In this document: piece by piece, positions 1 to 37,008 of the stretch
How the letters are laid out: the number at the start of each line of letters is the position of its first letter
Position numbering within the stretch: position 1 is the first letter of the stretch
IMG/VR virus record: IMGVR_UViG_3300015373_000017
Location: 1 to 37,008 of that record
Direction: 5' to 3' (one strand)
Length of the DNA: 37,008 bases
Origin: a virus
The notes under the pieces: model-generated
What the model was told of the DNA's origin: nothing
The model's database searches: none
What the model saw: only the letters and a program-made list of their open reading frames with translations
Program-made: the position numbers and the translations under genes

Positions 1-2
1 AC

Positions 3-3000
3 TTAGAATCATATTCAAATAAAACTGTTTCTCCCCTTAATGCAACTGGATTTTCAGAACTTAATACTTCTATAAAGCAGACAAATGAGGCTGTTGGAAA
101 GTTGGCGGTGTCATTAGAAAAGTTAAGCGCTGCAACCCAAAGGCAAGCTCAAAAGGCTGCTGAAACAGATTTGGTTTGGAAAAAGTATGGACAGACATTA
201 GATAAGATTGAAAATCAAGAAGCTGAAATGCAGGTGCAGCAGACAGAAGCTGCTCAGGTTGCTGCTAATAATACAGCTCAAATAAAAGAGAATAATAAGG
301 CATTAGAGGAAAATGCCAGAGCTAACAATGCTGATTATCAAGCAAGGGTGCAAAATGCACAAGCAGAAAAAGACCAGATAGATGCTGCAAAGGCTGGAGA
401 GAAAGAGCTTGAACGCCAATCTGCACATCAGCACAAAATGAGTGATGACTATATTATTCAACAAGAAGCAGAAAAGGTTGCAGTAAATGAGAAGAGGATA
501 ATTGCAAAGCAAATAGCTCAGGAAGAGAATCAAATGTATCAAGATAGAATGAAGGATAATGCAGAAAGGAAAGCTGCTGCCGAAGAGGAAAAGCAACAAA
601 TTGCTGATGCAATAGCTGGTGAAAAGGAGGCAAACAGGCAGGAACAAGAAAGAATAAAAAATAGTGCACAATATAGACAAACAAAGGCTGAGGAAAAAGT
701 TCAGGAGCAAGAGTTTAATAGAATTTATATGGATGATGCTAAAGCTCAAAATGGTCTATATCAGAATAGGATGCAGCGTGAAGAGATTGAGAGAAATGCT
801 AAAAAGGAAAAAGCAAAGATTGACAGAGAAAATGCTGCTGCCGCAAAGAAGAACTTGAAGGATGAAGCCAAAGCAGCAGAGGATGCTACTAAGGCATATG
901 ATAGGTTGAAGCAGGCTGTTAGAGACGCTGAAAATAAGTATGTTCTTCAGCGTATGACTTATGGAAGAAAATCACCAGAAGCAAAGGAAGCTCTAAAGGA
1001 TTTGACTGATGTTAGAAATGTGATGAGCAATGTTGACAAGGAGCTTGATAAGGCAAGAGGTGGCGCTGCAAAGTTTGGTGGAGCGATAAGAGGTGTATTT
1101 GGAGAATTAAGAACACTTGCATATATACTTCCAGGAATAGGTATTGCTGGTATCTTTAATAAGATATTTGAGGCTATTGGAGCAGTTATTGAGGAGATGG
1201 GCTGGTTTACAACATCATTCGAGAAAGTAATTAAAGGACAGCAAGAGTTTGCTGAAGTAGCTGAAATTGCTAATAGATTATGGAAAGAGCAAATTGACCT
1301 TACTATTCATGCTGATGATGCTAATGTTCAGTATTATCAGAGAATGCTAAATATTACAAAAGCAACTGGAACAAACTACGAGAATCAACTTGGTGATATT
1401 CACAATCTTCAACAAGCTCAGAAACAAGCTGCTGAAAATGCTGTTACAGCCTCTGATGCAAGTTATCAAAACATAGCTCAAATAGATACACAGCTTGAAG
1501 ACTTGAATGTTAGAAGAACTATAACACTCAAGAATCTTACAGAGGCAACTCGTGTTGCAGATAATATTAGAGCAAAGAATGTTTTAACAGATGAGAAAGG
1601 TAATGTTAAGCCATTTATACCATTTATAGATATCGAGAAGAAATATGTTAAGCAAACTGCATGGGAAGAAAGACAGGATGACCTTAAAAAACAATTAGAT
1701 GTAGAAGATAGAAATTATCAAGTTCTTCTGTCAAAGAAAGCCACAATGCAGCAAGCTCTTAATAATAGGTCTGATATTGATGTTCAAATAAAAGCACAAC
1801 AGGAAGAAGAAAAGAAATTCTTTACCGATGAGTTTAGAAAGCAAAGAGTTGGGGATGTCAAGAGAGATGCTGATGCAATTATAACAGAGCAGGAAAAAAT
1901 ACTAAAGAATACACGCTCTACAGAGCAACAACGAATTGATGCTATACTTGAAATACGTAACCAAAATGCTAAAAAATTAGATATAGAAAATTGGTCTATT
2001 CAGAAAGATGTGGGTGCGAGTAAAGTTGACAAGGAATTATCAAAAGCTAATCTTCCAAAACAGCTTGCAAAAAATACAGCAGATGCAATGGAACAAGTGC
2101 AAAAGGTGCAAGATGAATTTGCGTTGAGGAGATTAGAGGCTATTAAGAAAATGGCGAAGGATGAGATTGAAGTATATTTGAAGACAAATGAAGCTGTAAT
2201 GCAAGACCAAGAGGCATCACTTGGAAAACGATTAGAGGCTTTTCAGAATTACCAAGAAGCAAGAGCTGCTCAGATAACACTTGAATGGGAGCACTATAAG
2301 GACACACTCAAGTTTAAACTTCAAACGGATGAGGAACAACTTGCAGAAGAAAAGAGTTACCAGAAACAACTTAATGAGGTGCGATTTAGTGGTATTGCCA
2401 AGATGAGGGATATAATGAGAAGTTACTATTCCGAAGAGGAAAAGGATTTGGATACTCATGTTGATGCTCTATTTCAAACAACTGAAGTTCAAGAGCAATA
2501 TACTGAATCGCTCAAGAAGTTAAATGATGCACACGAGAAAGGAACTATTAGCTACAAGAAGTACGTGCAGGAACGGAAGAAATGGGCTGAAGACCAAACA
2601 TTAGCACAGGATAGGGAGAATATAAAAGACTATAAAGATGCAATCGAAGAAACATCTAATGCTCAGGAAAAGGCAGCAAAAGAACAGCAGGGGAATATTG
2701 CTAATTTAGTTATCGCCTATTCGACTGGTGACCAGCAGATAATTAATACTGCCAAAGCAAGAGTTGATGCGACTACGGAACACCAAGAGAAGCTTAATAA
2801 AAAGATGGGTGACTTGCGACTTGGTTTAAAAAAGTCTGAATTACAGGAGCAGGAAGATAGAGATAAGGCTCAACTTGAAGGCGAAAAACAACTTGCTGCA
2901 AACAAACAAGAAATCTGGAATGAGGCGTTTGAGACTGCACAAACAATAGCTGATGCTCAATTCGAGAAAAGAATTGAACAGACAGAAAAAACAATAGCTC

Positions 3001-3650
3001 TTATAGATAAGCAGTATGACCATGAAATAGATGCTATTGAAAAATCAAGTTTGGCAGAAAAAGATAAGCACGCTCTTACAATGCAGTTGCAAGCTCAAAA
3101 AGAGAGAGCTGATGCTGAGGCTGACAAGAAGATACGCAAACTAAAACATGACCAAGCTCTTGTTGATAAAGGAATAGCAATGGCTCAGATAATATGGAAC
3201 ACTCAGGCAGCGATAACAGGAGCTCTAAAAATACCAGTTGTTGGTAATGCTCTTGCTATAACGTATGGTATTCTTGGAGCGATTGCATTAGCTAAAGCTG
3301 CTGCAACTCCTGTTCCACCACTCGCTGAAGGTACTGCTGATTGGCGTGGTGGTACAGCACTAATAGGTGAAGCAGGACGTGAATTAGTTAAAGAGCCTGG
3401 TAGGCGACCATATTATGTAGACTATGCGACAATCAAATACTTGCCCAAGCACACAGAGGTTATTCCAGAATATTCTATACCAACTATACTTGAAAGGAAA
3501 CGAGATGAGGGTTGGCAACAGACTAAGTACCTTGCTCAAATCATCAAGGCGAGTCAGAGAAAAACGGAGAACAAGTTAGTTAACCATATACACATAAACT
3601 TGGGCTGGGAAGAATATAAAAAAAGAATACTATATGGGTATAATACTTAA
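3..3650 (+). CDS. Tail tape-measure protein, 5' end outside window
   Basis: The frame is open from the first base, so the gene begins upstream; a TTG at 102 is only an internal codon. About 1215 residues are visible. The tape measure sets tail length and lies in the tail tube. The N-terminal third is charged, Ala/Gln/Glu/Lys-rich coiled coil with three imperfect ~70-residue repeats. Hydrophobic stretches occur near 1110-1200 (LAYILPGIGIAGIF) and 3225-3310. The C-terminus carries LAEGTADWRGGTALIGEAGRELV-like sequence, split here as GTALIGEAGRELV, resembling the conserved end of many tape measures. Length, composition and its place ahead of baseplate and fibre genes agree. The family call is firm; function of individual segments is not. 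Confidence 0.9.
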   Translation, partial: LESYSNKTVSPLNATGFSELNTSIKQTNEAVGKLAVSLEKLSAATQRQAQKAAETDLVWKKYGQTLDKIENQEAEMQVQQTEAAQVAANNTAQIKENNKALEENARANNADYQARVQNAQAEKDQIDAAKAGEKELERQSAHQHKMSDDYIIQQEAEKVAVNEKRIIAKQIAQEENQMYQDRMKDNAERKAAAEEEKQQIADAIAGEKEANRQEQERIKNSAQYRQTKAEEKVQEQEFNRIYMDDAKAQNGLYQNRMQREEIERNAKKEKAKIDRENAAAAKKNLKDEAKAAEDATKAYDRLKQAVRDAENKYVLQRMTYGRKSPEAKEALKDLTDVRNVMSNVDKELDKARGGAAKFGGAIRGVFGELRTLAYILPGIGIAGIFNKIFEAIGAVIEEMGWFTTSFEKVIKGQQEFAEVAEIANRLWKEQIDLTIHADDANVQYYQRMLNITKATGTNYENQLGDIHNLQQAQKQAAENAVTASDASYQNIAQIDTQLEDLNVRRTITLKNLTEATRVADNIRAKNVLTDEKGNVKPFIPFIDIEKKYVKQTAWEERQDDLKKQLDVEDRNYQVLLSKKATMQQALNNRSDIDVQIKAQQEEEKKFFTDEFRKQRVGDVKRDADAIITEQEKILKNTRSTEQQRIDAILEIRNQNAKKLDIENWSIQKDVGASKVDKELSKANLPKQLAKNTADAMEQVQKVQDEFALRRLEAIKKMAKDEIEVYLKTNEAVMQDQEASLGKRLEAFQNYQEARAAQITLEWEHYKDTLKFKLQTDEEQLAEEKSYQKQLNEVRFSGIAKMRDIMRSYYSEEEKDLDTHVDALFQTTEVQEQYTESLKKLNDAHEKGTISYKKYVQERKKWAEDQTLAQDRENIKDYKDAIEETSNAQEKAAKEQQGNIANLVIAYSTGDQQIINTAKARVDATTEHQEKLNKKMGDLRLGLKKSELQEQEDRDKAQLEGEKQLAANKQEIWNEAFETAQTIADAQFEKRIEQTEKTIALIDKQYDHEIDAIEKSSLAEKDKHALTMQLQAQKERADAEADKKIRKLKHDQALVDKGIAMAQIIWNTQAAITGALKIPVVGNALAITYGILGAIALAKAAATPVPPLAEGTADWRGGTALIGEAGRELVKEPGRRPYYVDYATIKYLPKHTEVIPEYSIPTILERKRDEGWQQTKYLAQIIKASQRKTENKLVNHIHINLGWEEYKKRILYGYNT

Positions 3651-3789
3651 ATTTTTAAGTAGTGAAAAACCGAATAGTGCTATTAATAATATGTTTGTTG
3701 CTTGGATGCGAAATTCAACACAGCGTAAAGATAAAAAAGATAAATCAAAGAGACTCAATAAAAATAAAACACGACACAATAATAATTAA
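3634..3789 (+). CDS. Small basic protein, 51 aa, unknown
   Basis: Begins with MGIILKFLSSEKPNSAINN and ends in a very basic, Asn/Lys-rich tail (KDKKDKSKRLNKNKTRHNNN). The ATG lies inside the last codons of the tape-measure gene (17-nt overlap) and the stop overlaps the next start as TAATG. This tight fit on both sides is the main evidence that it is translated. It fills the place between tape measure and baseplate gene. No family is recognised; a small tail-assembly or nucleic-acid-binding role would be a guess. Confidence 0.5.
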   Translation: MGIILKFLSSEKPNSAINNMFVAWMRNSTQRKDKKDKSKRLNKNKTRHNNN

Positions 3790-4253
3790 TGCAACAGATA
3801 GCACTAACAAAAGGAAAGATAGCATTCATTGATAATGAAGATTATGATTTTTTAATGAATTGGACTTGGCATTATACTAAAGCTGGCGCATCAACAAAAA
3901 TTGGTCACTATAAATATAGACATACTTTGTTGATGCACAGACTTATTATGAACGCCAATGATATAGAACAAGTTGACCACGTAGATAATAATAGACTTAA
4001 TAATCAAAAATATAATCTTAGAAAGTGTACATTGCAGCAAAATCAATTTAATAAGCCTAAACGTGAAAATGTTAGTTCTATTTTTAAAGGTGTTTCGTAT
4101 TGTAAACAAACCGGAAAATGGAGAGCTGTTATTGAACATAATAGTAAAACTATTCATTTAGGAAGATTCATTAATGAAATAGAAGCAGCTATTGCGTATG
4201 ACGAAAAAGCTAAAGAATTATTCGGTGAATTCGCTTATATAAATTTAAGATAA
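3789..4253 (+). CDS. HNH homing endonuclease with AP2 DNA-binding domain
   Basis: 154 aa. The N-terminal part has the usual lead-in of these enzymes (LTKGKIAFIDNEDY). The HNH core has His50, Asp63-His64 in VDHVDNNRLNN and Asn77 in YNLRKC, and would cut DNA with a metal ion. An AP2-like DNA-binding domain follows at about 96-152 (SSIFKGVSYCKQTGKWRA, then GRFINEIEAAIAYDEKA). It is a free-standing mobile endonuclease within the tail operon. Start and stop both sit in TAATG overlaps with neighbours, so the insertion leaves the operon translationally intact. All key residues are present. Confidence 0.92.
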   Translation: MQQIALTKGKIAFIDNEDYDFLMNWTWHYTKAGASTKIGHYKYRHTLLMHRLIMNANDIEQVDHVDNNRLNNQKYNLRKCTLQQNQFNKPKRENVSSIFKGVSYCKQTGKWRAVIEHNSKTIHLGRFINEIEAAIAYDEKAKELFGEFAYINLR

Positions 4254-7200
4254 TGGCTGGACGTGCAAGACATATATTCTATTGTTTTATTTCCAATCCA
4301 AATGGAGAGTATTATAGTTGTGACTACTCCACACTGGGAGAGCCAATTATTTCTCGCTCCGGCAGTCCTATTCCACTAAAAACTAATCCAGCAGACCTGC
4401 AATCATTACAGCCAGAGTTTGCTACTAATAAACAATACTTTTCACTTAATAGGTCTATCACAAATCAACTTCAATTTATAAAAGATGGAGCAGACATACT
4501 TAGGAATTTAGACTATACTGGAAGAGGATTTGAAGAAGATGCCTTTCTTATTATTGTCAAATACAATCCTGTCAGGGGAATCTACGAGTTATACTATACC
4601 GGCAAATTTGATTTCTCAAAGAAAAAGGATGACCCTATTTTAGGCTTCACTATAAATACCGTTGATTCTGGCGTATGGGGTATTCTCAGTCAAAAGGACG
4701 ATATTCAAGTCCAGATACCTTGTTCTGCGTTGAACCCTAAAGCCATTAAAGTTCTCTTTGATGGCGTAACCCTTAAAGCTAAATACTATTGGCAGCCTGT
4801 CGCAGATGTAGACATGGATTTGACTACTTCTGAAAGTAAGTATCTTATTGTTCCATTGGTAATGACTAATACAGATGGTGACAGCTATGGAATTATTTCT
4901 GCTGGACAAGAGTATGATTATTTCCATGACCCAGATATGAACGACTATGTCAGTCTTCATCAATCAGTATATTTTATTAAGACGCAGTATTCAACTGAAG
5001 TGTACTTGGAAGGACCAATGGAGTTTGACATTACATCAGAAGACAAGACTCCATTCAGCATCTCTTTCTATTTGTGGAGAAGTACTGATACTGTAGATGA
5101 TGTTTGGGAACTTCCAGACTATCAGAAACTGTATTTCAAGAGATGGGATAATCTTAATGATAAGCATGACACTATATCCTTTAAACTTAATCATACATTT
5201 GATTTATCTGAGGGAGAGTATCTTGTTTTAGTTGCCTATGTTCATTATCTTGGTGGTGGATTTTTAGATGGGAAGATTAAACCACATCTAACTCCCAAAG
5301 CTCATAATATAATAGCATCTGTGACAACAAAAGTAGTTCCAACAACTTGTTATGCTTTAAGACCATTGGACTTGGGACAACAAATAGTGTCCAAGCTCAC
5401 TGGGGGATTGTTCACAATTCAAAGCAAGTTCTATGTCACCCATAATAAAGTGGTCTGTACTTGCGGGGATGCGTTGCGCGGCGAGCCTTTGGCAATGATA
5501 CAGACCACTTTTAAAGACTGGTACGAGTCCTATGATGCTGGAGATTTTCTGGCTATGAAAATTCTAAATGGGCAGCTATGGATTGAACAGGCGAATGAAG
5601 TCTACAAAGAAAATGGTGAGATTTTAGATATAGGAGAAATAAGTGATTTGTCAATAGAGCATGACACAGAGCATCTGTTAAATAGCTTTGAGATAGGTTC
5701 GCCATCACAAGACTATAGACATAATAGTGGTAGGCTCGAATTTAATGCGCCGACCCAGTTCTCTTTTGAGGTATCCTATATTAAAAATCAGATGAGTTTA
5801 ATTTCACCTTATCGTAGAGATAGCTACGGGATTGAATTTATAAGGCTTGATTATTTTGCAGGAAATTCTCAAGATAATAAAGGCGACAAGGAAGTATTTA
5901 TGCTTGATATTACTGATGAAGTTGGAGATGCCACTACATTTGTATCAAACTATAAAATATACCAAGTTAATAATTCTCCAATTATACCAGAAATAACTTC
6001 TCCAGACCAGGATGAAACTATAACTTATCAACAGCCAAGAATTAGAGGTAATGCTCCAAGTGGACAGATAGTTAACATATATGTGGATTCTGTTTTAGAT
6101 GGAAGTGTAACTGCTATAGCAGGAAATACATGGAGTTATAATATTAAAACAAAGTTAGACCCATTAGTAATTTCAGATAATACTATAATAACTACTGGTA
6201 TTCATAAAGTTGAGGTTACGTTTACAGACTTGACTGGAACAACTGATTCTGTAACATTTACGATACTATCAAGTCCCACAGAAATTGGAATAGTGTATCC
6301 GGCAGATAGAGATAATTTGATAGACAATAAGCCACTATTCAAAGGCAGAGGTCAAACAGGGCAAGTACTAACTATATGGGTTGATTATCTTAGTATTGGA
6401 ACTGTAACTGTTGATAATTCCTGCTGGTGGGAAATACAAAGTTCTATTTTACCCAATGGTATTCATACTCTTACAGTATATTTAGCTGGAGTAGTTATGG
6501 ATACTTGTGTCTTTAATGTTGACACAAACACTGAAATACCAATTATAATTAGACCAGTAGAGCAGTTTACTTTAATAAACAATCTTCCATTAGTTGAAGG
6601 GGTTGCCAAGCCTGGAACATCAGTTAATCTGTATCTTGATTATTATTATAAAACTATTGGAACTGCAATAGCTAATGGAACTGGAAATTGGAGCATACAA
6701 TTAGTTCCAGTTAATAGAGATGATGGCATTACAGTAATTACTCCTATTCCAAATGGAGAGCATGTATTGAGCACTGGATTAGCTATACAGCAAACAGCAG
6801 TGAAGTCTACTGGATATAAATTGAATAGACCTAATTATGATTCTATAACTGGTGTCTACGATAACACTGTATTTAATGTTGAGCTTTCCCCAAAGAGAAT
6901 GCTATTATCTCGTTCTTCATATTGGGCTTCGTTAATGTACCAGAATAAATCTACAGTTATTCAGTATAATGGAAACGATAAGAATCAAGCATTATCCACA
7001 ACTTATCAAGGAAATACAATTCAGGAAAATGCAGATGTACTTATTTCAGATTTAGGTCAAGCGTTATTTCTTCCTATTAAAGCATCATTTAAGACTGAAG
7101 TTCCAGATACCTTCAATGAGGTATTTAACTACTTTAATACTGGTGGGCATATTAAGGCTACATTTCAGGGAAATGACTTATGGTTCTTGCCAATAGGAAG

Positions 7201-8251
7201 AATGACTGTAAATGATGTTACTAATAATGTACAGACTTGGAATTTACTTTTTGCCGTAAAGACTCCTTTAGCAACTCTATTAAATCTATCTCGTCAAGGT
7301 TTAACTTTAAATCTTATGACAAATGCAATACACCACTCAGATTATAACTCGTTGCACTTTGTTAAATACAACTACACTCTTGATTCACGTTACCATGCTA
7401 AAGGGATATATGACGACTGGTTTGATGCAAGAAATGACAGGTGGACTAATAACCCACTATACATACAAAAGTTTCAAACTAATGACTCTATCAGAGACCA
7501 AGTCATTACTAATGGAGTATCTACACTTACGTTGAATATGTATAGATGCATTGATGCCTTTTTAGTTGCTACGTTTGTATATAACCCAGTAAGTCCAAGT
7601 CCTATACCACCTCCTGATGTTGTAAGAGAAGCCATTATAGATTTCTCTATGTATCCAGCAGCCCAGTATTTCTTTGTGATGATGAGTGGCAGCACTCCTG
7701 TTGCAATTTCAGAAAGAGTTGAGACAAGAACCGATTGGTATGATACCATACTGATTGAGTCTACTAATTCTGCTAATCTTACAGGGTTCATGTATAGTAC
7801 TGGGATTGTATCAAAACTTAGGATAGAAGGTTTGGTACAAAAGTGGCAGCCTAATATCTCTATATTGGCTAATACGGACGAAGTTGGAGATAACCAGATG
7901 CTGCACTCTGTGTTCTCACGGCAGCGTAAAATCTTGTTGGGGAAAGCGTCTGGTCTTCCTGACTATCTTTATTTAAAAGCATCAGCTCTTGTCATACTTG
8001 ATAATTTGATGATTGAGGGAGTTAACTATGTTGCAAGTAAAGAGAACAAACTACAGGAGCAGGATAGAGTTTTAGGACATCCTATGTATCGTTACGAACT
8101 TGAAGTAGAGTTGGCAGACAATAATCAAGGTGTAGTGTTTGATGCTGGTCTTGGTGGCGCTGATATAACAAGTGTTGTAATAACAGTTGACGCTGAAGCA
8201 TTTGGTTCTGGTGGTAGTCAATTAATAGATATAACTGTAAAAGGTGAATGA
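4253..8251 (+). CDS. Large tail/baseplate protein with three Ig-like repeats
   Basis: 1332 aa directly after the tape measure region, the usual place for distal-tail, hub or tip proteins. The N-terminal ~550 residues look like a baseplate/tip scaffold (ARHIFYCFISNPNGEYY at the start). Residues about 572-846 hold three tandem bacterial Ig-like modules, recognisable by GQIVNIYVD..., GQVLTIWVD... and GTSVNLYLD..., each followed by a Trp-containing strand (NTWSYNI, CWWEIQ, GNWSIQL). The C-terminal ~480 residues are a further structural region (FNEVFNYFNTGGHIKATFQG). Ig-like modules in tails usually bind surface carbohydrate. The stop overlaps the next start (ATGA). Exact baseplate role is inferred from position. 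Confidence 0.7.
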   Translation: MAGRARHIFYCFISNPNGEYYSCDYSTLGEPIISRSGSPIPLKTNPADLQSLQPEFATNKQYFSLNRSITNQLQFIKDGADILRNLDYTGRGFEEDAFLIIVKYNPVRGIYELYYTGKFDFSKKKDDPILGFTINTVDSGVWGILSQKDDIQVQIPCSALNPKAIKVLFDGVTLKAKYYWQPVADVDMDLTTSESKYLIVPLVMTNTDGDSYGIISAGQEYDYFHDPDMNDYVSLHQSVYFIKTQYSTEVYLEGPMEFDITSEDKTPFSISFYLWRSTDTVDDVWELPDYQKLYFKRWDNLNDKHDTISFKLNHTFDLSEGEYLVLVAYVHYLGGGFLDGKIKPHLTPKAHNIIASVTTKVVPTTCYALRPLDLGQQIVSKLTGGLFTIQSKFYVTHNKVVCTCGDALRGEPLAMIQTTFKDWYESYDAGDFLAMKILNGQLWIEQANEVYKENGEILDIGEISDLSIEHDTEHLLNSFEIGSPSQDYRHNSGRLEFNAPTQFSFEVSYIKNQMSLISPYRRDSYGIEFIRLDYFAGNSQDNKGDKEVFMLDITDEVGDATTFVSNYKIYQVNNSPIIPEITSPDQDETITYQQPRIRGNAPSGQIVNIYVDSVLDGSVTAIAGNTWSYNIKTKLDPLVISDNTIITTGIHKVEVTFTDLTGTTDSVTFTILSSPTEIGIVYPADRDNLIDNKPLFKGRGQTGQVLTIWVDYLSIGTVTVDNSCWWEIQSSILPNGIHTLTVYLAGVVMDTCVFNVDTNTEIPIIIRPVEQFTLINNLPLVEGVAKPGTSVNLYLDYYYKTIGTAIANGTGNWSIQLVPVNRDDGITVITPIPNGEHVLSTGLAIQQTAVKSTGYKLNRPNYDSITGVYDNTVFNVELSPKRMLLSRSSYWASLMYQNKSTVIQYNGNDKNQALSTTYQGNTIQENADVLISDLGQALFLPIKASFKTEVPDTFNEVFNYFNTGGHIKATFQGNDLWFLPIGRMTVNDVTNNVQTWNLLFAVKTPLATLLNLSRQGLTLNLMTNAIHHSDYNSLHFVKYNYTLDSRYHAKGIYDDWFDARNDRWTNNPLYIQKFQTNDSIRDQVITNGVSTLTLNMYRCIDAFLVATFVYNPVSPSPIPPPDVVREAIIDFSMYPAAQYFFVMMSGSTPVAISERVETRTDWYDTILIESTNSANLTGFMYSTGIVSKLRIEGLVQKWQPNISILANTDEVGDNQMLHSVFSRQRKILLGKASGLPDYLYLKASALVILDNLMIEGVNYVASKENKLQEQDRVLGHPMYRYELEVELADNNQGVVFDAGLGGADITSVVITVDAEAFGSGGSQLIDITVKGE

Positions 8252-8439
8252 TAAAGTGGAAGTATGAAGATATAGAGTCTATAAAAAAATTAACAGACGA
8301 AGAACTGTTACAGTTAGACTTTGAAGTAATGGAGGCTTGTGCTGCATTTCGTAAGGCACAGTTACAGTACACTGAAGAAATGAATTGGCTAATAAGAGTT
8401 ATAACAGTTGAAATTAATAATAGAAGAATTGAAAAGTAA
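8248..8439 (+). CDS. Hypothetical protein, 63 aa
   Basis: Starts in an ATGA overlap with the large tail gene. It is a highly helical, charged protein (KLTDEELLQLDFEVMEACAAFRKAQ...) with no signal peptide or membrane segment. The stop codon directly abuts a structured RNA. Position suggests an accessory tail or chaperone-like protein, but no family is recognised. Confidence 0.65.
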   Translation: MIKWKYEDIESIKKLTDEELLQLDFEVMEACAAFRKAQLQYTEEMNWLIRVITVEINNRRIEK

Positions 8440-8508
8440 GCGACAGTGATTTGACCTACAGCTCTTTGAAGCTGAGCAATCTGTCTGTTGCGGGAGAATC
8501 CTGTCGCT
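8439..8508 (+). ncRNA. Predicted three-way-junction RNA between tail genes
   Basis: An 8-bp closing stem AGCGACAG (8439-8446) with CTGTCGCT (8501-8508) continues past a bulged T as GATT (8448-8451) with AATC (8497-8500). Inside are two hairpins: CAGCT/AGCTG with loop CTTTGA (8459-8474) and GCAA/TTGC with loop TCTGTCTG (8476-8491). The element fills the gap between two genes. The long closing stem recalls a tRNA acceptor, but no T-arm or normal anticodon loop can be drawn. It may be a degenerate tRNA, a processing signal or a regulatory RNA. The fold was drawn by eye. Confidence 0.5.
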
Positions 8509-8520
8509 ATTTAAATTATT

Positions 8521-8655
8521 ATGAAAAAGATATTTTTTCCAGAAATAAGACCTAATTGGAAAGACTATAAGCCAAAGGTCAAGACTATTTATCCAGATAA
8601 GAAATATACCTTTAACGAAGTATTTTATGGCAACAGTAGTAATAAACGCATATAG
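8521..8655 (+). CDS. Small hypothetical protein, 44 aa
   Basis: Begins MKKIFFPEIRPNWKDYKPKV 13 nt after the structured RNA and overlaps the next gene start by 29 nt in another frame. Rich in Lys, Tyr, Pro and Phe. The composition looks protein-like and it is the only ORF filling 8509-8626, but it has no recognised family. Confidence 0.45.
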   Translation: MKKIFFPEIRPNWKDYKPKVKTIYPDKKYTFNEVFYGNSSNKRI

Positions 8656-9994
8656 CATAGCTTTTCCTACTATAACAAATAGTATTAGGGTCGATATTGC
8701 TACACAAGCAAATCCTACGGCTGTTGTTGCAACCCAAACTAAGGTGTCTCCGCATCCAGAAAGAATATGGAGTTTTCCAGGCTTAACGAGAACCAATTAC
8801 GTTTTTACAATGAGTGAAATAGATGGTTCTGGAGCAATACTTAGACAATTGGCTTTTTTCGATATTGTGCCTGGAGACTTGACAGATGGAATTTATAGAC
8901 AAGAAGAACAAATAAAAGTAGGTGTAACTCCAGGATTAGTTGCTGGTGCTACAAACTTTGTATTTGATGGTACTTCTGGAAAACCAAATTATAAGACCTG
9001 GGAGATAAGTCCGGAAATGTATGGTGGAGTAGGAACTCTTATAAGAGGTACAGATTACTCTTGGGACTCTGCAACTGGAACATTTGCTTTTCTAACAGCT
9101 GGTCAAACCTTTGATTCTGGACAATGGTTAACTATAGAATTTCAACCACAAGCAGGTGGTGGGGCTTTATCAGTTCCTACAACTCAGGATTTCACGATGA
9201 AGTTGATTACTGCCAATTACACAATCACTACTGCTGATTTTGGTACTAAAATAGTTGTTGAACCTTCTGGAAATTTTATAACTCTAACACTCCCTAATAT
9301 AACTACTGTTGCTACTGGTCGTCCGTTGATGATAGAAACAAAAAGTGCTCAAGAATATAGATGCGTTCAAATAGCTCCATACAGTACAAATCTTATTAAG
9401 TTTCAGTTTGGTAAACTTTTCTTGATGATGAATGAAGCGTTAACTATATATAGATTTGTTGTAACAGGTAGAAACGAGTGGAGAATCTATAATATGATGG
9501 GCAATTTTCAGGAAGTTGGAAGAATAGTAGCAAATGATTTAGCAAATGTTTATAATAGAATTCCACTTGATGGAGCATCATTAGATAGATTTGCTTATGC
9601 AAGATTATATAATGAACTTGTTCTTAGGCTTCCAGTTTCACAAGTAGTCAACTTTGATGACTGGGTTAACAATCCAACATTCTACTCTCTTGCAAATAGT
9701 TCGGTTCCTGCAAACAAGGATAAGTTTCATGTTCCAGATAGACGTGGATTATTTGAGCGATATAATGCTACACCAAGAGTTGTTGGAAGCTATGAGCCAG
9801 ATGCAGTAGGAAAACATAAGCACGACTATACAGAAATTCACGCTAATTCATTTACAGGTGCAACAAGTTCTATTGCTGGTAGTGGTGGGGTAGACCCACA
9901 GGGCTTTCCTCAGCAGACATTTGATACTGGAACTAATATGGGCACTGAAACTACGGTTAAAAATTATTCAATTTATAAGTATATATTGGTATGA
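8627..9994 (+). CDS. Tail collar-domain protein (short fibre/receptor-binding type)
   Basis: 455 aa. The N-terminal half is beta-rich (YSWDSATGTFAFLTAGQTFDSG) and likely attaches to the baseplate. The C-terminal ~150 residues resemble the phage tail-collar domain: a PDRRGLFERY-type motif, GSYEPDAVGKHKHDY with a His-x-His pair that in related fibre tips can bind metal, and a final TTVKNYSIYKYILV strand matching the usual collar end. Likely forms a trimeric fibre or collar near the tail tip. The stop overlaps the next start (ATGA). The collar call is well supported; the receptor is unknown. Confidence 0.75.
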   Translation: MATVVINAYSIAFPTITNSIRVDIATQANPTAVVATQTKVSPHPERIWSFPGLTRTNYVFTMSEIDGSGAILRQLAFFDIVPGDLTDGIYRQEEQIKVGVTPGLVAGATNFVFDGTSGKPNYKTWEISPEMYGGVGTLIRGTDYSWDSATGTFAFLTAGQTFDSGQWLTIEFQPQAGGGALSVPTTQDFTMKLITANYTITTADFGTKIVVEPSGNFITLTLPNITTVATGRPLMIETKSAQEYRCVQIAPYSTNLIKFQFGKLFLMMNEALTIYRFVVTGRNEWRIYNMMGNFQEVGRIVANDLANVYNRIPLDGASLDRFAYARLYNELVLRLPVSQVVNFDDWVNNPTFYSLANSSVPANKDKFHVPDRRGLFERYNATPRVVGSYEPDAVGKHKHDYTEIHANSFTGATSSIAGSGGVDPQGFPQQTFDTGTNMGTETTVKNYSIYKYILV

Positions 9995-12900
9995 GTATTT
10001 ACACTCCTACTCCTGCCACTGTTTATGGCAGGACTGAAAATAGATTAAAAGTTAATAATGCGCTACATCTTCCACAGAAGGCGAGTAATGTAGTAGATAG
10101 CGTGGATACAAGCCCACAAATCTTTCTTGTGGGAACAGAGCTTCGCTACTATGTTAATGGGAGCTTTTATTCAGTTCCTGTTGGTAGTGGACAAATAACA
10201 GATACTAATTTTGCTAATACTCCATTGACGTTTACTGGAAATATGAAGCACTTTGTAGGGACTTCATACCAGCTTGAAATGGTGTCTGGTACATTTGATT
10301 ATAGTGGAACAACTGGAGCATATACTCAAAAAGCAGATTTAGTTCAGTTATCATCTCAACTTTCTTCCACAAAGAAAAGCATTGTTAATACTAATTCTAC
10401 TGGAGTAAATAAAGCTGTCATCGAAACTGTTGATGGTAGTAGTAAAATGAGTTTAGAAATTACAGCTTCTACTTTTACAATGGCTAAAGATGGTGGAACT
10501 AAAAGAGAAGTTCCAAGAAGTGTAAATGGAATTTATGCTGGTAGTACTGGAGATATATCACTTGGAACAATAGGTACGGCAAAAATAGTTACTGTAGCAT
10601 CTGTAACAGAAGCTCAAGGTATAACTGGGGCATCAGCATCTCACTTGATAATGTATAAGCCAGATGATTACTATGATAACGTAAATGGAATCTATACATA
10701 TAATCCAACTTCTGGAGAAATACATGCAAGTGGGCCGGGCTATTGGAAAAGAGAACTGCAGACTGGATTAATAAGTACTTCTGAATTTAATTCTCCGTTA
10801 AGGTTGCAGGTGTGGAGTAAAGCATCTTCTGGATATAGTCATAACTTTTCTGCATCTGCTCCGCCAATGTTTTTAGTACTCAAGAATGATAGTAGCGAAC
10901 TGCCCAATAACGCTTGGGGTGCTATGGTTTCAGGTTCTGCTGCTGGTGGTGCTATGTTATTTACAAATGATTATTCAAATACAGCAAATAGAAAATTGCA
11001 ACTTGGGTTAATAGATGTAGCGTTTGCTTTTACTCCAATGATAGATTTCTCTTACTCTTCTGTTGCGGTAGCCAATGCAATCACTTTGAGGAATAATATC
11101 ATACCCTATACTACTGATACTATATCGCTTGGCATTAAGAGTCTACCATTGAGAGGAATTGCATTTAGAAGTAAATCTGGAGCTCCCATTGCTACTGATT
11201 TAACTGATGGTTTATTTACCCTATATAAAGATACTGCTGGAAATACATTTGACATCTGGATGAATGATGGTGGCACTATGAAGAAGTTTTCATCAGCCAT
11301 TGCAACTACTCCTACACTTCAACAAGTTGTAGATACTGGTTCAACTTCTAGCACAGATGTCTCCCTTATTGTGGGAAATATAGCTTCTGTTTATGGGTAC
11401 AATCATCTTGATTTTCAGAATACAACAACTGATAAAGTCACTATTAAATGGGATAATCTTACAGGTGGAATTAAATTAGTCAAGTTTGGTAACTTTACAG
11501 GCTCTCCAACAGTACCAACTTATATTCCGTTTTCAGTGAATGGGATAGCTGCTGGAGTTGATGGTAATATAACATTGCCAAGTATAAGTACTCCTAATCT
11601 ACAACAAACTACAGACCAGGGTTCGAGTACAACAAATCCAATGTCTGTAACTCTTGGAACTGCAATTACTATAATTGCAGGCAGCAACATTGTTTGTGGG
11701 AAAAATAGTGTTGATAAAATGACTCTTGATTATAGTCAACTTAGTGGTGGAGCTAAAACCTTGTATATTCCAAATTGCCCAACACAAAAGACTATTGCTT
11801 ATGGTATTGTAACGAGTGGAACAATATATAGTGCAGATTCAACTGGAATAATATCATATCCAGTTCCAACATTACAGAATGTAACTGATTCTAATAACAC
11901 AACAACAAAAGCCATTAGTTCAACATCTGGTGTTGCTGTTTCAACTATAACAGGAAATTCATTAACTCTTGCTATTAACGCTTCCGATAAACAGGCTATT
12001 AGATGGGATAATATTACAGGTGGAATTAAAACTCTTCAATTAGCGAATTTTACATCAAGTACGAGAGTAATGCCTATAAGTATAACGTCTGGTGGGGTAA
12101 GTTTATATGCTGATACAACAGGAGACGTTGATATAAGCTCTATAGTTGGTTCAACACAGGATTTAGATGATGTACTTAGCATTGGCAATACTTCTGATGT
12201 TGGTATAAATATGACAGGTGGAGCTTTAAATATGACTGGAACAAGAGCATCTTCAAGTGGCAATTGGTTATATTACGATGCTACAACTCCATTAAGTGGT
12301 TCTCAGGCTGCTGTTGCAAATTTTTATCCTTCGATAATACCAAGTGCAGCTGGTGGTGGAATGTTTGCAACTATACAAGCTTGGCCGCAATTAGGTGCTT
12401 CATCCTATGCGCTTACATCTTTAACATGTTATCGAGCTGGTGCAAATGTTTATGTAGGTTCAAGTGGTTTAACTAATATAGTTGGTTATAGGTTTTCAAG
12501 TCCACAAAATAATACTTCTAATACAATAGGTGCTGTTTATGGATTTTATTGTGAGAATATTGGTACAGCTCCAGCAACAAGTAGAATAGCATTTGATGGG
12601 ATGATGGTAGCTGGAACTGGTAATTGGAATTTATACATGGAAGGTTCTGCTCCAAATTATTTGAGTGGAGTTACATATATAGGAAGTCCAACAGACCAAA
12701 GTACTGGAGCAAAACTTCAGATTACTGGTGGTGTTTCTTCTACAGGTTCAATTATAAATACTGGTGGAAATCCAATATCAGCTTACAGTGGAAGTACGCC
12801 AACTGGTGTTAATGGAACACTAAGTTCAGATTCTTCGTCTGGTATGTTATTGCTTCTGAACAGTGGTGGTTTCACACATAGTATAAGGTCTGGAACTGCA

Positions 12901-14241
12901 ACAAAGAGCTATATAATTCAGATGGGTACTCCTGGTAGTGGTCTTGCTTCTGGTGGTACGGCATATTTACCAATTAGTGTAAGTACAGGTGGAACTCCTG
13001 TATTTGCAAGTAGTACAGGTGATATTAACATAACTTCATTGCTTGGTGTAGGTGGTACTGTATCAAGTGTATCTGCTGGTAACACTGGGTTAACTATTGC
13101 TCCATCAACAGGTGCTGTAGTAGCATCTTTGAATTTGGCTAATGCAAATGTGTGGACTAATAATCAGACGATAAATAAGACAACAGAGCAATTTAGGTTA
13201 AGATACGATAGCACCAATTATACTTCATTTACTGTTGACAGTGCAGGAAAGTTAACAATAGATACAAATGCGCTTTCTAATGGTGTAATTTTGGCTGGTG
13301 GTTTTTGCACTAATTCGACTGGTTCTTCAGGTTCTAATTTAGGTGTTCCAACTGCATTAGACGCAAGTTCAACATCTACAACAGATGTAGCTCTTGGTGG
13401 AGCTGCATTGACATCTTTTAGAGTTTGTATGAGAGGTATTAATTCTACAGTTATTGGAGCAAACAATAGTTACGCTAATGTTGTTGTTGGAAGTTCGCCT
13501 GTTACTGAAGCCGGTTCTGGAACTCATGTTATATTCGCAAATCTTGCAGTTAAACCTATTGGCACAATAACTGGTGCTGCGGCTGCATTAACTAATACTG
13601 CAACATTATATGTTGAAGCCGCTGGTTCTGGTGCAACAAATAACTACTCATTATGGATAGACGCTGGAATTTCAAGATTTGATGGGCAAATTCAAAGTGC
13701 AGCAGGAACAACGGCTGCATCATCTCTTAGAATACAAAGTGGTGTAGCGCCAACTTCTCCTGTAACTGGTGATATGTGGTATGATGGAACTACACTTAAA
13801 TTTAGAAATGGGGCAGTGACAGAATCTTTCGGTCCTAACTTTTTCTCACAAGACCAAACACTTACTTCAAATAGAACTCATACAATTAATTCTACTCTTG
13901 CTGTTACGTTTACACAAGGTAGTAATTTTATAAGATTAGGTGATACTGGAGATGGACAAACATTTCATGTGGATGGAACTATAGGTTCAAGTGCAAATAT
14001 TATAGGATTAGGATATGTGCAAGCAACAACTTATCTTAAATCAATTAATAATATAGTTTGCAATGGAGTTAGTTCACCGAGTGGAACTGTTGCAATAGAA
14101 GTAGGCAATTCAAATAATGCTGTCCATTTAAGATTAGTTCCGACAACTGGAATAAGTACACTTGATGGAGCTATCTGGTATGATGGCACTAATTTAAAAA
14201 TGAGGGTAGGCGGTGTAACTAAAACATTTACTTTAACATGA
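9991..14241 (+). CDS. Long tail fibre, 1416 aa, with tandem repeats
   Basis: Low-complexity, Gly/Ser/Thr/Asn-rich beta protein typical of fibres. Residues about 441-720 contain three tandem ~92-residue units. The first and third carry KWDNLTGGIK / RWDNITGGIK, and the second a diverged YSQLSGGAK; each ends in a VNG/TSG...DGN/TTGD strand. Related SVNGIYAGSTGD-type strands occur near residue 175. Towards the C-terminus two copies of a GDMWYDGTTLKFRNG / GAIWYDGTNLKMRVG module occur, common at fibre ends. Expected to be a trimeric host-contact fibre. It starts and stops in ATGA overlaps. No intramolecular chaperone domain was recognised. Confidence 0.8.
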   Translation: MSIYTPTPATVYGRTENRLKVNNALHLPQKASNVVDSVDTSPQIFLVGTELRYYVNGSFYSVPVGSGQITDTNFANTPLTFTGNMKHFVGTSYQLEMVSGTFDYSGTTGAYTQKADLVQLSSQLSSTKKSIVNTNSTGVNKAVIETVDGSSKMSLEITASTFTMAKDGGTKREVPRSVNGIYAGSTGDISLGTIGTAKIVTVASVTEAQGITGASASHLIMYKPDDYYDNVNGIYTYNPTSGEIHASGPGYWKRELQTGLISTSEFNSPLRLQVWSKASSGYSHNFSASAPPMFLVLKNDSSELPNNAWGAMVSGSAAGGAMLFTNDYSNTANRKLQLGLIDVAFAFTPMIDFSYSSVAVANAITLRNNIIPYTTDTISLGIKSLPLRGIAFRSKSGAPIATDLTDGLFTLYKDTAGNTFDIWMNDGGTMKKFSSAIATTPTLQQVVDTGSTSSTDVSLIVGNIASVYGYNHLDFQNTTTDKVTIKWDNLTGGIKLVKFGNFTGSPTVPTYIPFSVNGIAAGVDGNITLPSISTPNLQQTTDQGSSTTNPMSVTLGTAITIIAGSNIVCGKNSVDKMTLDYSQLSGGAKTLYIPNCPTQKTIAYGIVTSGTIYSADSTGIISYPVPTLQNVTDSNNTTTKAISSTSGVAVSTITGNSLTLAINASDKQAIRWDNITGGIKTLQLANFTSSTRVMPISITSGGVSLYADTTGDVDISSIVGSTQDLDDVLSIGNTSDVGINMTGGALNMTGTRASSSGNWLYYDATTPLSGSQAAVANFYPSIIPSAAGGGMFATIQAWPQLGASSYALTSLTCYRAGANVYVGSSGLTNIVGYRFSSPQNNTSNTIGAVYGFYCENIGTAPATSRIAFDGMMVAGTGNWNLYMEGSAPNYLSGVTYIGSPTDQSTGAKLQITGGVSSTGSIINTGGNPISAYSGSTPTGVNGTLSSDSSSGMLLLLNSGGFTHSIRSGTATKSYIIQMGTPGSGLASGGTAYLPISVSTGGTPVFASSTGDINITSLLGVGGTVSSVSAGNTGLTIAPSTGAVVASLNLANANVWTNNQTINKTTEQFRLRYDSTNYTSFTVDSAGKLTIDTNALSNGVILAGGFCTNSTGSSGSNLGVPTALDASSTSTTDVALGGAALTSFRVCMRGINSTVIGANNSYANVVVGSSPVTEAGSGTHVIFANLAVKPIGTITGAAAALTNTATLYVEAAGSGATNNYSLWIDAGISRFDGQIQSAAGTTAASSLRIQSGVAPTSPVTGDMWYDGTTLKFRNGAVTESFGPNFFSQDQTLTSNRTHTINSTLAVTFTQGSNFIRLGDTGDGQTFHVDGTIGSSANIIGLGYVQATTYLKSINNIVCNGVSSPSGTVAIEVGNSNNAVHLRLVPTTGISTLDGAIWYDGTNLKMRVGGVTKTFTLT
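11311..12150 (+). repeat. Three tandem ~280-bp coding repeats in the long fibre
   Basis: Units start at about 11311, 11593 and 11866, with openings PTLQQVVDTG, PNLQQTTDQG and PTLQNVTDSN. The repeats align at protein level without clear DNA identity, so the duplication is old. A fourth partial unit may follow (STQDLDDVLSIGN). Confidence 0.7.
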
Positions 14242-14588
14242 CACATCCTATATTATACGATTTTCAAGCACAGCCAAGAGGTGATAACTTCTTAGGCCTA
14301 CATTTCTATTGCTATGACGATAATAATGTTTCGCTTGATTTTACAGGTTGTACTGCTAAAATGCAATTACGGAGAACTCCAGGCAATAAAGTAATTGTAG
14401 AATGGAGTACCGCTGATGGTACTATGGAAATATACGCTAATGATATTTACATTAAGGAGCGACCAGGCTCTATTATGGATATACCTGATTTTAAGTATCT
14501 ATATGATATACAGTTAACTTATTCTGATGGCTTTGTAGACACAATATTAAAAGGCTTGTTTCCAATTACAGCCGATATAACAAGATAA
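14238..14588 (+). CDS. Small baseplate/tail accessory protein (BppU-N-like)
   Basis: 116 aa starting in an ATGA overlap. The pattern resembles the N-terminal domain shared by many baseplate upper and fibre-attachment proteins: GDNFLGLHF, then SLDFTGCTAKMQLRRTPG, a beta-rich middle, YLYDIQLTYSDGFVDTILKG and a closing ITADITR. In those families it anchors fibres to the tail. No catalytic motif. The similarity is from recall of the pattern. Confidence 0.6.
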   Translation: MTHPILYDFQAQPRGDNFLGLHFYCYDDNNVSLDFTGCTAKMQLRRTPGNKVIVEWSTADGTMEIYANDIYIKERPGSIMDIPDFKYLYDIQLTYSDGFVDTILKGLFPITADITR

Positions 14589-14598
14589 AATAACAACT

Positions 14599-15648
14599 AT
14601 GATTATAACTACTACGGAAACTCAGGGGCCGAGAGGTGCTCAAGGCCCGCCCGGACCAGCTGGGCCGAAGGGTAATGATGCTAATGTCCCTACCAATATT
14701 TCAGCCTTCGTAAATGATGCAGGATACATAACTGCCAATTCTGCTAATACTCTCACAAGTAAGATTTGGAATGGTTCTCCGATAGCGGATGCGTACATTG
14801 CGTCTGCCTCTTTGTGGAATAGCAAACAAAATGGTCTTGGATATTCTCCAGAAAATATAGCAAATAAAGGTGCGGCTAATGGCTATTGTCCATTAGGGGT
14901 TGATACTAAAATTGCATCTATTTATTTACCGGCTTATGTTGATGATGTAGTTGAATATACTAATAGAGCATCATTTCCAGGTACAGGTTCATCTGGTATT
15001 GTATATGTGGCTCTTGATACAAATAAACAATACAGATGGAGCGGTTCTACTTATATTGAATTAAGTCCTTCACCTGGAAGTTCAGATGCTGTTCCTGAAG
15101 GTAGCGTTAATCTTTATTATACACCTCAAAGAGTACAAAGTGTCCTCAATAATTATCCTATTAGTGTGTTCAGTAACAATGTTAACTATCTCACATTGGG
15201 CACACTCCCAGCCTATCCGGTTGTCCCGACTAATATATCCTCTTTCAATAATGACTCTGGATATTATAATGCTAATAACGCTCCTCAAATTGCTATTAAC
15301 ACTGGTATAGGTGTTGCTGTAGATGGTGGTGGTACATTAGCGTCAACTGGGCAGAAAGGATATATTAGACTTCCATATAATGCAACTATATATGCTTGGA
15401 GTGTTTTATCAGATGTAGCAACCACTGCTCAATTTGACGTTTGGAAAAGACAATCAGTGCTTCCAGATGCGGCATACTCAATTTGTGGAAGTAGTAAACC
15501 GAATTTAACAGGAGCAACTACAGGATATAGTAATGTTCTTACCGCATGGTCTAATGTAACAATTCAGGCTAACGACATTATAGGTTGGAATTTGGATAAC
15601 AACAATGCAGGAAATAGACTAACACTTCAATTATTTTTAAAACCTTGA
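14599..15648 (+). CDS. Collagen-like tail fibre protein, 349 aa
   Basis: The N-terminus has about six Gly-X-Y triplets (GPRGAQGPPGPAGPKG then GND), enough for a short collagen triple helix that would trimerise the fibre. Two copies of a fibre motif follow: VPTNISAFVNDAGYITAN and VPTNISSFNNDSGYYNAN. The rest is beta-rich and ends ITLQ-like (NRLTLQLFLKP). The GXY stretch is markedly GC-rich against its surroundings, as GXY coding requires. Lies between a baseplate-type gene and two further fibres. Confidence 0.75.
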   Translation: MIITTTETQGPRGAQGPPGPAGPKGNDANVPTNISAFVNDAGYITANSANTLTSKIWNGSPIADAYIASASLWNSKQNGLGYSPENIANKGAANGYCPLGVDTKIASIYLPAYVDDVVEYTNRASFPGTGSSGIVYVALDTNKQYRWSGSTYIELSPSPGSSDAVPEGSVNLYYTPQRVQSVLNNYPISVFSNNVNYLTLGTLPAYPVVPTNISSFNNDSGYYNANNAPQIAINTGIGVAVDGGGTLASTGQKGYIRLPYNATIYAWSVLSDVATTAQFDVWKRQSVLPDAAYSICGSSKPNLTGATTGYSNVLTAWSNVTIQANDIIGWNLDNNNAGNRLTLQLFLKP

Positions 15649-15655
15649 TAGAGTA

Positions 15656-17659
15656 ATGGCAACCTACTATTTTAGAGGACCTACATCTCCAGGTACAGCT
15701 GCAACATCTGCAAGTAATGTGGCGGCAAATTGGAGCACTACTGATAATGGTACTAATGATGGAATTGTGCCAACGGCTACAGATATAGCAAAATTTACAG
15801 CCAATTCTGGTAATTGTGTTCTTACTGGTACTACATCTTGGAATAATATAGATTTTACTGGATATAATGGAACATTCTCTGGAAGTGCGTCGTTAAATAT
15901 GGCAGGTACTGCTCCATATATTATATTCAGTCCAACAATGACAATAGCTGTTACAGGTACACTTACAAATACAGGAACTAATTTAACTGCAACATTTAAT
16001 GGTAAAAAGTGGACTGGTACAATATTATTGAGTACTGCTTCTAATTTAATTTTAAATGATGATGGAATAGTTCAACATTTTATTTCCGGTGGTTCTGGAA
16101 CTAAGGCGTTAAATGGTTCAGGTAAGACTATGTATGTAGACGGTAATTTAACTATGACAGATGATATGAGTGGAACGGCTACATTGTATATGCAAACTCA
16201 AACTACTGGTTCAATCACTGGTGCTGGTAATCTTAGAAGCCCATTTATTGTTAATCCAATAGGAACATTAACTTGTGCAGGTGCGCTTAGTATGAGCAAT
16301 AATAAAATTACTATATTAAATACTAATGGTGGAACATTTAACTGCACTGCTATAGCTCATAATTATAGTACAACATCTGGTACACTTACAATAGAATCAT
16401 ATGCAGGTTTTGCTATAAGTGGAACTCTTTCTATGGGTGGTAATATGGCTCATATAATTCAACTTAATAACGATATTAGATGTCTTACGTTTGCTGTATC
16501 TGGTGGCGTTAATGGTAAAATTCTTAATGGAGCTACATTATATTGTACTAATATTAATATTTCAGCTACTATAGCAGGAGTTTCAGGAACTGCAACTATA
16601 GTAATGGATGGTAGTGGAGTGGGAAATAATGGCACGCTTACATTAAATGGTACAAACCTTTGGTTGAATAATATAACAATAGATACAGCCGGAGGTATAA
16701 CATTAGCTGGTAGTATATCTATTGCTGGTGGAAAAACACTTTGGATTAAAAGAGCGAGTAGCGTTACAGTAAACGCTGGAGTAGGATTTACGTTTGGTAG
16801 TGGAAATCTCGTATTCAAAGATACAGTTCAATCTTTACAATTTGCGGCTATTGTTTTTAATGGTAACGGTGGTACAACATCTAATTGGGATGGAGATTTA
16901 TATGGAACTACATTTACTATATCAAATGGAACAACTAATACATATAATGGTGGAAATATTTACTGTAGTGGTAATTTTACAACTTCGGCTATTGGTTTAG
17001 GAAATTATAACTTATATTTAAATGGTTCTGGAACTATTAATGGAATTAATGTACAAAATGAAAATATAATAGTAGATACTACTGGAACATATACATTGCT
17101 AAGCAATATAACTCCGCAAGGACTATTTAAGGTCAAAACTGGAGCAACAATTATATCAACTGGATTTAGTTTAATTTTAGGTAATGGAAGTCAAATAGAT
17201 ACTTCACCTATAACTTGGGAAACGGTTTCTCATCCAACATCAACATCTTCAACAACTTTATTATCTACTCTTAATACAACTAATTGGGTTATTGCTAATA
17301 ATAATGTTACATTATTAGGAAATTTCGCAATAGTTGCAGACCAAGCAATATGGACTACAACAAATGGAACACCTATAATAACATTAAGTTCAGGAGAGCC
17401 ATATATAATTAAGTATAATTTCACCTCTAATCAAACTTATGCTAAAGCAAGAACTATTCAATCAGCTATTCCTGGAACAAAGGTTAGATTAACTTTAAAT
17501 CATGGAGCAACCTGTAACGTGGGATATTGGAATTTTATAGATATAGACGCTTCTGGTGGCAGGTCAATAGTAACTTTTGCAGGAGTAGTTACAAATTGTA
17601 ATAACGTAGTTATTGTTACAGAAGTAAATAAAACTATTGCAAGAAGTTTTGCAGCATGA
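15656..17659 (+). CDS. Beta-rich tail fibre/appendage protein, 667 aa
   Basis: Almost entirely Gly/Thr/Asn/Ser-rich short strands (GTLTNTGTNLTATFNGKKW), consistent with a beta-helix or beta-solenoid appendage. The N-terminus (MATYYFRGPTSPGTAAT) and C-terminus (AIPGTKVRLTLNHGATCN, then FIDIDASGGRSIVTFAGVV) match the 265-aa protein encoded just downstream; the middle is much longer here. Likely a surface-exposed tail protein or depolymerase-type spike, although no catalytic residues are recognisable. The stop overlaps the start of a membrane peptide. Confidence 0.6.
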   Translation: MATYYFRGPTSPGTAATSASNVAANWSTTDNGTNDGIVPTATDIAKFTANSGNCVLTGTTSWNNIDFTGYNGTFSGSASLNMAGTAPYIIFSPTMTIAVTGTLTNTGTNLTATFNGKKWTGTILLSTASNLILNDDGIVQHFISGGSGTKALNGSGKTMYVDGNLTMTDDMSGTATLYMQTQTTGSITGAGNLRSPFIVNPIGTLTCAGALSMSNNKITILNTNGGTFNCTAIAHNYSTTSGTLTIESYAGFAISGTLSMGGNMAHIIQLNNDIRCLTFAVSGGVNGKILNGATLYCTNINISATIAGVSGTATIVMDGSGVGNNGTLTLNGTNLWLNNITIDTAGGITLAGSISIAGGKTLWIKRASSVTVNAGVGFTFGSGNLVFKDTVQSLQFAAIVFNGNGGTTSNWDGDLYGTTFTISNGTTNTYNGGNIYCSGNFTTSAIGLGNYNLYLNGSGTINGINVQNENIIVDTTGTYTLLSNITPQGLFKVKTGATIISTGFSLILGNGSQIDTSPITWETVSHPTSTSSTTLLSTLNTTNWVIANNNVTLLGNFAIVADQAIWTTTNGTPIITLSSGEPYIIKYNFTSNQTYAKARTIQSAIPGTKVRLTLNHGATCNVGYWNFIDIDASGGRSIVTFAGVVTNCNNVVIVTEVNKTIARSFAA

Positions 17660-17754
17660 CAAATTACCCAAGACTAATAGCGTTAATGATTATAGTTGCA
17701 ATAATTTTTACTATACTGGTATTACTTATTATTAAATTCCTCAAAAGAAGATGA
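17656..17754 (+). CDS. 32-aa single-pass membrane peptide
   Basis: A short polar start (MTNYPRL) precedes about 20 hydrophobic residues (IALMIIVAIIFTILVLLIIK) and a basic end (FLKRR). It starts in an ATGA overlap with the 667-aa gene and its stop TGA overlaps the next ATG, so it is coupled on both sides. The basic tail suggests the C-terminus faces the cytoplasm. A lysis role as a minimal holin, or a membrane anchor, are options; it is far shorter than usual holins. Confidence 0.65.
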   Translation: MTNYPRLIALMIIVAIIFTILVLLIIKFLKRR

Positions 17755-18548
17755 TGGCTACATTATACGCAAGAACAGCTGGTGGAACTTGGACAACAGC
17801 TTCAACATGGAGTACAACTTCTGAATCTGGTGGTGCGGCCGGAGCTGCTCCAACTGCATCAGATACTTGTTTGATAACAGCATTAAGCGGTAATTTAACT
17901 ATGGGTATCGGTAGTGTATGTTTAAATGCTAATTTTACAGGATATACAAGAACTATAACATGGGGAACAACAGCCAGTTTAACTATTTCAGGTACGCTTA
18001 CATTAAGTCCAACAATGACAACTAATTATACAGGTACAGGTTCTTGGATATTATCTGGAAATTCAGCAACTTCAATACAGACTAATGGTTATCAAATGGT
18101 AGTTCCAGTTCAATTTAACGGTGGAACTGGTAGTGTAACTCTATTAGATACTATGGTATGTCAATATCTTAATTTAGCATTCGGAACTACCAATGTTACT
18201 ATACTCGGTTCATTTGGCTTTGACGTAAGAAATGAACTTAAATTATCAACAGCGGATTGTTCTGGAACAATCAATCTTGCAGCAGGAACAAATTACAAAA
18301 CAAATAAGTTTACTGATTTATTATCAAGAGGAGATACTCATGCTAAGATTATTTCAGGCACTCCAGGTACAAGAGCGAACTTAAATATAACTGGAGATAT
18401 GACATTAGGATATTTAGATTTTACAGATATAGCTGCAAATGGCAGGACTATATCTACTTTCAATGGTGTACTTAGTAATTGTAATAATATTGTTTCTTTT
18501 ACAGATGCACCAACTGGAAGACAATCAGCATCGGCATTTATTTTTTAA
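17751..18548 (+). CDS. Shorter paralogue of the 667-aa beta-rich fibre
   Basis: 265 aa. The same N-terminal module (MATLYARTAGGTWTTASTWST) and C-terminal module (GTPGTRANLNITGDMTLGYL, FTDIAANGRTISTFNGVLSNCNN) flank a shorter middle. This points to duplication followed by loss or gain of the central beta repeats. ATG codons at 17751 and 17754 are both possible; the first gives the ATGA overlap seen elsewhere. Likely a fibre or appendage protein. Confidence 0.6.
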   Translation: MMATLYARTAGGTWTTASTWSTTSESGGAAGAAPTASDTCLITALSGNLTMGIGSVCLNANFTGYTRTITWGTTASLTISGTLTLSPTMTTNYTGTGSWILSGNSATSIQTNGYQMVVPVQFNGGTGSVTLLDTMVCQYLNLAFGTTNVTILGSFGFDVRNELKLSTADCSGTINLAAGTNYKTNKFTDLLSRGDTHAKIISGTPGTRANLNITGDMTLGYLDFTDIAANGRTISTFNGVLSNCNNIVSFTDAPTGRQSASAFIF

Positions 18549-18565
18549 CTATAAAATTAACAATT

Positions 18566-19555
18566 ATGGCAAGAACAACATTTGGAGCAAGTGGACCTAC
18601 TATTCCGGATAACAGTACACTGGAATATATTTGTTTTACATCTGCAGTAACAAGGGCAATGACTACAGTAAGTTCATATAGAGGAAAAGGTAATCCTTCA
18701 GTTACAAAGTACATAGAGGGCGGTCATACGTGCTTCTATAATATTAACTATGAGAGCGTTAGAAAGACTGGTTCAGGAGATAAAATCCCTAATCCATTTC
18801 CTAAAGACCTAGTTAAGTACAAGAAAGATATTGAGCCTATATTTCAATTCTATGATAAGCACAAGAATAAGGATAGAATTATTATGGTTTGCGAAAACGA
18901 ACCAACAACTAAGGGATTTCATAGTGGGCCTATGAGTGACTATCTTAAAATACTGGAAGTGTTTGTTGCATTAGCAAAACAATATGGTTACAAAGTAACT
19001 GATGGAGCAGTTCACGTGGACAGAGTTAATTCAATAAAGGCACTAACAGCTAAGGAAGAGAATGTAGAAGATTTATTAGATAATGAAGTTGCAGCTAATT
19101 TAAACGATTGGGACTATGATATTCCAGAACCGTTTAGAATTCCTAAAACTGATATGTACTTAACTTCATTCTCTTCTATTGAAGAATATAGAGGAAGTTC
19201 ATCAGAAGTTTCAGAATTACTAAAAGGATATAAGAATTTAGATTTAACGGCAGTAAATCTTCACACTGCTAACATAGGCGGCGATTTTGATTCCTCAAAG
19301 ATAAAGAAGTGCACTGATAAAGTTAAACTATTCACCGGACATGAATCTTGGTCTAACGAGTGGCATGTAGAAAATACTAATAACCAAGAATTATTAACTA
19401 AGATTGCAACAGGTTGGGCTCAGGCAGGAGTTGAGTTCACCGTATATCTTACTGGAACTCCAGGTGGAGATTGTCCATTAAATAGCGGAAAAAATTTAAC
19501 TTCTTTTGGACAGGCTTATAAAAATTTCATAATTAATTGGAAACAAGGAATATGA
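18566..19555 (+). CDS. Glycoside-hydrolase-like tail protein
   Basis: 329 aa with alternating strand/helix pattern of a TIM barrel. The motif IIMVCENEPTT (Asn111-Glu112-Pro113) looks like the acid/base site after strand 4 of clan GH-A glycosidases. Glu260 in LFTGHESWSNEW is placed like the strand-7 nucleophile, and AVNLHTAN resembles strand-6 sequence. It would cleave surface polysaccharide or act as an enzymatic fibre tip, or conceivably as lysin. It is the last large gene of the tail module. Fold and catalysis are inferred from motifs; no specific family is named. Confidence 0.5.
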   Translation: MARTTFGASGPTIPDNSTLEYICFTSAVTRAMTTVSSYRGKGNPSVTKYIEGGHTCFYNINYESVRKTGSGDKIPNPFPKDLVKYKKDIEPIFQFYDKHKNKDRIIMVCENEPTTKGFHSGPMSDYLKILEVFVALAKQYGYKVTDGAVHVDRVNSIKALTAKEENVEDLLDNEVAANLNDWDYDIPEPFRIPKTDMYLTSFSSIEEYRGSSSEVSELLKGYKNLDLTAVNLHTANIGGDFDSSKIKKCTDKVKLFTGHESWSNEWHVENTNNQELLTKIATGWAQAGVEFTVYLTGTPGGDCPLNSGKNLTSFGQAYKNFIINWKQGI

Positions 19556-19776
19556 CACAGCAATCTGAACAAGCATTGAATACTATTAAACGTATAGTAG
19601 ATGTATCAGTAATGAAAGGTGGCATCTTTGGAAGCATAGAGGGAGTAATTGATGCTGCTAATGCCTATAATTATATAGCAAATATTTGCGAGCAATATGA
19701 TAGAATAACAAGTGTTAGACCAGAACCAACTGATACATCAACTAAATCTATGGAGACGAGTGTAAACCACAACTAA
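19552..19776 (+). CDS. Small hypothetical protein, 74 aa, last late gene
   Basis: The start at 19552 gives an ATGA overlap; an in-frame ATG at 19537 would give five more residues and a longer overlap. Helical N-terminal two thirds (SEQALNTIKRIVDVSVMKGG) then a disordered Thr/Ser-rich end. No membrane segment. Resembles the small helical proteins often found after tail or lysis genes, function unknown. Two terminators follow. Confidence 0.6.
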   Translation: MTQQSEQALNTIKRIVDVSVMKGGIFGSIEGVIDAANAYNYIANICEQYDRITSVRPEPTDTSTKSMETSVNHN

Positions 19777-19822
19777 TTATCTGGTCTTCTGTTTGCTCTT
19801 CGTGTTGTTTTTTCAGTTAACA

Positions 19823-19859
19823 GCCCCAGACTGTGTAGGTTTGGGGCACTTGTTTTTTC
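19823..19859 (+). terminator. Rho-independent terminator of the tail operon
   Basis: Stem GCCCCAGAC (19823-19831) with GTTTGGGGC (19839-19847), loop TGTGTAG, 9 bp with one G-T pair, then ACTTGTTTTTT. Confidence 0.85.
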
Positions 19860-19866
19860 ATAGATT

Positions 19867-19900
19867 ACACTCCTTGCTTGTCCAAGTGAGGAGTGTTTTT
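19867..19900 (+). terminator. Second, tandem rho-independent terminator
   Basis: Stem ACACTCCT (19867-19874) with AGGAGTGT (19889-19896); the loop can add a small CTTG/CAAG pairing; five T residues follow the stem. Tandem arrangement would insulate the early promoter from late transcription. Confidence 0.85.
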
Positions 19901-20044
19901 CCTGTGGATTTTTCCATGAAAACCGCCCCGAATGCCGAACTTGCCATTAGCCATGACCAGCACAGGCGTTTCACATGGTTTATGTATATTAATATGGTAA
20001 AAAAAATCGGCCGAAATTCGGGAAAAAATAAATCCTACTTTAAC

Positions 20045-20074
20045 TTGTTATTAACATTTACTATGTTAATTTTG
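20045..20074 (+). promoter_or_regulatory. Bacteroidetes-type promoter for early genes
   Basis: TTG at 20045-20047, 19-nt spacer, TAATTTTG at 20067-20074. This fits the known -33 TTTG / -7 TAnnTTTG consensus of the Bacteroidetes primary sigma factor. It lies just after two terminators and 53 nt before the first early ATG. Confidence 0.75.
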
Positions 20075-20126
20075 TATCCATGTCCAAGTTGGGCAGTTAA
20101 ATTAGTAAATTAGTAAATTAGAAACT

Positions 20127-20345
20127 ATGACAGATGAAAATTATGAAGTCTTGAGAGATGGAATTTGCGATGAACTCAAGATTAATGCAATCGCAGCTGG
20201 TGAATTTATAGAGTGGTGCGAAGAAGAAGGCTGGTGGTACTATGGTGGTCCTCTTAAATGGCAGGGTAGGGATGATGATGGAAAAGTAATTTATAAATCC
20301 TTAAGAGAGGTATATTCGCTGTATGAACAAGCCAATGAAAATTAA
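20127..20345 (+). CDS. First early protein, 72 aa, unknown
   Basis: Acidic protein rich in Glu and aromatic residues (FIEWCEEEGWWYYGGPLKW). It follows the early promoter with a leader that lacks a Shine-Dalgarno site (ATTAGAAACT before ATG), the normal style in this window. As first gene of the operon it is expected to be made immediately on infection, so a host-takeover or antidefence role is possible but unproven. Confidence 0.65.
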   Translation: MTDENYEVLRDGICDELKINAIAAGEFIEWCEEEGWWYYGGPLKWQGRDDDGKVIYKSLREVYSLYEQANEN

Positions 20346-20568
20346 AGCTTTTACCTTAACACCCAGGGAAATTGAATTGCTCTCGAATTTACTCGAGATG
20401 AAACTAATTTGGGACGATGGAAAGGATGTAGATACTGAACTGTGGGAGTTCTGTGAAATTCTTGGTTTATGTAGATGTTCGCCATATCAGTCGTTTAGAA
20501 AAATTGGTTTTAAGCTAATGTGTGAAAACTCCAGCGATAAGATATTCAAAACTTTTTCTAAAAACTGA
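20323..20568 (+). CDS. Hypothetical early protein, 81 aa
   Basis: Helical protein (TLTPREIELLSNLLEMKLIW). Overlaps the upstream gene by 23 nt. A second in-frame ATG at 20335 (MKIKAFTLT) is an equally plausible start. TPREIELL recalls helix-turn-helix openings but is too short to call. Confidence 0.55.
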   Translation: MNKPMKIKAFTLTPREIELLSNLLEMKLIWDDGKDVDTELWEFCEILGLCRCSPYQSFRKIGFKLMCENSSDKIFKTFSKN

Positions 20569-20571
20569 AAA

Positions 20572-20760
20572 ATGACAACGAAACAAAAAGAAAAGCATCT
20601 CTCCGAAGCACCCAAATGGGGAGAAGATGCCAGGACACTCCAGAGGTCAATCTATCATTTTAGGGCAATGTTAAGAAACAAAGGCTACTTATTGCCAGCA
20701 GGCCTTTTGAAAGAATTGGATGCGAACTTGGAAGAAGCACTTAAAAAATTTACTCAATGA
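20572..20760 (+). CDS. Hypothetical early protein, 62 aa
   Basis: Basic N-terminus and two predicted helices (TLQRSIYHFRAMLRNKGYLL and LLKELDANLEEALKKF). Its stop overlaps the next start in ATGA. No family recognised. Confidence 0.6.
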   Translation: MTTKQKEKHLSEAPKWGEDARTLQRSIYHFRAMLRNKGYLLPAGLLKELDANLEEALKKFTQ

Positions 20761-20912
20761 TTTACATGCTGTTACTTATCTGCTTGATGAACACTGTTCT
20801 TTTCCAAATAATAGAAGAGACTGAAATATTCAGACAGTATTTCAAGACTTGGTTAATGCTGATTCCACCATTTGCATTAATTTCTGTCATAATTCACTTG
20901 GTAAAGACCTGA
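20757..20912 (+). CDS. Small membrane protein with two TM segments, 51 aa
   Basis: MIYMLLLICLMNTVLFQII forms one hydrophobic segment and TWLMLIPPFALISVIIHLV a second, joined by a charged loop (EETEIFRQYFK). Starts in an ATGA overlap. Its stop codon lies inside the 5' arm of the hairpin at 20907-20928. Early expression argues against a simple holin; superinfection exclusion or host-membrane targeting are alternatives. Confidence 0.6.
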   Translation: MIYMLLLICLMNTVLFQIIEETEIFRQYFKTWLMLIPPFALISVIIHLVKT

Positions 20913-20928
20913 TATTTCTATATCAGGT
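20907..20928 (+). promoter_or_regulatory. TTTCTA-loop hairpin, copy 1
   Basis: Perfect 8-bp stem ACCTGATA / TATCAGGT around hexaloop TTTCTA, 20 nt before the ATG of the 85-aa gene. Same loop as the three hairpins at 27030-27239 but a different stem. There is no clear T-tract, so it is not a standard terminator. Confidence 0.6.
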
Positions 20929-20948
20929 AATTTTTAAAACTTATAATT

Positions 20949-21206
20949 ATGACTATAAAAGAGAAATGTATTGACTTTGCTACATGGGTTGACTACAGTG
21001 GTTGGCTCAGAAATCCAAACGTGAAAGATGAGTGGGCTAAATATGAAATAGACCCACTTGACAGAGATTTAATTATTGAACCAGAAACAGTTACAAGTGA
21101 TGAGCTCTACGAAATCTATGAGAGAGAGAACTCTCGTCCCGGAGGGGAAGATTTTTTGGCTCGACCAATACAGAGAATTGGTGGAGGCAGCCAAAAAGAT
21201 AGCTAA
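20949..21206 (+). CDS. Hypothetical early protein, 85 aa
   Basis: Acidic protein with Trp/Tyr-rich N-terminus (CIDFATWVDYSGWLRN) and ITSDELYEIYE-like helix. Preceded by the TTTCTA hairpin and an A/T-rich leader. Its 3' end overlaps the next gene by up to ~90 nt in another frame. Unknown function. Confidence 0.6.
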   Translation: MTIKEKCIDFATWVDYSGWLRNPNVKDEWAKYEIDPLDRDLIIEPETVTSDELYEIYERENSRPGGEDFLARPIQRIGGGSQKDS

Positions 21207-21378
21207 AGATAAACAAACCTCTAACCTTGAAGTACACCAAATTCTAATGGACTACCAATACGAAGGTAAGTATCAGAAGAGGGGCGAGCTCGAAAGAGTC
21301 CTACTAAAAAAAATTCTGGAAATTATCGAGCCACGAGAACAGCCCGGACCTAAATATTCACAATTAGATTTATTTTAA
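21118..21378 (+). CDS. Small protein ending in a clamp-binding-like QLDLF
   Basis: 86 aa from ATG 21118; in-frame ATGs at 21100 and 21076 are alternatives. The first part is helical (DQYRELVEAAKKIAKD, HQILMDYQYEGKYQKR), the last part flexible (PREQPGPKYS). The final five residues QLDLF match the consensus by which bacterial proteins bind the DNA polymerase sliding clamp. It may be recruited to, or block, the host clamp. The motif is seen; binding is inferred. Confidence 0.6.
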   Translation: MRERTLVPEGKIFWLDQYRELVEAAKKIAKDKQTSNLEVHQILMDYQYEGKYQKRGELERVLLKKILEIIEPREQPGPKYSQLDLF

Positions 21379-21383
21379 ACAAC

Positions 21384-21710
21384 ATGAAGAAAGATTATCC
21401 AACTTACTTGGTAAACACCCAAGTACCAGCAGAATGCTTAAGGCATGATTTCGCAAGCAACAGAAGTCCATACTACGTTGAAGTTAGGCACGTATTTTTA
21501 GGAGTTTTCTCGGAGAGCGACGAGCCAATGGTAAGTACTACCATACACAATATCTCAACCCATACCCTATGGGCTATTGATTGGGCTAAATTGGCTACTA
21601 TTCTTGACGAACAAGGAAGAAATTATTTTGTAAACTTAATGAAACAAGATGATGTACAAGTACAAGAACAGGAATTGCCGAGTACTGAAGAGCCGGTACA
21701 GCAACAATAG
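21384..21710 (+). CDS. Hypothetical protein, 108 aa
   Basis: Beta-rich centre (YYVEVRHVFLGVFSESDEP), then helix and a Gln/Glu-rich flexible end (VQVQEQELPSTEEPVQQQ). Overlaps the next gene by 62 nt. No family recognised. Confidence 0.6.
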   Translation: MKKDYPTYLVNTQVPAECLRHDFASNRSPYYVEVRHVFLGVFSESDEPMVSTTIHNISTHTLWAIDWAKLATILDEQGRNYFVNLMKQDDVQVQEQELPSTEEPVQQQ

Positions 21711-21951
21711 AATTGCTCTCGTTTTAGTTGACGAAGATGGTATTCCAGAAGCTAAAGCTACAATCAACGTTGTAGAAGATACTGCCCACAAGAGGAGTGA
21801 GGTTACTATAAAGAATTATTCTGAAAATGAGGGTATGTACGAATGGCTACTGAGAAACCAAATTGTTAGACCTGCTCACAGATTTGTTTATACTGGATAC
21901 ACAAAGTGTCCAGTATGTTATCTTACTGAAACATTTATTAACAATGGATGA
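21649..21951 (+). CDS. DUF4313-like phage protein, 100 aa
   Basis: Contains RIALVLVDEDGIPEAKATINV, VTIKNYSENEGMYEWL and a closing CPVCYL, an arrangement recalled from DUF4313-type proteins of Bacteroides phages and plasmids, whose function is not known. The start at ATGATG lies inside the previous gene; the shared segment has a plausible N-terminus (MMYKYKNRNCRVL). The stop overlaps the next start by 8 nt. Confidence 0.6.
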   Translation: MMYKYKNRNCRVLKSRYSNNRIALVLVDEDGIPEAKATINVVEDTAHKRSEVTIKNYSENEGMYEWLLRNQIVRPAHRFVYTGYTKCPVCYLTETFINNG

Positions 21952-22852
21952 GACTGTAGAAATTATCCAAGAACCACAGAAGCTATCATTATTTCAGCAG
22001 GAAAAAGCTGCTATTGATATTCAGGTGGCTACTGCCAGACAATTCCCCCGAAACATTAGGCGCTCAGTAGACAACGCCATAGCAACAGTTCAGTTGACTG
22101 AAAAAGTTGCTGAAACTTGTATGTACTCTGTGCCAAGAGGTAGGGGGAAAGTTATTACCGGCCCAAGCATACACATGGCTAAAATTATTGCTCAGACGTG
22201 GGGCAATTTAAGAATGTCTAACAAGGTTATAGACATTGACCTCAAGCATGTCACTTCTCAAGCCATGTGTTGGGACTTGGAAGCAAATATAGCAATTCAA
22301 ACTGAAGTCAAACGACTAATTATTGGTAGAGAGGGTCGCTATTCTGATGATATGATTACAGTCACTGGAAATGCGGCAAACGCAATCTCTTTGAGGAATG
22401 CTATATTGGCTGTCATTCCAGAAGCAGTTACCGAAAGAGTTTATACTGCTGCCATAGAGAGAATAACTGGTAAATTGTCAGATACAAACCAGCTCACCGC
22501 CAAACGTATAGAATTGATAACTGGTTTTAGGGAATTGTATCAAGTTACAGAACAAGAAATTCTATATATCTTAGGTAAAACTGCTGTTGAGAATATCACA
22601 AAAGAGGATATTGCGGTTCTAATAGGTATCAAGGGTGGCTTACGAGATGGTGACACAACTGTAGATGAGGCTTTCAAACGTAAAAAAGTGCAGGAAAAGA
22701 ATTCTACATCTGCCAAACTGGATAGAATTATCGCTTTGATAAACGACTCTAAAACAATAGAGGAGCTTGAAAAATACAAAAAGCATATCAATTCTCCAGA
22801 AATTGCTAAACTGTATGATGAACGCTATGCTGAACTTTTAACTAAACAATAA
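21944..22852 (+). CDS. Probable phage ssDNA-annealing/recombination protein
   Basis: 302 aa from ATG 21944; the frame is open further upstream but 21944 fits the 8-nt overlap and gives a normal N-terminus (MDETVEIIQEPQ). The core (TARQFPRNIRRSVDNAIATV, then VPRGRGKVITGPSIHMAKII and MITVTGNAANAISLRNAIL) is a conserved family in Bacteroidetes phages, which I recall as RecT-like or uncharacterised. Pairing with an exonuclease 1.1 kb downstream supports single-strand annealing with end resection. PQKLSLF near the N-terminus resembles a clamp-binding peptide. Annealing activity is inferred from context. Confidence 0.5.
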   Translation: MDETVEIIQEPQKLSLFQQEKAAIDIQVATARQFPRNIRRSVDNAIATVQLTEKVAETCMYSVPRGRGKVITGPSIHMAKIIAQTWGNLRMSNKVIDIDLKHVTSQAMCWDLEANIAIQTEVKRLIIGREGRYSDDMITVTGNAANAISLRNAILAVIPEAVTERVYTAAIERITGKLSDTNQLTAKRIELITGFRELYQVTEQEILYILGKTAVENITKEDIAVLIGIKGGLRDGDTTVDEAFKRKKVQEKNSTSAKLDRIIALINDSKTIEELEKYKKHINSPEIAKLYDERYAELLTKQ

Positions 22853-22853
22853 T

Positions 22854-23186
22854 ATGGCTGAAATACAATTAACACAGTGAAAAGTAACTCATCTATGGTA
22901 TGTTGATTTTATGAAGTGTAAAAAGTATAAATGGTGCGCTGCTTATGAAAGTGGAAGATGGTATGCAGTTTCAAGAATTAATGGTAAACGAGTTAGAATG
23001 CATCGCTTTATAGTTGACCTTGTTGATAAAAATTTAGTAGTCGACCATATAGACCATAATGGACTTAATAATATGAGAGAAAATTTAAGAATTGTAACTA
23101 ATCAAATAAATTGTCAAAATAGGCGTTATAGTTTTATTTCTCAGCGAACTATACAACAAATTATAGAGGAAGATTTCTCGTATTAG
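22854..23186 (+). pseudogene. HNH endonuclease with in-frame TGA near its start
   Basis: From ATG 22854 the frame reads MAEIQLTQ, stop (TGA 22878-22880), KVTHLWYVDFMKCKKYKWCA. This aligns without gaps to the start of the HNH enzyme at 3789 (MQQIALTKGKIAFIDNEDY...), with the TGA exactly at the conserved Gly. Translation could restart at ATG 22911, giving 91 aa with a full HNH core (MHRFIV, VVDHIDHNGLNNMRENLRIV) but without the lead-in. No AP2 domain follows; the end (YSFISQRTIQQIIEEDF) is atypical. Probably a decaying homing endonuclease, unless the internal start or readthrough is used. Confidence 0.7.
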
Positions 23187-23201
23187 CTACAAACCAGAGG
23201 T

Positions 23202-23273
23202 ATGGACAACTTTAACAAAATTTTAACGAGTAGAATTTGGTGGCTACTATTCCCTAATATACCTTTAAAATAA
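23202..23273 (+). CDS. Possible 23-aa peptide
   Basis: Reads MDNFNKILTSRIWWLLFPNIPLK with a short amphipathic or hydrophobic middle. It lies in the otherwise empty 23187-23277 and its leader repeats AAAATTTTAACGA-type sequence seen also near 30270. Weak support. Confidence 0.2.
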   Translation: MDNFNKILTSRIWWLLFPNIPLK

Positions 23274-23277
23274 AAAA

Positions 23278-23472
23278 ATGAAAACAATTAATCCAGACAT
23301 TCAGATTTTTAATAGTGAAGTAGCTGCAAGACGCTATTTTACTAAAATTACTTCTGGTCATTTATTAAAAACCAGAAATGACAGTCGCTATGGTATGCAC
23401 TGGTTCGTTGACAGAAGTAAAGAAGCTGTTAGAGAGTGGCCGAATCACTATACCCTAATGGATACAAAGTAA
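23278..23472 (+). CDS. Hypothetical protein, 64 aa
   Basis: Basic protein (EVAARRYFTKITSGHLLKTRN) with a run of A before the ATG and no Shine-Dalgarno. No motif recognised. Confidence 0.55.
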   Translation: MKTINPDIQIFNSEVAARRYFTKITSGHLLKTRNDSRYGMHWFVDRSKEAVREWPNHYTLMDTK

Positions 23473-23518
23473 TTTTTTGACTATCAACCATAGGCACTCA
23501 CTTAAAAACAATTTTAAC

Positions 23519-23788
23519 ATGACATTAACAGAAGACGCTAAAAAAGCTATTGTTGACCTTGCAGAAGATTTAAGGTCAACTGTTGAAAAAATCGAGAAAA
23601 GTATTCATACCACTCTGTACCATTATGGTGACTATCTGGCAATATTTAGTCAAGTGGCGAAAAAACAAAGTACATCTGATTTCGTTATGCTTGCACTAAT
23701 TACAGCAGGAGCTAACGAAGATGGCGTAAAATGGGCTTATAGAATTCATTCTGGAAATCAGGACTTGATTGATAAAATCTTTAAATAA
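23519..23788 (+). CDS. Hypothetical helical protein, 89 aa
   Basis: Starts MTLTEDAKKAIVDLAEDL after AATTTTAAC; a longer frame from TTG 23477 is less likely. Predicted helices throughout, ending GVKWAYRIHSGNQDLIDKIF. Unknown. Confidence 0.65.
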   Translation: MTLTEDAKKAIVDLAEDLRSTVEKIEKSIHTTLYHYGDYLAIFSQVAKKQSTSDFVMLALITAGANEDGVKWAYRIHSGNQDLIDKIFK

Positions 23789-23794
23789 ACAAAT

Positions 23795-24016
23795 ATGACA
23801 GAAAGAGACAAAACTACTGTTCAGGAAATTATTTCCAAACTCGAAGCTTTAAAAGAAAAGCTTGAAGATGTTTTAAATAGACTTAATGCAGAAAAAGATG
23901 AACTTGAAGAGGACGAAGAAAACGAGACTCTTGAAGATGATATTTCTGAAATGGAAGATGCCATTGAGTCACTTGATAGTTCAATAGCTACATTAACTAA
24001 TACTTATGGAGTTTAA
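23795..24016 (+). CDS. Acidic coiled-coil protein, 73 aa
   Basis: Heptad pattern of Leu/Ile with dense Glu/Asp (LEALKEKLEDVLNRLNAEKD, ELEEDEENETLEDD). Very acidic, so it may mimic DNA or act as a partner for a DNA-binding protein such as the nuclease encoded next, whose start it overlaps by 11 nt. Function is not known. Confidence 0.65.
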   Translation: MTERDKTTVQEIISKLEALKEKLEDVLNRLNAEKDELEEDEENETLEDDISEMEDAIESLDSSIATLTNTYGV

Positions 24017-24911
24017 CAACTATCTATTCCATTGTTCTTCTCTCGGCAGTATTATGACTGAACCCAGAGGGAAGAGCAATTTGGAGAAATACAAAGAGGC
24101 ACAGGATAAGTTTAATTCTTGGAAGGAAAAATTCGAGAAGGTTAAGTTAGAACTCGATACCTTTAAAAACAAAGAAACTAAAACATACCAAAATAAGGCG
24201 CAGACTATGGGCAACTACGAAGACAAGATGTGGTTAGCTCATGAGACAATGACAACACTCGAGTATATTAAAGATGCCAAGCCTTTATCTGATACTTGCA
24301 AAAAATATTTAATGAACTTATTTGTTCAGGCTAAATATGGGCGTGTTAAGGACATTAAACTTAAGTACTGGGATAAAGGAAATATGTTAGAGGAAGATGC
24401 TTTTACGATATATTCTCGTTTAATCAAGGAATATGTTGAGAAAAATACTGTCACCAAGTCTAATCCTTATGTGGTTGGCACTATTGACTTTCCTGCAAGA
24501 GACAAGGTAATTATACATGATACTAAGGTATCTTGGGATATTTACACTTTTTGGTCAAGTCTTGCAAATGGACTTGAAGATGACTATTATTGGCAGGCTC
24601 AGGGTTATATGTGGTTGTGGGAGCTGGATGAGGCAAAAGTCATTAAGATGTTACTCGATACTCCTGATAAATTAATCGAAGCAGAAAAAAAGTCATTGCT
24701 GAGAGATTTTATTGGTAGTGAATTTCAGTATCAGGAAGCTTGTGCTGAATTGGACAAACTTCACAAGTACGATGATATTCCAGTTGAAGAAAGAATCATT
24801 GAGTTTAAGGTTGAGAGAAGTGACGAAGATATTGCTCGTATTCCCGAGAGAGTTGAAATGTGCCGAGCATGGCTAAACAGTATTAAGCCTGGAACTTATT
24901 TTACAATTTAA
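24006..24911 (+). CDS. PD-(D/E)XK exonuclease (YqaJ/RecB type)
   Basis: 301 aa. Glu129/Glu130 in DKGNMLEEDA, Asp161 in VVGTIDFPA, Asp172-Thr-Lys174 in IIHDTKVSW and Gln197/Gln199/Tyr201 in YYWQAQGYMWLW match the catalytic order of this nuclease fold (E, D, D-x-K, Q-x-x-x-Y). It probably resects double-strand ends for annealing by the protein at 21944 or degrades host DNA. The N-terminal 60 residues form a lysine-rich helix. All expected catalytic residues are present. Confidence 0.8.
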   Translation: MEFNNYLFHCSSLGSIMTEPRGKSNLEKYKEAQDKFNSWKEKFEKVKLELDTFKNKETKTYQNKAQTMGNYEDKMWLAHETMTTLEYIKDAKPLSDTCKKYLMNLFVQAKYGRVKDIKLKYWDKGNMLEEDAFTIYSRLIKEYVEKNTVTKSNPYVVGTIDFPARDKVIIHDTKVSWDIYTFWSSLANGLEDDYYWQAQGYMWLWELDEAKVIKMLLDTPDKLIEAEKKSLLRDFIGSEFQYQEACAELDKLHKYDDIPVEERIIEFKVERSDEDIARIPERVEMCRAWLNSIKPGTYFTI

Positions 24912-24915
24912 GAAT

Positions 24916-25143
24916 ATGAACTGGATAAAAAAGGGAGATTACATCTATGACGAGAACATGGATATTGTAGCAATTCTCCCAACAAACTACGATGAGACAC
25001 ATGCAAACGTAATTGTGTCAGCTCCAAAGATGCTCGAAGCTATGATTGAGTATATTGAGCGAATTGAAAGTGGCAGTCAGCCTACAAAGAAATCGTTTGA
25101 TAAATTCAAAGCAATAGTAAGCAGGATTTTGGAAGCAGCTTGA
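24916..25143 (+). CDS. Hypothetical protein, 75 aa
   Basis: Contains ANVIVSAPKMLEAMIEYIERI, a pattern of small phage proteins with a beta hairpin followed by an AP-x-ML-EA helix. That family is widespread next to recombination genes and has no assigned role. Confidence 0.65.
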   Translation: MNWIKKGDYIYDENMDIVAILPTNYDETHANVIVSAPKMLEAMIEYIERIESGSQPTKKSFDKFKAIVSRILEAA

Positions 25144-25169
25144 TTTAATCACTATTAAAATTAATAAGA

Positions 25170-25868
25170 ATGAGTGACATGGGAGAGCTCTCCACAAGAG
25201 AAGAAATTGTCAAGGGTATTAGATTTATCTGTTGCGATAACTTGCCTTTTATGAGAGAGATTGACATGGGCTATTTTCACGTAGGGATAGTAGACCCGCC
25301 ATATGGAGTTGAGGCTCACGCTTTTAATATGGGCAAAACAAGTGCCGAGCGTGCTAAATTAGACACAGTATTCAATAGGGGCTCTTGGGATGGCAAGATT
25401 CCCTCAAAGGAATATTTTGACCAACTGAGAAGAATTACAAGACAACAAGTAATCTGGGGTGGAAACTACTTTTTAGATTTCCTGCCAGCTACAGAGTGCT
25501 GTATGATTTGGGATAAAGAGCAAGCAGAAGGTCTTGGTTATGACGATTTCGAGCTTGCATGGACAAGTTTGAAAACCAAGAATATGATTTGTAGAAGGCA
25601 CAGAGTCAAGGACGCTAAAATTGAAAAGATACATACAACTCAGAAACCAGTGTACTTGTATAAATGGATTTTTTCTAAATTGATAAGTGCTGGTTATTTG
25701 AAAAAGGGACAGCGAGTCCTTGATACTCATGGAGGAAGTCACAATATAGCAATCGCAGCTTATGACTATGGAATGGAGTTAACAATATTAGAGATTAATC
25801 TCCAGTATCACTTGGATGGTATAGAACATTTTAAAAAATACACTATTCAAGGAGCACTCTTGTTATGA
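25170..25868 (+). CDS. DNA adenine-N6 methyltransferase
   Basis: 232 aa. Asp42-Pro-Pro-Tyr45 in VDPPYG is the catalytic motif IV. WDKEQAEGLGYDDFELAWTS and IHTTQKPVYLYKWI are standard for phage methyltransferases. The AdoMet motif follows near the C-terminus as VLDTHGGSHNIAIAA, with Gly-Gly-Ser-His in place of the usual Gly-Ser-Gly, before ELTILEI. Motif IV before motif I is the circular order of this subgroup. Likely protects phage DNA from restriction; no cognate nuclease was seen. ATGA overlap to the next gene. Confidence 0.85.
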   Translation: MSDMGELSTREEIVKGIRFICCDNLPFMREIDMGYFHVGIVDPPYGVEAHAFNMGKTSAERAKLDTVFNRGSWDGKIPSKEYFDQLRRITRQQVIWGGNYFLDFLPATECCMIWDKEQAEGLGYDDFELAWTSLKTKNMICRRHRVKDAKIEKIHTTQKPVYLYKWIFSKLISAGYLKKGQRVLDTHGGSHNIAIAAYDYGMELTILEINLQYHLDGIEHFKKYTIQGALLL

Positions 25869-26422
25869 TGGATATTGAAATTCCAGAATCATCTCTGATA
25901 AGATTTATTGGATACGATAGAGAAAAGAGGACTTTGGCTATCGCATTTCACAAGCAGGGTTGGCAACAGGATAGAATCTACGTAGATGTGCCAATATCTC
26001 TCTTTGAGGAATTTAAGAACTCGCAGTCAAAAGGTAAATTCTTTTTAGATAACATAAAAAATAAACTAAAAACTATGGCTAAGGGAAAAAACAATCAATT
26101 TGACATGATAATAGATGTCAGAATAGATGTTACCAAGCTTATGAAGGAGTGGCTCTTCAAAGGCGAAAAAGGTGTATATGCTGATTTGACTCTGTTTTAT
26201 CATAATGACCAAGACCCAGAATATAAGACAAATGGGTTTGTAACTCAGAAAGTTCCAAAAGCAGTCTGGGAAAATGATAGGAATGCTCGAGGCCCGATTC
26301 TTGGAAATATAAAGAATTGGGAAACTGTCAAGAAAGAAGTGGATAAAGACGCTATTCCTGGAGCAACAGAGGTCGCAACAGTACAAACTAATCAAGACTG
26401 GCAAGATGATTTACCATTTTAA
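25865..26422 (+). CDS. KTSC domain fused to SSB-like protein
   Basis: 185 aa in one frame. Residues about 5-65 match a KTSC domain (LIRFIGYDREKRTLAIAF, then YVDVPISLFEEFKNSQSKGKFF). Residues 71-185 form a separate beta-rich domain (FDMIIDVRIDVTKLM, GVYADLTLFYHNDQD, GPILGNIKNWE) ending in DDLPF, the acidic tip by which single-strand binding proteins recruit partners. An internal ATG at 26075, preceded by AAACTAAAAACT like other starts here, could yield the SSB-like part alone. SSB function fits the context with nuclease and annealing protein. Confidence 0.65.
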   Translation: MMDIEIPESSLIRFIGYDREKRTLAIAFHKQGWQQDRIYVDVPISLFEEFKNSQSKGKFFLDNIKNKLKTMAKGKNNQFDMIIDVRIDVTKLMKEWLFKGEKGVYADLTLFYHNDQDPEYKTNGFVTQKVPKAVWENDRNARGPILGNIKNWETVKKEVDKDAIPGATEVATVQTNQDWQDDLPF

Positions 26423-26570
26423 TTTCCAGTATTGGACTTCTGAAAAAACAATCAAGAAAACCGTAGCTGTCGAAGCTGACTCATTTATGGAGGCAAGAGA
26501 GAAAGCTAATAAACTATTTTTAAAATGGGTAAAAAAATTCTATGGGAAAAAGATATGCTCTTCGAGATAA
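26406..26570 (+). CDS. Small basic protein, 54 aa
   Basis: Reads MIYHFNFQYWTSEKTIKKTV and continues with a helix (SFMEAREKANKLFLKWVKKF). Overlaps the SSB-like gene by 17 nt and the next gene by 29 nt. The pattern, beta strands then a helix, is common for small phage proteins of unknown role. Confidence 0.55.
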   Translation: MIYHFNFQYWTSEKTIKKTVAVEADSFMEAREKANKLFLKWVKKFYGKKICSSR

Positions 26571-26763
26571 GATTCGCAACAATCTTGGCTTATTTTTGGC
26601 AGTGGTCGGAGAATTAGTTCTATTGTCATGCAGTTCACCAGAGCAACACAGAATTGAGATGATACATAATTATAGAATATTGAGTGACAAGGCTATGAAA
26701 GTTAATAACTGGGATAGCGTGTATTACTATAATAGAAAAATTGATTCTTTAACTGTAAACTGA
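26542..26763 (+). CDS. Phage-encoded lipoprotein, 73 aa
   Basis: Basic n-region (MGKRYALRDKIRNN), hydrophobic core (LGLFLAVVGELVLL) and lipobox LLSC with Cys30, so signal peptidase II processing is expected. The mature part of about 44 residues is polar (SSPEQHRIEMIHNYRILSDK). Early phage lipoproteins often block superinfection at the envelope; that role is an inference here. Confidence 0.7.
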   Translation: MGKRYALRDKIRNNLGLFLAVVGELVLLSCSSPEQHRIEMIHNYRILSDKAMKVNNWDSVYYYNRKIDSLTVN

Positions 26764-26768
26764 AAAAC

Positions 26769-26996
26769 ATGAGCAATGATTTAAGAAACGTAATTAAGCT
26801 GTTTGACAGCCAGTATAAATATCGAGGTAGTCTGTGGATAAATGATGCCAAGTTCTATTGGAAATCAAGAGGTAGAAGAAAGTGGTTACCAATTTCTTCT
26901 AAAACTATTGCTGATTTACTTGATGGTCATTTTGGCTTTGATGAAAATAGAATAGATTATTTAACAGAACAGTCTATCCAAGATGTTTTATCGTAA
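26769..26996 (+). CDS. Hypothetical protein, 75 aa
   Basis: Basic centre (FYWKSRGRRKWLPISSKTIA) then acidic end. KTIADLL-type helix could be part of a small DNA-binding fold, but no family is clear. It is the last gene before the hairpin region. Confidence 0.55.
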   Translation: MSNDLRNVIKLFDSQYKYRGSLWINDAKFYWKSRGRRKWLPISSKTIADLLDGHFGFDENRIDYLTEQSIQDVLS

Positions 26997-27029
26997 GTTT
27001 TTGGTTGTATATAAGTTTTGTACATAAGT

Positions 27030-27049
27030 TTAGCTGTTTCTACGGCTAA
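27030..27049 (+). promoter_or_regulatory. TTTCTA-loop hairpin, copy 2
   Basis: Stem TTAGCTG / CGGCTAA (7 bp with one T-G pair) around loop TTTCTA. The 15-nt core GCTGTTTCTACGGCT is repeated exactly at 27220-27234. Confidence 0.6.
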
Positions 27050-27061
27050 TGTGATGAAATA

Positions 27062-27085
27062 TACCAGGTGTTTCTACACTTGGTA
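27062..27085 (+). promoter_or_regulatory. TTTCTA-loop hairpin, copy 3
   Basis: Stem TACCAGGTG / CACTTGGTA (9 bp, one G-T pair) around loop TTTCTA, 12 nt before the ATG of a 28-aa membrane peptide. A 10-codon ORF (27054-27086, MKYTRCFYTW) runs through it, so translation there would melt the hairpin. Confidence 0.65.
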
Positions 27086-27097
27086 AAACTTTAAACT

Positions 27098-27184
27098 ATG
27101 ATTATTTTCTATATTATCCTATTAGTCATTGCTGTTATTGGTATTATTTACTTAACAGTTCTGGCTCTTAAAAGACCAAAATAA
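27098..27184 (+). CDS. 28-aa membrane peptide
   Basis: MIIFYIILLVIAVIGIIYLT is one hydrophobic helix, followed by VLALKRPK with a basic end. It lies between two TTTCTA hairpins, preceded by AACTTTAAACT like other starts in this phage. The size and charge resemble the 32-aa peptide at 17656. It is too short for a confident call, but the leader style supports translation. Confidence 0.5.
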   Translation: MIIFYIILLVIAVIGIIYLTVLALKRPK

Positions 27185-27204
27185 CTTGATGTGTAAATCA
27201 GGTT
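27183..27204 (+). promoter_or_regulatory. Hairpin after the 28-aa peptide
   Basis: Stem AACTTGAT / ATCAGGTT (8 bp, one T-G pair) with loop GTGTAA, beginning in the peptide's stop codon. No T-tract follows, so a processing or attenuation role is as likely as termination. Confidence 0.45.
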
Positions 27205-27213
27205 AGCATATAC

Positions 27214-27239
27214 ATACTGGCTGTTTCTACGGCTGGTAT
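27214..27239 (+). promoter_or_regulatory. TTTCTA-loop hairpin, copy 4
   Basis: Stem ATACTGGCTG / CGGCTGGTAT (10 bp with T-G wobbles) around loop TTTCTA, 27 nt before the ATG of the 204-aa gene. Confidence 0.65.
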
Positions 27240-27266
27240 AACATTTTAACTGAAAAATCAATATAG

Positions 27267-27881
27267 ATGGATTTACAATTTAATGTCTCAGAAGAGAGAC
27301 AGCAACTATGGATTGAGCGATTAAATAACTCAATCATCGAGACCCAGTGCAAGCTTGAAGAAAAATCAGCTGGATTTGCCGAACTTGAACAAAGGTATCT
27401 CTCTTGGAAAATGGAGATTGATAAACTCAACTCTATGTTAATGGCAGATAAAGCAGACCTTGAAACATTTGTTCAGGCAAGCAAAGTAAAAGAGACAAAA
27501 CCATTGGTTAGGGTCAAGCCTGGAATAAAGAAGTTTTCACAGGCTACCGAAGATAAGTGGAAATCGTCTGGCTGGATTAGATGGGAAGAAATTATAAGAC
27601 CTGCTCTCAAAGAGAATGGGCGATTTATGGAGAATCGAGAATTATGGAAGTATCTACTGCACACAAAGCGAGTAAATGATGATGATGTAACTCATAGAAG
27701 ATTTGTGGTAGCATTTAGTTCAAGGAGTAATTCGTGGAAAGCACACTTAGGTCCGAATGACATTAGAAAGATTGGACTCAAGGAGTGGTTTGATGGAGAA
27801 GTTATCAAGCAAGAACATCTTAAAGACTTTTTAAATAGCAAAGCTCATGAAAGCAGTAGTCGTGTCTATGCAAGTGCCTGA
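27267..27881 (+). CDS. Coiled-coil protein with C-terminal helical domain, 204 aa
   Basis: Residues 1-75 form a coiled coil (LWIERLNNSIIETQCKLEEK). A basic linker (VRVKPGIKKF) leads to a domain with WIRWEEIIRPALKENGRFM, ENRELWKYLLHT and HRRFVVAFSSRSNSWKAHL, which looks like a winged-helix or HARE-like fold. It may bind DNA. It is the first sizeable gene after the hairpin array. Overlaps the next gene by 35 nt. Family not recognised. Confidence 0.6.
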   Translation: MDLQFNVSEERQQLWIERLNNSIIETQCKLEEKSAGFAELEQRYLSWKMEIDKLNSMLMADKADLETFVQASKVKETKPLVRVKPGIKKFSQATEDKWKSSGWIRWEEIIRPALKENGRFMENRELWKYLLHTKRVNDDDVTHRRFVVAFSSRSNSWKAHLGPNDIRKIGLKEWFDGEVIKQEHLKDFLNSKAHESSSRVYASA

Positions 27882-28041
27882 ATATTTTGTAATGCAGTGT
27901 AGATTAAGAACTCGAACAATCTCTATGGTAAAAATACGAGAACTTTTTCAAGAGTATATAGAAGAGATGATAAGGGAAGATACAACTAGATTTTTTTTAT
28001 CTAAAAGATTAGGAGATTTATATGAGCAAGAAACAGGATGA
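27847..28041 (+). CDS. Hypothetical protein, 64 aa
   Basis: Strand then basic helices (VPEYFVMQCRLRTRTISMVK, RFFLSKRLGDLYE). Overlaps genes on both sides, consistent with tight coupling. Unknown function. Confidence 0.5.
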   Translation: MKAVVVSMQVPEYFVMQCRLRTRTISMVKIRELFQEYIEEMIREDTTRFFLSKRLGDLYEQETG

Positions 28042-28327
28042 TATTAAGAAAGAATGGGAAGAGCTTAAAAATCATCCTATGATAGTTTATAGATGCGATT
28101 CTTGTAAAATGAAGGAGGCTATCGAGTTTAAGGATTTCAAGAAACATCTCCAGGAGGAGCACGGGATAGATACAACTAAATCATTACAGGTACGTAAGAA
28201 ATTAGTACTTCACATGGATGGAGACTATTGGTTTAGGAGAGTCTATGACTGTACGATATTATCTCCAGTTGAAGTAAAATACACTGAATCATCACATATA
28301 GCAAGAAAAACACTGTGGCTGTACTGA
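28022..28327 (+). CDS. C2H2 zinc-finger-like small protein, 101 aa
   Basis: Cys25-x2-Cys28 in YRCDSCKM and His42-x4-His47 in HLQEEHGI make a C2H2 metal site with a 13-residue finger. The C-terminal half is beta-rich (LVLHMDGDYWFRRVYDC). AGGAG lies 6 nt before the ATG, one of few Shine-Dalgarno-like sites outside 30480-31240. Could bind nucleic acid or protein. Confidence 0.65.
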   Translation: MSKKQDDIKKEWEELKNHPMIVYRCDSCKMKEAIEFKDFKKHLQEEHGIDTTKSLQVRKKLVLHMDGDYWFRRVYDCTILSPVEVKYTESSHIARKTLWLY

Positions 28328-28339
28328 TAAATACTAATT

Positions 28340-28723
28340 ATGTTCAAAGTACCGAATGAGTTTAGATTAAGAAACCATGTATTACTTGGCTCAACTAATG
28401 CTATAGGTAATAATGGATTATTTATTATTCCACATTATAAGATATTAGATTACGAGTTGCGCTGCCAAGCATCTGATGGCGAAGGCTGGGAGCATGTTAG
28501 TGTTTCTGTTGGTCGTAAACGAAAAGAGCCTACTCGCTGTCCAACTTGGATAGAGATGTGCTATATTAAGGATTTGTTTTGGCATAGAGAAGATGTAGTG
28601 ATACAATTTCACCCAGCAGAAAAAGACTATATCAATATGCACGAGTATGTATTACATCTATGGAGACCCATTAATATGATGCTACCTATACCTAATCCAA
28701 TTTTAGTTGGGTTAAAGTCTTAG
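28340..28723 (+). CDS. DUF7694-like phage protein, 127 aa
   Basis: Key patterns are GEGWEHVSVSVG, PTWIEMCYIKDLFWHREDVVIQFHP, here split as CPTWIEMCYIKDLFWH and VVIQFHP, and YVLHLWRP near the end. This set is recalled from a protein widespread in phages (DUF7694 or a near relative) with no assigned function. Followed by a tRNA-like RNA. Confidence 0.65.
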   Translation: MFKVPNEFRLRNHVLLGSTNAIGNNGLFIIPHYKILDYELRCQASDGEGWEHVSVSVGRKRKEPTRCPTWIEMCYIKDLFWHREDVVIQFHPAEKDYINMHEYVLHLWRPINMMLPIPNPILVGLKS

Positions 28724-28733
28724 GTGTTCTGGA

Positions 28734-28796
28734 AAGGAGGCATGGAGGCTGAAACCGTGAGGTATTTCAGTTCTGGTTCGATACCAGACCTCCTTC
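28734..28796 (+). ncRNA. tRNA-like RNA without D-arm
   Basis: A perfect 7-bp acceptor-like stem AAGGAGG (28734-28740) / CCTCCTT (28789-28795) and a canonical T-arm TCTGG-TTCGATA-CCAGA (28772-28788) directly joined to it. In place of D- and anticodon arms there is a hairpin CTGAAACC / GGTATTTCAG (28749-28770) with GTGA loop and a 2-nt bulge. At 62-63 nt it is too short for a normal tRNA and has no valid anticodon loop. A tRNA mimic or a decayed tRNA are both possible. Confidence 0.6.
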
Positions 28797-28816
28797 TTTC
28801 TTCTTTTGTAATGTTT

Positions 28817-28845
28817 GCCCCGTCAGTGAGTGGGCGGGGCTTTTT
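28817..28845 (+). terminator. Rho-independent terminator before the glycosyltransferase
   Basis: Stem GCCCCG (28817-28822) / CGGGGC (28835-28840), 12-nt loop, five T. It lies 21 nt after the tRNA-like RNA and 7 nt before the next ATG, so it could also act as an attenuator. Confidence 0.75.
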
Positions 28846-28852
28846 ATCTCTT

Positions 28853-29743
28853 ATGAGTCCACAATACCCAGTCTACATCATATCGAAAGGTAGATGGAGA
28901 ATCAGGCTAACCGCCAATACACTTGAAAGATTTAATCTACAATTCTTCACAGTAATTGAGGAATCTGAGTGGGTCATGTACGCTAACGAGCGAAGACGTG
29001 GAGAGCAATTTCTAATTTTACCAGAACAATATCTTAAAGATTATGATACCTGTGACAATATACCCTATGGAGCAAAATCAGTTGGGCCTGGAGCAGCAAG
29101 GAACTACTGTTGGGAACATTCTATTAGTAATGGATATACAAGTCACTGGGTCATGGACGACAACATTAGTGCATTCTTCAGACAAAATAGAAATTTCCAA
29201 GTACCTGTCACAAGTGGCACAGTACTTAGAATCATGGAGGATTTTTGCGATAGATACGATAACGTGGCTATTGCCGGACCAAACTACGACTTCTTTGCTG
29301 ATGCAAAAGCTAAAATGCCTCCCTACGTACTCAACACCAGAATCTATTCATGCTTATTAATACGTAATTCGATACCCTTTAGATGGCGAGCACGCTATAA
29401 TGAAGACACAGACCTCTCCCTACGAGCCCTTAAATCTGGACTTGTCACAGTTCAATTTAATGCTTTCCTACAGGAAAAGGCTACTACCCAAACCATTGGT
29501 GGTGGCAACACCAGAGAGTTCTATGAAGTAGAGGGTACTTCACCCAAATCAGAGATGTTAGTTAAACTACACCCGGACGTATCACGTCTGATGGAGCGCT
29601 TTAACCGTGCCCATCACTACGTAGACTACCGGGCATTTCGGCTCAATCGCCTCAAAAGAAAGGTGGGAATTGAGATTCCAGATAGAATAAACAACTATGG
29701 TATGAAACTAATAAATGTTAAGACAAATGAAGAAATCAACTAA
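28853..29743 (+). CDS. TET-associated-type glycosyltransferase (TAGT-like)
   Basis: 296 aa from ATG 28853; the frame is open upstream through the terminator and RNA, which argues for this start. GT-A type features: YPVYIISKGRW at the N-terminus, PGAARNYCWEH, Asp102-Asp103-Asn104 in WVMDDNISAFFR (metal/nucleotide-sugar site) and RYNEDTDLSLR near residue 190. This set matches my recall of the TAGT family, which glycosylates hydroxymethylated pyrimidines in phage DNA. No TET/JBP dioxygenase or nucleotide hydroxymethylase is in the window. Codon use is richer in C than in its neighbours, suggesting recent acquisition. Confidence 0.7.
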   Translation: MSPQYPVYIISKGRWRIRLTANTLERFNLQFFTVIEESEWVMYANERRRGEQFLILPEQYLKDYDTCDNIPYGAKSVGPGAARNYCWEHSISNGYTSHWVMDDNISAFFRQNRNFQVPVTSGTVLRIMEDFCDRYDNVAIAGPNYDFFADAKAKMPPYVLNTRIYSCLLIRNSIPFRWRARYNEDTDLSLRALKSGLVTVQFNAFLQEKATTQTIGGGNTREFYEVEGTSPKSEMLVKLHPDVSRLMERFNRAHHYVDYRAFRLNRLKRKVGIEIPDRINNYGMKLINVKTNEEIN

Positions 29744-30005
29744 TCAAGGTATGCTATTTACCGAAGATGAGAATTGGCAGAACGAGTGGAAAGATATGCC
29801 AGAATATGTCCAAGAAGATATTACTTCATTCAGGAGAATAGTTGTACACTTTAGAAATAATGCTGATGTAAATAAGTTTGCTAAACTTATAAATCAGATT
29901 ATCAAACCCAATCAGCCATCACTGTGGTTTCCAGAACAAGAAATTAAAAGATATAAAGATATAAGATATGTTGATAGCAAAGACGAAAATCAGGAGTTGC
30001 TGTAG
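29727..30005 (+). CDS. Conserved phage protein with QGMLF near N-terminus, 92 aa
   Basis: Start at ATG 29727 (MKKSTNQGMLFTED); ATG 29715 would add four residues. WQNEWKDMPEYVQEDITSFR, IVVHFRNNADVNKFAKLI and LWFPEQE form a pattern known from phage proteins often placed beside DNA-modification genes, function unknown. QGMLF resembles a sliding-clamp-binding peptide. Overlaps both neighbours. Confidence 0.65.
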   Translation: MKKSTNQGMLFTEDENWQNEWKDMPEYVQEDITSFRRIVVHFRNNADVNKFAKLINQIIKPNQPSLWFPEQEIKRYKDIRYVDSKDENQELL

Positions 30006-30246
30006 CAACAGTAAAGTCTATGCTCATGCTACTGATAAACTGCTCCTCATTGAGGTAAATGAGCATGTTGGAATATACGAGAATCTGGAAACAGGCGAGC
30101 GATTTCCAACTCATATAGATAAAGTGATTGAGATAGAAGACAGTCTTTATGAGAGAAGTGTGGCAGATGAGAGTGAAAAGAAACTTAAAGAACTTATCAA
30201 GAAACGTACTGCTAACACTAACCCTAATCAAATTTCAATGTTTTAA
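29968..30246 (+). CDS. Small protein ending in clamp-binding-like QISMF
   Basis: 92 aa. Starts with MLIAKTKIRSCCSNSKVYAH, has a beta-rich middle (LLIEVNEHVGIYENLETG) and a lysine-rich helix, and ends NPNQISMF. QISMF fits the Q-x-S-[LM]-F clamp-binding pattern. The N-terminal Cys pair might hold metal. Overlaps the previous gene by 38 nt. Confidence 0.6.
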   Translation: MLIAKTKIRSCCSNSKVYAHATDKLLLIEVNEHVGIYENLETGERFPTHIDKVIEIEDSLYERSVADESEKKLKELIKKRTANTNPNQISMF

Positions 30247-30292
30247 ATTTTAATCAAGTTTTAACAATTTTAACGAAATTTTAATTGGAACT

Positions 30293-30340
30293 ATGAAATT
30301 ACTACCTTATTTTTGTTTTTTACAAAAACAAAAAATTTAA
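30293..30340 (+). promoter_or_regulatory. Hairpin with 15-codon leader ORF
   Basis: An 11-bp perfect stem TTTTTGTTTTT (30310-30320) / AAAAACAAAAA (30324-30334), loop TAC, lies 8 nt before ATG 30343. A leader ORF 30293-30340 (MKLLPYFCFLQKQKI) runs through it, preceded by AACT like real starts. Upstream are four AATTTTAA-like repeats (30241-30285). Translation of the leader would open the hairpin. Confidence 0.4.
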
Positions 30341-30342
30341 GT

Positions 30343-30516
30343 ATGTACAAAATTAGTTTAGAACTCGACCCACTTCAGGTAAGGGAAATCCTCTACGCAG
30401 TAGAGAAGGAAATTAAGTTAATAACTAAAAATGGCAAGATGCCTGTGCGAGCAAATGCACTCATTAAGGCAGCAAACCAAATTAGAGAAAAAGTTGCTCA
30501 GGAGGTGAAACTATGA
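30343..30516 (+). CDS. Hypothetical helical protein, 57 aa
   Basis: MYKISLELDPLQVREILYAV and later ANALIKAANQIREKV predict two helices after a strand. ATG 30343 is chosen over an upstream TTG. The stop overlaps the next start in ATGA, with GGAGGTG just upstream. It resembles the neighbour at 30513 in layout (strand then helices), so the two may be related. Confidence 0.6.
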   Translation: MYKISLELDPLQVREILYAVEKEIKLITKNGKMPVRANALIKAANQIREKVAQEVKL

Positions 30517-30680
30517 AAAAGAAAGTAACAGTTGAATTTGAGATTACAGCTGTAGAGGCAAAAATTGTTGCTGCATACCTTAAGGAGCAAATTAGCTACA
30601 ATAAGAGAAAGGACTGCTATCCTGTTTCCACCAAAGTTATGCAAGCAGTTGTTGATATTCTTAAGGAGGTGCAACCATGA
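30513..30680 (+). CDS. Hypothetical protein, 55 aa
   Basis: MKKKVTVEFEITAVEAKIVA then helices (YLKEQISYNKRKDC, STKVMQAVVDILKEV). Strong Shine-Dalgarno GGAGGTG 7 nt before ATG, and ATGA overlaps at both ends. The strand-helix-helix layout parallels the preceding 57-aa protein. Unknown function. Confidence 0.6.
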   Translation: MKKKVTVEFEITAVEAKIVAAYLKEQISYNKRKDCYPVSTKVMQAVVDILKEVQP

Positions 30681-30889
30681 TGAGCTCTTATGATAGGTGG
30701 ATAACAAGTGAGCCAGTGGATTTCTTCTCCCCATACTGTGAAGCAGTAGGGGAGAGGCTCTACAAGCTTTGTGAATACGAAGAAGAAATATCTAACAAAG
30801 TTCTTAACTATTGTTTTGATAAAGGCTTATGGCCGGATACAGAAGCGAAACTAATCTTTAAACTTTTAAAAAAACAAGGTAAATTATGA
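30677..30889 (+). CDS. Hypothetical protein, 70 aa
   Basis: Preceded by AAGGAGGTG 7 nt before ATG. Acidic and aromatic N-terminal half (YDRWITSEPVDFFSPYCEAV) and helical second half (NYCFDKGLWPDTEAKLIFKL). ATGA overlap at both ends. Unknown. Confidence 0.6.
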   Translation: MMSSYDRWITSEPVDFFSPYCEAVGERLYKLCEYEEEISNKVLNYCFDKGLWPDTEAKLIFKLLKKQGKL

Positions 30890-31062
30890 CTTCATTCTAT
30901 GTAGCAATCGAGAAGATTGACCAAATTATAACTAAAGACATTCTGGACGAACCCAGACACAATGTTTATCACAAGCTCGTTCAACTCGAGCGTCTGTTAG
31001 AAGTGCATCTTAAAGAGGTTAAGAAGAGGAGGGAGCAACATGCAGCTGATAGTAATAGTTGA
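30886..31062 (+). CDS. Hypothetical helical protein, 58 aa
   Basis: MTSFYVAIEKIDQIITKDIL and KLVQLERLLEVHLKEVKKRR predict two amphipathic helices with a basic end. Starts in an ATGA overlap and runs 23 nt into the next gene. Confidence 0.55.
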   Translation: MTSFYVAIEKIDQIITKDILDEPRHNVYHKLVQLERLLEVHLKEVKKRREQHAADSNS

Positions 31063-31234
31063 TTGGCACAAGTTCGTTGACACAGATAAACTTGAGAATG
31101 TCCTTGCGGGCAATCTCAAGTTTCATAACTTGATGAGGAGGGCTCAATGGAATATGTATAAGTTTAGTGACAGTTTGATTGAGTTCTTGGAAGAGAATGA
31201 TATTGAATACTATACAATGGAGGACTCAGAATGA
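31040..31234 (+). CDS. Hypothetical protein, 64 aa
   Basis: Strand (MQLIVIVDWHKFVDTDKLE) then helices (FHNLMRRAQWNMYKFSDS) and an acidic end. Shine-Dalgarno GAGGAGG about 8 nt before ATG; the stop overlaps the helicase start (ATGA). May be a helicase accessory, inferred from coupling only. Confidence 0.55.
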   Translation: MQLIVIVDWHKFVDTDKLENVLAGNLKFHNLMRRAQWNMYKFSDSLIEFLEENDIEYYTMEDSE

Positions 31235-32796
31235 TACAAGCATTTGATTATCAAGCTAAATTAGTTGATAACACAATCCGCCAATTCAAGAATCACAGAA
31301 AGGTTCTAATGCAGCTTCCAACAGGTGGTGGCAAGACTGTTATTTTTTCGCTTATAGTTGGCAGATATTTAAAGAAGAATCCAGATAAATCTATTATGAT
31401 TCTGGTTCATAGGGAGGAACTGTTGCAACAAGCAAAGAAAACAATCGAGTCAATGTATGACTACGAAGTAGGTCTAATTGTTGCTGGTGTCAGGTCTGTA
31501 AATCAGTGCCCGGTTTACATAGGTATGGTTGAGTCAGTTAATACCAGAGCGCATCTTCTTGATATTCTTAATCTTGGATTGGTAATAATAGATGAAGCCC
31601 ACATTGGCAACTTTATCAAGATGCACGATATATTTACTAATGAGTTAGTGCTTGGCGTAACTGCAACACCAAAATCACAGAGCAAGAAGACTCCAATGAA
31701 GAACTACTATGGTACAATTGTAGTTGGACCACAGATTAAAGAATTGATTGCTAACAAACGTCTTTCACAGAACATTACTCGTTGTCCTAAAGATATTGTT
31801 GAAGAGGCAACACTCGAGATTGATATTAAAACTGGTGACTTTGACCAGAGGCAAATGGGTAATATGTTCAAGAAACCAAAGTATGTTAGCAATACTTATT
31901 TGTATTACTTCCAGTATTGCAGGGGACAAAAGACTATTATCTTCAATGTTAATGTGGAGCACTCTAAAGAGGTGGAGTACATGTTCAATGGCTGTGGAGT
32001 AATAGCAAAACATATAGATGGAACAACTCCTAAAGATGAACGTGCTGCTATCTTGAAATGGTTTAAAGAAACTGATAATGCTGTGCTATGTAATGTTGGA
32101 ATAGCCAATATTGGATTTGACGAGCCAACAATTCAAGCAGTGATAGTTAATCTCTCTACACTATCTTTAGAGAAATGGCTACAGAGCGTTGGACGTGGTG
32201 CAAGATATATCGAAGACAAGAAGGAGCACTTCAATGTAATTGATTTAGGTGGCAACTCAGTGAGATTCGGAGATTGGTCTGACGACAGAGACTGGGAGTA
32301 TTTGTTCTGGAATCCAGAAAAGCCTGGAAAACCAGGTCTTGCTCCAGTTAAAATATGTCCTAAGTGTGAAGGACTTGTTCACGCAGCAGTTCACTACTGC
32401 CCACTGCCAGACCCAGAATCTGGAGAAATATGTAACTATGAATTTGCGAGAGAAAAATTGACTGAGGCTGAAACATTAGGTGAAATGGTAGTAATGACTA
32501 AAGGTATTGATGTAGATGCTATTATGCAGGAACATATCTCAAAGAGACCATATTTCGTATTCTATGAAATGGCGAGAATAATTATTGACCAAGCAATTAA
32601 ACAGACAGGTGGAGTGCTAACAAATGAAATGATAGCAGCACTGTTTGATGGATATATCGAGAAAGTAAAAGAATGGCACAAGAAGCAGTTTCCAAAGAAG
32701 AGATTTACAGATTGGCACAGAACTGAAGGCTATAAGCATTTTATGGATATTGTTAATCTAAGATTAACCCACATTACAAAACTTTTAAATCAGTAA
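31231..32796 (+). CDS. SF2 DNA helicase (RadD/UvsW-like)
   Basis: 521 aa. Walker A LPTGGGKT (Thr31-Thr36), DEAH box at 121-124 (VIIDEAHIGN), TAT at 144-146 (GVTATP) and motif VI QSVGRGAR (318-325) make a complete ATPase. Cys376, Cys379, Cys390 and Cys401 form a likely zinc ribbon (CPKCEGL, HYCPL, ICNYEF), as in RadD-type helicases. The C-terminal ~100 residues are helical. It would unwind or remodel replication and recombination intermediates. GGAGG 7 nt before ATG. Complete gene. Confidence 0.88.
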   Translation: MIQAFDYQAKLVDNTIRQFKNHRKVLMQLPTGGGKTVIFSLIVGRYLKKNPDKSIMILVHREELLQQAKKTIESMYDYEVGLIVAGVRSVNQCPVYIGMVESVNTRAHLLDILNLGLVIIDEAHIGNFIKMHDIFTNELVLGVTATPKSQSKKTPMKNYYGTIVVGPQIKELIANKRLSQNITRCPKDIVEEATLEIDIKTGDFDQRQMGNMFKKPKYVSNTYLYYFQYCRGQKTIIFNVNVEHSKEVEYMFNGCGVIAKHIDGTTPKDERAAILKWFKETDNAVLCNVGIANIGFDEPTIQAVIVNLSTLSLEKWLQSVGRGARYIEDKKEHFNVIDLGGNSVRFGDWSDDRDWEYLFWNPEKPGKPGLAPVKICPKCEGLVHAAVHYCPLPDPESGEICNYEFAREKLTEAETLGEMVVMTKGIDVDAIMQEHISKRPYFVFYEMARIIIDQAIKQTGGVLTNEMIAALFDGYIEKVKEWHKKQFPKKRFTDWHRTEGYKHFMDIVNLRLTHITKLLNQ

Positions 32797-32799
32797 CAA

Positions 32800-33030
32800 A
32801 TGGAAGTAGAAATCGAACAAAGAGACGACATGGAGTTAGCACTATCTCAAATCTTTAATGAAGTTGAGGATGATGCTGTATTTGACATGAAAGAATTTTT
32901 TGAGAAATCATCTGGCTATGTAGAAATTAACGGAGTCAGATGCCAGATAGTAGTAAAGCTTATCACGCAAGAGGCTCTGCACTTGGACGATGATGAGATT
33001 TACTGGAAAGATAGCGTGACCGAAGAATAA
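32800..33030 (+). CDS. Acidic hypothetical protein, 76 aa
   Basis: Strongly acidic (FNEVEDDAVFDMKEFFEK, LHLDDDEIYWKDS) with a small beta-rich centre (GYVEINGVRCQIVVKLI). Located between helicase and primase-helicase genes, so a replication accessory or DNA mimic is possible. Confidence 0.6.
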   Translation: MEVEIEQRDDMELALSQIFNEVEDDAVFDMKEFFEKSSGYVEINGVRCQIVVKLITQEALHLDDDEIYWKDSVTEE

Positions 33031-33055
33031 CACTAACCCTTAAAATCCAAATTCT

Positions 33056-35230
33056 ATGCCAGACATATCTGTGTTTGATTCTATAGATATGATTGACAAT
33101 CCTGAGAGTATGCCATTGAGCTTATATTTGCAGGAAGTCAAGGATGGTAGGTGGCAAGATGCAGTGCTGAACATTCGGAATATACCAGATAAGAAAAGAC
33201 GTGACTTGGTGAAGAAAACTCTTCCCGGGGTCACGTTTTCTGGCTTATTCTCAAGACGAAAAGATGATGGTCTAATCCAGCACAGTGGAGTAATTTGTAT
33301 AGATGTAGACGATTTGGGCGATGAGGTTGAGAACTATAAGGAACTCCTAAAAGGTGATAAGTATGTTTACTCTGTTTTTACCAGTGTATCTGGTACAGGT
33401 TTAAGAGTTCTATTCCGTATCAATGGAGCAAAGCATAGAGAATCCTATTATGGAATCTCAGACTATCTCAGAAGAATATATGGAATAATTACAGACCCTC
33501 AATCTATGGTTCCGAGCCGTTCCTTCTATGTAACTTATGACCCGCATCTTTACATAGCCGCTCACCACGTACCCATGTTCACTGAGTACCCCAAAGAAAG
33601 AATAATTAAGAAACCAGAAAACTTCGCCTATGCAGAAGATGATTTTAAGAATATTTTAGACCAAGTGAAGTCTCGACATATCAATCTCTGTGAGGACTAT
33701 CAAGATTGGCTAAAGATTTGTTTCGCTTTGGTAAGTAAATTCGGTGAGGGAGGGCGAGCATACTTCCACATAGTATCTTCTATGTCGGAGAAATACAATC
33801 AGCGAGAATGTGATAAACAGTACACCAGTTGTTTAAGACACAAGTCTATGAATATTGCTAATATTGCTACATTCTATTGGTATTGTAAAAATGCAGGCTT
33901 GCAGACTACGAGTGAGCGAACCCAAAAAATCAGAAAACTCACTATCACAGGTAAGGCAGCAGGTCTACGAAAGGAGCAAATAATCGAGAACCTCAAGAAG
34001 TTTGAACAAATCACAGAGGCAGAGCAAATAGTAGAAGAGGTTTTTGACAGTGGGTCTGATTCAGCTGGAGATACTTTAATTGACCAACTTGAAATGTATC
34101 TGGGCAATAATTATATCTTCAAAAGGAACGATATAACAAGATACATAGAGAGATTTCCAGAACGAGTTGAACTGTATCAGAAAGACTTTAATACTATTTT
34201 CATCGCAGCAAAGAAGGTTCTGAAAGGAGTTGACTATCAGCTATTTGACAGGCTGATTAATTCGGACTTTATTCCGACCTATAATCCTTTGAGGGAATAT
34301 TTTGACAGCTTAGGATATACTAAACGAGATGATTCTCCTTTGATTGACAGTCTCACCTCAACAATCAAAACTGATGCTGCTGGTTACTGCACTTATTTTG
34401 TTAAGAAATGGATTGTGTCAGTGATTAGCTCGGCATTTGGAGTTCATAGTCCTTTGGTGCTTGTACTATGTGGCAAACAAAACACTGGCAAGACTGAATG
34501 GCTGCGAAGATTATTACCTCAAGAGATAAATGACTTTTATGCTGAGTCCAAGTTGGATACTGATATAGGTGCAGAGCAACTAATGATTAAGAAATTAATA
34601 ATCTCAGATGATGAATTTGCAGGAAAGAGTAAGCAACAGTCAGAGCGTTTTAAAGAGTTGACTTCTAAACAGATATTTAGTTTTCGTCCTCCTTATGGCA
34701 GGTCTCCAGAAGACTTTACTCGTTTGGCTGTCTTATGTGGTACGAGTAATGACATAGAAATACTGTCAGACCCGACTGGTAATAGAAGGATAATTCCTAT
34801 TACTGTTTTAGATGTAGATAAAAAGTTGTACAACTCTATAGATAAAAGAGAAATGTGGAAAGAGGCGTACCAGCTTTTCAAATCAGGCTTTGAGTGGAGA
34901 GTAATTACTAAAGAAGATATTGAATTTCTAAATTCTAATTCAGTCAAACATGAGACGCTATCAAATGAGGGGGAACTGATATTAGAATATTTCGCTCCAT
35001 CTGACAGTAACGAATGGATGAGCGCCTCTATTATCCAGAAAGAGTTAACAAGACTTACAAATAATCACAAGATGTATTTAGACAGAATTAGTAAGCAACT
35101 TAAGAAAATGGGTTTTCCGCAGCGAGCAATAGTAGATGAAGAATCAGGAAAAGAAATTAAGAAATGGGGAGTTAAGAAAAAATATCAGCAGCCAGAGTAC
35201 GTTCCACCAGATTATTCTAAAACATTTTAA
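33056..35230 (+). CDS. Primase-helicase: BT4734-like, PriCT and VapE domains
   Basis: 724 aa. Residues 1-185 match the BT4734-like N-terminal domain, with an Asp-x-Asp site in CIDVDD (81-86) and SVSGTGLRVLFRI (111-122) as in primase-like folds. Residues about 195-285 resemble PriCT (DWLKICFALVSKFGEGG). Residues 440-620 are a VapE-type helicase: Walker A GKQNTGKT (473-480), Walker B LIISDDE (514-520), sensor RLAVLCGTSND and Arg finger GNRR (575-578). The tail has a winged-helix-like end. It would prime and drive phage replication. Confidence 0.85.
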   Translation: MPDISVFDSIDMIDNPESMPLSLYLQEVKDGRWQDAVLNIRNIPDKKRRDLVKKTLPGVTFSGLFSRRKDDGLIQHSGVICIDVDDLGDEVENYKELLKGDKYVYSVFTSVSGTGLRVLFRINGAKHRESYYGISDYLRRIYGIITDPQSMVPSRSFYVTYDPHLYIAAHHVPMFTEYPKERIIKKPENFAYAEDDFKNILDQVKSRHINLCEDYQDWLKICFALVSKFGEGGRAYFHIVSSMSEKYNQRECDKQYTSCLRHKSMNIANIATFYWYCKNAGLQTTSERTQKIRKLTITGKAAGLRKEQIIENLKKFEQITEAEQIVEEVFDSGSDSAGDTLIDQLEMYLGNNYIFKRNDITRYIERFPERVELYQKDFNTIFIAAKKVLKGVDYQLFDRLINSDFIPTYNPLREYFDSLGYTKRDDSPLIDSLTSTIKTDAAGYCTYFVKKWIVSVISSAFGVHSPLVLVLCGKQNTGKTEWLRRLLPQEINDFYAESKLDTDIGAEQLMIKKLIISDDEFAGKSKQQSERFKELTSKQIFSFRPPYGRSPEDFTRLAVLCGTSNDIEILSDPTGNRRIIPITVLDVDKKLYNSIDKREMWKEAYQLFKSGFEWRVITKEDIEFLNSNSVKHETLSNEGELILEYFAPSDSNEWMSASIIQKELTRLTNNHKMYLDRISKQLKKMGFPQRAIVDEESGKEIKKWGVKKKYQQPEYVPPDYSKTF

Positions 35231-35231
35231 T

Positions 35232-35747
35232 ATGAGAAGCAAAAGTGACTATGCAGCAGAACGCAAAGAGCGTGAACTGTGCCAATCAGCAATCAAGTCA
35301 AAATTTCATCAAGACGAAGGCAAGGAGCGCCTAATCCTGACTCCAGCAGAAATCGAGTTTGAGCTCGATGGAAAATGGAGTAGCAAATATATTGGTAGAA
35401 GACTGGATGAACTACACTATCAGAAAAGGTATTCTCAAAGGCAGAGATGCTGGATTGTATTTTTAGTTGGAAATCTAAAGAGAACCCCAGAATTTTACCG
35501 TGCCGCCCACATGGGCTCTACAGAGTACCAGATGAAGCTGTTAGGCGCTTTCGCCCGAGCCCAGCTAATGGAGGGCTACGAGTTGGATAAGATTAAGTTT
35601 CCACTGTCAAAAGAGAGATACCAAATGTATAAAGATATGTTTGGACTTACAGAGAGCGAGATTGATATAGTTGTTAAGAAACAAATATCTGTGTTGCGGG
35701 CGTGGGAGATTAGAACTGGTAAATATAATCATAAACGTAATATGTAA
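35232..35747 (+). CDS. Basic hypothetical protein, 171 aa
   Basis: Starts at ATG 35232, one base after the primase stop; the frame is open upstream but overlapping there. Basic and helical (YAAERKERELCQSAIKSKFH), with a winged-helix-like stretch ILTPAEIEFELDGKWSSKYIG and a C-terminal helix (AWEIRTGKYNHKRN). Probably nucleic-acid binding. Last gene before the palindrome-rich gap, so an origin- or replication-linked role is possible. Confidence 0.6.
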   Translation: MRSKSDYAAERKERELCQSAIKSKFHQDEGKERLILTPAEIEFELDGKWSSKYIGRRLDELHYQKRYSQRQRCWIVFLVGNLKRTPEFYRAAHMGSTEYQMKLLGAFARAQLMEGYELDKIKFPLSKERYQMYKDMFGLTESEIDIVVKKQISVLRAWEIRTGKYNHKRNM

Positions 35748-35795
35748 CGTGTTGATTAAACGAAACTTAAGTTGATTATTTTGGGAAATCGGTAG

Positions 35796-36028
35796 ATACG
35801 TTGTCGTTAAGTTGTTGATTATCAATTGTTTATGTTATAAAAGTAACATACATTATAAAAAAGGATATAAATATTTACGATGATTTTTTACAGGAACTCT
35901 TGATTCTAAGCCCGCTAAGAGAGCATATTTTTTTTTCAATTTTCCCACCGGCAAAGTGTTGTCCTATTTTATACTGTAGGTTTAACTCGTTGAAAATCAA
36001 TGTATTGCAATGCTGAACGACAACGTAT
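35796..36028 (+). repeat. 13-bp inverted repeat
   Basis: ATACGTTGTCGTT at 35796-35808 and its exact complement AACGACAACGTAT at 36016-36028, about 207 nt apart, enclosing two of the palindromes. Confidence 0.75.
35897..35936 (+). terminator. Possible weak terminator of the replication operon
   Basis: A 5-bp stem CTCTT (35897-35901) / AAGAG (35917-35921) with a large loop, then AGCATA and nine T (35928-35936). The stem is weak and separated from the T-run. Confidence 0.3.
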
Positions 36029-36057
36029 TTTAGATAACACATTGAAAATCAATCACT

Positions 36058-36237
36058 TTGGCACAACGTAAAATAGTAAATATAACCGAACTGACAGCAA
36101 AAATTAGGAATTTCTCAGAAATTGGTCAGCCAATCTCGTTAGAAACCGAAGAAGATGCCAAAAATGTGTATAAATTATTGAAATCTAAGAAAAAACGCTT
36201 TAAAATAGTAAAAAATACTATATGGAGAACTATTTGA
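36058..36237 (+). CDS. Small basic protein with TTG start, 59 aa
   Basis: The open frame starts at TTG 36058 after a stop at 36043 and reads AQRKIVNITELTAKIRNFSE, then GQPISLETEEDAKNVYKLLK and a basic end. No ATG fits. The protein has a good strand-helix pattern seen in small phage proteins and overlaps the nuclease start by 16 nt. The non-ATG start may keep expression low. Confidence 0.5.
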   Translation: MAQRKIVNITELTAKIRNFSEIGQPISLETEEDAKNVYKLLKSKKKRFKIVKNTIWRTI

Positions 36238-36599
36238 CTGAAGAGCAATTTCAGGGCGCTTGTACGCTCTGGTATTGGAATAAGTACCGGGATTCTCGAT
36301 TATTCACTGTGGATAATAATGTTTCTAAGAGACTACCACCCCAAATTAGAATGATAGAAGGCAACAGGAAGAGGGCTCTTGGATGTCGACCTGGAGTTTC
36401 AGATTTGATATTTATAACTTATAGAATCAGCTTCATTGAACTGAAATTAGATAAAGGAACAATGAGCGCTGAACAAATCAAGTTTCAACAATTAGTGGAG
36501 CAGTACTGTCACGAGTACTTCGTTATTTCTCCTCCATTACAGAACTTTATAAACTTAATAGAATGGCTGCTAAATCCACAAATCAGCACTGGGAAGTAA
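36222..36599 (+). CDS. VRR-NUC endonuclease
   Basis: 125 aa, a stand-alone VRR-NUC. GCRPGVSDLIFI provides Asp61, and FIELKLDKGTMSAEQIKFQ provides Glu73 and Lys75, the D...E-x-K set of this nuclease fold; the Gln-containing helix follows. Family members act on branched DNA or Holliday junctions, so it may resolve replication intermediates before packaging. The gene overlaps the terminase gene by 37 nt. Confidence 0.85.
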   Translation: MENYLTEEQFQGACTLWYWNKYRDSRLFTVDNNVSKRLPPQIRMIEGNRKRALGCRPGVSDLIFITYRISFIELKLDKGTMSAEQIKFQQLVEQYCHEYFVISPPLQNFINLIEWLLNPQISTGK

Positions 36600-37008
36600 T
36601 TGCACAGGGACTATTTGCAAGCATAGAGACCGCAAAGGATTTATGGGAAAATAGTCTTCTCTACTTTCAGTGGTGTGACGCTAATCCTATACAGAAACCC
36701 GAATTTGTTAGGTCTGGCTCAGATGCAGGTACTACTTATTATATACCTATACCAAGACCATATACTATACATGGGCTGTGTATGCACTTAGGCATAACAC
36801 GAGAATGGCTCTATGATGTGTCTAAACAGAAAGAGCGCAACGACTTCTATTTTGTGGCAAATAGGCTTGTTGAAATAATCTACACGCAAAAGCTGGAGTA
36901 TGCCTTGACTGGAATATTCTCACCTGTAGTTGCTGCAAAAGAGCTTGGTCTAAATCATACTGCAAAAGATGGAGCTGGAGCGCCAGTCATTAACATTGAG
37001 GTTCAGCA
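36563..37008 (+). CDS. Terminase small subunit, 3' end outside window
   Basis: 148 complete codons to the window end, beginning MAAKSTNQHWEVIAQGLFAS. Typical for Bacteroidetes-phage small terminases: LWENSLLYFQWCDANPI, IPIPRPYTIHGLCMHLGI, a helix, then ALTGIFSPVVAAKELGLNH. It would recognise phage DNA to start packaging. Overlaps the VRR-NUC gene in a different frame. Large terminase, portal and capsid genes should follow downstream. Confidence 0.8.
   Translation, partial: MAAKSTNQHWEVIAQGLFASIETAKDLWENSLLYFQWCDANPIQKPEFVRSGSDAGTTYYIPIPRPYTIHGLCMHLGITREWLYDVSKQKERNDFYFVANRLVEIIYTQKLEYALTGIFSPVVAAKELGLNHTAKDGAGAPVINIEVQ

What the first reader, a model, noticed from the sequence alone, without database searches (positions are those of the whole stretch)
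20907..27239. Four hairpins with an invariant TTTCTA hexaloop and differing stems in early leaders
Hairpins at 20907-20928, 27030-27049, 27062-27085 and 27214-27239 share exactly the loop TTTCTA but have different stems (ACCTGATA, TTAGCTG, TACCAGGTG, ATACTGGCTG), each matched by compensating bases including G-T pairs. Conserved loop with covarying stems is the mark of a selected RNA. Three lie 12-27 nt before an ATG (85-aa, 28-aa and 204-aa genes). No T-tract follows, so they are not ordinary terminators. They could be operators for an RNA-binding protein, translational switches or processing sites. I know of no described motif that fits.
Basis: partly seen in the sequence, partly recalled or inferred. 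Interest (0 to 1): 0.85.

Follow-up and report, generated by a model that had tools for sequence, protein, structure and literature searches.

The report
Terminator-type RNA hairpins between phage genes
A phage of the Bacteroidota places four short RNA hairpins with the same loop (UUUCUA) between its early genes; the same hairpin is a common transcription-terminator hairpin in one bacterial family (Chitinophagaceae), so it is probably a borrowed host-type punctuation mark rather than a wholly new signal.

Summary
The four hairpins are exactly where stated. They are the only TTTCTA hairpins of 5 or more pairs in the window, and 0 of 300 shuffles gave four hairpins sharing a loop. The loop is better read as a UUCU tetraloop closed by an invariant U-A pair. 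Stems covary across copies and phages. In ~1.1 Mb of relatives found by the primase, no TTTCTA hairpin of 6 or more pairs exists, so the element is not inherited with this replication module. It recurs in unrelated phage groups (L102, L153, the L019 group), again just before a start codon. The decisive result: the same hairpin serves as an intrinsic-terminator hairpin in the family of Sediminibacterium roseum (Chitinophagaceae). Model hits: 15/39 genomes there, 0/37 in another family. Exact 14-mer: 19 hits, most terminator-like, against 12 hits with no terminator seen in the family of Capnocytophaga. Best explanation: a host-type terminator hairpin reused between cistrons of the early operon, mostly with a decayed U-tract, giving leaky termination, pausing or mRNA-end protection. 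In this phage termination is inferred, not shown: three of four copies lack a usable U-tract. A leader hairpin or protein-binding operator is not excluded. Closest precedent: CUUCGG hairpins of T4. Interest moderate.

The parts
20907..20928 (+). Hairpin 1: ACCTGATA-TTTCTA-TATCAGGT, 8 bp; followed by AATTTTTAAAACTTATAATT then ATG; its 5' arm contains the stop codon of the 51-aa gene
   Evidence: terminator-like; 31.6 bits
27030..27049 (+). Hairpin 2: TTAGCTG-TTTCTA-CGGCTAA, 7 bp; tandem with hairpin 3; no T-tract
   Evidence: 32.2 bits
27062..27085 (+). Hairpin 3: TACCAGGTG-TTTCTA-CACTTGGTA, 9 bp; 12 nt before ATG of the 28-aa gene; followed by AAACTTTAAACT
   Evidence: 33.1 bits
27214..27239 (+). 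Hairpin 4: ATACTGGCTG-TTTCTA-CGGCTGGTAT, 10 bp; 27 nt before ATG of the 204-aa gene; followed by AACATTTTAAC
   Evidence: 38.6 bits
20757..20912 (+). 51-aa hydrophobic (probably two-TM) gene upstream of hairpin 1
   Evidence: TM reading by eye
20949..21206 (+). 85-aa gene downstream of hairpin 1, no Pfam match
27098..27184 (+). 28-aa single-TM-like, C-terminally basic peptide gene between hairpins 3 and 4 (MIIFYIILLVIAVIGIIYLTVLALKRPK)
   Evidence: TM reading by eye
27267..27881 (+). 204-aa gene downstream of hairpin 4, no PHROG or Pfam match

Best explanation
The four elements are RNA hairpins of a type used for intrinsic transcription termination in the Bacteroidota family Chitinophagaceae: a G+C-containing stem capped by a preferred loop, UUUCUA (a UUCU tetraloop closed by U-A). 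The phage carries them between co-directional early genes, where they most likely act as weak, leaky terminator or pause hairpins that also leave a protected mRNA end, setting the relative output of neighbouring early genes. The shared hairpin type is shown. Action as partial terminator or RNA-end hairpin in this phage is inferred, as is a Chitinophagaceae host.
For: Non-random and selected; covariation score 0.598 vs shuffled 0.221, 7 pairs with two-sided changes. Same hairpin in Chitinophagaceae: model R1 hits 15/39 genomes (16/39 when centred on S. roseum) vs 0/37 in the family of G080 (family named through); hits look like terminators (e.g. CCCCGGTG-TTTCTA-CGCCGGGG tttcttttt; AAGCCCCGATG-TTTCTA-CATTGGGGCTT ttctttt) and mostly lie 11-136 nt after a stop codon. 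Exact GCTGTTTCTACAGC in 80 genomes each: 19 hits vs 2 for the reversed control in Chitinophagaceae; 7 pass a strict stem-plus-T-tract test and 5 more are strong or interrupted stems by eye. In the family of Capnocytophaga 12 hits, none a terminator among the 11 displayed, mostly repeats of one context. TTCT is the commonest terminator tetraloop in two Chitinophagaceae genomes (6/80) and absent elsewhere in the phylum sample (0/87). S. roseum and phage L102 carry the identical GGCGGCTG-TTTCTA-CGGCTGCC. Other phages carry it with full T-tracts (L153, L019 group). Loop control: TTTCTA gave 6 of 30 viral hits with stems of 8 or more (4 families), a permuted loop 0 of 12.
Against: Copies 2-4 lack an immediate U-tract, and copy 1 has it two bases late. 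The phage has canonical T-tract hairpins with other loops at the end of its late genes (gap 19777-20126), so these are not its standard terminators. Three of four hairpins end 12-27 nt before a start codon, as in L102, L153 and the L019 group, whereas host copies are not clustered there. The host of this phage is unknown; its nearest primase relatives are phages of Flavobacteriaceae. R1 was trained partly on a Chitinophagaceae sequence, and two of the six TTCT terminators were preselected.
Confidence: 0.5

Rival explanations
1. Leader hairpins: structures just upstream of the 30S footprint that insulate the SD-less translation start from upstream sequence and stabilise or punctuate the polycistronic mRNA after processing; termination is not involved.
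For: Hairpin ends 12-27 nt before ATG in the window and 13-22 nt in L102, L153 and the L019 group. The window and L102 share a downstream box CTTTAAA(A)CT(T)ATG although L102 was found without using it. No U-tract in copies 2-4.
Against: Does not by itself explain why the loop is invariant or why the same loop is a terminator loop in one bacterial family. Intergenic gaps are short, so closeness to the ATG is partly forced.
Confidence: 0.28
2. Operator for an RNA-binding protein of phage or host that reads the UUUCUA loop and represses, activates or antiterminates early genes.
For: The loop is invariant including its U-A closing pair; one lineage of bacteria prefers this loop in terminators, which plain thermodynamics would not predict; tandem copies before a tiny membrane-peptide gene.
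Against: No candidate protein found. The element is absent from primase relatives and present as single copies in unrelated phages, which is not what a phage-encoded regulator and its operators would give. Most copies elsewhere look like plain terminators.
Confidence: 0.14
3. Chance recurrence of a 6-nt loop.
For: Short motif; TTTCTA itself is not over-represented in the window.
Against: 0 of 300 shuffles; none in 1.09 Mb of relatives; permuted-loop control empty; bimodal stem lengths in the viral hits.
Confidence: 0.02

Closest known systems
CUUCGG (UUCG-tetraloop) hairpins of bacteriophage T4 and E. coli intrinsic terminators (Tuerk et al. 1988; cited in PMC3972237)
   Same: One favoured loop on varying stems, recurrent in a phage genome and also frequent in the host's intrinsic terminators; reported in association with several processes.
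   Different: Different loop (UUUCUA, i.e. UUCU closed by U-A), restricted here to a Bacteroidota family and some phages; I know of no special stability of the UUCU loop; most copies in the window lack a U-tract.
Rho-independent (intrinsic) terminators of Chitinophagaceae
   Same: Same stem-loop, same loop letters, same strand; L102's hairpin is identical to one in Sediminibacterium roseum.
   Different: Host copies mostly end a gene and carry a T-tract; window copies lie between co-directional genes just before a start codon, with weak or no T-tract.
Hairpin-cluster or U-tract-less intrinsic terminators (Gupta and Pal 2021, PMC8355165)
   Same: Tandem hairpins 12 nt apart (27030-27085) and hairpins without poly-U fit that proposed class.
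   Different: No conserved loop is part of that proposal as far as read here; the claim rests on RNA-seq inference.
boxB/nut-type antitermination hairpins of lambdoid phages (from memory)
   Same: Several copies of a short hairpin with a constant loop in early leaders.
   Different: No boxA-like partner sought or found, stems not conserved, no N-like protein identified.

Membership tests
Intrinsic (Rho-independent) terminator | Stable hairpin in the transcript | tested here: met
   MFE -11.5 to -22.7 kcal/mol for the window leaders, z -2.5 to -4.0
Intrinsic (Rho-independent) terminator | U-tract immediately 3' of the stem | tested here: not met
   Copies 2, 3, 4: TGTGATG, AAACTTT, AACATTTT; copy 1 AATTTTT is borderline. 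Met in L153, the L019 group and host copies
Intrinsic (Rho-independent) terminator | RNA 3' ends form there | not testable with these tools
   needs term-seq
Chitinophagaceae UUUCUA-loop terminator hairpins (defined here) | Stem of 7 or more pairs with loop TTTCTA on the sense strand, intergenic | tested here: met
   for the window; for the hosts
Chitinophagaceae UUUCUA-loop terminator hairpins (defined here) | The phage infects that family | not tested
   host unknown; inferred from the hairpin only
Rfam RNA families | Match at gathering score | tested here: not met
   Searches (window; seven viral loci): none; only chance-level matches
boxB/nut antitermination site | boxA next to boxB and a phage N-like protein | not tested
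   no dedicated search was made

The most novel reading that the evidence does not exclude
UUUCUA-capped hairpins are read by a lineage-specific RNA-binding or termination factor of Chitinophagaceae, and phages of that lineage plant the same hairpin, stripped of its U-tract, in early mRNA leaders (for example of tiny membrane peptides) to recruit that factor as a regulator or stabiliser.
Probability: 0.15. Interest if true: 0.78.

Novelty: new variant of a known kind. Interest (0 to 1): 0.45.

Why it matters
Terminator and leader hairpins are barely mapped in Bacteroidota outside Bacteroides. A family-specific terminator loop shared with phages would give a sequence handle for predicting transcript ends, a hint for assigning orphan phages to hosts, and a directly testable question: why does one lineage favour UUUCUA caps when thermodynamics alone does not predict it?

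Tried and rejected
Hairpin promoter for a virion RNA polymerase (N4/crAss-like): no such polymerase was identified among the proteins searched, and the phage is of siphovirus type. Known RNA family: no Rfam match. RbpB-type motif of Bacteroides: that motif is a 41-nt sequence in sRNAs, and the passages read give no UUUCUA link. Inheritance with the phage lineage: rejected, 80 primase-related loci have no such hairpin. General Bacteroidota terminator loop: rejected, AGGC..TTTCTA..GCCTTTT found in 4 of 247 genomes vs 3 for a permuted loop, and 0 of 87 terminator tetraloops in other lineages. Direct relatives of the adjacent proteins: none found in viral contigs. A 17-mer scan of genome contigs gave mostly coding-like chance hits plus the Sediminibacterium copy. 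The loop equals the 3' tail of 16S rRNA in some bacteria (memory): noted, not testable here, a 6-nt match proves nothing.

Full report
Observation. The four hairpins are present as described. They are the only TTTCTA sites among 39 with 5 or more closing pairs. Dinucleotide shuffles never gave four hairpins with a common 6-nt loop (0 of 300), and never more than one with TTTCTA. In 88 sequences, the window plus about 1.2 Mb of related phage DNA, only the window has one loop of 5 or more nt on three different stems. RNA folding closes the U and A of the loop, giving a UUCU tetraloop. Three hairpins end 20, 12 and 27 nt before ATGs; the fourth is in tandem with hairpin 3.

Setting. The window is a 37-kb virus record with siphovirus-type structural genes and an early region with glycosyltransferase, exonuclease, helicase and VirE-type primase. 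The best primase matches in cultured phages are 36% identical (Cellulophaga phage phi46:1). Nothing similar at DNA level is in the phage collection. The host is unknown.

Relatives. Eighty loci found with a primase alignment contain no TTTCTA hairpin of 6 or more pairs in 1.09 Mb, and the model R1 finds only weak matches in the fifty or so longest. So the element does not travel with this replication module. Pattern scans of viral contigs, filtered on stem length, found the element in unrelated groups: L102 (GGCGGCTG/CGGCTGCC, then ATCTTTAAAACTTATGG), the L019 group (CCCCGGCTG/CGGCTGGGG, then TTTCTTTTT and an ATG 22 nt on; ten aligned loci with a T-A to C-G change in the outer pair), L153/L135/L154 (GGCGGGCTG/CGGCCTGCC, then TTTTTT and an ATG 18 nt on, before a gene read here as a YqaJ-type exonuclease, not tested), L146 and L149. 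Stem lengths were bimodal (mostly 3-6 for chance hits, 8-11 for real ones). A permuted-loop control scan gave 12 hits with at most 6 pairs. Eleven hairpins aligned without gaps show 7 pairs with changes on both sides and a covariation score of 0.598 (shuffled 0.221); this set was chosen for having stems, so it illustrates rather than proves covariation.

Bacterial hosts. A covariance model (R1) searched in 395 Bacteroidota genomes rang in 7, one of them Sediminibacterium roseum, whose hairpin equals that of phage L102. In the family of G032 it rang in 15 of 39 genomes, in the family of G080 in 0 of 37. The family of G032 is the family of S. roseum, because the same genomes are drawn; NCBI taxonomy places S. 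roseum in Chitinophagaceae; 16S identity of G284 to S. roseum is 90.1%. The sequences are intrinsic-terminator-like: A-rich 5' flank, stem, TTTCTA, T-tract on the same strand, mostly 11-136 nt after a stop codon and often before a convergent gene end. The exact 14-mer GCTGTTTCTACAGC is found 19 times in 80 Chitinophagaceae genomes (reversed control 2): 7 pass a strict stem-plus-T-tract test and 5 more are strong or interrupted stems called by eye. In 80 genomes of the family of Capnocytophaga it is found 12 times, with no terminator among the 11 that could be displayed (Fisher P = 0.0004 with all 12). TTCT is the commonest terminator tetraloop in two Chitinophagaceae genomes (6 of 80; 4 of 78 without preselected ones) against 0 of 87 in other lineages. 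It is not a general Bacteroidota habit.

Interpretation. The simplest reading is that the phage uses a hairpin type that its likely host lineage uses for terminators. Terminators within operons that have lost part of the U-tract become leaky punctuation: partial termination, pausing, or a 3'-end-protecting stem for the upstream gene. Against full equation with terminators: copies 2-4 have no proper U-tract; the phage has canonical T-tract hairpins with other loops in the gap 19777-20126; and phage copies keep close to the next start codon. In two unrelated phages (window hairpin 3 and L102) the next gene, 12-13 nt away, encodes a tiny hydrophobic peptide with a basic tail and a similar leader CTTTAAA(A)CT(T)ATG. 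A leader role therefore remains a serious rival. A loop-binding factor is the most novel possibility; it would explain both the invariance of the loop and its lineage specificity.

Known things. The nearest precedent is the CUUCGG hairpin of T4 and of E. coli terminators (Tuerk et al. 1988, cited in PMC3972237). U-tract-less and clustered hairpin terminators have been proposed from RNA-seq (PMC8355165). Literature searches in the held library found no description of a UUUCUA terminator loop in Chitinophagaceae or their phages; most subscription papers are not held.

Limits. Host assignment is inferred from the hairpin alone. No transcript data exist for this contig.

Noticed in passing
window 27098-27184; L102 (minus strand, 13 nt after its hairpin); window 20757-20912: Tiny hydrophobic peptide genes adjoin the hairpins: 28 aa (MIIFYIILLVIAVIGIIYLTVLALKRPK), 41 aa in L102 (MEDFTKKLIEPHWMDGVWWGLLIVAVVYVLYLMFKINQTRK) and a 51-aa probable two-TM protein whose stop codon lies inside hairpin 1. 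The 41-aa peptide has no match in the phage collection.
   Followed up: partly
L284, L285, L287, L292, L297, L322-L325, L327 (reverse strand): Long (GT)n tracts followed by AT repeats recur in many phages related by primase; function unknown.
   Followed up: no
window 19777-20126: Two strong hairpins with T-tracts and other loops (GCCCCAGAC...GTTTGGGGC ACTTGTTTTTT; ACACTCCTTG...AGGAGTGT TTTTCC) at the end of the late genes, apparently the canonical terminators (read by eye).
   Followed up: no
window 23187-23277, 30247-30312, 27240-27250: TTTTAAC/TTTTAA repeats recur in leaders of this phage (e.g. AGTTTTAACAATTTTAACGAAATTTTAA), with or without a hairpin.
   Followed up: no
window 27005-27030: Imperfect tandem repeat TTGTATATAAGTT/TTGTACATAAGTT just upstream of hairpin 2, possibly a promoter region.
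   Followed up: no
L232, L444, L448, L476, L479: The sequence GGCAAGCAATCGTT directly precedes TTTCTA terminators in several Chitinophagaceae genomes, suggesting a conserved small RNA or gene end there.
   Followed up: no
window 28724-29743: TET-associated glycosyltransferase (TAGT, Pfam PF20691), suggesting hypermodified bases in the phage DNA.
   Followed up: no

Follow-up and report, generated by a model that had tools for sequence, protein, structure and literature searches.

Four intercistronic hairpins with the loop UUUCUA in a 37-kb virus record (the window, meaning the whole 37,008-nt stretch analysed) are best explained as copies of a recurrent RNA hairpin of Bacteroidota-type phages, most likely acting on RNA 3′ ends within runs of same-strand genes, a reading to which we assign a probability of about 0.5. 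The proposed element would comprise a variable stem of 7–11 bp, a purine-pyrimidine closing pair (G-C or A-U) and an invariant UUUCUA loop. The window copies and the features around them are listed in Table 1.

Table 1. Hairpins, reading frames and genes of the window, in window coordinates.
Feature	Position	Strand	Description
TTTCTA hairpin 1	27030–27049	+	TTAGCTG-TTTCTA-CGGCTAA, 7 bp; starts 33 nt past the stop of a 75-aa gene
TTTCTA hairpin 2	27062–27085	+	TACCAGGTG-TTTCTA-CACTTGGTA, 9 bp; ATG of the 28-aa ORF 12 nt downstream
TTTCTA hairpin 3	27214–27239	+	ATACTGGCTG-TTTCTA-CGGCTGGTAT, 10 bp; 28-aa ORF 29 nt upstream, 204-aa gene 27 nt downstream
TTTCTA hairpin 4	20907–20928	+	ACCTGATA-TTTCTA-TATCAGGT, perfect; overlaps the stop of the 51-aa ORF; ATG of an 84-aa ORF 20 nt on
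Companion hairpin, other loop	27182–27205	+	TAACTTGAT-GTGTAA-ATCAGGTTA, 9 bp; begins on the stop codon of the 28-aa ORF
28-aa ORF	27098–27184	+	One likely membrane helix and a basic C-terminus, read from sequence
10-codon ORF	27054–27086	+	MKYTRCFYTW; crosses hairpin 2
51-aa hydrophobic ORF	20757–20912	+	MIYMLLLICLMNTVLF..., read from sequence; stop inside hairpin 4
204-aa gene	27267–27881	+	Downstream of hairpin 3; no family
Terminator-like hairpins	19823–19847, 19867–19896		Two, conventional, other loops; 3′ of structural genes
KTSC-domain protein	25865–26422		PF13619; C-terminal DDLPF resembles the acidic tip of single-strand DNA-binding proteins
Glycosyltransferase	28724–29743		TET-associated, PF20691

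A first-pass annotation made from the sequence had described positions 27001–27266 as a compact regulatory island, and its three TTTCTA hairpins, GTGTAA hairpin, 15-nt repeat, 10-codon ORF and 28-aa ORF are all found where it placed them; the fourth copy, outside that region, had been missed. The coding strand of the window carries four TTTCTA hairpins with stems of at least 7 bp, all of them intergenic (hairpin 4 overlapping a stop codon), and the other strand carries none. Such hairpins average 0.07 in 300 dinucleotide shuffles of the window, with a maximum of two, which rules out a chance origin. The hexamer TTTCTA alone is not over-represented (39 occurrences versus 47 expected), every other six-nucleotide hairpin loop is used at most twice in the window, and no intergenic hairpin there has a loop with one mismatch to TTTCTA. 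The stems of hairpins 1–3 are unlike one another beside the loop (GCTG/CGGC, GGTG/CACT and GATA/TATC, respectively), so that what is repeated is a structure plus a loop and not a sequence; the exact 15-nt repeat GCTGTTTCTACGGCT, at positions 27033–27047 and 27220–27234, is simply the common loop plus two similar stems, and is thus not independent evidence. The folding energy of region 27001–27266 is −71.4 kcal/mol (z = −5.4 relative to dinucleotide shuffles), and its individual pieces have z-scores of −2.7 to −4.7. No Rfam covariance model matches the window at its gathering score, and the relatives yield only tRNAs.

The primase encoded in the window is closest to those of Cellulophaga phage phi46:1 and Nonlabens phage P12024S, and no close relatives were found through the neighbouring 204-aa and 185-aa proteins. 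The hairpin is absent from all 80 primase relatives, as well as from phi46:1, P12024S and Flavobacterium phage mumin9-1, so that inheritance with the primase lineage can be rejected. We also note that the PF20691 gene suggests that the phage may carry glycosylated, hypermodified DNA bases.

Because the hairpin does not follow the primase lineage, we scanned the viral collection by pattern, using GGTG-TTTCTA-CACC. Among the matches listed, to which all of these counts refer, 40 of 81 distinct viral matches are intergenic, stems of at least 8 bp are present in 37 of the 81, and a T-rich tail follows 30 of the 40 intergenic ones; with the same stem and the permuted loop TTCTTA, the single control used for the loop, 2 of 44 matches are intergenic. 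Some of the contigs counted are related to one another in groups, and the independent cases are therefore fewer, perhaps 25 by our estimate. Altogether the TTTCTA hairpin occurs at no fewer than about 40 further viral loci. Most of these belong to phages that are poor in Shine-Dalgarno sites and have relatives among Flavobacterium, Cellulophaga or crAss-like phages: Shine-Dalgarno-like sites precede 8% of genes in the hairpin-bearing loci versus 40% in control loci, and for two proteins neighbouring hairpins the matches are to phages of Flavobacterium and Cellulophaga or to crAss-like ones, while one protease and one exonuclease near hairpins have broader matches. In an alignment of 45 distinct hairpins, each of the eight stem pairs varies on both sides, with 98.6% of cells paired (69% when shuffled) and a covariation score of 0.84 (0.24 when shuffled). 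Two large phages, of 125 and 129 kb, yielded additional hairpins to a covariance model, their stems being quite different and their loop once again TTTCTA; each of these genomes has several TTTCTA hairpins. The other terminators in hairpin-bearing contigs use many loops, TTTCTA being found in 2 of 87. A DNA similarity search of the consensus hairpin against named phages returned partial, mixed matches only, and a literature search on UUUCUA hairpins produced nothing relevant.

The hairpin is a feature of phages and not of their hosts. In 395 Bacteroidota chromosomes there are nine copies versus ten of the reversed form, and the lack of any excess rules out a general host feature. Covariance-model matches in 296 genomes were few and mixed, and when the genome collection was scanned by pattern the matches were mostly chance ones within genes.

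Among the matches listed, 42 of 51 intergenic hairpins lie between two same-strand genes, and all of the 51 have a same-strand gene upstream with one exception, which is at the end of its contig. In phages other than that of the window, the median distance from the stop codon to the start of the hairpin is about 28 nt (mostly 13–43 nt), and the distance from the hairpin to the next ATG is widely variable. The first eight nucleotides after the stem include six or seven T in 33 of 47 relatives, a U-tract of the kind that marks intrinsic terminators, and the Bacteroidota promoter motif TANNTTTG lies no more than 60 nt downstream of 10 of 43 hairpins versus 2 expected. The adjoining genes are mostly those for capsid protease, primase, exonuclease, virion proteins or tRNAs, and in two phages hairpins are beside or between tRNA genes. 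This placement fits the anatomy of a terminator or 3′-end hairpin, in many cases with the next promoter after it. Flavobacterium phage elemoF and MW202828 share a homologue of the junction at locus L434; there they have plain terminators whose loops are different, and TATCTTTG comes next.

Two further observations concern the surroundings of the hairpin in other phages. One 125-kb phage (L635, record G408) has a cluster of 16 tRNA genes with a TTTCTA hairpin within it. In 16 of 43 other phages, versus 0.9 expected, the sequence TTTTTCAT(AG) is present 8–30 nt upstream of the stem (carriers include L089, L096, L411, L422, L430, L498 and L516), and it is absent from the window.

The window copies are stable, G-C-containing hairpins, as is expected of intrinsic terminators, and the first eight nucleotides after the stem contain 3, 3, 4 and 5 T, too few for a U-tract; only the copy at 20907–20928 passes a terminator scan. 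Because these tracts are weak, partial termination or processing is likelier for the window copies, which may be partial terminators, exonuclease barriers, processing sites or protein sites. We envisage that a hairpin with a U-tract, as in most relatives, would act as an intrinsic terminator, and that one without it, as in most window copies, would be a weak terminator, an attenuator or a barrier to exonucleases or processing; the outcome would be unequal expression of adjacent small genes. Several points weigh against a 3′-end function, including the weak U-tracts of the window copies, the absence of the TANNTTTG motif downstream of them, and the presence of conventional terminator-like sites elsewhere in the same phage. 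Moreover, plain termination does not account for a fixed loop.

The reading that we rank second, behind a 3′-end function, addresses this last point: an RNA-binding protein or RNase, encoded by phage or host, could bind the UUUCUA loop, and the hairpins would then be the translational operators or processing sites of a regulon. We regard this as a real, if minority, possibility. It would agree with the presence of several hairpins per genome, with their enrichment in phages and not in Bacteroidota chromosomes, and with the lack of one-mismatch loops in the window; the loop is also kept while the stems covary, although in the family set the invariance of the loop is built in by the exact-loop search. 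Three of the four window copies (at 20907, 27062 and 27214) and the hairpin at locus L133 lie 12–27 nt upstream of an ATG, the spacer containing a similar TTTTAA-type stretch, an arrangement that is also compatible with a translational role and so counts against a 3′-end function. However, the genes adjoining the hairpins share no class, a purely translational operator is excluded by the hairpins between tRNA genes, and no candidate binder was found; phage-encoded bS21 was considered as a loop reader and rejected, as it is absent from 14 hairpin phages. More speculatively, a single RNA-binding protein, RNase or polymerase factor might read the loop at numerous junctions of genes and tRNAs and there set termination or processing, making the UUUCUA hairpins a phage-specific RNA regulon. 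It is unlikely, in our judgement, that UUUCUA is merely a good terminator loop that has arisen many times, as UUCG has elsewhere, and is read by no specific factor. The other loops of the relatives' terminators at the L434-type junction, and the variety of loops among the other terminators of the hairpin-bearing contigs, are in its favor, but the window copies retain the loop despite being poor terminators, host chromosomes show no excess even though their terminators would profit equally, and we know of no special stability of the UUUCUA loop, which counts against it as well. With regard to bS21, four Bacteroidota 16S genes (L645–L648) have CCTCCTTTCTA at the 3′ end, matching the hexamer of the hairpin loop, and the match is probably a coincidence; the last nucleotide of the F. 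johnsoniae 16S tail is U1544 (PMC9976891).

The structured RNA around small genes described in the first-pass annotation is thus substantiated, and it recurs in other phages, whereas the mechanisms proposed for it are not borne out. The suggestion that translation of MKYTRCFYTW governs hairpin 2, and so the 28-aa gene, as in an attenuator, draws on the presence of this ORF across the hairpin, and we consider it very improbable. The ORF has no run of regulatory codons, and no competing, mutually exclusive hairpin was seen; short ORFs cross 15 of the 51 family hairpins, so that this one is unremarkable and probably not meaningful; and leader translation cannot matter for hairpins beside or between tRNA genes. 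The likeness to a type I toxin-antitoxin locus, with the 28-aa peptide as a membrane toxin, rests on a single-helix peptide with structured flanks, and we give it hardly any credence: opposite the ORF the sequence contains only short mechanical minus-strand ORFs and no Rfam match, leaving neither a clear antisense gene nor a known antisense RNA; the peptide has no Pfam match, and hence no homology to a known toxin family, and no phage homologue; and elsewhere the hairpins are found next to genes of quite other kinds. The annotation had also proposed looking for conservation in relatives, and here the hairpin does recur in other phages while the peptide has no homologue and the primase relatives lack the hairpin. 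The 28-aa ORF is nevertheless a plausible small gene, and hairpin 3 trails its stop codon by a distance usual among the family hairpins. A membrane peptide beside a hairpin is seen again only next to hairpin 4 and at L133, where the hairpin is upstream of a 41-aa single-helix peptide, and with three such cases in all a link cannot be claimed.

Comparison with known systems shows both similarities and differences. The UUUCUA hairpins resemble the intrinsic (Rho-independent) terminators of Bacteroidota phages in following soon after a stop codon, in having a U-tract in most relatives and in often preceding another promoter or gene, and differ from them in the fixed loop and in the weak or absent U-tract of the window copies. 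In T4, Tuerk and colleagues reportedly described intercistronic C(UUCG)G hairpins in 1988, and these likewise occur many times within a phage genome and combine a single loop with stems that differ; the UUUCUA hairpins have another loop, another host group, a looser closing pair (either G-C or A-U) and fewer copies per genome. Type I toxin-antitoxin loci likewise place a short membrane peptide near structured RNA, but here there is no antisense RNA or homologue to be seen and hairpins elsewhere adjoin unrelated genes. The operator hairpin of T4 and RB69 gene 43 also has a conserved loop 5′ of a start codon, but it is present at one site per genome and has a known autoregulatory ligand, gp43 (PMC3014915), whereas UUUCUA hairpins are at several sites and without a known ligand.

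Since the hairpin can be recognized by its loop, it provides a ready list of sites at which to ask whether anything reads UUUCUA, in a group of phages, the crAss-like phages included, whose transcription termination and RNA processing have to our knowledge been little studied. Of the possible readings of the constancy of UUUCUA, a loop-binding factor is the most interesting. If such a factor exists, the hairpins would constitute a new phage RNA regulon, and if not, they would still offer a useful signature of gene junctions.

Follow-up and report, generated by a model that had tools for sequence, protein, structure and literature searches.

The short region at positions 28734-28796 of the IMG/VR viral contig analyzed here (37,008 bases; this whole stretch is referred to as the window) resembles a tRNA that lacks its decoding parts, which raises the question of whether it encodes a functional tRNA mimic, the remains of a tRNA gene, or a structure unrelated to tRNA. 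The window encodes a primase whose closest counterparts occur in Cellulophaga phage phi46:1, Nonlabens phages P12024S/L and Flavobacterium phages (36-30% identity), and the window is therefore likely to represent a phage of the Bacteroidota type, as judged from this relationship. Among viral contigs, the best primase relative is 43% identical.

The element occupies an intergenic site and, like its neighbors, lies on the plus strand. Upstream is a gene for a 127-aa DUF7694 protein (28340-28723; PF24746, phrog_7839), whose stop codon is located 10 nt before the element. Downstream are an intrinsic-terminator-like feature (28817-28845), comprising the hairpin GCCCCG...CGGGGC (28817-28840) and a TTTTT run, and then a gene for a TET-associated glycosyltransferase (TAGT, PF20691; 28853-29743). 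An open frame (28724-29743) runs across the element; it was not taken as coding, since TAGT aligns with its relatives from residue 1 onwards. No other tRNAs were found in the window. The presence of the TAGT gene suggests that the phage DNA is hypermodified. The window also encodes an HNH homing-type endonuclease (3789-4250), flanked by structural genes.

The element is built of three helices, whose 18 pairs (7 + 6 + 5 bp) are all of the Watson-Crick type. The 5′ acceptor strand (AAGGAGG, 28734-28740) pairs over its entire length with CCTCCTT (28789-28795), which is followed by the discriminator C28796; no CCA is encoded, and position 3:70 is a G-C pair (G28736-C28793). The place of the D-arm is taken by an 8-nt linker (CATGGAGG, 28741-28748) with no D-stem, so that the absence of this arm, already noted in the preliminary description, was confirmed; the linker contains a second GGAGG (28744-28748), capable of competing with the acceptor strand. 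The T-arm (28772-28788), TCTGG-TTCGATA-CCAGA, has five pairs out of five, the consensus TTCGANN loop and the G53:C61 pair, while the A at position 60 is unusual. At the anticodon-arm position (28749-28770) there is a hairpin composed of a 6-bp stem (CTGAAA/TTTCAG) and a 10-nt loop, CCGTGAGGTA. This hairpin had been described as bulged, with a GTGA tetraloop; the hairpin itself is present, but the tetraloop (CC-GTGA-GG) requires additional CC/GG pairs and a UA bulge, and the 10-nt loop is an equally valid reading. The statement that there is no anticodon loop holds in either case, since the loop (in RNA form CCGUGAGGUA, if 10 nt long) is non-canonical, is not of 7 nt and contains no U33.

We examined how often such an arrangement may arise by chance, using a motif with 7 + 5 pairs, all Watson-Crick, a TTCRANN loop and a total length of 40-78 nt. 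It was found neither in 400 first-order Markov simulations of the window nor in reversed phage sequence (2.87 Mb), and the 63-nt stretch folds better than its shuffled versions (z -2.7). T-arm-like hairpins alone are common: five pairs were formed in 33 of 422 T-loop motifs of coding-marked DNA (a set that includes some tRNAs). The observation draws its weight from the combined pattern and from its location between genes, the T-arm by itself not being rare. ARAGORN called no tRNA and no tmRNA at the element, the Rfam model RF00005 did not match it even at E ≤ 1, and none of the Rfam families scored above its cut-off, the best weak match being Spot 42 (23.4 of 80 bits). The combination of an acceptor and a T-arm with no D-arm is a real feature of the sequence.

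A descriptor consisting of an acceptor and a T-arm with a free middle part was applied to contigs carrying DUF7694 relatives. This search is seeded on the T-loop, and therefore biased towards intact T-arms, and the numbers obtained are small. The analogues identified include (i) a 47-nt element with 12 of 12 Watson-Crick pairs (L092/L155, 1820-1866), whose viral record matches Mesonia sp. HuA40 at 100%, (ii) a 67-nt element (L084/L147), (iii) two or three elements of 44-65 nt in the 59-kb contig G008 (L148 78-122, L148 7203-7267 and L225 1357-1400) and (iv) an 87-nt element with a 26-nt anticodon loop (L158, 616-702), in the contig that holds the closest DUF7694 relative. The same contigs contain about five normal tRNAs. 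In the reversed-sequence control, no analogue was found at a score of ≥20 with the strict T-loop. Most of the elements are located in intergenic gaps, a few bases from a stop codon, and in the tallied contigs the aberrant elements not linked to attachment sites have near-intact acceptors (again within the limits of small numbers and a T-loop-seeded search). The repetition of this architecture in related phage contigs supports grouping the window element with phage RNAs that are derived from tRNA, do not decode and occur repeatedly. The motif GGTTCGANNCC had 17 matches in the 47 contigs with DUF7694 relatives, against 4 matches of the reversed motif; no enrichment was observed among 43 TAGT contigs (7 versus 13). 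The short elements L225 1077-1121, L225 1357-1400 and L148 7203-7267 of contig G008 are all mismatched at acceptor pair 7:66.

Four DNA-pattern scans, three of viral contigs and one of bacterial genomes, yielded no copy of the element; the matches were either real tRNAs (Trp, His, Pro) or a coincidence within a coding region (L139). Both flanking proteins have relatives, but the gene order there is different: a gene resembling window positions 29715-30005 leads directly into TAGT, and the nearest relative of the DUF7694 gene (L082) is followed by another protein gene, with no tRNA-like element. For the flanking proteins of the other elements, relatives were found only in the same contig, with the exception of one distant match, and MAFFT produced no sensible alignment of the short elements. 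Two apparent similarities were discarded. The sequence GGTATTTYAG, which precedes the T-arm in both the window and L092 elements, does not define a family (one match in 2.9 million viral contigs, inside a protein gene), and a 93% match to the L092 element in a Flavobacteriaceae genome is a chance similarity of another sequence that lacks the T-arm.

The anatomy of the element, its intergenic position and the recurrence of its architecture in related phages are established, and its tRNA ancestry is likely. The reading that we tentatively prefer, at somewhat short of even probability, is that of a tRNA-derived, non-decoding RNA gene acting as a functional mimic, composed of an acceptor/T-arm stack and one plain hairpin. 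It is favored by the Watson-Crick nature of all 18 pairs despite the loss of the D-arm and the anticodon loop, and by the joint motif being absent from simulated and reversed DNA and recurring in related phages. The element would be co-transcribed with the DUF7694 gene, in a transcript ending at the terminator near 28845. The acceptor/T-arm stack would be recognized by the tRNA end-processing enzymes of the host: cleavage by RNase P at about 28733/28734 and by RNase Z after about 28796, followed by the action of the CCA-adding enzyme, would give a stable RNA of ~62 nt, and its release may define where the upstream message ends. Such an RNA could also be a decoy for proteins that read the acceptor and T-arm and not the anticodon.

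The acceptor/T stack is the part of tRNA that RNase P, RNase Z, CCA-adding enzymes and EF-Tu recognize, and minihelices serve as substrates. An enzyme able to read such a decoy does exist: Cas12a3 of a Bacteroidetes bacterium cuts tRNA tails via the acceptor, T-arm and CCA, and its cleavage activity survives stepwise loss of the tRNA loops (PMC12851939). Since both this nuclease and the above enzymes read the stack, a minimal acceptor/T RNA is, by analogy, a plausible decoy and an equally plausible 3′-end former.

Comparison with known systems places the element apart from each of them. It shares with canonical tRNAs (RF00005, including phage tRNAs) the 7-bp acceptor, the 5-bp T-stem and the TTCGANN loop, and lacks an encoded CCA, as do several tRNAs of related contigs, but it has neither a D-arm nor a 7-nt anticodon loop with U33, and is missed by the respective search tools. 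The tRNA-like domain of tmRNA is also an upper tRNA half with a replaced anticodon arm; however, tmRNA has G3:U70 and a tag reading frame, while the element has neither and is only 62 nt long. The tRNA-Other of Bacillus cereus and other non-decoding pseudo-tRNAs are tRNA-like small RNAs with a role outside decoding, but tRNA-Other, unlike the element, is a near-complete cloverleaf. Mitochondrial t-elements, known from mitochondria as tRNA-like RNA processing signals, offer a further parallel: in both cases a tRNA-like fold is placed behind a stop codon, a location at which mRNA ends could be set by RNase P and RNase Z, although processing of the window element is only putative. The open-access literature searched yielded no paper on phage elements of this type.

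Because standard tRNA finders miss elements of this kind, many tRNA-like RNAs of phages may have escaped annotation. It is conceivable, although we consider it doubtful, that Bacteroidota phages encode an unrecognized class of minimal non-decoding tRNA-like RNAs (acceptor plus T-arm, 44-87 nt), matured by tRNA enzymes of the host and serving as decoys against tRNA-targeting defenses or as mRNA 3′-end formers. If functional, these would amount to tRNA minihelices that occur in nature and are subject to selection, and they might act as decoys against defenses that cut or modify the acceptor end of tRNA.

The main alternative is a functionless relic of a phage tRNA gene, in which the D-arm has been deleted and the anticodon loop changed, with the acceptor and T-arm not yet eroded. 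This is a serious possibility, standing close to even with the functional mimic, and the preliminary view of a tRNA mimic in preference to random decay was consequently upheld only in part: there is support for a tRNA-derived element that keeps the acceptor and T-arm with no decoding parts, an arrangement that recurs in other phages and is not explained by an attachment-site tRNA, but the preference over decay was not sustained, in view of the spectrum of deformed tRNAs and the predicted out-competition of the acceptor described below. The retention of 18 out of 18 Watson-Crick pairs after at least two separate lesions speaks against a relic, as does the fact that aberrant elements in related contigs mostly retain the acceptor and T-arm, subject to the bias and sample size of the survey. 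The failure to find an orthologue in our scans, and hence any covariation, counts against the functional reading. If such elements are relics, they form a record of phage tRNA gene loss and a caution against counting phage tRNAs by score only.

Isolate phages of Flavobacteriia provided evidence on both sides. Their tRNAs form a graded series that starts with canonical ones and ends with badly deformed ones, and deformed tRNAs are common in Cellulophaga phages; deformation of every degree is what decay would produce, and it favors a relic over a functional mimic. Phage phi13:2 (L272) carries an 81-nt tRNA-like element (497-577) with a perfect acceptor and T-arm, and at the same locus, between the same two genes, phages phi18:3, phi46:3 and phi19:3 have a terminator-like hairpin (AGACCTC...GAGGTCTTTTT) with a T-run. 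We counted this replacement for the functional reading, as it would fit a shared 3′-end role, but on sequence comparison it may also reflect plain gain and loss, and such fast turnover among close relatives is expected of relics. In phi38:1 (L255; 20678-20817, minus strand), a 140-nt tRNA-like RNA is encoded directly upstream of a gene for a phage RtcB tRNA-splicing ligase. Its acceptor, D-like arm and T-arm are intact, and large hairpins replace the anticodon arm and lower half. Relative to Calle_1, two of its pairs differ: one by a compensatory change on both sides, the other, in the T-stem, by replacement of G-U with G-C (pairs read by eye). Structural constraint therefore appears to act on at least one of the deformed tRNA-like RNAs of phages, an observation likewise counted for the functional reading. 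Several low-scoring tRNA-like genes are unannotated in the deposited records of Cellulophaga phages (L255 37519-37588, 15681-15750 and 38540-38619; L254 31691-31761). A 53-nt Rfam match in phi46:3 and phi18:3 was judged spurious.

The acceptor and T-arm had been called perfectly formed, which is correct with regard to their pairing potential (7/7 and 5/5); the acceptor, however, is predicted to form only in the excised 62-63-mer. Its predicted pairing probability is 0.99 in the 63-mer and falls to 0.06 in a transcript with 10 nt of 5′ flank (28724-28796), where GGAGG 28744-28748 pairs instead with CCTCC 28789-28793 (0.94); the same competing pairing is predicted for longer transcripts. The outer pairs of the middle hairpin are retained in every context (0.8-1.0), with a weak sixth pair, and the inner pairs of the T-arm reach about 1.0 in the longer contexts. 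The same method with the same flank gave acceptor probabilities of 0.98-1.0 for six of seven other aberrant elements and 0.96 for L148b; 27 normal phage tRNAs averaged 0.85, with two values near zero, both for tRNA-Glu, which illustrates that such folding programs can be wrong for genuine tRNAs as well. Given these values, the acceptor is, according to the models, less secure in the window element than in its analogues. This argues against a functional mimic, and a predicted acceptor that is not robust in the precursor is in agreement with a relic.

The folding results also bear on a third, improbable explanation, i.e. that the element is an intergenic RNA with a structure of its own and no relation to tRNA. 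In this case GGAGG 28744-28748/CCUCC would close a three-way junction with an outer purine-pyrimidine helix, situated beside the terminator, and the 7-bp acceptor would be a coincidence of register in purine/pyrimidine tracts. This junction is the dominant predicted fold of every tested transcript longer than the 63-mer, its pairing is facilitated by two copies of GGAGG and a long pyrimidine tract, and the chance frequency of T-arm-like hairpins given above is in its favor. On the other hand, the 7 + 5 bp geometry and the T-loop match tRNA exactly, and related phages show the same architecture with no such tracts.

It is highly improbable that the element is a decoding tRNA devoid of the D-arm, such as metazoan mitochondrial tRNA-Ser(AGY). 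As in D-armless mitochondrial tRNAs, the acceptor, 8-nt linker, anticodon-position hairpin and T-arm follow in the correct order, but in place of a 7-nt anticodon loop there is a 10-nt loop or a tetraloop that has no U33 and provides no plausible 32-38 loop, and bacterial ribosomes are not known to use D-armless tRNAs. The probability of an attP site, i.e. a host tRNA fragment at the point of phage integration, is negligible: the element does resemble the attP tRNA fragments of temperate phages in that its T-arm and 3′ acceptor strand lie between phage genes, and 3′ fragments of this type occur in related contigs (L156, L203/L227, L226), but these have CCA and no 5′ acceptor, the opposite of the window element, which matches no host tRNA (CTGGTTCRANNCCAGACCTCCTT occurs in 0 genomes of 84,980 species, a set possibly excluding the true host), and there is no integrase among the window proteins scanned (part of the ORFs of a possibly partial contig).

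In the survey, T-arms that are intact but have no acceptor correspond either to attP-type fragments with CCA or to halves of a permuted gene. The latter is a candidate circularly permuted tRNA gene in L145 (G020; about 6815-6935, plus strand), in which the 3′ half (GCGTC ACGGGTTCGAGTCCCGT TTAGCCC) precedes the 5′ half (GGGCTAA TA GCTCAGTGGTAGAGC G GAAAG). The halves are separated by a 29-nt linker with complementary ends (CCTAA/TTAGG), and a normal tRNA-Asn is located downstream.
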